Source: a virus
Strand: one strand, 5' to 3'
Virus record (IMG/VR): IMGVR_UViG_3300032241_002138
Span: 1 to 28,171 of that record
Length of the DNA stretch: 28,171 bases
The position numbers were made by a program, and so were the translations under genes. Below, one piece after another: positions 1 through 28,171 of this stretch. The notes below the pieces were generated by a model. The model saw nothing but the letters and a program-made list of their open reading frames with translations. It searched no databases and was not told the origin of the DNA. Position 1 is the stretch's first letter; each line of letters opens with the position of its first letter.

Positions 1-722
1 AAGTAATTGATTCTTATTTTAAAAAAGATGATGCACCAACATCAGCACATGAAGCAACGGAGACAGCAGCTCCAGGTTTGGCAGGTAATGTAATTGATAG
101 CAATGCTACCATTAACCTTTATCCTGATCAAAATAGTAATAAAAAAGTCACGTTTGAAGACGGACTTAAAAAGAGTGATGATATTTCGCTCAACGAAGGA
201 GGTAGCAAAATGGCAGAAGATACAGAAGCAACAATTGAAAAGTCAATTGATGTTGAGGCTCCAGCCGAAGAGGTTACAAGCGTTGAATCTTCATCAGAAA
301 CTACAGTTGAAAAAGCTGCAGAAATTTCTGAAGTTGAAGATACTCTTGATTTTACAAAGATGGTCACTGACCTAAAGACCTTCTTTGGAGAGTCTCTAGA
401 AAAGAACTATGCTCTACAATCAGCAACCATTGCAGATCTTCAGAAGGTAATTGATGTAACTACCGCTGAACTTGCAAAGGTAAACAATTCATTTGAGGAA
501 ATGAAGAAATCGCATGCAGATTTGTCAGAAAAGCATGAGGCACTACAAAAGTCGGTAACAGATATGTTTGGTAAGATTGAATATGTTGATCATCAGTTAA
601 CCAATTTTGAATCTGCAACTGCAGTTAAGAAGTCCGTTGGAGTTTCCGCTCCAATCGGAGAAACAAAAACAAAAAGTATATGGCAAGGACACTTCCTCGG
701 TGTTAATACCCTAACTAATTAA
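1..722 (+). CDS. C-terminal part of a capsid maturation gene (probable protease-scaffold fusion), cut by window edge
   Basis: The reading frame is open from base 3 to the TAA at 720-722, so the true start is upstream. The first roughly 69 residues (to base 209) are polar and Asp/Asn/Ser-rich with no recognisable fold. The remaining 170 residues are an acidic stretch followed by a helical region with coiled-coil character (bases 340-600), as expected of a capsid scaffold. It lies directly before the major capsid gene, where prohead protease and scaffold genes usually sit. A TTG at 78 is in frame but has no good ribosome site. I infer that the missing upstream part is a prohead protease (XkdF-like or similar), but no protease motif is inside the window. 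Confidence 0.55.
   Translation, partial: VIDSYFKKDDAPTSAHEATETAAPGLAGNVIDSNATINLYPDQNSNKKVTFEDGLKKSDDISLNEGGSKMAEDTEATIEKSIDVEAPAEEVTSVESSSETTVEKAAEISEVEDTLDFTKMVTDLKTFFGESLEKNYALQSATIADLQKVIDVTTAELAKVNNSFEEMKKSHADLSEKHEALQKSVTDMFGKIEYVDHQLTNFESATAVKKSVGVSAPIGETKTKSIWQGHFLGVNTLTN
196..212 (+). promoter_or_regulatory. Strong internal ribosome binding site for the nested scaffold
   Basis: AAGGAGGT at 196-203 is followed by 6 bases and the ATG at 210, while the surrounding frame is open through it. This is the best Shine-Dalgarno match in the first 700 bases, and it decides the internal start. Confidence 0.7.
210..722 (+). CDS. Capsid scaffold protein, nested in-frame start
   Basis: An ATG at 210 lies in frame inside the longer frame and is preceded by a near-perfect Shine-Dalgarno sequence, AAGGAGGT at 196-203, with a 6-base spacer. 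It would give a 170-residue protein beginning MAEDTEATIEK. The N-terminal third is Glu/Ser/Val/Ala-rich and acidic. The middle is a predicted long helix with heptad-like spacing (about residues 45-130). The tail is basic and ends in NTLTN. Low sequence complexity, acidity, a helical core and position just before the capsid gene all fit a scaffold that fills the procapsid and is later removed. The arrangement parallels lambda Nu3 within C. Scaffold identity is inferred from context and composition. Confidence 0.6.
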   Translation: MAEDTEATIEKSIDVEAPAEEVTSVESSSETTVEKAAEISEVEDTLDFTKMVTDLKTFFGESLEKNYALQSATIADLQKVIDVTTAELAKVNNSFEEMKKSHADLSEKHEALQKSVTDMFGKIEYVDHQLTNFESATAVKKSVGVSAPIGETKTKSIWQGHFLGVNTLTN

Positions 723-729
723 TCTAAAA

Positions 730-756
730 AAAATAAGGTGGTGAAATAAATAAATG
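730..756 (+). promoter_or_regulatory. Translation leader of the capsid gene, identical copy at 5113-5139
   Basis: This 27-base stretch holds the ribosome site AAGGTGGTG (735-743), an A/T spacer of 10 bases and the ATG at 754. The same 27 bases precede the tail tube gene. The spacer contains the mini-frame GTG-GTG-AAA-TAA (738-749), which may be chance. Confidence 0.7.
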
Positions 757-1899
757 AGTAATGAACTTCTACAAAAAGTAATTGATACTACGGACCTCGG
801 TTCTTCAGCAGTCAATGCATCTTCAGATTCCTCTACCCTTTCAGGTAATGGTCTTCTATATCCAGATCAAGCTAATCGCTTCTTGGATTATATGTGGGAT
901 GCAACAATTCTTGCTAAGGCAGCTCGTACAATCCGTATGCGTTCAAATACAACCGAAATTGATCGTGTTGCAGTTGGACAACGTATCATGACTGTTGCAC
1001 AGGAAGATAACCCACGTAATTTCGTGGCTAGTGGAGATAGCTATACAAATGCTAATGAAACAACTTTCTCTGCACAAAATGCAACATTTAACAAGGTTTC
1101 GCTTACTACTCGTAAGCTACGTCTTGACTGGGAACTTTCAGCAGAATCTCTTGAAGACAATATTGAAGGTCCAGATCTAGAAGACCACATTGCAAGACTT
1201 ATGGCTACCCAGGCAGGTAACGATATTGAGGATACCCTTATTAACGGTACAGGCACAGGGTCTGGTCTTATGTCAGCATTCGCAGGTTTCCGCACATTGG
1301 CTCTTAACAACGCTCACGTTGTTGACGCACAGGGTGTCGGACTTGACAAGGCGGTTTTCAACTTGGCAATTAAGACATTGCCTCGTAAGTACAAGCAACG
1401 CCGTAATCAACTTCGCTTCTTCACAGGATCGAATTTGGTTCAGGACTATCTATACAATCTAACAGCTGAGACCTCTTCAGGTTTCACACCATTTGATATC
1501 GCTTCAGGTATCCTACGTGGTGATGTTGCTGCTAACGATGGTGGTCCAGGTACAGTAACTCCATTTGCTTTTGGTATTCCAGTTATCAACGTTCCGTTGA
1601 TGGTTGAAACCCAAACAGGAGATTACAGCGGTGCATCAGGCCTTCATGGTGATGTACACTTGACGTTCCCACAGAACTTCATCATTGGTATCAAGCGTGA
1701 CGTAACTGTTTATCGTCTATTCCAGCCAAAGAAAGACACAATTGAGTACACACTCTTCATTCGTGTCGGTTGCGTAATGGAAAACTACGATGCACACGTT
1801 ATCGTTAAGAATATCAAGGTTGCAGGATCTGTTGCTTCAGGTGCTTTTGGATCTGTTACAAACAATCCAGGAATCACAGGAAACGGTAATACATACTAA
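754..1899 (+). CDS. Major capsid protein (HK97-fold type)
   Basis: This 381-residue protein has the size of an HK97-fold shell subunit and sits between the scaffold and the connector genes. The N-terminal segment (about 1-50) is Ser/Asp-rich. The core carries an alternation typical of this family: a helix rich in Glu/Asp (about 125-160, around LSAESLEDNIEGPDLEDHIA), a Gly/Thr loop (GTGTGSG), then a long basic helix (TLPRKYKQRRNQLRF, about 207-221). The C-terminus is small-residue-rich. Arg codons are almost all CGT/CGC and Lys codons mostly AAG, unlike neighbouring genes, as expected for the most abundant phage protein. A hairpin follows it. The family was recognised from overall pattern and position, without a database search. 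Confidence 0.85.
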   Translation: MSNELLQKVIDTTDLGSSAVNASSDSSTLSGNGLLYPDQANRFLDYMWDATILAKAARTIRMRSNTTEIDRVAVGQRIMTVAQEDNPRNFVASGDSYTNANETTFSAQNATFNKVSLTTRKLRLDWELSAESLEDNIEGPDLEDHIARLMATQAGNDIEDTLINGTGTGSGLMSAFAGFRTLALNNAHVVDAQGVGLDKAVFNLAIKTLPRKYKQRRNQLRFFTGSNLVQDYLYNLTAETSSGFTPFDIASGILRGDVAANDGGPGTVTPFAFGIPVINVPLMVETQTGDYSGASGLHGDVHLTFPQNFIIGIKRDVTVYRLFQPKKDTIEYTLFIRVGCVMENYDAHVIVKNIKVAGSVASGAFGSVTNNPGITGNGNTY

Positions 1900-1911
1900 T
1901 ATTTATTAGTT

Positions 1912-1952
1912 GCAAGGCGGGGGATTACTTATGTAGTCCCCTTAGCCATTTT
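1912..1952 (+). terminator. Hairpin after the capsid gene, probable terminator
   Basis: GGGGATTA (1920-1927) pairs with TAGTCCCC (1934-1941), giving 8 base pairs with one G-U and a 6-base loop. A short T run (ATTTT, 1948-1952) follows. The T run is weak, so the hairpin could equally be a 3' mRNA stabiliser or a partial terminator. Confidence 0.55.
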
Positions 1953-1953
1953 C

Positions 1954-1962
1954 TGATATAAT
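1954..1962 (+). promoter_or_regulatory. Extended -10 promoter TGATATAAT
   Basis: TG at 1954-1955 plus a perfect TATAAT at 1957-1962 forms an extended -10 element. No -35 match exists at the right spacing, because that region is the capsid-gene hairpin. Transcription would start near 1968-1970, about 16-18 bases before the ATG at 1986. Confidence 0.6.
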
Positions 1963-1985
1963 TAACAATGACGAGAGGAAGTCAA

Positions 1986-2384
1986 ATGTCTTTTACAGAA
2001 TTAAAAATTACAGAACTAAGAAAAGTTGCAGATACATTTGGAGTGGATGTCCAAGGATCTAAAACTAAACAGGAAATCATTGCTAATCTTGAAGAAGAAG
2101 GCATCAGTTATCAAATGTATGCAAAGTTTACAGATGCTGAAAAACAAGAAGTAAAGGTTCCCGAACTTGAAAGAAAGAAGAGAGAGCAAAAAATAATGAA
2201 GGCTACAGATACAGTTCTGGTTAGAATGGAAAGAAATAATCATTCTTATCAAACACAAGGTTATGAGTTCACAGCAGAACATCCTTTTGTTGCTATGCCA
2301 GAATCAGACGCTCAAAGAATTTTTGATACACAAGCAGGATTCCGCCTTGCGACTCCCCGAGAGGCTCAAGAGTACTACGCATAA
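1986..2384 (+). CDS. Small head-region protein with SAP/Rho-N-like N-terminus
   Basis: The 132-residue protein begins with a helix-extended-helix pattern (about 1-40: ELKITELRKVADTFGVDV, then KTKQEIIANLEEEGI) resembling SAP/HeH or Rho N-terminal domains, which often bind nucleic acid. A charged middle (Lys/Glu) and a mixed C-terminal half follow. The start at 1986 is chosen because AGAGGA lies 6 bases upstream. The ATG at 1968 is in frame but sits at the predicted transcription start, so it could only be used on a leaderless message. Position right after the capsid gene suggests a head-associated or accessory structural role; the actual function is unknown. Confidence 0.6.
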   Translation: MSFTELKITELRKVADTFGVDVQGSKTKQEIIANLEEEGISYQMYAKFTDAEKQEVKVPELERKKREQKIMKATDTVLVRMERNNHSYQTQGYEFTAEHPFVAMPESDAQRIFDTQAGFRLATPREAQEYYA

Positions 2385-2400
2385 ATAGGAGGTGTTTTGA

Positions 2401-3351
2401 TTGCAAACAATCAACACTAACAGTCAAGAAAAAATAAAGCTAGAGGTTTATAACAATGGAGTTCTGTCTCAAGCAGATTCTCTTCCAACACTATCAATCT
2501 ATGATGCAGATAATGATGCAACGGCAATAAGTGGGTTTTCTAATCTAAATGCTTATGATGAAAATCCAGCGGGAATTTATTCTTTTCTGTTAACTCCTGC
2601 TATTACAAATTTAAACCGTATGTTAGAGGTAAGATGGTCTTATACCATAAATGGCATAGCCGTGACTCAAACAGATTTTTATGCAGTTGAAACACCATAC
2701 TGCACTGTTTCAGAAGTTGTTGATTTCTTTCAATTTGGCTCAGAGCCATCTTATCCTAATTATGTTGATGCCAAGTCCATAGTCAGTGCAGAAAAGGTCG
2801 CTAGAACCATTATAGAAGGCTATACAGGCATAAAATTTTATACTTATTATGGAAGTCAAGAAGTCTATGCAATTGGTGCAAATACAATTCAGTTGACAGA
2901 AAAAATGTTGAGCATTGATCAGATGTATGAGAATCAAATTTTAGTATTTGATGGAACTCAAGATCCAGTCTATGATACTTTTGGCTATGAGACTGAAATC
3001 AGCCCAACAGGATATCAGTTAAGAATATGGTATCCAGCATGGCCAGATGGCTGGAATAATGAAATGGATCCAGAAATTTATGAATATGGTCGCTTTAGAG
3101 ATGGGTATCTTTATAAATTTGTTGGGCAAATTGGATATAAATATGTGCCAGAAGATATAAAGTTAGCATCAATGCTTTTGGTTAATGATATCCTTTCAAA
3201 CGATTACAATTGGAGAAATAAATATTTGTCACAGGTCGAACTTAGTGAAATTTCGTTTAAGATGGCTGGTGGAGCATTTAATGGTACTGGAAATATTACA
3301 GTAGATAATATTCTTGATCAATACCGTAAAGCAAATATTGTGATAATCTAA
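2401..3351 (+). CDS. Head-tail connector/adaptor protein with N-terminal Ig-like domain
   Basis: This 316-residue protein starts at TTG 2401, set by AGGAGG at 2388-2393 with a 7-base spacer. Residues 1 to about 97 form a beta-rich segment ending in a strand like TQTDFYAVE, resembling small Ig-like domains fused to head proteins. From about residue 100 (TVSEVVDFFQFG) the pattern becomes that of gp6-like adaptors: a short helix, a helix with VARTIIEGYTGIKF, a beta excursion and C-terminal helices (about 254-316). It precedes the other joining proteins, where the adaptor that binds the portal is expected. The role is assigned by position and fold pattern. Confidence 0.6.
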   Translation: MQTINTNSQEKIKLEVYNNGVLSQADSLPTLSIYDADNDATAISGFSNLNAYDENPAGIYSFLLTPAITNLNRMLEVRWSYTINGIAVTQTDFYAVETPYCTVSEVVDFFQFGSEPSYPNYVDAKSIVSAEKVARTIIEGYTGIKFYTYYGSQEVYAIGANTIQLTEKMLSIDQMYENQILVFDGTQDPVYDTFGYETEISPTGYQLRIWYPAWPDGWNNEMDPEIYEYGRFRDGYLYKFVGQIGYKYVPEDIKLASMLLVNDILSNDYNWRNKYLSQVELSEISFKMAGGAFNGTGNITVDNILDQYRKANIVII

Positions 3352-3809
3352 TGTTTAATAAAAATGTTGCAAATTCATTTATTGGTTCAGTTATGAATAT
3401 GTCTGCTGATGTATATACTCAGCAAAATGTTCAAGATCCAAATACTGGTGCTATTAAACGTCAATGGGTTTATGATCATACAATTCAATGTAAAATAGAA
3501 CCAGTAAAAATGAAAGGTGCTTCAACAAAAACAGATAATAAAACTTTTGCAAAAACATCTGATATGAATTATGATGAAAAGATGCAGCTTAAAATGTATT
3601 GTTTTGAATTGATGAGTAAGCGTTGGCGTATTGAAAATATAAGGTCAAGTGATAATAAATCAATATTTGTTGAAATAGACAAAATTGATTCACCAGATAC
3701 AAAGTTTGAAGTGACTGCCTCTCACGTAATTTTAGATCCATTTGGAAAAGTTGCTTATTATGAAGCAGTTCTTCTAAGAACTGAGCTACAAGATGACAAT
3801 CAAGCTTGA
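3351..3809 (+). CDS. Probable head closure (stopper) protein
   Basis: This 152-residue, beta-rich protein has its ATG overlapping the previous stop (TAATG), implying translational coupling. It contains a strand-rich core (QCKIEPVKMKG; KRWRIENIRSSDN) like the small barrel proteins that close the head after packaging. It sits second in the usual order of adaptor, stopper, gp10-like protein and terminator. No diagnostic catalytic residues are expected. Assignment rests on size, order and secondary-structure impression. Confidence 0.45.
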   Translation: MFNKNVANSFIGSVMNMSADVYTQQNVQDPNTGAIKRQWVYDHTIQCKIEPVKMKGASTKTDNKTFAKTSDMNYDEKMQLKMYCFELMSKRWRIENIRSSDNKSIFVEIDKIDSPDTKFEVTASHVILDPFGKVAYYEAVLLRTELQDDNQA

Positions 3810-4512
3810 AATTGATACAAATCAATTAGTAAAAAGTTTAGATGATTTTACCTCGAGTATAGAAGAACTTACTCAACCAGAAGTTTTGGATCAAATATCT
3901 CGTGCAGTATTTTCTATTACTGGAGAAAGATTTATGATTGATGTTGATAATTATGCAAGAATGAATAAAAAAGCTATGCATCACGTTTATGAGTGGGGAA
4001 AAGTTGGAGACAAAACGGCTAGACTTTTTGTATTAGAAAGATCTGCAATACTTGAAGGAACCTTAATAATATCAGCAAATTTTCTTCAATCAAGAATGCC
4101 AGTACCAATTAATCCAGAATTATTAATACCAGGAAAAACTGGTAAATTTGTTTCAAAACAAAGTATTTTTGCAAATAAAGCAGAGGTGATGGAAGCAGGA
4201 ACGCCAGTTTCTTTTATGGCTAAAAAAGTTATTGCCATGACAGGAACAGATGGAGTTGTTTTTGTAGCTCCAGGCACTAAAATAAATATTTTGCATCCAG
4301 GCGGTTTACAAACAAAAAATTCTTTTTCTAAATATTTACTTGAATGGTATACAAAAAATGGAAATGTAATTTTGGATTCATCTGGGTTATATGAGAGAAT
4401 AGCTAATGATGTGGCATTAGTCTTAAGCTCAAATAATTCTGGTGTTGCACAAATTAGGCAGGCAGTTACAGCAATTGCCGATCAAATAGATACGGGGGTT
4501 ATTATAAAGTGA
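3793..4512 (+). CDS. Tail completion/neck protein (HK97 gp10-like position)
   Basis: This 239-residue protein overlaps the previous gene by 17 bases. The N-terminus (KLEIDTNQLVKSLDDFTSSI) is a strand followed by an amphipathic helix, a layout typical of HK97 gp10-like neck proteins. A helix with MIDVDNYARMNKK follows. The long middle (about 90-165) is beta-rich. It lies directly before the putative tail terminator. It is longer than typical gp10 proteins, so an extra domain is likely. The role is inferred from the order of genes. Confidence 0.45.
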   Translation: MTIKLEIDTNQLVKSLDDFTSSIEELTQPEVLDQISRAVFSITGERFMIDVDNYARMNKKAMHHVYEWGKVGDKTARLFVLERSAILEGTLIISANFLQSRMPVPINPELLIPGKTGKFVSKQSIFANKAEVMEAGTPVSFMAKKVIAMTGTDGVVFVAPGTKINILHPGGLQTKNSFSKYLLEWYTKNGNVILDSSGLYERIANDVALVLSSNNSGVAQIRQAVTAIADQIDTGVIIK

Positions 4513-5039
4513 CAGTTGATTATACAAGAATTGCAGCTTTTGACATCAGGGATTTTATGTGGAGCCAACTTCAAGAAGCTGGACTTTTTGATCCAAATGA
4601 TTATAATGCTGATGGTTTTGATACCTTACTCGTACCTATTATTCCTTCACAACAAGTTCCAGAATTTAATAATCTTTTGCCAGGAAAAACTTATATAACT
4701 TATGACATAATTCAAAAGAACTATGGAGTTCAATGGTGGATATCAGATGAAAATATGGTTTTGCAAATTATATCAAGGGATAACGGACAAATTATTGCTA
4801 TTTCTAATTTTTTAACAGACCTTTTTAGAAGATATGAATTTTCAGCAGGAGATATAAATTTTGCTGCCGAGTTGTCTGGTAGCCCATTTAAATTTTTATA
4901 TTGTAGGCTTGAATCTGCAAATCCAGTACAGCCATTTATAGATGAGGGTGGCTTTATGAGTGGTGATTTTTCAATTAATTATACATATACCAGATCAGTT
5001 GATGAAGGAACTGTAGCCAATTCAGGCAGATATATTTAA
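4509..5039 (+). CDS. Putative tail terminator protein
   Basis: This 176-residue protein starts at GTG 4509 in a GTGA overlap with the preceding stop. The alpha/beta pattern (N-terminal helix DIRDFMWSQLQEAGLFD, strands around YITYDIIQKN and MVLQIISRDN, helix AISNFLTDLFRRYE) fits a tail terminator or tail completion fold. It is the last gene before the tail tube gene, the standard place for this protein, which stops tube growth and docks to the neck. Confidence 0.5.
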   Translation: MTVDYTRIAAFDIRDFMWSQLQEAGLFDPNDYNADGFDTLLVPIIPSQQVPEFNNLLPGKTYITYDIIQKNYGVQWWISDENMVLQIISRDNGQIIAISNFLTDLFRRYEFSAGDINFAAELSGSPFKFLYCRLESANPVQPFIDEGGFMSGDFSINYTYTRSVDEGTVANSGRYI

Positions 5040-5042
5040 AGT

Positions 5043-5070
5043 TTGAATTATATCAAAGAAGTGCTATGAT
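5043..5070 (+). promoter_or_regulatory. Promoter of the tail tube gene
   Basis: TTGAAT (5043-5048), a 16-base spacer and TATGAT (5065-5070) with an extended TG (5062-5063). This would yield a leader of about 60 bases before the ATG at 5137. Confidence 0.6.
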
Positions 5071-5112
5071 TTTCTATGAGGAAGTAAGTTGTCATCTCTT
5101 TTTATTCTAAAT

Positions 5113-5139
5113 AAAATAAGGTGGTGAAATAAATAAATG
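5113..5139 (+). promoter_or_regulatory. Translation leader of the tail tube gene, identical to 730-756
   Basis: This 27-base stretch matches the capsid gene leader exactly, including AAGGTGGTG and the A/T spacer up to the ATG at 5137. The bases just outside the match differ. Confidence 0.7.
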
Positions 5140-5946
5140 GCTCTAAATACTAAAAATGTAATCGTCGGTGCAGCATCATTGTTCGTTAGCGTTGGTAACA
5201 ACTCTAACACTTTTGGTCGTCCAGCAACAGACGCAACAACACTCGGTAATCTTTTTCCAACAGGCACACCAGCTCGTCAAGGTCTTCTTTCTTCAGCAGG
5301 TGCTTCAAACGGTGGATATCGTGAAGTAGGTTTTACAAATACAGGACTCGAAGTTTCATACGAACCAACATATGGTGAAGTAATGGTTGATCAGCTTTTG
5401 GACGCAGCTCGTATTTTCAAGCAAACTCTTAAGGTTATGCTTAAGACAGAACTTACAGAAGCAACTCTTGAGAATTTAACATTCTCATGGGGTCAAATGG
5501 ATTCTTACTATGTTGCAGACTCTGCAAGCACAGTAACATCAAAGCCTTCTTTGATCAATAATGACAGCTCTCTAGGAAATTCAGATAGCCCAGCAGCAAC
5601 ATTAAACATGGCTGCAGGTGCTCTTGGAGATAATCCAGTAGAGCGTGTACTTATTGCAGTTGGACAAGCTCCACAGCAAATTGGTACATCTGCTCAGTTT
5701 GCAGATTTTTCTGGTCCTTCAGGATCAACAGTGATTGCAGCTGGAACAAATACTACTGCTCAACGTAGCAAGGAACGTGTATACGTTGCTCGCCGTGTTG
5801 TTTCTATTGATACAACAATGCATGCTCTTAAGCGTGATGCAGCAACAGTATTTCCAGTGAACTTCCGTTGTCTACCAGATTCTTCTTATGCTTATGCAGG
5901 TTCAGAATATGGTGTAGTTATTGACCGTGTATACGGCACAAACTAA
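5137..5946 (+). CDS. Major tail tube protein
   Basis: This 269-residue protein lies between the tail terminator and the tail chaperones, the fixed position of the tube subunit. It is rich in Ala/Thr/Ser/Gly. It has strands around TGLEVSYEPTYGEVMVDQ, a helix LLDAARIFKQTLKVMLKTEL and paired strands in the C-terminal half (RVYVARRVVSI, YGVVIDRVYG). Like the capsid gene it uses CGT for Arg and AAG for Lys, has its own promoter and strong leader, and is followed by a terminator. These traits match the second most abundant virion protein. Confidence 0.8.
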   Translation: MALNTKNVIVGAASLFVSVGNNSNTFGRPATDATTLGNLFPTGTPARQGLLSSAGASNGGYREVGFTNTGLEVSYEPTYGEVMVDQLLDAARIFKQTLKVMLKTELTEATLENLTFSWGQMDSYYVADSASTVTSKPSLINNDSSLGNSDSPAATLNMAAGALGDNPVERVLIAVGQAPQQIGTSAQFADFSGPSGSTVIAAGTNTTAQRSKERVYVARRVVSIDTTMHALKRDAATVFPVNFRCLPDSSYAYAGSEYGVVIDRVYGTN

Positions 5947-5970
5947 TCTGTAAAATACAACTTAATATAG

Positions 5971-6014
5971 AATTTCAAGCCCCGTCAGAAATGGCGGGGT
6001 CTTGAATTTGTTTT
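5971..6014 (+). terminator. Rho-independent terminator after the tail tube gene
   Basis: CCCCGTCA (5980-5987) pairs with TGGCGGGG (5992-5999) around a GAAA tetraloop, with one G-U pair. TTCAAG (5974-5979) and CTTGAA (6001-6006) extend the stem past a single-base bulge. TTGTTTT follows at 6008-6014. Confidence 0.85.
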
Positions 6015-6035
6015 GACTAATAATATTGGTATAAT
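6008..6035 (+). promoter_or_regulatory. Promoter for the chaperone/tape measure operon
   Basis: An extended -10, TGGTATAAT (6027-6035), with a weak TTGTTT (6008-6013) at 16 bases. It lies just after the terminator and predicts a leader of about 22 bases carrying AAAGGAG (6050-6056). Confidence 0.6.
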
Positions 6036-6063
6036 TTAACTAACTAAACAAAGGAGCTATAAA

Positions 6064-6399
6064 TTGGCAACAGCAGTATATGATATTGTAGATATTGAGT
6101 TGAGTGATGGAACAACTATCACATTAAAACCTTTGCCTATAAAACAACATCGCAAGTTTATGGATATAATTAATAGTATGCAAGAGGCTGAAGATCAGTC
6201 AGAACAAGCTGCAATGGATGTTTTTATTCAAGCAGCTATGGAATGTTTAAAAGTATCACGACCAGATCTTGGAACAAATAGAGATAAATTTGAGGATGTA
6301 ATTGAAATTCCTACAATGATGAAAATTCTTGAAGTTTCAGGTGGTTTAAAGTTGACAGACCCAAACCTAATGGGAGCGGCTCTAGTTGGGACGAACTAG
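6064..6399 (+). CDS. Tail assembly chaperone, short form (gpG-like)
   Basis: This 111-residue acidic protein starts at TTG 6064, chosen because AAAGGAG lies 7 bases upstream. It ends at TAG 6397-6399. The content is helical (KQHRKFMDIINSMQEAED; AAMDVFIQAAMECLK), matching short tail chaperones that coat the tape measure during tail assembly. It is placed between the tube and tape measure genes. Near its 3' end it carries the slippery site that yields the longer product, so the stop at 6397 is read by most ribosomes and bypassed by a fraction. Confidence 0.75.
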   Translation: MATAVYDIVDIELSDGTTITLKPLPIKQHRKFMDIINSMQEAEDQSEQAAMDVFIQAAMECLKVSRPDLGTNRDKFEDVIEIPTMMKILEVSGGLKLTDPNLMGAALVGTN

Positions 6400-6677
6400 A
6401 TCTAAGCTCCCTAGAGTCCGAAGTATTTCTTCTAGGTCACTGGAAGAATTTTGATGAACTAGAGTCTAGTCTTTCTATTAATGAATTACTAGCAGTACTA
6501 GAAGCATTAAGAGAAAAGGAAAAAAGAGATAGAACTTTCTTTGCAGCATTGAATGGAATTGATCTTGAAGAACAGAGTAAAGAACCAGAAGATGTTTCCG
6601 CTCTTATGAATTCAAGAACTGCTAGTAACGAAGGTTTTGGAGTAGGTGAAGGGCTTGGCTTTATGTCACAAGAATAA
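6064..6677 (+). CDS. Tail assembly chaperone, frameshifted long form (gpGT-like)
   Basis: A -1 shift at about 6366 joins the short chaperone (101 residues) to a second open frame ending at TAA 6675-6677, giving about 204 residues. The second frame is open from 6333 and has no usable start of its own. It encodes recognisable chaperone features: the LxGHW-type segment (LLGHWKNFDELE), helix LLAVLEALREKEKRDRTFFAA, then NGIDLEE, a pattern common in the T half of actinophage chaperones. The C-terminal tail is Gly/Ser/Glu-rich. It fills the 300 bases between the short form and the tape measure, which otherwise hold no gene. Confidence 0.8.
6360..6411 (+). promoter_or_regulatory. Programmed -1 frameshift signal
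   Basis: The heptamer C-CCA-AAC (6360-6366) fits X-XXY-YYZ in the chaperone frame. After a 5-base spacer, GGGAGC (6372-6377) pairs with GCTCCC (6406-6411), and inside it TCTAGTT (6381-6387) pairs with AACTAGA (6394-6400) around GGGACG. The short-form stop lies inside the inner stem. A second possible heptamer, T-TTA-AAG, is at 6345-6351. Confidence 0.75.
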
Positions 6678-6692
6678 TGGGGGTGAGTACTA

Positions 6693-9600
6693 ATGGCAAA
6701 AATAGAACTTAATATAGTTGCTCTTGGCGACTTTTCTTCAATTAATTCGCAGATAAAAGCATTACAATCACAAGTAGCTTTATTAAATCAGAGCATGGGA
6801 AATGTTTCCTTAAGCTCTAATATTTCAAATCAATTAAAAAGCGTTACAAGTGAGTTTAGTCAATCTTTGGCTGCTGCAGGGCAATTTAAATTAACAACTG
6901 TTCAAGCGTCTACAGAGCTTGAAAATTTTGGCACAAACCTTCAAAAAGGATCTTTAGGTTTAAAAAATTATTTTCAAATTGTAACAAATCAAACTGGATC
7001 TGCTACAAACTCTGTAAAACAACTTGCTGTAGAACAAACAAAATTACAAAACTCTGTAATAATGGCAGACCCAACAAAACAGGGTTTTTATTCTGTATTT
7101 ACCCCAACAAGTATTGATGAGGTAGCAAATGCAACCAAGATTGCTGCTAATGAAGCAAATATTTATGCAATTGCAGTTAACAAAGGTTCACAAGCATTAA
7201 TTAACTGGGGCAAAAATACACAATGGGCGGGACGACAGCTAACAGTTGGTATGTCTATACCTTTACTGTTATTTGGATCACAAGCAGTTTCTGCATTTGA
7301 TAGTGTAAACGCTGCCCTTACACAATTGCAAAAGGTATATGGTGAAGGATTAAATCCACCAAGTCAAAATTCTATTAATCAAATTTCACAACAAGTCCTA
7401 GACTTAGGTAAAAGTATGGCTTCAACACTAGGAATATCTCAAGAATTTACTGTGCAGGTTGCAACACAGTTTGCTGCTATGGGTAAGCAAGGAAATGATC
7501 TTATAAATCTTACACAGCAAACTGACAGGCTAGCAAAACTTGGAAATCTTGATCAGCAAACTGCTACAAATGCAATGATTGCTCTTCAAAATGTTTACAA
7601 GTTAAATACTGAACAAACTGCGGATGCCGTTAACTATTTTGGTTCAATTCAAAAGCAAACATCTCTTTCAATGACAGATCTTGTTTCTGCAGAAAGTAAA
7701 GTTGGACCAGTTATTGACCAGCTTGGTGGAAGCTATAAAGATACATCAATCATGCTTCTTGCAATGAAAGAAGCTGGTGTTCCAGCAGCACAAGCAGCTA
7801 ACGCATTAAAGTCTGCTTTTGCATCTATTATTTCTCCAACAAAAGCAGCAACAACAGAATTTGCTGCCTTTGGTATAAATCTTGCCAACATTAAAAATGC
7901 AGGCGGTCCAGTTCAAATGATTGAAGCTTTGCAAGCAGGACTTTTGAAGCTGCAACCCTTAGCAAGAGAACAACTTATTGAAAAACTTTTTGGTAAATAT
8001 CAATTCTCAAGAATGTCAGCACTTATTGATAATTTTAATCAAGGTACAAGCCAAACTGTAAATGCTATTAAAGTTGCAAATGCTTCAAGTCAGCAATTGC
8101 AAACTCTTGCAAATCAAGAATTAACTCAAGCAACATCTTCTCCATCTGCACAATGGCAAAAAGCTGTGGCTACTATCAAAGCAGATTTATATCCAGTAGG
8201 ACAAAAAATTATTGAATTGGGAACTAAGTTACTCAATTTTGGTAATAGTATTGCAAAACTTTTCAGCGGATTACCAGGACCACTTAAAAGCGTTATGGGT
8301 GCACTTGCAGTAGGTGTAGCTTTATCAGGACCAATTATCATGTTAACTGGTTTGATGGGCAACTTTATTGGTTATTTAGTAAGAGGTGTTTTTAATATAA
8401 AGCAGCTTGCAACTGGTGGAAAAACTTTAGGACAGCTCTTAACTCCAGAGTTATTAGCAGCACAAAATGCAAATAGTCTTTTTAACGAAGGTTTAGTATC
8501 TAGCGTTGATGAAGTAGATTTATTAACTGCAGCAATTAAACAATTAACTGACAGCCTGAGTGGTTTAGTAGACACAATGAATGTTGGTGCAGGAGTTAGT
8601 GATTTAACATCAGCAGTAGGTGCAGTTGCAACAGCAGAAACAAGAATTTATGAACAAATGTCAATTCCAGGATTTGCATCTGGAGGTGTTGTTCCTGGTT
8701 CTGGTAATGGTGATACAGTACCAATTATGGCTACACCAGGAGAAGTTGTTTTATCAAAACCAACTGTTGCGAGATATGGTGCATTTATTAATGGAATGCT
8801 TAACAATAATTTGCCAGGTTATGCAGAAGGTGGCCTTGTTTCAGGACATGCCTCAATGCCATTTGCACCAAGCACAATTCAATATCAAAATATGATGACT
8901 AAATACCCAAGTCTAGTTGATCTACAAAAAGAGTTACCAGGTTCTGTAAAAGTATTATCTAATTTAGTTGCAGATATTCCTCAAAAATTAAATACTGATT
9001 TAAGAAGTGGTGTTGCTACTCCAGAAGCTTTTGCATCTGGTTGGGAAAAAGGCGGAGGATCTAAGTTTGCTAAGGCTGCTGCATTAGGCGGTTTATCTTC
9101 AGGAGATGCCTCAAATCCAGAAATATCAAAAGCTCTTGCAGATTTTGAAACAGAATTAAAGAAAAGAGTTCTTTCTTTAAATAAAGCAACACTTTCAGAT
9201 CAGGATTTAGCTGATGAAACAAGAAGGTTAATTGATGAACAAAAAAATGCAACAGGAGCTACAGGAAAAGTAGCAAGGGCATTAGATAATGCATCTCAAC
9301 AAGTTGGTCAAGTAAGAGTAAATGCTGGAGCAGACTATGTTCGTTCAGGATTAGAATCGGGTCAACTTACTAAAAGAGGAACTCTTGCATATCTTAATGA
9401 AGTTCCAGTTGGTCAAGTAAGAAATAAAGATAATAAAGTTACTGATTATGCTTTAAATCAAGGGTCTAACTATCAAAAATTAAGTGTTTCAGCTAAATCA
9501 GTAGTTGATAAAATTAAATCAACAATGAAACAAGCAGCTGGTATTGCAAGTCCAGCACAAGAATTTAATGAACAAGTTGGAAAGCCAATTGCACAAGGTG

Positions 9601-11693
9601 TACAAGAAGGTATTCAAGAAACTCTTCCAGGGATGGAAGCAATAATTGGTGATTCATTAAATGCTTCTGCTAAAGAATTAGCAGCAAGTACTCAAGCAGA
9701 TTGGAACCTGCTTGGAAAAGATATGTCTTCTGCTGTTGCTAAAGGAATAACTCAAGGAACTCCAGAAGTTGTTGCTGCTACTGAAACACAAGCAGATGAA
9801 GTTTTGGCTGCACAAAGTGGTTCTAGCGGAATGATTGGTAAAGTTAAAGGCATGTTCACCAAAGAGGGCGGTGGCATGAACATGGGTGCAAAGATGATGG
9901 GATCTATGGCACTTATGACTGCAGGACCTATGCTTGCCAATATGTTACCTAAGGGAAGTAATATTCAAGGTATGACCTCAGAAGCATCTTCAATGGCTGG
10001 AATGGGCATGATGTTTGGACCAGAAGGTGCTGCAGCTGGAGCTGCTTTAGGTGTTGTTATATCTGGTTTTGGCGATTTGATGAAAGCAGAAAAAGAACAT
10101 CAAGTTACAGTTAAAGCAACATTCTCTGAATCAGATGCTGCAATTAAAATGTTTGGTGGCACTGTAACATCAACAACAATTCCAATTATTCATTTTTCAC
10201 AACAACTTGAATCTGCGGGAATTACCAGCAAAACAGCATTAACTCAAATTCAACAAATGTCTAACTCAATTGCACAATTAAGCTCTTCTGATCCAATGAA
10301 GAAAACAGCGGATGCAATCAAGAGTTATGGAAATAATATTGGCGGTGTAGTAGGAACACTTAAGCAATTTGCAGCAGCACAAGTAGCATCAGGAATGGAT
10401 CCAAAAGGTGTTAAAAATATGGTTGCAGCAATGCTTCAATATAGTGGACAAACACAATACCTTCAAGCTGCATTAAAAGAAATTGTTCCTGCAACAAAAG
10501 ATGTAGCAACAGCTCAATCAACACTTATTGATAAGTTGGTTTCGGCAGAAGGAGCATCAAATGCTGAATATCAAGCAAATATGCTTTTAGGCGGTTCATA
10601 TAAAGATTTGGATTCAGGAAGTAAAAATCTTGCAGATGGATTATCAACAGTTGCAATGGGAATGTTTAGCACTACTGCAAATTCAACAGTACTTACTGCT
10701 ACTGTAAAAAATTTAAATAATACTCAGGTTGATGCATATACAAGTGGAACATTGCTTGCTGCAAAACTTAAAGATATGGGACAAACAGATCTTGCAAGTA
10801 GACTTTTGCAAATAAATTCATATGTTAAAAACACAGGAGTATCTTTTCTATTAGCAACTGCACAAGCAGATGGATTTGCAGCAAGTCTTGATGAAATTAA
10901 ATATGCAGCAAGTAATCCACAAGGACTTGCAGAATTAACAGATCAAGCAACAAAATTTGTAGCAGCATTTAATGCAGCTGCATTAAAACAAGCAGTTGAT
11001 GCAGCTGCAGCTGCAGCAAAAGAAATGCAAAAAACACTTGGTTTAGCTGCATCAGGTACAGATGCTGTTTCAACATTAACAGCAGCATATAAGAGTATTA
11101 TTGATCCTGCTACAAAATATACTAATGAATTAGATAAGCAGCAGACATTACTAAACGCACAAAATACTGCTGCTAAAGATGCTTTAGATTATGCAACAAA
11201 ACAAGCAGATTTGCAAAATCAAATTACACAAAAGATGGCAACTGGAGATTATCTTGGTGCAAACCTAATAAAGCAGAATATGCTTTCTAATACCAATGAT
11301 TATCAAATGCAAACTGCACAAAATGCAAATCAGCAAATTATAGACACTGGAAAGCAAGCTATTTCAGATGCACAAGCTGCTATTGCTTCAGGTATTGCTC
11401 CAGATAAAAATACAATTGCTTTATTGAAACAGTATACTCAAGCAAATGGACCTAAACTTAATCAGTATAGTTATGGTACAATTAATGTGCCAGGTTCTGC
11501 AAGTTATGGAACAAATGCACAAATGGGTGTAAATAATTCTGCAGTGCCTCCTATACAAGTAGTAGTAAATGGTTCTAATTTAACACAAGAGCAATTGCAA
11601 GCAGCAGCAACAACTGCAGCTTTAAATGCTTATAAGACAATTCAACAAAGATCTGGAATGTCTAGTTCAACAACTAAGGTGGGTAACGGATAA
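6693..11693 (+). CDS. Tail tape measure protein
   Basis: At 1666 residues this is the longest gene in the window. It follows the chaperones, as tape measures do, and GGGGGTGAG precedes its ATG. The N-terminal region (1 to about 130) is Ser/Gln-rich and helical. A TP901-type core spans about 140-450. A hydrophobic stretch at about 530-565 (SVMGALAVGVALSGPIIML) may cross the membrane. The FASGGVVPGSGNGDTVP motif at about 660 is characteristic of tape measures. A second Gly/Met/Ala-rich hydrophobic region lies at about 1056-1133. The remainder is Ala/Gln-rich helix. No lytic transglycosylase or peptidase motif was recognised. At about 0.15 nm per residue, the tail would be near 250 nm. Confidence 0.93.
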   Translation: MAKIELNIVALGDFSSINSQIKALQSQVALLNQSMGNVSLSSNISNQLKSVTSEFSQSLAAAGQFKLTTVQASTELENFGTNLQKGSLGLKNYFQIVTNQTGSATNSVKQLAVEQTKLQNSVIMADPTKQGFYSVFTPTSIDEVANATKIAANEANIYAIAVNKGSQALINWGKNTQWAGRQLTVGMSIPLLLFGSQAVSAFDSVNAALTQLQKVYGEGLNPPSQNSINQISQQVLDLGKSMASTLGISQEFTVQVATQFAAMGKQGNDLINLTQQTDRLAKLGNLDQQTATNAMIALQNVYKLNTEQTADAVNYFGSIQKQTSLSMTDLVSAESKVGPVIDQLGGSYKDTSIMLLAMKEAGVPAAQAANALKSAFASIISPTKAATTEFAAFGINLANIKNAGGPVQMIEALQAGLLKLQPLAREQLIEKLFGKYQFSRMSALIDNFNQGTSQTVNAIKVANASSQQLQTLANQELTQATSSPSAQWQKAVATIKADLYPVGQKIIELGTKLLNFGNSIAKLFSGLPGPLKSVMGALAVGVALSGPIIMLTGLMGNFIGYLVRGVFNIKQLATGGKTLGQLLTPELLAAQNANSLFNEGLVSSVDEVDLLTAAIKQLTDSLSGLVDTMNVGAGVSDLTSAVGAVATAETRIYEQMSIPGFASGGVVPGSGNGDTVPIMATPGEVVLSKPTVARYGAFINGMLNNNLPGYAEGGLVSGHASMPFAPSTIQYQNMMTKYPSLVDLQKELPGSVKVLSNLVADIPQKLNTDLRSGVATPEAFASGWEKGGGSKFAKAAALGGLSSGDASNPEISKALADFETELKKRVLSLNKATLSDQDLADETRRLIDEQKNATGATGKVARALDNASQQVGQVRVNAGADYVRSGLESGQLTKRGTLAYLNEVPVGQVRNKDNKVTDYALNQGSNYQKLSVSAKSVVDKIKSTMKQAAGIASPAQEFNEQVGKPIAQGVQEGIQETLPGMEAIIGDSLNASAKELAASTQADWNLLGKDMSSAVAKGITQGTPEVVAATETQADEVLAAQSGSSGMIGKVKGMFTKEGGGMNMGAKMMGSMALMTAGPMLANMLPKGSNIQGMTSEASSMAGMGMMFGPEGAAAGAALGVVISGFGDLMKAEKEHQVTVKATFSESDAAIKMFGGTVTSTTIPIIHFSQQLESAGITSKTALTQIQQMSNSIAQLSSSDPMKKTADAIKSYGNNIGGVVGTLKQFAAAQVASGMDPKGVKNMVAAMLQYSGQTQYLQAALKEIVPATKDVATAQSTLIDKLVSAEGASNAEYQANMLLGGSYKDLDSGSKNLADGLSTVAMGMFSTTANSTVLTATVKNLNNTQVDAYTSGTLLAAKLKDMGQTDLASRLLQINSYVKNTGVSFLLATAQADGFAASLDEIKYAASNPQGLAELTDQATKFVAAFNAAALKQAVDAAAAAAKEMQKTLGLAASGTDAVSTLTAAYKSIIDPATKYTNELDKQQTLLNAQNTAAKDALDYATKQADLQNQITQKMATGDYLGANLIKQNMLSNTNDYQMQTAQNANQQIIDTGKQAISDAQAAIASGIAPDKNTIALLKQYTQANGPKLNQYSYGTINVPGSASYGTNAQMGVNNSAVPPIQVVVNGSNLTQEQLQAAATTAALNAYKTIQQRSGMSSSTTKVGNG

Positions 11694-12208
11694 TGTCATA
11701 CGCTATTAATGCTGGACTTTCAGTATCTTTAGATAATAATACATGGTATCACTTAACAGATGATAACCGTTCACCAATAAAAATTGCCTATGAAATAATT
11801 GATAAAACAAACAGAATGGCAGATGGAACATTACGTCGTTATGTTATTGCTAATAAGCATAAAATAACAACTGATTGGAAAGAAACTTGGAGTAGAACTT
11901 TGGCAAATGAAAGCTTTGCTGGTACTTCTGATGGAGCAAAAGGTGGTTCTTGGCTAAAATCTTTTTATGAAATTAATGTTTTTAATCCAGTATATGTAAA
12001 GCTTTCGATAGCTGGAAACTATGAATCAATTGGTGGAGTAATAACACCAGTTGCTGATGATACATATTATTCTTCTTCATATGATGTTTCAACGGGAAGT
12101 TCAAATTTTGTATATGCAACCTATATAACATCTTTTGATTATACTGTAAATAAAAGAAATATAAATTTTGATTTAGTTGATATTACAATAGAATTTACGG
12201 AGATATAA
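11693..12208 (+). CDS. Conserved tail protein, possible distal tail/tail-tip component
   Basis: This 171-residue protein has its ATG overlapping the tape measure stop (TAATG). It is beta-rich with Trp/Tyr/Asp motifs (SLDNNTWYHLTDDN; HKITTDWKETWSRTL). Its C-terminus (NFDLVDITIEFTEI) reads like the end of a tube-like or distal-tail barrel. Genes directly after the tape measure usually encode the distal tail protein and then the hub, and the next gene here looks hub-like. The role is inferred from position; I do not recognise a named family. Confidence 0.5.
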   Translation: MSYAINAGLSVSLDNNTWYHLTDDNRSPIKIAYEIIDKTNRMADGTLRRYVIANKHKITTDWKETWSRTLANESFAGTSDGAKGGSWLKSFYEINVFNPVYVKLSIAGNYESIGGVITPVADDTYYSSSYDVSTGSSNFVYATYITSFDYTVNKRNINFDLVDITIEFTEI

Positions 12209-15200
12209 TGTTAGGTACAGCACCAATAAGACAATATTTCTCATCAGGAACAAATCACTTTTTAAATATTGCACTTTCTACGGAATGGAATTATAATTTA
12301 TTTTATCCAGCCTATGCAACTTTTTCAGGGGACGGTACAGATTATTCTTCAGGTATTGGGACTTGGTCAAATGGTACAGTTGCATCTGGCTTAGGTAAAT
12401 ATGGCGATGATTGCCTAGAGATATATTCTGAAGGTCAAACTGGAACAACATCTACTACTGTATCAGTCCCTTCAGGAACTAATACTTACAAAGTAGTTTT
12501 TTATGCCAAAGTTTTAGAAAATCAAACAGTAACTCTTTCGTGCTTAAATTATTTAGATATTCATAGATCAAGCTCAACAACACAACAAATTGATAGTACA
12601 CAATGGGTAAGGTTTGTTACATATATTAGCTCAAGACCACTTGATACCCCTTATAATAATTTTACAATTACGCTTGATTATACGTCTAAAGATGATATTA
12701 CTCCATACCACATACTTATTGATATGATACAAATTTATGAAACTACTGAATTTGATTATCAGTATAATAATTTGTGGCCTACTGATAGTCCTTTTACATT
12801 TTTTAGGCCAGGAGAAAGTTATGTAAATTCTGGAAATTATTTAACTCCACTTCCAAGTAATTTTAGAAAAATAAATACTAAAATAAATTCTCCATTAACA
12901 TGGAGTAATCAAATGCCATGTAGTCCAATGGTTTATAATCCACAATTATTAAATCTAGCTGCATCAAATCCACTATATAAAAATGGACTTTTGTCAGATT
13001 ACACAAAATATAAATATTTTGTTTCAGATTTAAATACAAAACAAATAGGTGGATTTTATGAACAAGAAGTCGGTGCTAATAAAATAGTTTTAAAGTTTAA
13101 TGTTGCATACGCTAAACCTTCTATAAACTTAAATTTATATGATACTAAAACGGGCTACTCTTCAGGAAATATAAATATTTCATATACAGAAATACCAGAT
13201 TCTGGTGTTGTAATAATATATAGACAATCAAACGGCTCCTGGAGCCTAAGTCCTTGGACAACTATGCCAACATTTAATTTACAAGGTCAAATTACAAATT
13301 ATCAATATATTAATAAGATCGTTGTAACTCAAACTGAATCTTATCTTAATCCAAATTATAATAGTTCTTCAGAAGTTGCTAAAGCAGATATGCAAAGATT
13401 GCATGTTATTGAAATTTCTCCAAGACTTGAAATTGATATAACTAATTTTTTGATGGACATTGATGTTATAACTGAACTTGATAATAAACAAAGTCCTCTT
13501 CCAATATCTGCGATATCTGCTAATACCGCCACAATTCATCTTGCAAACATTCCTTTGCTTGTAAGTAATCAGGTATTAAGTCTTTTTTCTAACAACTCAG
13601 ACATTTCTCCACTTAAAGGATTATTTAAAAAGTATGTTAAATTTTATATTAATTATATAGTAAAAGATTCAGTAGCTGGAACTTCAACTGAAGATAGGGT
13701 AATTAATGGTGGAGTTTACTATGCAGACAGCTGGGATAGCCAAGATATTGATAAGACTCAAGTAACATGCTATGACGCAGCAAAACAATTACAATTAAGA
13801 TCTCCAACTGATTATGTTGCAGAATATCAAAATGTATTTAATATGATATCAAATATATTAGATTCTTCTGGTTTTACAGATTATGATTATGATAGTCTTA
13901 AAAAAGTAACTATGGAAACTGTTACTTTATCAGATGGAACCGTAGAGCAAAATAGTCATCCAGTAGTATGTCAATATTTTTATGCTGATGGAAGTCAACA
14001 AAAAATATTTGATGTACTCAGAGAAATTTTAGAAGTATATCAAATAGGTGCTTATTTTGACTCTTATGGTGTTATGAAATTTTTAAATCTTAATTCTATT
14101 CTTAATAATACTACTGAAAATTTAATTGTTCATGATTCTACAACACCATTAACAATGGTTGATCCAGATACAAATCAAACATTAATTGTTTCTCCAAACA
14201 TTGTAACTGATACTTACAATGAAACTATTAAAACAAAAATTGGTCAAGCAACATTTAAATACAAAACTCCACAAATAAGTAAAACTTTATCTCCAAGCTC
14301 AAATGGAGCAGGCACTCCATTGACAACAGCTATAATTGATAAAAATGATGCATTATGGGCATTAACAGATGATGACATGACAACATTTAATTATCTTGAT
14401 CAATCAATAACAAGCGTTTCTCAAGATTACTTCTATTTAAATCAAAATGATTTATTAAGTACGTTTAATTCTTTTGATATTAATCACAATGGATATGCAA
14501 TCATTGAAGGAGAAATCGTAAGTTTCAGTGATAAAGAGTATTTGTTTAGTGTCACACCTGGCGATTCTGTTCCAGTCACATATCAATATTCTGGAAACTA
14601 CACTGCAATTATTTCAAATGCTACGGATATGACTGAATCTATTTCAGAATTTGCTAATAAATCTGGTTATGGTGGACAAGTTACATATACTCCAACAGGT
14701 AAAATAGCAAATGTTCAAAGAGGAATGTTTAATACGCCAGTCAGAAAACATTTAATTGTAAATGATTCATCTTCTTTAAATTCTAGACTTCAACTAGTAA
14801 AAGGAACATCCCCAACGGTTTATTTAAATCAAATAATGATGCCAGTAACTACAGACGGTCAAAAAACTATTATGAAGCCAATAGATGATACAAATAGTTC
14901 AAATATTGGTTATACAACATTTTCTACAAAAATGGTTATTGGGCCAAATTCAAATAATGCATTTATTGATGGTGCAGGCGGTGGCTTGGTTATTAATATT
15001 GGCGGGAATCCGATTTATGTAGAAATAAGACAAGATCTATCGTCAAGCACTACTACTAATAAAAAGGGTATTAAGGTTCCAGGATATAGACTATATTGTT
15101 ATCAAGGAAATACTTCTTTGTTTGGACCAGATACTCCTTATTATGATATATCTGGAACACTTCTTAATGATACAAATTCATATCCACCAGGGTCACCATT

Positions 15201-16164
15201 TGAAGAATTTGGAAGAGTTGTAAATCTTAAATTTGTTCAAACATCAACATCTTCGTTTGAATTGTTTTTAAATAAAAACAGAATATCTGTGTCTAATGCA
15301 GATGGTTTAAATTTAGATGTATCTGGAGATTATGGAATTTTTTCTCACGGTACAACTGGAGCGACAGGAGGAGTTGCTTCTGGAAGCATAGCTTTTATAG
15401 AACTGTATGCAACACAAACTCCACTTAATATTTCTGATATAAATTATCATTATGAATTGCCAAGTTTTGCTAATTCCATAGTGGCTGGACATAAAACCTT
15501 TGAAATTAATTATATGCTTCAAACAAGACCTCAAGTAGTAGGAATTCAATACTATGATGTCCAGTATAGTTTAGCACCTTCAATAAATGCATATCCATTA
15601 AAAGTTCAATATAGTTGGTGGTACTTTTCAGACCCAGTAAATAATACAACAAAGCTTAATTTTGTTACAGTTAATGAAGATGCATTAAATTATTCTTTGG
15701 TATATAATTCGGGTTTCAGGGGAAGAATTGCTATTGTAAATAGTTCACCTTCGGCAGTATGGCTTAAAAAAACTCCTGATACAGTAAATCCTATTGATAT
15801 TATATTTTCAATAAATTCAGATAATATAATAACGTTAGGTGATCAGCAATCAATTACAAAGGTTTTTGATCAATCTGGACTATCAGATAGTATTGAAATT
15901 CAAAGCAACTGGGTTCAATCAAGAAGTGCTGCAGATGCAATCCTTAGTACAATATTTAAAGCTATTGACGGTTTTAGTAGAGATACTCAGATTTCTATAT
16001 ATGGAAATCCGCTTATAGAGATAGGTGATGTAGTTCATATTAAATATAGCCTTAAAAATATTGGAATAAGTGAATCTGTTTCAAACAAATATTTTGTAGA
16101 AGCAGTAGAACAAAAATTTGATACTGGACTTGAAACTATCATAACTTTAAACCAAATTGTGTGA
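12208..16164 (+). CDS. Large tail hub/minor tail protein with carbohydrate-binding-like domains
   Basis: This 1318-residue protein has its ATG in a TAATG overlap, with GGAGAT upstream. Residues about 25-190 look like a beta-sandwich of the carbohydrate-binding type (VSVPSGTNTYKVVFYAKVL; HILIDMIQIYE). Residues about 410-700 carry hub-like features, with VITELDNKQSPLPIS and then a paired helix region ending YQIGAYFDSYGVMKFLN. Residues about 885-1075 resemble a concanavalin/LamG-like jelly roll (FELFLNKNRISVSNADGL). The C-terminus (about 1235-1318; GNPLIEIGDVVHIKY) matches the end of many siphovirus hub proteins. It probably forms the tail-tip hub and contacts surface glycans. Domain calls are by pattern only. 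Confidence 0.65.
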   Translation: MLGTAPIRQYFSSGTNHFLNIALSTEWNYNLFYPAYATFSGDGTDYSSGIGTWSNGTVASGLGKYGDDCLEIYSEGQTGTTSTTVSVPSGTNTYKVVFYAKVLENQTVTLSCLNYLDIHRSSSTTQQIDSTQWVRFVTYISSRPLDTPYNNFTITLDYTSKDDITPYHILIDMIQIYETTEFDYQYNNLWPTDSPFTFFRPGESYVNSGNYLTPLPSNFRKINTKINSPLTWSNQMPCSPMVYNPQLLNLAASNPLYKNGLLSDYTKYKYFVSDLNTKQIGGFYEQEVGANKIVLKFNVAYAKPSINLNLYDTKTGYSSGNINISYTEIPDSGVVIIYRQSNGSWSLSPWTTMPTFNLQGQITNYQYINKIVVTQTESYLNPNYNSSSEVAKADMQRLHVIEISPRLEIDITNFLMDIDVITELDNKQSPLPISAISANTATIHLANIPLLVSNQVLSLFSNNSDISPLKGLFKKYVKFYINYIVKDSVAGTSTEDRVINGGVYYADSWDSQDIDKTQVTCYDAAKQLQLRSPTDYVAEYQNVFNMISNILDSSGFTDYDYDSLKKVTMETVTLSDGTVEQNSHPVVCQYFYADGSQQKIFDVLREILEVYQIGAYFDSYGVMKFLNLNSILNNTTENLIVHDSTTPLTMVDPDTNQTLIVSPNIVTDTYNETIKTKIGQATFKYKTPQISKTLSPSSNGAGTPLTTAIIDKNDALWALTDDDMTTFNYLDQSITSVSQDYFYLNQNDLLSTFNSFDINHNGYAIIEGEIVSFSDKEYLFSVTPGDSVPVTYQYSGNYTAIISNATDMTESISEFANKSGYGGQVTYTPTGKIANVQRGMFNTPVRKHLIVNDSSSLNSRLQLVKGTSPTVYLNQIMMPVTTDGQKTIMKPIDDTNSSNIGYTTFSTKMVIGPNSNNAFIDGAGGGLVINIGGNPIYVEIRQDLSSSTTTNKKGIKVPGYRLYCYQGNTSLFGPDTPYYDISGTLLNDTNSYPPGSPFEEFGRVVNLKFVQTSTSSFELFLNKNRISVSNADGLNLDVSGDYGIFSHGTTGATGGVASGSIAFIELYATQTPLNISDINYHYELPSFANSIVAGHKTFEINYMLQTRPQVVGIQYYDVQYSLAPSINAYPLKVQYSWWYFSDPVNNTTKLNFVTVNEDALNYSLVYNSGFRGRIAIVNSSPSAVWLKKTPDTVNPIDIIFSINSDNIITLGDQQSITKVFDQSGLSDSIEIQSNWVQSRSAADAILSTIFKAIDGFSRDTQISIYGNPLIEIGDVVHIKYSLKNIGISESVSNKYFVEAVEQKFDTGLETIITLNQIV

Positions 16165-16177
16165 TGAAAGTGCAAAA

Positions 16178-16186
16178 TGCTATAAT
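16178..16186 (+). promoter_or_regulatory. Extended -10 promoter TGCTATAAT
   Basis: TG (16178-16179) and a perfect TATAAT (16181-16186) lie just after the hub stop, with only 14 bases to the ATG at 16201. The ribosome site AAGGGTGGTG overlaps the predicted transcription start, so the 5' leader would be only a few bases long. No convincing -35. Confidence 0.5.
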
Positions 16187-16200
16187 AAGGGTGGTGAAAA

Positions 16201-17067
16201 ATGACAAATGTAACGTATAGTACTAAGCCTACTACAAATATTGCAACTTCTACTCAGAAGCGTAGAACCCTATATTTGTCAGAGTCTGACCCAAGAGTAA
16301 CAAGTTCAGATACCGTTAGTAAATATCAAAATGATTATTATGCTGAAATAGTTATACTTTCTGATGCACAGTATGCTAATCTTATAGCAAAGCAGGTGGG
16401 CGTAACAGTAAATGCTGATGGAACTACTAATGTAATATTAGATGATACTTTACCTTCAGAATCTGTAATTGATGCAAGTGCCACTGTTTCAACACTTCAC
16501 CCACCAACTAATCTGTATTGGGATTATTCAGGAGATCCTGGGGCAACAAATTTTAATGAAAATAATGGTTCTGTTACAGTTGATATAGTAATAACTTTTG
16601 ATCCGTCTGTTGATGATATTTTAACAGACGGCACAGTAATGTACGATGTACAAGCATTAAGTGTAAATAGTTCTTCAACAAGTGCAGCAGCCACCACACC
16701 TGGAACAATAACTTCTTCTGGCTCTACTTCATCTGGAAGCACATCTTCTTCTTCAGTTAAATTTGCAAATGTAACAGGGATTACTAAAATTACTGCAACT
16801 TCAAGTTCAATAGAATTAAGATGGAAATATATTTCAAATGCGTTAAGTTATTCAGTTTCAGCAACTGGAAATAATATGGAACTTACATCATCAGGACAAA
16901 AATCTAGAGTATATACAAGTTTAAATGGAAATAGCAATGGTTATCATTATTGGACACTCACCCCATTATCTGGCAAGTCATTTTCTGGCACATATACATT
17001 TTCAGTTAAAGCTAATTATACTAATGGTCAATCAGCGACAGGAGATAATATAAGTGTCACAATTTAA
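16201..17067 (+). CDS. Tail-tip/fibre protein with C-terminal Fn3-like domain
   Basis: This 288-residue protein starts at ATG 16201 after GGTGGTG. The N-terminal part (about 1-150) has strands such as YYAEIVILSDAQYANLIA and VTVDIVITFDPSVDD. A Ser/Thr/Gly linker (about 160-190) follows. The C-terminal about 95 residues look like a fibronectin type III domain (ITKITATSSSIELRWKYI, then TYTFSVKANYTNGQS). It precedes three more fibre-type genes and overlaps the next by 14 bases. It probably decorates the tail tip or acts as a spacer to a receptor-binding partner. Function is inferred from context. Confidence 0.5.
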   Translation: MTNVTYSTKPTTNIATSTQKRRTLYLSESDPRVTSSDTVSKYQNDYYAEIVILSDAQYANLIAKQVGVTVNADGTTNVILDDTLPSESVIDASATVSTLHPPTNLYWDYSGDPGATNFNENNGSVTVDIVITFDPSVDDILTDGTVMYDVQALSVNSSSTSAAATTPGTITSSGSTSSGSTSSSSVKFANVTGITKITATSSSIELRWKYISNALSYSVSATGNNMELTSSGQKSRVYTSLNGNSNGYHYWTLTPLSGKSFSGTYTFSVKANYTNGQSATGDNISVTI

Positions 17068-17986
17068 AGGAACATATGTCTTTTCTGAAAATGGAATAGA
17101 AATAGGAAGATCTTCAAATCTAATAACATCTAATGGTAGGAAAATAATACTACAATACCTATCTGGATTAAGAACAGATTGGGCACAAAGTATTGCGATA
17201 GGTGCATTATCAAACACACCTTCAACATCAGATATAGAATTAAATTTTGAAACTGGAAGATTTCCAGTTACTTTAAAAACTTTTCAATCAGCTACATCAA
17301 CATCTCCAGATTTGGTTGTTTTAAGAACTACATTGCCAGCAAATATGTATGCTAATATTTATGAGGTCGGAGCATACCCAAATACATATTCTAGCGATAT
17401 AGTAAATAGAAGCAATAGAATTTTTACAGATTTTTCAGATTTAACAAACTGGGTTACAAGTGGAGGCACTACTTATATAACTGGTTATATGCCAGTAGCA
17501 ATACAATCCCCAAGAATCGGTGCATTTTCAGTAGAATTAACTCCTAATACTACATATTATAATAATAATTTTAATTTAGATATATCTGGATATACTGCCA
17601 TAGATAATTTGGAACTTCTTGTATATAATACGGTTGCGGGTAATCTTAATGTAAAGTTTACAGATGTAAATGGCTATTCGGCAAGTTTTTCTTATAACCT
17701 ACAAACAAATACAGGATATCAATCAATATCTACTGGATTTCCAACAGCAATTCAAGATCAAGATGGGAATACAGTATATTCACCTTCACAATACTTATCA
17801 ACAATTAATTCTATAAGCATAACAACTGATAGTACTGCTGTAGCAACAATAGATGTAATCAAAGGGTCTGTAACAAATGAGCTTTCCCCAACAGATTATA
17901 TTATTAGTAAATCAGTATTATCTACACCTATAGCAAAAAATTATGGCACAGCTTTAGACATAGAATATTATATAGAACTTTTATAA
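17054..17986 (+). CDS. Tail fibre/tail-tip protein with conserved N-terminal attachment domain
   Basis: This 310-residue protein starts at GTG 17054, set by AGGAG about 10 bases upstream. Residues 1 to about 105 match a pattern common at the start of phage tip proteins (SNLITSNGRKIILQYLSG, AIGALSNTPSTSD, then LNFETGRFPV), thought to anchor the fibre. Residues about 120-275 form a beta-sandwich like carbohydrate-binding modules (FSVELTPNTTYYNNNF; DNLELLVYNTVAGNLNV). It is followed 9 bases later by the next fibre gene. The glycan-binding role is inferred, not shown. Confidence 0.5.
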   Translation: MSQFKGTYVFSENGIEIGRSSNLITSNGRKIILQYLSGLRTDWAQSIAIGALSNTPSTSDIELNFETGRFPVTLKTFQSATSTSPDLVVLRTTLPANMYANIYEVGAYPNTYSSDIVNRSNRIFTDFSDLTNWVTSGGTTYITGYMPVAIQSPRIGAFSVELTPNTTYYNNNFNLDISGYTAIDNLELLVYNTVAGNLNVKFTDVNGYSASFSYNLQTNTGYQSISTGFPTAIQDQDGNTVYSPSQYLSTINSISITTDSTAVATIDVIKGSVTNELSPTDYIISKSVLSTPIAKNYGTALDIEYYIELL

Positions 17987-17995
17987 GGAGGAAAA

Positions 17996-20818
17996 ATGTC
18001 AGTAGGCACAATATCAAATATTAGCATATCAGCATATGCTAATCCTCCATATATAAGTGTTTCTTTTGCAAAACCTGCTAACACAACAAGATTTCTTGTA
18101 GTACTTGTTGATGCAGATAGTGGTTATACTGCTTATGAGCAATTCTTTTCATCAAGCGATGCTACGGGTAATACTGTAACTTGTAAAGTAACTGGATTAA
18201 CTGCTGGTGCAAATTATGTGGTTTATGTAACTCCATATAATGGTTCCGAATCTGGAGTTGAAAAACAATATTTAAATTCTTCAACTACAAATATAGTAAG
18301 AATGCCTACTGCATCTATTACTGCATCAACCACAACAACTTTAACAGCAGCAGATGCAATAGCAGCAGGATTAACTAATTTTTCAATAGCAACAACTTCA
18401 ACAAATTCTGGAACTGTTACCACATCTTCACCAACTGGGACCACTACAAATGGAGGATCTTCTGCTGCCTCACCTGGAGCGGGAAGTAATACCCCAGATC
18501 CAAGTACAGTTACAGCTGGAACAACGACTCCACCACCTAGTGATTATAATAGTCCAAATAGAGTACAATATACAGTTTCTGGATTGTCTTTAAATCAAAC
18601 ATATCAAATTAAAGTTAGAGCTATTGTATATCAACAAGACGGAACATTAGTACATTCAGAATACTCTTTACCACTTATAATTAACACTCCAGCATCAAGC
18701 CCAGGTGGCGGTAATGTAAGTAGTTCTAATCTAACAACAGACACCTCTTTGTCAGGAGGCTCTTTATCTGCAAGTTCTACAACAGATCCATTGCAATCAA
18801 ATCCTGGCGAAATTGATCTCGGAACCACAACACCTTCTGGCACAGGTATCATAATAAATCAAACAGGTATAGGCGGATATTATGCTGGAACTAAAAAGTT
18901 TTATATAAGCTCTTCAACAGGAGATGCTTATTTTGCTGGAATGTTAGAGGCGGGTAGTATTTATATGCCAACTCAGTCATCACCAGTTTTTTCTGTCACT
19001 ACCGATGGAGTTTTAACAGCAAAATCAGGAACGGTAGGCGGATGGGTAATAGGAACAAATACTCTTCAAAGCACAAATGGATATGTAACTCTTGATGCAA
19101 ATCAAGGTTTAATTTCCGTTATAGGCTCAGGTGGAGTTAATAGTGGTGTTTATTTAACAGCAAACAATGGATCACCTAAGCTATATATTGGATCGGGTAA
19201 TTTTGGTACAGTTGGAACTGGATTCTATGCTGATAGCGAAGGCTACTTTTCATTAGGAAATCAACTAACATTTACTCCAGGATCTGGTATTGCAACACCA
19301 TATCAAATTTCATCTACAACAAATGGTACAACTTCTGTTACAGTTTCATCTTCAGATGCCATTAATATAAAAAATGGAATGGCAGTAACTGGATCAGGAA
19401 TAAATCCAGGAACATATGTTGTTTCTGTATCAGGAACTACAGTAACTTTAAGTAGTGCTGCAACAAATAGCACAACTGAAATTTTAACATACTATATGGA
19501 TAACTTTTCTTCATTGAATGTTACGGGAACTATAAAGGGTGTTATTAATTCAGTACAAGCAATACCTAGCCCAAGCTTAAATACAACAATTACATCAGTA
19601 TTTGTAACTGGAGGAACAGGAAGTCAAGTAGCCACATTTACAACTTCTGGTCACGGATTTCTAGCAAATGAAAATATTCAAATAACAGGATTGCCAACAA
19701 CTGGTAATTTAAATACTATTAATAATGGTTATAATAATACATTAATAACTTTAACTATTGCTTCAGTTCCAGACAGTGTTACTTTTACAGTAAACTTAGG
19801 ATCAGTTGGAAATGTCTCTTCCAGCCCATATGCATACACTGGTTTAAGTGCTACTGCAACATTACAAGAAGTTACTATGGGTCTTCATCCTGCAGAAAAT
19901 CCAAGTACAAGCTACTATCATACTGCTGGAACGGGATTTAGATTAGATCCTTATAATTGGTGGTTTCTTAACAATCAATTTAGAGTTGGTAATGCATTAA
20001 GTTATTTTAAATATGATGGTACTGCTTTTCAAATTAAAGGCGGTTCATCAAATTATATTTCATTAAATGTGGGTGGTTCAAATGCTCAAAATATAATAGG
20101 AATAACAAGTAATACCACTACAACAAATGGCGTATCTACCCCATTACCACAATACAATAGATCTACTACTCCAGTATATATGGATGCAAATGGTAAATTT
20201 AGTTTGGGAACAAGTTTATATTTTGATGGTTCAAACTTAACGGTAACTGGAAATATTACTGCAAATTCTTTAACTGCAAATGCATATGTAAATTCTCCAA
20301 CATTATATTATAATAAAACTGGATTTTCAGACACATCTAATTCTGGGTATTATATAGGCGGTAGTGCGACTGAGTATGGAATAAATATTGGTAGTTCGTC
20401 AAAATATTTACAATATGACTCAGCAGCTGGAAATTTAAATATTGTAGGCGGTAATATTACTGCATCATCATTTACATCAACCAATTATGCTAGCGGTAGT
20501 GGTTGGGCAATTACTTCATCTAATGGTGGTGATATTATCAGTGCTAATGTTTCTGGAAGTAATGTTGGACAACTAGAAATAGTTAATGGTGGTATATTAA
20601 TGTCTTCAGGAGAAAGTTCATTATTAATGTCAACTGAGGGTGGCATATCATTAGGTAATTCTGATAACAGCATATCTTTTAGTGGCAACTATATTTCATT
20701 AAGCTATCCAACAAAAAATGTTTCTGGATTTTTAGGTTCTTTAAGAAATATTTGGATTTCACCTGATGCTCCAGACAGTGGCTCTGGTAGTCAAGGCGAT
20801 GTTTGGTTATCTTATTAA
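17996..20818 (+). CDS. Long tail fibre protein
   Basis: This 940-residue protein has a strong ribosome site (AAGGAGG) before ATG 17996. It starts with an Fn3-like domain (about 1-105) and a Ser/Thr/Gly/Pro linker (about 110-185). A second Fn3-like strand set (VQYTVSGLSLNQTYQIKVRA) and another linker follow. The long C-terminal half (about 280-940) is built of repeated short beta segments (SLGTSLYFDGSNLTVTGN; YLQYDSAAGNLNIVGGN) typical of trimeric fibre shafts. It ends with SGSGSQGDVWLSY, a terminal pattern seen on many actinophage fibres. It probably binds the host surface. Composition is strongly biased to Ser, Thr, Gly and Asn. Confidence 0.7.
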   Translation: MSVGTISNISISAYANPPYISVSFAKPANTTRFLVVLVDADSGYTAYEQFFSSSDATGNTVTCKVTGLTAGANYVVYVTPYNGSESGVEKQYLNSSTTNIVRMPTASITASTTTTLTAADAIAAGLTNFSIATTSTNSGTVTTSSPTGTTTNGGSSAASPGAGSNTPDPSTVTAGTTTPPPSDYNSPNRVQYTVSGLSLNQTYQIKVRAIVYQQDGTLVHSEYSLPLIINTPASSPGGGNVSSSNLTTDTSLSGGSLSASSTTDPLQSNPGEIDLGTTTPSGTGIIINQTGIGGYYAGTKKFYISSSTGDAYFAGMLEAGSIYMPTQSSPVFSVTTDGVLTAKSGTVGGWVIGTNTLQSTNGYVTLDANQGLISVIGSGGVNSGVYLTANNGSPKLYIGSGNFGTVGTGFYADSEGYFSLGNQLTFTPGSGIATPYQISSTTNGTTSVTVSSSDAINIKNGMAVTGSGINPGTYVVSVSGTTVTLSSAATNSTTEILTYYMDNFSSLNVTGTIKGVINSVQAIPSPSLNTTITSVFVTGGTGSQVATFTTSGHGFLANENIQITGLPTTGNLNTINNGYNNTLITLTIASVPDSVTFTVNLGSVGNVSSSPYAYTGLSATATLQEVTMGLHPAENPSTSYYHTAGTGFRLDPYNWWFLNNQFRVGNALSYFKYDGTAFQIKGGSSNYISLNVGGSNAQNIIGITSNTTTTNGVSTPLPQYNRSTTPVYMDANGKFSLGTSLYFDGSNLTVTGNITANSLTANAYVNSPTLYYNKTGFSDTSNSGYYIGGSATEYGINIGSSSKYLQYDSAAGNLNIVGGNITASSFTSTNYASGSGWAITSSNGGDIISANVSGSNVGQLEIVNGGILMSSGESSLLMSTEGGISLGNSDNSISFSGNYISLSYPTKNVSGFLGSLRNIWISPDAPDSGSGSQGDVWLSY

Positions 20819-22426
20819 ATGGCTATTCAAATCAATGGTCCAGATGGATGGACATCGGTACAACAAATTCAAATTAATGGCCCAGATGGATGGACACCTG
20901 TTCAAAAAGGATATGTTTATGGTCCAAGCGGTTGGACTTTATTTTATTCACCATCATCATCTTTTTCTGCCCCAACAACTATATATGCTTCGGCAGACTC
21001 ATCAACATCTGTAGAAGTAACATGGTCTTCATCAACTCCAGATTCTGGTTATACCGTAACTTACGATCTTTATAGAAATACTACAGGGATTACACCAGGC
21101 AGCTCTCCATCATTGCTTCTAACAGGTGTCTCTGGAACATCAGAACATAATACTGGATTAACAACAGGCACAACATATTATTATTGGGTTAGGGCAGTTG
21201 AAACTAATGGTTCAATAACTAGTAAATCTTCTTGGACAGGACCTGCTGCTGCAGAACCTGTTTTGTTGCTTACTGCACTGACCCCATCATTATCTTCAGC
21301 TACATCAACTTCAGATGGATTTACATTTACTCTAAGTAATTATGATTCCTCTTATAGTTGGGGAATATCAACAAGTGCAGGCTCAATTTCTCCATCATCA
21401 GTTACTGCAAATGGAACATTTACTGTTAGCGGTCTAGCAGCAAGCGAAAGTGCTACTGTAACTGTTACAACATCAAAATCAGGATATTATAATGGCAGTG
21501 CTTCAGTAACAGGATCTGCATTAGCTTCAACAATATATTATGAGGCAACTTCTTTTTGGGACTTTCAAGATTCTTATTATATTACTAATCCATATTATGT
21601 TGGTACTGTTACATCTTTACCATCAGGAGTTTCTGCAAATACCTTGGTTACTGGAACATATGGATCAAAAAATGTTACTTATTATTATTACAGTACAATT
21701 AGTTCATCAAATGCTGTTTCACAACTTACTGCTTTAGGGCCAAGTAGCGGTGGCGGTAGCGGTGGCGGTGGCAGCACAAATAGCGGTGGCAGCACAAATA
21801 GCGGTGGCAGCACTTGCTCTTCTGGTGGCAGCACAAATAGCGGTGGCAGCACTTGCTCTTCTGGTGGCAGCACAAATAGCGGTGGCAGCACTTGCTCTTC
21901 TGGTGGAACAACAAATACTGGCGGGGGTGGTTGTTTTGTTTATGGAACACAAATTCAAATGGCAGACGGTTCATGGAAAAATATAGAAGATCTTTATATT
22001 GGAGAAGAGATAATGGCTGCCATTGTTCCCACAGTTCCAGATATAGAAGACCCGCTAGCTGATTATATTAATACTTGGTCAGCAACAAGTATTGTGGGAA
22101 CTACAAAAGGAACAGCATACGTTACAGATGTAGTAAATTTGTCTTTTAACAGATATTATTTGATTAATAATCAAGTAAAGGTTACATATGAGCACATTGT
22201 TCCAGTGCAACAAAATGGTATCTGGCGTTTTATAAAAGTAGAATCAATAAATGTTGGAGACATGATAATGGATGATAATTTAAATATAGTTCCAGTAATG
22301 TCTAAAGAATTAATTATTGATAATGTTAACACAACTGCTATTTCTATGAATGAAAGAGATATTTATTTCGTTAAAGGTATGATGGCTCATAATAACATTG
22401 ATGGCTCGATCGGCACAAAACAATAA
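20819..22426 (+). CDS. Tail-tip adhesin with Fn3/Ig-like domains and C-terminal Hint (intein-like) domain
   Basis: This 535-residue protein begins immediately after the fibre stop (20816-20818). Residues 2-43 are three 14-residue GPDGW-type repeats. An Fn3-like domain spans about 47-146 and an Ig-like domain about 150-232. A Tyr-rich segment precedes a Gly/Ser/Thr/Cys linker (about 309-371). Residues 372-525 form a Hint domain: Cys372 opens block A (CFVYGTQIQMADGSWKNIED), T456-x-x-H459 matches block B, and MMAHN (521-525) matches the terminal His-Asn. The +1 residue is Asn, not Cys/Ser/Thr, and only 10 residues follow. Classic splicing is therefore unlikely; cleavage or ester/thioester transfer at Cys372, as in bacterial intein-like domains, is the plausible activity. 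The calls are by motif only. Confidence 0.75.
   Translation: MAIQINGPDGWTSVQQIQINGPDGWTPVQKGYVYGPSGWTLFYSPSSSFSAPTTIYASADSSTSVEVTWSSSTPDSGYTVTYDLYRNTTGITPGSSPSLLLTGVSGTSEHNTGLTTGTTYYYWVRAVETNGSITSKSSWTGPAAAEPVLLLTALTPSLSSATSTSDGFTFTLSNYDSSYSWGISTSAGSISPSSVTANGTFTVSGLAASESATVTVTTSKSGYYNGSASVTGSALASTIYYEATSFWDFQDSYYITNPYYVGTVTSLPSGVSANTLVTGTYGSKNVTYYYYSTISSSNAVSQLTALGPSSGGGSGGGGSTNSGGSTNSGGSTCSSGGSTNSGGSTCSSGGSTNSGGSTCSSGGTTNTGGGGCFVYGTQIQMADGSWKNIEDLYIGEEIMAAIVPTVPDIEDPLADYINTWSATSIVGTTKGTAYVTDVVNLSFNRYYLINNQVKVTYEHIVPVQQNGIWRFIKVESINVGDMIMDDNLNIVPVMSKELIIDNVNTTAISMNERDIYFVKGMMAHNNIDGSIGTKQ
20822..20947 (+). repeat. Three in-frame 42-base repeats (GPDGW motif)
   Basis: Residues 2-15, 16-29 and 30-43 of the Hint protein share a 14-residue period. 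The first two differ at few positions in DNA (20825-20853 and 20867-20895, 27 of 29 bases equal). The third is degenerate (GPSGW). Confidence 0.75.
21785..21940 (+). repeat. 39-base tandem repeats abutting the Hint catalytic cysteine
   Basis: Three near-identical 39-base units (21785-21823, 21824-21862, 21863-21901) encode GGSTNSGGSTCSS. A diverged fourth unit (21902-21940) encodes GGTTNTGGGGCFV, and its Cys is the Hint catalytic residue. Cysteines fall at 333, 346, 359 and 372, exactly 13 apart. The tract is GC-rich against an AT-rich gene and extends leftward as GGS/TNS units from about 21743. Confidence 0.9.
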
Positions 22427-22430
22427 AAAA

Positions 22431-22439
22431 TGGTATAAT
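22431..22439 (+). promoter_or_regulatory. Extended -10 promoter TGGTATAAT, predicted leaderless start
   Basis: TG (22431-22432) and a perfect TATAAT (22434-22439) lie 6 bases before ATG 22446. The expected transcription start is the A of the ATG, and no Shine-Dalgarno sequence is present. No -35 element is visible. Confidence 0.65.
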
Positions 22440-22445
22440 CTAAAT

Positions 22446-23024
22446 ATGGACAAAGAATACTTAGATGGAAAAATTGCTGTTTATAAAAATATAAATATTG
22501 ATTTAATGTCTTTGCTTTCAGATATTGGAACGGATGGTCCAGAATGGACTATTTCATATATGGATAATAGGGTTTATGATCCAAAAAGAAGAAATAATTT
22601 GGTGCTAGAGCTTGCACCTAATATTGATGAAATGAACACTAATCGTGAACTTTATGACAAGAAACAAAGATTACGACAAAAAATAGATGCAATTACCGCC
22701 CCATATATACTTGACTATTGTAAAGAAAATGATATAAAATTAAAAACCAAGATGTACTGGGACATTCTTCAGTATCGTGAGTCACAGCATATTGAATGGC
22801 ATAAAGATGATGGCCCACATCACAAATGTACAATATCTTTTGTCATTTATTTTAATGATGACTATGAAGGTGGAGAAATTCAATTTAAAAACTTTATGGG
22901 CGGAGGGCCAATTAAACCCGAACCTAATAGTATGCTTATATTCCCACCAACAGAAGAGTATTTGCATAGAGTAGTACCCATTGTTAGCGGAGTTAAGTTT
23001 GCAGCCATATCATTTGGATATTAA
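22446..23024 (+). CDS. 2-oxoglutarate/Fe(II)-dependent oxygenase (prolyl-4-hydroxylase-like)
   Basis: This 192-residue protein has the iron-binding facial triad H119-x-D121 (EWHKDDGP) and distal H174 (EYLHRVVP). Lys184 in SGVKFAAISFGY is at the usual place for 2-oxoglutarate carboxylate binding (Arg or Lys). The strand YEGGEIQF and the LIFPP turn also fit the double-stranded beta-helix fold. It would use O2 and 2-oxoglutarate to hydroxylate a substrate, which I cannot identify. The start at 22446 is chosen over an in-frame ATG at 22398 that overlaps the Hint gene, because the promoter lies between them. Its position after the tail-tip genes suggests a virion protein or host surface target. 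Confidence 0.85.
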   Translation: MDKEYLDGKIAVYKNINIDLMSLLSDIGTDGPEWTISYMDNRVYDPKRRNNLVLELAPNIDEMNTNRELYDKKQRLRQKIDAITAPYILDYCKENDIKLKTKMYWDILQYRESQHIEWHKDDGPHHKCTISFVIYFNDDYEGGEIQFKNFMGGGPIKPEPNSMLIFPPTEEYLHRVVPIVSGVKFAAISFGY

Positions 23025-23034
23025 TCCAAGTTTA

Positions 23035-23043
23035 TGCTATTAT
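23035..23043 (+). promoter_or_regulatory. Possible extended -10 promoter TGCTATTAT
   Basis: TG (23035-23036) plus TATTAT (23038-23043), just after the oxygenase stop and 23 bases before ATG 23067. One mismatch from consensus and no clear -35. Confidence 0.4.
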
Positions 23044-23066
23044 TGAAATAACAGAATGGATTTAAA

Positions 23067-23294
23067 ATGGAAAGAGCAGAACTAATTACTGTTGCTTTAC
23101 AGCAACGCATTGGTGAAATTGTATCAAATTATGAGATGCAACAGGCAATATTAAGAGCAGAAATTACAAAACAGCAAGATAAAATAGTAGAAATGCAGAA
23201 AACAATTGATGAATATTCAAAAATTATTCAAGAAAAAGAAGTCAATCAGGTTGTACAACCCGTTGGTACCAAGCGGGTTAATAGCAAAAACTGA
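23067..23294 (+). CDS. Small coiled-coil protein
   Basis: This 75-residue protein is almost entirely one charged helix with heptad spacing (about residues 20-60; QQAILRAEITKQQDKIVEMQ). The C-terminal tail is basic. The ATG at 23067 has only a weak ribosome site, and an extended -10 element sits just upstream. It overlaps the next frame by about 32 bases. It could be a tail-associated, lysis-accessory or multimerisation protein; I do not recognise a family. Confidence 0.5.
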   Translation: MERAELITVALQQRIGEIVSNYEMQQAILRAEITKQQDKIVEMQKTIDEYSKIIQEKEVNQVVQPVGTKRVNSKN

Positions 23295-23607
23295 TAAAAA
23301 TTATTTTTATATAAAAGGCAACAAAAAATTTAAATTTATTTCTGAACGGGCCATGCTTACTTGGAAGTTACCAGTTATTAAAACTACTGATGATAAATTA
23401 TCTAAGTATATAACAGCAGGTACTTTGGGATTTCGTGATGGTACTTTGATTCAAGACATATCTGATGGTAAAATATATCTAGTGAGTGATTCAAAGCGTA
23501 GACATGTAGTTGACCCTATTGTACTTGAATGGCTTAATGCAGATATTATAAAAGCAGGAGAAAAAGAAATTTTTGTCCACGAAGAGGGGGAAAAACTAAG
23601 TGAGTAA
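23263..23607 (+). CDS. Small protein with KRRH-type repeat motif, possibly surface-binding
   Basis: The frame encodes PSGLIAKTDKNYFYIKGN, a central TLGFRDGTLIQDISDG, then KIYLVSDSKRRHVVDP, a strand-turn pattern with a Lys-Arg-Arg-His signature that recurs in phage and bacterial cell-surface proteins. The start is uncertain. TTG 23263 gives 114 residues and places PSG at the N-terminus; TTG 23251 and ATG 23206 are in frame but overlap the upstream gene more (44 and 89 bases). None has a good ribosome site, so coupling to the upstream gene is likely. It ends by overlapping the following GTG start. The exact function is unknown. Confidence 0.6.
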   Translation: MVPSGLIAKTDKNYFYIKGNKKFKFISERAMLTWKLPVIKTTDDKLSKYITAGTLGFRDGTLIQDISDGKIYLVSDSKRRHVVDPIVLEWLNADIIKAGEKEIFVHEEGEKLSE

Positions 23608-24016
23608 TCGTATTGTTCAATCAGATAATGCAGTTGTTGATTATACTACAATTACAGCATTAATTAATGCTGTAAATGATTTACAAGTTCAGGTTGATAC
23701 TTTAAATAGTAATACAAATCATATAAATACAACCGTAGATGCATCTGGAAACGTAGTTCAAAAGTCTGTTGGACCAACCGTAGTTCATTCAGGACATCAA
23801 CCTTTTGTTGCAGGTCAATCATATGTTGACATAACATATCCAAATTTTAGTTCAAATCCAACTTTAGTTGCAACTTGTTCAGATAATACTGGAGTTGCAA
23901 GATATGCATATTTTTCTGGAGCAAATCTTCCAAAGACTTCCTCTGCTAGAATTAATATTACTCCTACCCCCACAAAAGCTTCTGGCTATGTTTGGTGGAT
24001 TGTAGTAGGTTCTTAA
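23600..24016 (+). CDS. Small beta-rich protein, possible tail-tip knob or H-type lectin-like
   Basis: This 138-residue protein starts at GTG 23600 after GAGGGGG, overlapping the previous stop. The N-terminal helix (about 15-45; ITALINAVNDLQVQVDTLNS) looks like a trimeric coiled coil. The C-terminal about 75 residues (HQPFVAGQSYVDITYPNFSS, then ASGYVWWIVVGS) resemble a small beta knob of the kind ending phage fibres. A helix-plus-knob design suits a short receptor-binding fibre. The assignment is from architecture only. Confidence 0.5.
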   Translation: MSNRIVQSDNAVVDYTTITALINAVNDLQVQVDTLNSNTNHINTTVDASGNVVQKSVGPTVVHSGHQPFVAGQSYVDITYPNFSSNPTLVATCSDNTGVARYAYFSGANLPKTSSARINITPTPTKASGYVWWIVVGS

Positions 24017-24276
24017 TGTACGAACCAATAAAATTTTGGACAAAAAGAGATAGAAGAATTAGCAGAGAAGGTTATATTTTAATTAAGGTTCCAGAACATC
24101 CTAAAAATTTTAAAGGTTGGTATTATGAACACCGCCTAATAATTGAGAAACAATTAAATAGAGTAATTGAGGATTGGGAAACAATTCATCATATTAATGA
24201 AAACAAACAAGATAATAGATTAATTAATCTTTTTATATGTTCAAGATTAGAACATAATAAAGCTCACGTAGCTTGA
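24016..24276 (+). CDS. Free-standing HNH endonuclease
   Basis: This 86-residue protein has its ATG in a TAATG overlap with the upstream gene. Its HNH signature is complete: EHR (38-40), IHHINENKQDNRLINL (57-72) with the catalytic HH and structural Asn residues, and LEHNKAH (79-85). This family makes metal-dependent cuts in DNA and often behaves as a homing-type selfish gene in phages. A longer in-frame start at 23992 lies inside the upstream gene and is unlikely. The gene sits between fibre-type genes and the metallophosphoesterase, and its stop overlaps the TTGACA of the next promoter. Confidence 0.88.
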   Translation: MYEPIKFWTKRDRRISREGYILIKVPEHPKNFKGWYYEHRLIIEKQLNRVIEDWETIHHINENKQDNRLINLFICSRLEHNKAHVA

Positions 24277-24302
24277 CAAAACATAATACATAGATATACA
24301 AT
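24273..24302 (+). promoter_or_regulatory. Promoter with consensus -35
   Basis: TTGACA (24273-24278), 18 bases, then TACAAT (24297-24302). Transcription would start near 24309, leaving an 18-20 base leader with AAAAAGGA before the ATG at 24328. The -35 overlaps the HNH stop codon. Confidence 0.65.
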
Positions 24303-24327
24303 ATACTAAACCTAGAAAAAGGATTAT

Positions 24328-25089
24328 ATGACTAATGATATAAAGTGGATGATGGTATCGGATATTCATTTCCCCCGCCATGATCCAAGAAAAGTAGAAC
24401 TGTTCATGAAGGTTATCAAATGGTTTAAGCCTGATGCAGTTGACCTACTTGGAGATATTGATGATGCAGATTCAACATCTCGTTGGGCTGCAGAATATCC
24501 AGCAGAATTTTCTATTCCAGTATCTGATGGTGGAGTAACAGGAACAAGAGATTTTCTTGCAGATCTTCGCAAAGCAACGGGTACAGAAACAGATATTCAT
24601 TTCCACGACGGTAATCATGGCTGGACAAGACATGGTGATTACCTTGCAAAGAAGGCTCCAGCATTCCTAGAATTCATTACACCCGATTCACTCTATGAAT
24701 ATAAAAAGCATGGCATTAACTGGCACGAATATAACGAGCCACCTGTTAAACGCTTTGGTGATATGTATGGTCATCATGGTGAGTCCATTTCCAAACACTC
24801 TGGAGAGTCTGTACGTAATGATGTAAACAACTGGGGAGTATCCCTAGTACGTGGACATTCCCATCGCATGGGTGCTTATTATCAAACATACAATATCACG
24901 GGACAAGAGTTGCGTGGATATGAAATAGGTCATCTATGTGATGAGGACAAGATGGATTATTCCATCCAAAAGAATTGGCAAGCAGGATTTGCAGTGGCAC
25001 ATGTTGTCAATGATTATCCACATATGCAGCTAATTCAAATAACAAAAGACTACACTTGTGTAGTTGACGGTAAAATTTTTACCGCATAA
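24328..25089 (+). CDS. Calcineurin-like metallophosphoesterase
   Basis: This 253-residue protein shows the full metallophosphoesterase set: D12-x-H14 (VSDIHFP), G42-D43 (LLGDIDDAD), G95-N96-H97, YGHHG (148-151) and G176-H177-S178-H179-R180. These residues bind two metal ions and hydrolyse phosphomonoesters or diesters. AAGGA lies 8 bases upstream of the ATG. Arg codons are mostly CGT/CGC, unlike most nearby genes. Phage members are often found near DNA metabolism or lysis genes. The substrate is unknown; nuclease, nucleotide or phosphoprotein activity are all possible. Confidence 0.85.
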   Translation: MTNDIKWMMVSDIHFPRHDPRKVELFMKVIKWFKPDAVDLLGDIDDADSTSRWAAEYPAEFSIPVSDGGVTGTRDFLADLRKATGTETDIHFHDGNHGWTRHGDYLAKKAPAFLEFITPDSLYEYKKHGINWHEYNEPPVKRFGDMYGHHGESISKHSGESVRNDVNNWGVSLVRGHSHRMGAYYQTYNITGQELRGYEIGHLCDEDKMDYSIQKNWQAGFAVAHVVNDYPHMQLIQITKDYTCVVDGKIFTA

Positions 25090-25104
25090 CCTAAAGGAGA
25101 AAAC

Positions 25105-25404
25105 GTGGCTAAGTTCACACAATCAGAAAAGGCTCTAGTAGAGCATTATGTATATGCAACCGTAGCGTCTGCAGCAATCATTTGGGAGCGTGGTGGCACT
25201 GCTAACCATAACCTAAAGCATGTTTTGTTTGCAGCGATCTTTGGTGTAATTGGTCCAGTTCTTGCAAAGATTAACCCTAAGGGTGTCGTTGCTGATCTAA
25301 CCAAGAAGGAACATCTTTCAGCACCAGAAACATCTGTTCTTGATTCAGTAGCAACTACAGCGGTTGCAGATGCATCAGCAGCACTTGCAAAGGCAGCAAA
25401 GTAA
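25105..25404 (+). CDS. Holin candidate
   Basis: This 99-residue protein starts at GTG 25105, with AAAGGAG 8 bases upstream. Hydrophobic segments at about 12-27 (HYVYATVASAAIIW) and about 38-55 (LKHVLFAAIFGVIGPVLA) could cross the membrane. The C-terminal about 35 residues are Ala/Ser/Val/Asp-rich and soluble. Small size, two membrane segments and location after the tail-tip genes fit a holin. No endolysin gene lies next to it in the window, so the role is not certain. It shares the AAG/CGT codon preference of the metallophosphoesterase before it and is probably co-transcribed with it. Confidence 0.5.
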   Translation: MAKFTQSEKALVEHYVYATVASAAIIWERGGTANHNLKHVLFAAIFGVIGPVLAKINPKGVVADLTKKEHLSAPETSVLDSVATTAVADASAALAKAAK

Positions 25405-25424
25405 AATATAGATAAAACTTAATA

Positions 25425-25613
25425 ATGATTACTTGCAAAAAATGCGACGGTAGGGTTTTTGTAGATAGAATTTATTCTCAAAATTTAAGAATAGAGCTCT
25501 ACTGCCTCATGTGTGGCAAAAGGTGGATGGTTAAGAGAGACACAAGGTTTGGTGCATGGATAGCAAAAAAGGAAGATCAGTTTCAAAAAAACCTGAACGG
25601 TATTTTTACTTAA
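25425..25613 (+). CDS. Small zinc-ribbon protein
   Basis: This 62-residue protein carries two CxxC knuckles (C4-x-x-C7 and C27-x-x-C30) around a beta turn (VFVDRIY; RIELYCLMC), which should bind one zinc ion. The C-terminal third is basic. Its ATG has no clear ribosome site. Its last 58 bases overlap the following gene. Such proteins often modulate transcription or bind nucleic acid; no partner can be named. Confidence 0.65.
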   Translation: MITCKKCDGRVFVDRIYSQNLRIELYCLMCGKRWMVKRDTRFGAWIAKKEDQFQKNLNGIFT

Positions 25614-26074
25614 ATAGTAAACTACATAAGGTTTTGAGACGATCTCGTGCAGAAGATCTTTTAGTTGCTTGGGACTATCAATTGGGTAAGCGTGTTGCTT
25701 ATAGTTTGACTGATGTCAATAAAAATAAACAACACGCCTATCCTATATCAAAAGTAGTTAAAATTATTGGTAAACATGAAGATACTATCAAAATGCATAT
25801 GTATCGTGGAGATTTAAAATTTCCACAAAGATCATATTCACTTAATGGAAATAAAACTCCAGGAAAATATTTTTGGAGCGAAGATGATGTTAGAGAGATG
25901 CATGATTTTTTTAAAACAGTTCATAGAGGTAGGCCTAGAATTGACGGCGGTATTACACCTGGTGATATGCCATCAAGAGCCGAATTAGAAGCTATAATGA
26001 AACAAGAAAACATTTTATATATTAAAAATAATGATGGGGATTTTGTCCCAGTTTGGAAACAACCTGAATGGTAA
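25556..26074 (+). CDS. Putative DNA-binding protein with helix-turn-helix and AT-hook-like motif
   Basis: This 172-residue basic protein starts inside the end of the zinc-ribbon gene. Residues about 62-120 (PISKVVKIIGKHEDTIKMHM, then YFWSEDDVREMHDFF) resemble a MerR/excisionase-type winged helix-turn-helix. Residues 124-128, RGRPR, form an AT-hook-like core. The C-terminus (SRAELEAIMKQEN, then FVPVWKQPEW) is a short helix and tail. It is a candidate regulator of the phage promoters or a replication accessory protein. Function is inferred from motifs only. Confidence 0.55.
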   Translation: MDSKKGRSVSKKPERYFYLNSKLHKVLRRSRAEDLLVAWDYQLGKRVAYSLTDVNKNKQHAYPISKVVKIIGKHEDTIKMHMYRGDLKFPQRSYSLNGNKTPGKYFWSEDDVREMHDFFKTVHRGRPRIDGGITPGDMPSRAELEAIMKQENILYIKNNDGDFVPVWKQPEW

Positions 26075-26304
26075 ATGATAAGCAAAATAAAAAAGCATCA
26101 CATGTTTTAAATCAAGCATTAAAAGTATTAGAATTTACAATGGAATTAGCGGTAGAAAAAGGTGATATTGATGCTATGATAGGAATATCAGATCGTTTAA
26201 TGGTTTTATATCAACATTTATCAGAAGGAAATATAAAGAAGTTTAAGCCAGGATTTGCTTTAGCTACTAATGATAGGGTAGAATTAGAAGATGAATCAGA
26301 CTAA
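26068..26304 (+). CDS. Small helical protein, unknown
   Basis: This 78-residue protein has its ATG just before the upstream stop, without a ribosome site, so it is probably coupled. The sequence is helical (VLNQALKVLEFTMELAVEKG; IDAMIGISDRLMVLYQHLS), like two paired helices, with an acidic end (VELEDESD). It sits in a string of small genes leading to the helicase. No family recognised. Confidence 0.55.
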   Translation: MVNDKQNKKASHVLNQALKVLEFTMELAVEKGDIDAMIGISDRLMVLYQHLSEGNIKKFKPGFALATNDRVELEDESD

Positions 26305-26497
26305 CGTAAAAGTAGAATTGCAATTTACAAGAAATCTTGGCAACTATGAAAGCTTAAAAGTTTCTATTGGTGTTGAAGATTTTAAAAGAGACCATGAAAC
26401 AGTTGACGAAGCTACCAATAGGGTATATACTTTTGTTGAAGGAAAAATTATGGAAAAGGTTAATGAGATTGAGTTAGAACTAAAAGGTAAGAAATGA
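26291..26497 (+). CDS. Small conserved-looking protein, unknown
   Basis: This 68-residue protein overlaps the previous gene by 14 bases. Its ATG follows a weak AGAAG. It starts with strands (VKVELQFTRNLGNYESLKVSIG) followed by a helix (NRVYTFVEGKIMEKVNEIELEL), a compact alpha/beta layout. It ends in an ATGA overlap with the next gene. I cannot name a function; a replication-accessory role is suggested only by neighbours. Confidence 0.55.
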   Translation: MNQTNVKVELQFTRNLGNYESLKVSIGVEDFKRDHETVDEATNRVYTFVEGKIMEKVNEIELELKGKK

Positions 26498-26859
26498 CAA
26501 AAGATGAAGCAAAGCTAGCATATGGGCTAGTTGGACTTTATTGTACTTTATATAAAAAAAATTATGGTAAAACTCCTGTTGTAAATAGATATCGTGAAAA
26601 ATGGGCTATGCAAGATGTAATTGATAGTATAGGGTATGACAGGGCAAAAACTTTATTAGAGTATTATTTTCAAGTTGGTAAGCCACCACATGGCATACAA
26701 TGGTTTTTTTATAATTTTGAAAAACTAGATTTTAATTTACAGCAACAAGAACAAGATAAAACTCGAAGAGAATTAATTAGGTCACGCACTAAGTCTATGG
26801 TTGAAGAAAGAGATAATGAATACAGAGTCAGCAGTAATAACAGCGATTTGTCAGAATAA
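26494..26859 (+). CDS. Possible helicase loader or replication accessory protein
   Basis: This 121-residue protein has its ATG in an ATGA overlap. The N-terminal helix set (AKLAYGLVGLYCTLYKKNYG; WAMQDVIDSIGYDRAKTLLE) and the aromatic stretch GIQWFFYNFEKLDF are followed by a charged helix (QQEQDKTRRELIRSRTKSM). It directly precedes and overlaps the DnaB-type helicase gene by 44 bases, a place where loaders are often found. It has no ATPase motif, so it would be a non-AAA loader if one at all. The assignment is by context. Confidence 0.4.
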   Translation: MTKDEAKLAYGLVGLYCTLYKKNYGKTPVVNRYREKWAMQDVIDSIGYDRAKTLLEYYFQVGKPPHGIQWFFYNFEKLDFNLQQQEQDKTRRELIRSRTKSMVEERDNEYRVSSNNSDLSE

Positions 26860-28042
26860 GGATATTTCAACAGTCCTATCTGGAAATGTTGATGAAGTTT
26901 TTACATCTCACAGGGATGTTTGGGAAGGCCTTAAATCTTATTATTTAAAATTTAAAGCTGTTCCAGATATTTCAGTTCTTACTGAAAAGTTTAAAGATTT
27001 TGAGCCAGTTAAGGTAAAAGGTGAAACGGCATACTATCTTGACCAATTAAAGAATGAATATCTTGCTTCACGTTTAAGAAATCTACTTTTGACATCAGGT
27101 GCTAGCCTTAAAACAGAAGCATCAAGTAGGGTTATTGCTCAAATGCAAGCAGAGCTAGGCTCGCTTGGAAAATTAACCTCAAATGTAAGAGATGTTGATT
27201 TGACTGATTATAAAGAAGCTGAAAAACATTTTCAGGCTATAAAAGATCGTTCTGATATTATGGGTGGAAGTCCAGGAATTAAAACTGGCTTCAAGGCTAT
27301 TGATTATGCTTATCCGACAGGAATGGCTCCAGGACATCTTATAGTTATGATTGGTTGGCCAGGTAAGGGTAAGACATGGTTCTCTTCTTATTTGGCTTGT
27401 AAAGCTTGGGAACAAGGCTTTAAGCCTATGATTGTATCTCTTGAAATGACACCAGAAAATATGCGTGATCGTATTTATACAATGATGGGGTCGGGACTGT
27501 TTAAGGCTTCAGACTTTGCTAGAGGAGATGTTAATATTGATCAGTTTGATGACTGGGGTTTAAAAAAGTTTACAGATAAAAATCAATTTATTCTAGTTTC
27601 AAATGAAGGTTTGGGAGAAGTTACTCCAAATGTTATTCAAGGAAAGATTGACCAGTATAAGCCTGATATTGTAATTTTAGATTACCATCAGTTGTTTGCT
27701 GATAATCAAAATTCAAAAGGTCCAACTGAAAGAAATATGAATATTTCAAAATCATTCAAAAAGCTAGCAATGTCTAATAATATTCCGATTATTGATATTA
27801 CTGCTGCAACTGCAGAAGAGGTTGCAGATCATGATTCTCCCCCAATGTTAAGTCAGGTTGCTTGGTCAAAAGCAATTGAATATGATGCTGATATGGCTAT
27901 TGCAGTTCATAAAAATCCTGATTCTAATATAATGGAGATTGTAAGTAGAAAAAACCGTCATGGTACAGAATTTGGGATGTATCTTGATTGGGATTTAAAT
28001 AGAGGTATTGTTAAAGAAGTTTATGATATACCTGTGGGGTAA
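26816..28042 (+). CDS. DnaB-type replicative helicase
   Basis: This 408-residue protein starts at ATG 26816 with GAAAGAGAT just upstream; a TTG at 26801 is in frame but weaker. The N-terminal domain (about 1-120) is helical and shorter than in bacterial DnaB. The RecA-like domain has Walker A at 180-187 (GWPGKGKT), a Glu after a strand (VSLEMTPENMRDR, 207-219) as in DnaB family motifs, Walker B at about 286-292 (VILDYHQ), and a conserved C-terminal region (SRKNRHG, 377-383). It would unwind DNA at the phage fork. The usual DYLQL-type Walker B is DYHQL here, a small difference. Confidence 0.88.
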   Translation: MNTESAVITAICQNKDISTVLSGNVDEVFTSHRDVWEGLKSYYLKFKAVPDISVLTEKFKDFEPVKVKGETAYYLDQLKNEYLASRLRNLLLTSGASLKTEASSRVIAQMQAELGSLGKLTSNVRDVDLTDYKEAEKHFQAIKDRSDIMGGSPGIKTGFKAIDYAYPTGMAPGHLIVMIGWPGKGKTWFSSYLACKAWEQGFKPMIVSLEMTPENMRDRIYTMMGSGLFKASDFARGDVNIDQFDDWGLKKFTDKNQFILVSNEGLGEVTPNVIQGKIDQYKPDIVILDYHQLFADNQNSKGPTERNMNISKSFKKLAMSNNIPIIDITAATAEEVADHDSPPMLSQVAWSKAIEYDADMAIAVHKNPDSNIMEIVSRKNRHGTEFGMYLDWDLNRGIVKEVYDIPVG

Positions 28043-28064
28043 TTTATGTAATCATTCTTTAACT

Positions 28065-28073
28065 TGATATAAT
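28065..28073 (+). promoter_or_regulatory. Extended -10 promoter TGATATAAT
   Basis: TG (28065-28066) and TATAAT (28068-28073) lie 21 bases before ATG 28095. The same element precedes the gene at 1986. No good -35 at the expected place. Confidence 0.55.
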
Positions 28074-28094
28074 TATCAAGAAAGATTGGTGATC

Positions 28095-28171
28095 ATGTAC
28101 CCAAGAAAAATACATGACTTCTGGATGAATGGGATTATCAAAGATGATTCTATCTTTCAGAGCTCAAGGGA
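28095..28171 (+). CDS. N-terminal fragment of a downstream gene, cut by window edge
   Basis: From ATG 28095 the frame stays open to the edge (25 codons, beginning MYPRKIHDFWMNGIIKDD). GGTGAT sits just before the ATG but too close for a standard ribosome site. After a helicase gene a primase or polymerase would be a fair guess, but 25 residues are too few to identify it. Confidence 0.5.
   Translation, partial: MYPRKIHDFWMNGIIKDDSIFQSSR

Follow-up and report, generated by a model that had tools for sequence, protein, structure and literature searches.

A BIL-like Hint domain at the end of a phage fibre protein probably cuts or covalently attaches the fibre end and is co-inherited with an oxygenase gene

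The window analysed here, a 28,171-nucleotide stretch of viral DNA (record IMGVR_UViG_3300032241_002138), encodes a 535-residue fibre or adhesin protein whose last 164 residues consist of a complete Hint domain and a 10-residue tail (Table 1). The domain has the sequence features and the predicted fold of an A-type BIL, and the phage probably uses it to cut or covalently attach its own fibre end. The best explanation overall, to which we assign a probability of roughly 0.7, is that an A-type-BIL-like thioester would form at Gly371–Cys372 and the fibre end would be released or transferred.

PHROGs matches placed the fibre gene in a tail gene cluster, with a head protease and a major head protein encoded upstream, followed by a tape measure, a minor tail and a tail protein. 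The first-pass annotation had called the product a phage tail-tip adhesin; gene order places it in the tail gene cluster, the tail tip being a putative position. The major capsid protein (window 754-1899) shares up to about 56% identity with those of Streptomyces phages (Sham, Faust, Gilson), a similarity insufficient to assign a host, and a small ORF at window 23992-24276 carries a HHINENKQDNRLINL motif that looks HNH endonuclease-like by eye only. Translation recovered the GPDGW repeats of the first-pass annotation, with GPDGW or GPSGW starts at residues 7, 21 and 35, and analogous N-terminal repeats of the x-GGW/GVWK type occur in relatives. The proposed Fn3-like domain was likewise found by Pfam; the proposed Ig-like domain is plausible and had no Pfam profile match. 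The stalk ahead of the Hint domain is an STN-rich GGSTNSGGSTCSS repeat that carries three extra cysteines (333, 346 and 359); relatives have (NTI)n or (NTV)n followed by G3-5 in place of this stalk. In relatives L101, L100, L015, L016, L018 and L019 the stalks are long tripeptide repeats, (NTI)n, (NTV)n or (IDT)n, with a hydrophobic residue at every third position and GGGGC directly after.

Table 1. Features of the fibre gene, its downstream neighbour and Hint-less sister fibres; coordinates refer to the window unless a relative is named.
Feature	Coordinates	Strand	Basis
Tail-cluster fibre/adhesin gene with Hint domain as its end	20819..22426	+	535 aa; tail neighbours by PHROGs
Three GP[DS]GW-type repeats, N-terminus, residues 7-39	20837..20935	+	Read from translation
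Fn3-like domain, residues 50-132	20966..21214	+	Pfam fn3, E 6.9e-5; 23.4 bits, slightly under the curated cut-off of 25
Low-complexity stalk/linker GGSTNSGGSTCSS... with GGGG end, residues 311-371	21749..21931	+	Translation, relatives compared
Hint domain, BIL-like, residues 372-525	21932..22393	+	Pfam, alignment, AlphaFold2, structure and profile matches
Catalytic Cys372, block A position 1	21932..21934	+	Same in all 24 homologues aligned
Block B T456-Y-E-H459	22184..22195	+	T, E and H invariant in 24-sequence alignment
Block G, C-terminal His524-Asn525	22388..22393	+	Invariant in 24-sequence alignment
C-terminal tail NIDGSIGTKQ, 10 residues after HN, without +1 nucleophile	22394..22423	+	Translation; relatives' tails 5-10 aa
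2OG-Fe(II) oxygenase gene	22446..23024	+	PF13640, 45.7 bits versus cut-off 27
(FFPP)n sister fibres without Hint and without oxygenase	L099:6983-10198, L104:7001-10282; also L111, L113, L114, L118, L172		

The residues on which the Hint call had been based, Cys372, T456-x-x-H459 and H524-N525, were confirmed by translation (154 residues from Cys372 to Asn525), as were Asn526 at the +1 position and the end of the protein 10 residues past HN. Searched alone against Pfam, the domain matched Hom_end_hint (E 3.3e-6) and, weakly, Vint, PT-HINT and Hint_2; all of these single-sequence matches stayed under their curated cut-offs, and homologues were therefore gathered for family analysis. The set comprised close relatives on 15 other IMG/VR contigs, Alexandra/Y3/AD1-type jumbo phages, Phage NCTB and a T4-like group in which the Hint domain is internal and its gene adjoins the tail genes. 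Alignment of 24 phage Hint sequences revealed 15 invariant columns among 151 without gaps, and Cys372, Thr456, His459, His524 and Asn525 are all among the 15 (hypergeometric P 5e-6, a guide only because the sequences are related). A search of the window record with PF14890 returned no matches, which reflects the low sensitivity of that profile for such a divergent domain, and a UvsX-intein match was not used for an intein call because it is limited to approximately the first 29 residues.

The AlphaFold2 model of the domain, built from the 24-sequence alignment, showed a confident Hint fold (pLDDT 87.9, pTM 0.83). The model superimposed best on BIL2 (6y75; Z 19.6, 1.8 Å, 140 residues) and on the C. 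thermocellum BIL (2lwy; Z 18.9, 1.6 Å, 131 residues), followed by inteins (Z 18.0 and below) and hedgehog (1at0; Z 17.0, 1.9 Å, 131 residues); differences under 1 Z are ties, so that structure by itself ranks BILs only slightly above inteins. The family profile gave the same BIL-first order more clearly, matching BIL2 at 8e-11 and the C. thermocellum BIL at 1.4e-9, then 8w20, 'Intein C-terminal splicing domain-containing', at 3e-5 and the first intein proper, gp41-1, at 1e-4. The Hint identity of the domain is thus well beyond chance, with family-profile matches of 8e-11 to 1e-9 to solved BIL domains, and this part of the original label, 'intein/hedgehog-like', stands. The domain is, however, BIL-like and not hedgehog-like, because its C-terminal His-Asn is invariant. 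Identity to BILs of proven activity is only about 20%.

The A-type BILs of C. thermocellum (2lwy) and of the T. thermophila BUBL1 locus (BIL2; 6y75/6tmm) share with the window domain the Hint fold, the N-terminal Cys, the block B TxxH, the C-terminal His-Asn and the lack of both a +1 nucleophile and an endonuclease. In A-type BILs a +1 Cys, Ser or Thr is dispensable, and the residue after HN in the eight distinct alleles of the window family is N, N, L, F, I, Y, I and I; the Alexandra group has T at this position, whereas the T4-like group has K. A-type BILs are further located in variable, often surface or secreted proteins, away from conserved housekeeping sites, and the window domain sits at the end of a variable tail fibre that is exchanged between relatives. 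Unlike these BILs, it ends a phage fibre, with a 10-residue tail and a 2OG oxygenase cassette. The tails after HN are 5-10 residues long, except in the T4-like group (about 100 residues), and a variable +1 residue combined with tails of 5-10 residues is what one would expect of a BIL, not of a class 1 intein (PMC4031507). Given an unconstrained +1 residue and so short a tail, ordinary intein splicing is unlikely, and the first-pass annotation had already judged splicing of a C-extein unlikely from the Asn at +1 and the brevity of what follows.

Three other Hint classes were considered and ruled out. Class 1 inteins, including phage mini-inteins of the gp41-1 and UvsX type, share the fold and blocks A, B, F and G; unlike them, the window family has no +1 Cys, Ser or Thr and no real C-extein (Asn at +1 with just 10 residues remaining), and its domain lies at a variable C-terminus. 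The hedgehog Hog domain (1at0) has in common the Gly-Cys junction, the C-terminal position and the expected thioester chemistry; the window domain differs in keeping the terminal His-Asn, in having no room for a sterol-recognition region because the protein stops 10 residues past HN, and in the absence of evidence of a lipid acceptor. Pretoxin HINT (PF07591) is similar in sequence, and relative L049 passes the PF07591 cut-off; unlike pretoxins, window-type domains have no toxin, domain or other C-terminal effector past HN. This L049 protein (L049:5638-6486), on a Chitinophaga MAG contig with phage-like genes, is 282 residues long with a Gly-rich linker, a Hint domain and an 11-residue tail, and at 35% identity to the window Hint domain it was the top match of a bacterial genome scan. 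A lipoprotein-like surface protein from a Bdellovibrio MAG (L059:4906-6486), with repeats, a GGGGGTGSG linker and a Hint domain near the C-terminus, shows the layout of the window fibre in a bacterium.

The Hint domain is under purifying selection: for pairs with unsaturated synonymous sites within the window's own family, dN/dS is about 0.07-0.30, against about 0.06-0.33 for the neighbouring oxygenase. Because the catalytic columns are invariant and +1 is free, selection acts on the five chemical residues and not on a +1 nucleophile. Throughout the window family a Gly-rich junction precedes the Cys; the residue before the Cys is Leu in the T4-like group and Gln in Afa-NA1, so activation of a glycine is not universal. 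The T4-like protein (L025-L035, for example L031:4485-5771) is fibre-like; its Hint domain is internal and has Lys at +1, and the C-terminal part that follows, about 100 residues long, is Ig/fn3-like. The gene lies shortly before a tail sheath-like gene.

The first-pass annotation had overlooked that the Hint domain is co-inherited with an enzyme and exchanged together with it. Directly 3′ of the Hint fibre gene, in all eight distinct alleles of the window family, lies a gene with both the profile match and the metal site of a 2OG-Fe(II) oxygenase, the HxD...H site being kept as WHxD(D/N)G and a distal HRV in a 6-sequence alignment. Its reading frame is open from a TTG at 22398, and the ATG at 22446 agrees with the starts of its relatives. 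Matches to the fibre N-terminus also included L099 and L104, 70-76% identical in that region and ending in (FFPP)n; both lack the Hint domain and the oxygenase, and their fibre gene is immediately followed by the next conserved gene. Comparison of L101 with L104 at the DNA level revealed one clean replacement with flanks that align on both sides: L101 10366-11732, comprising stalk repeat, Hint and oxygenase, is exchanged for L104 9985-10346, the FFPP end. Stalk repeat, Hint and oxygenase therefore move as one cassette, as sister fibres with another C-terminus have neither Hint nor oxygenase.

We then took a census of 80 contigs, many of them close relatives, anchored on a conserved downstream phosphatase gene that was picked regardless of Hint. 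Eight contigs (3 distinct alleles) carried the Hint domain, each with the oxygenase; a family profile, which could miss very divergent copies, detected the oxygenase in none of the 72 Hint-less contigs, most of which had enough upstream sequence to reveal one. A search with the oxygenase alone returned no further Hint partners. Other census phages carry Peptidase_S74 chaperone fibres in the same slot, and since S74 and FFPP alternatives occupy it, the slot is a hotspot of exchangeable fibre ends, of which Hint is one option. As the oxygenase is found solely with the stalk-Hint module, it most likely modifies the Hint fibre itself; the Asn/Thr-rich stalk, (NTI)n in relatives and STN-rich in the window, would be the simplest target because the Pro-rich alternative comes without the enzyme. 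Hydroxylation of prolines in a Pro-rich stalk was also considered as its task; the (FFPP)n sister fibres, which have no oxygenase, weaken this idea.

In the Hint superfamily, a thioester forms between Cys1 and the residue preceding it with the help of the block B His, and cyclisation takes place at the terminal Asn. In the window protein, His459 and Thr456 would aid an N-to-S acyl shift at Gly371/Cys372, which would turn the glycine-rich end of the stalk into an activated thioester, and Asn525, aided by His524, would cyclise and free the short tail. As there is no +1 nucleophile, water, an amine or a hydroxyl would resolve the thioester: water would shed the Hint domain from the mature fibre, and an amine or hydroxyl would bond the fibre end to the short tail peptide, another virion subunit or a surface molecule. 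Ligation of the fibre to its 10-residue tail in the style of A-type BILs could also occur, and the downstream oxygenase would modify the same fibre. Processing at Cys372 is likely; given processing, transfer or ligation to an acceptor has slightly better than even odds and plain hydrolytic shedding slightly less than even.

The Hint domain could be a removable C-terminal cap that hydrolyses itself off after folding, like the Peptidase_S74 chaperones at fibre ends, which self-cleave; we regard such shedding as a real possibility, short of probable. Peptidase_S74 (chaperone of endosialidase) is likewise a C-terminal fibre module and fills the same gene slot in related phages, although its fold and chemistry are unrelated. 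BILs lacking a +1 nucleophile, of which type A keeps His-Asn and can splice, yield mainly cleavage products (PMC4031507, PMC7664689), which also favours shedding; the strict oxygenase linkage would be left unexplained, as would the invariant His-Asn, for which N-terminal cleavage alone has no need. Self-excision of the domain, with the fibre joined to its own tail of 5-10 residues, would account for the invariant HN and has a precedent in the ability of type A BILs to splice without a +1 nucleophile (PMC4031507). In the Alexandra group the tail is even more conserved than the Hint domain (94% versus 83% identity) and Thr stands at +1; the tails of the window family, however, vary in both sequence and length, and cleavage usually dominates in BILs, which makes such splicing improbable here. 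We consider it equally improbable that the domain is chemically silent and structural, or a decaying selfish mini-intein. The homing endonuclease is indeed absent and true inteins do occur elsewhere in phages, for example in UvsX-type genes, but the catalytic residues are among the few invariant positions, dN/dS is low, the domain occupies a variable fibre C-terminus rather than the interior of a conserved site, and it is exchanged along with the oxygenase in a single cassette.

The more ambitious branch of the thioester explanation is conjugation, in which a lysine or hydroxyl of a partner (a neighbouring fibre chain, another tail protein or the host surface) would attack the thioester and create a permanent bond, the acceptor possibly being made or exposed by the oxygenase. 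BIL2, from the Tetrahymena BUBL1 locus, is reported to form isopeptide bonds, through which the ubiquitin-like domain ahead of it is conjugated, independently of ATP, to ubl5 and Ras (PMC8616854), and the window fibre resembles its layout in having a glycine-ended module immediately ahead of the Cys. Since this nearest solved relative, the top match by both structure and profile, reportedly makes such bonds, covalent coupling is plausible, and either outcome, cleavage or coupling, would be in keeping with the conservation of the active site and with the reported BIL2 chemistry (PMC8616854). Conjugation is also favoured by the strict co-inheritance of a hydroxyl-adding enzyme and by the two collagen-like fibre genes, potential partners, that adjoin the Alexandra-type Hint chain. 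Nearness to BIL2, however, does not bring its specificity, and we hold conjugation tentatively, as somewhat unlikely. A conserved tail lysine was considered as a built-in acceptor: one is present in every tail seen, yet the background is 45-52% per ORF, so that it is a weak hint at most and was not counted. In its fullest form, which we put forward as a speculative and unlikely proposal, the cassette would be a phage-encoded, ATP-independent self-conjugation system in which the oxygenase hydroxylates the fibre or a partner, and the C-terminal glycine of the fibre becomes joined, through the BIL-like domain and via an isopeptide or ester bond, to a defined virion or host acceptor, making fibre assembly or receptor binding covalent.

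The Alexandra/Y3/AD1-type jumbo phages and Phage NCTB also carry a tail or structural protein with a C-terminal Hint domain and a short tail; they differ in having collagen-like or other stalks, and within the stretches seen no oxygenase gene adjoins their Hint genes. In Erwinia phage Alexandra, gp112-gp110 (L004:3011-5586) are three neighbouring collagen-like fibre genes built on a similar plan, and gp112 alone has a C-terminal Hint domain; the other two are possible partners. The record of Y3 gp110 bears the note 'contains intein domain', so the bare presence of such a domain had been noticed earlier, and Hint or intein domains in phage tail proteins are thus already on record (Y3 gp110; NCTB). 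Our literature search turned up no paper devoted to Hint domains of phage tail adhesins; what this analysis adds is that different phage families conserve the active site, that the domain can be assigned to the BILs, and that an exchangeable cassette at the fibre end links it to an oxygenase.

Few natural roles are known for BIL domains. In the window, such a domain is maintained by selection at a specific location, the tail-fibre end, where it shares a swappable cassette with a modifying enzyme. Virion mass spectrometry could address the question directly in relatives that are in culture (Erwinia phages Alexandra and Y3, Dickeya phage AD1 and Yersinia phage fHe-Yen9-02). If covalent coupling is true, it would provide a potential ATP-independent ligation tool, and phage tails would carry a single-turnover ligation device that bears on adsorption and fibre assembly.

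Follow-up and report, generated by a model that had tools for sequence, protein, structure and literature searches.

The window analysed here is the whole 28,171-nucleotide stretch of the virus record IMGVR_UViG_3300032241_002138 (IMG/VR). One of its genes encodes a fibre-like protein in which a 13-residue tandem repeat leads into a C-terminal Hint domain, and the cysteines of the repeat stand in exact register with the first cysteine of that domain. The question raised by this locus is whether the register serves the chemistry of the Hint domain or is an accident. Our comparisons make it quite probable that the tract is a fast-turnover repeat linker, joining a phage fibre-like protein to a C-terminal Hint domain of the bacterial intein-like (BIL) type, and that the register is a local accident. 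The register itself is real, recent and lineage-specific, and its functional reading finds no support in the results given below.

The gene and its Hint domain

The features of the locus are as follows.

20819..22426, + strand: ORF of a 535-residue fibre-like protein with a C-terminal Hint domain, 3' of tail/fibre genes and syntenic with L174/L177
20966..21214, + strand: fibronectin type III-like domain, residues 50-132 (Pfam fn3, E 6.9e-5)
21743..21784, + strand: Gly/Ser-rich lead-in of the linker without Cys, SSGGGSGGGGSTNS
21785..21901, + strand: three identical 39-bp units, GGSTNSGGSTCSS, with Cys333, Cys346 and Cys359
21902..21940, + strand: diverged fourth unit, GGTTNTGGGGCFV, continuing into the Hint domain (24/39 identity to the repeat unit)
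21932..22426, + strand: BIL-like Hint domain, residues 372-535, starting at Cys372 (model, fold and profile matches)
22184..22195, + strand: TxxH motif, Thr456-His459 (invariant in 43 relatives)
22388..22393, + strand: His524-Asn525 near the C-terminus, followed by Asn526, which is no nucleophile (conservation, tally of the +1 residue)
22446..23024, + strand: 2OG-Fe(II) oxygenase gene directly downstream (PF13640, 1.2e-11)

The fn3 match (23.4 bits) is slightly below the curated Pfam cut-off of 25. The N-terminus of the protein (20819-20950) carries three copies of a motif of about 14 residues (INGPDGWTSVQQ-like), and KVSGAWK-type copies are found at the same N-terminal place in relatives, marine phage Hint proteins included.

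The C-terminal 164 residues form a confident Hint domain, which is nearest to BIL domains by both sequence profile and fold. Its AlphaFold2 model, with 43 aligned sequences as input, has a mean pLDDT of 90.6. The fold ranking (Foldseek, VIA-align 2) placed the BIL structures 6y75, 6tmm and 2lwy first, with mini-inteins and hedgehog next; the values were Z 19.5 (rmsd 1.8 over 140) for 6y75 and Z 18.7 (rmsd 1.6 over 131) for 2lwy. An alignment profile, which uses sequence alone, also matched 6y75 (1.6e-20) and 2lwy (1.2e-17). Thr456 and His459 are invariant across the 43 aligned sequences, and Cys372, His524 and Asn525 are at least 90% conserved, the Cys being absent from L174 and L177. The model, the folds, the profile and the conserved Cys, TxxH and HN thus bear out the initial annotation, which had placed a Hint domain with its catalytic cysteine at position 372.

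A single-sequence search against the Pfam Hint families (Hom_end_hint, Hint, Hint_2, PT-HINT and Vint) gave nothing above the curated cut-offs, and the best score was that of PF05203 (27.4 bits, cut-off 32.1). The domain is therefore not assigned to any single Pfam family, and it had no match above cut-off in the curated family libraries either. A Hint profile match (7.1e-16) was also seen in PDB 8w20 (residues 1083-1223), inside a solved protein of 1368 residues that is named just 'intein C-terminal splicing domain-containing protein'.

A-type BIL domains have a conserved C-terminal HN and reside in hypervariable regions of non-conserved proteins (PMC7765530). BIL domains are without a +1 nucleophile, and hence give mostly cleaved products (PMC7664689). 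In the window protein, HN is followed by Asn526, and the residue at this position is Ser in 3 of 38 sequences and Cys or Thr in none of them. The domain also lies in the variable region of a non-conserved protein, the bodies and linkers being unrelated between Hints that are 80-63% identical. It thus resembles the A-type BILs (2lwy of Clostridium thermocellum; 6y75 and 6tmm, BIL2 of Tetrahymena BUBL1) in Hint fold, Cys1, TxxH, terminal HN, missing +1 nucleophile and variable setting (PMC7765530, PMC7664689). However, identity to them is 20-23%, and the window Hint is C-terminal on a phage fibre-like protein, stands after a tandem repeat and has an activity that is predicted. From its sequence and model, we consider it a BIL-like Hint domain that is probably self-cleaving.

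Two other classes were ruled out. For a class 1 splicing intein, the deciding points were Asn526 after HN and the mere 10 residues left to the protein end. The autoprocessing domain of Hedgehog (1at0) is alike in its Hint fold (Z 16.7) and Cys-initiated thioester, whereas the window Hint has an intein-like HN end, gives no significant sequence profile match to it (E 0.39) and is without the sterol-recognition region; this last absence, together with an end 10 residues past HN, excludes a Hedgehog (hog) protein. In the 'large intein domain protein' of phage NCTB and a virion structural protein of Erwinia phage Alexandra, a Hint domain some 150-160 residues long likewise forms the C-terminal part of a large or structural protein, with Gly preceding the Cys and HN close to the end. 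They differ from the window in identity (27-28%) and in the spacer just before the domain, which contains neither a tandem repeat nor Cys.

If the domain works as predicted, Cys372 would perform an N-to-S acyl shift on Gly371, aided by Thr456 and His459, and the resulting thioester would be hydrolysed or captured by an outside nucleophile. Asn525 could cyclise and release the short tail. In either outcome, the repeat tract would remain as a flexible C-terminal tether of a fibre that is presumably located in the virion. The fibres would then be processed after translation by their own domain, which stays constant behind a linker whose length varies by slippage, and the locus would be a case, simple to assay, in which a phage structural protein undergoes intein-like processing, beside a conserved oxygenase.

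The repeat tract and the cysteine register

The 535-residue protein contains four cysteines, at 333, 346, 359 and 372, each exactly 13 residues from the next, as first described. The three DNA units at 21785-21823, 21824-21862 and 21863-21901, which had been called near identical, are in fact identical at 39 of 39 bases. The segment at 21902-21940 holds Cys372 and is identical to them, in phase, at 24 of 39 bases. Tandem Repeats Finder gives a period of 39 and a 96% match over 3.4 copies, a copy number that is uncertain, as metagenome assemblies can collapse perfect repeats.

The tract has a GC content of 54-58%, whereas the gene has 38% and the window 35%. It is high because of the Gly/Ser/Thr codons. 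GC content alone does not date the expansion, but the exact DNA identity of the units does, and the 13-residue array is a recent expansion. The recent expansion proposed in the initial annotation is therefore supported, by the identity of the units and not by the GC content.

We found that the 13-mer combines a 6-residue module, GGSTNS, with a 7-residue module, GGSTCSS. Two additional GGSTNS modules without Cys lie upstream of the array, and the fourth unit consists of GGTTNT, a diverged GGSTNS (13/18 bases), and then GGGG-Cys-Phe-Val. Cys359 and Cys372 are 13 residues apart since there is exactly one 6-residue module between the two. The three identical copies fix the remaining spacings, so that one coincidence is left to explain; it has one degree of freedom and a chance of about 1 in 13, and the odds are better as all modules begin with GG. 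Codon-shuffled versions of the fourth unit reach 24/39 at their best phase in 1% of trials. Because its best-phase similarity exceeds that of 99% of the shuffles, the last GGSTNS module is assigned, by sequence, to the array. Most of the fourth-unit similarity is in this module, not in the cysteine half. The likely explanation is that the repeat was born in this lineage by slippage inside a Gly/Ser linker, with the Cys codons carried along, and that the register with Cys372 comes from one diverged GGSTNS module adjoining the conserved GGGG-Cys start of the domain.

Linkers of related Hint proteins

The nearest Hint found, which is 80% identical, belongs to L258 (IMGVR_UViG_3300022602_000132) and has a Cys-free linker of the QNTQVASPPAPV type. 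Cys-free linkers also precede the Hint domains of L007 (68% identical; (IAT)n), L002 (63%; IATQNT units), L259 (56%; FFSPPA units), L008-L012 (44-45%; NPYSNPPPYDNTYY units, or NPPVYS units in L011 and L012) and L013 (34%; GVSPV units), and the repeat units in these linkers are unrelated to the 13-mer of the window. The initial annotation had proposed a role for the cysteines or their register, and had named in advance linkers of this kind in related phages as the evidence against it.

We then considered 148 distinct viral Hint junctions, a set biased to Gly-Cys because some searches required GGG before Cys, and the Gly frequency was not used as evidence. Low-complexity sequence lies upstream of 67 of the junctions, and six of these 67 have a Cys no more than 45 residues upstream. 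A Cys inside the repeat tract, as judged by eye on the listed sequences, was found at one junction of the 148, that of the window. The degenerate pattern GG-x-T-C-x-x-GG-x-T had 29 matches in all viral contigs, none of them with a Hint domain. Judged from the relatives, which are the whole of this argument, the cysteines would be neutral, and the most likely role of the repeat is that of an ordinary flexible linker; identical recent copies give no selection signal on the cysteines. L281 and L299, both distant, have Cys in Gly/Ser spacers that adjoin the Hint domain, outside any repeat and without a register of 13. More than one Hint-like start within one long protein was seen in L281, L299 and L320.

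The suggestion that repeat slippage gives linkers of variable length agrees well with the relatives. The Hint domains of L009 and L010 (163 residues) are identical and are preceded by 140 and 158 residues, and those of L011 and L012 are 99% identical and are preceded by 168 and 174 residues; the linker differences of 18 and 6 residues correspond to repeat units, although any single length difference may include assembly error. In 15 of 35 C-terminal Hint genes, the Hint Cys codon has a tandem array no more than 60 bp away. These sequence comparisons support a linker whose length would vary by slippage before a constant Hint domain.

No same-species record with a different copy number was found. 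The only near-identical record found, L173 (IMGVR_UViG_3300013093_000113), has a 100% identical tail protein and ends before the Hint gene. Named phages gave no DNA match. Bacterial genomes gave only distant Hints (Peregrinibacteria, Omnitrophota and others), the best at about 28-33% over the full domain, and no host was indicated. In the open library, no paper to the point on phage Hint domains with repeats was found.

Origin of the cysteines and genomic surroundings

The register could also mean that a duplication of the Hint junction gave rise to the repeat, whose Cys codons would be true copies of the catalytic one that decayed to GGSTCSS. In favour of this, the fourth unit has an in-phase similarity that 99% of codon shuffles do not reach, and it is possible, against the explanation that we prefer, that part of the unit originated at the junction. 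However, this similarity lies in the GGSTNS half (13/18), and GGSTCSS shares 11 of 21 bases with the protein's own GGGGCFV junction. When 71 junctions (the window's own and those of relatives without the repeat) were compared with GGSTCSS, the matches ranged from 7 to 14 bases with a mode of 10 (L002, 13). The match is ordinary among them; therefore the idea of a copied autoprocessing junction in each repeat finds no support, and by this measure the Cys half appears to bear no sign of being a copy of the catalytic junction. We regard an origin by junction duplication as unlikely. The same holds for the reading that assembly has partly created the exact copy number and identity out of a longer or more variable array. 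The record comes from a metagenome, assemblers often collapse exact tandem repeats, and L173 stops before the Hint gene, but the three 39-bp units (117 bp) fit ordinary read length and longer arrays were assembled alike in two samples (L174/L177).

If the cysteines are to have a function, they might serve as acyl acceptors, with the Gly371-Cys372 thioester passing to Cys359 or beyond, so that a thiolactone ring or a branched, activated end of the fibre would form. Intein thioesters are well known to exchange with thiols; the flexible linker adjoins the reactive bond, the Cys359 thiol could exchange with the thioester, and the 13-residue spacing and register would fit. Yet no close relative, down to the nearest 80% identical Hint, has a linker Cys, GGSTCSS is no more junction-like than other sequences, nothing in the comparison suggests selection, and a thiolactone requires any nearby Cys rather than an exact phase of 13, so that this reading is extremely improbable. 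If the register were functional, the Hint thioester would be put to a new use, but the relatives speak against it. Disulfide ladders between the linkers of adjacent fibre subunits, stiffening the tail fibre outside the cell, are somewhat likelier because L258 and L007 have Cys-rich fibre bodies, which makes disulfides plausible in such virions. The repeat cysteines are also the only ones besides the Hint Cys. Since the linkers of L258 and L007 are Cys-free and the feature is missing from all close relatives, ladders are decidedly unlikely as well. We give very little credence to a broader proposal, in which the BIL-type Hint is a conjugation device that activates the fibre end as a Gly-thioester and links it covalently to a partner, either on the host surface or elsewhere in the virion; the slippage-variable repeat would be an adjustable tether, the oxygenase would modify fibre or linker, and the linker cysteines would be extra acceptor or cross-link points.

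In addition to its linker, the fibre body seems to be exchangeable. The L258 protein (1760-4489) has a Hint domain 80% identical to that of the window and is likewise followed by a 2OG-Fe(II) oxygenase gene, but its Cys-rich fibre body is unrelated, the body match covering just 33 residues at 24%. Such similar Hints on unrelated bodies point to module exchange between Hint and body by recombination. L174 and L177 belong to the same phage group as the window, as synteny and a tail protein of 54% identity show. Their genes (L174:20156-23212, L177:18493-21549) encode an SFTPF repeat and then an apparently inactive Hint-like domain, which lacks the first Cys and has YD where HN would stand. Autoprocessing is therefore dispensable in some relatives.

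The oxygenase gene begins 20 bases past the end of the Hint gene. Its homologues are located directly 3' of the Hint gene in L258, L002, L007, L008-L012 and L261, and within about 0.5 kb of it in L013 and L003. The oxygenase may modify the fibre or the linker. The locus is of modest interest because it combines, in uncultured phages, a BIL-like domain with a repeat linker that changes fast and with an oxygenase gene as conserved neighbour. Such oxygenase genes follow the Hint-fibre gene of almost every close relative, at times as a run of two or three. A small ORF of the window at 23992-24276 has a putative HNH-endonuclease-like sequence (HHINENKQDNRLINL).
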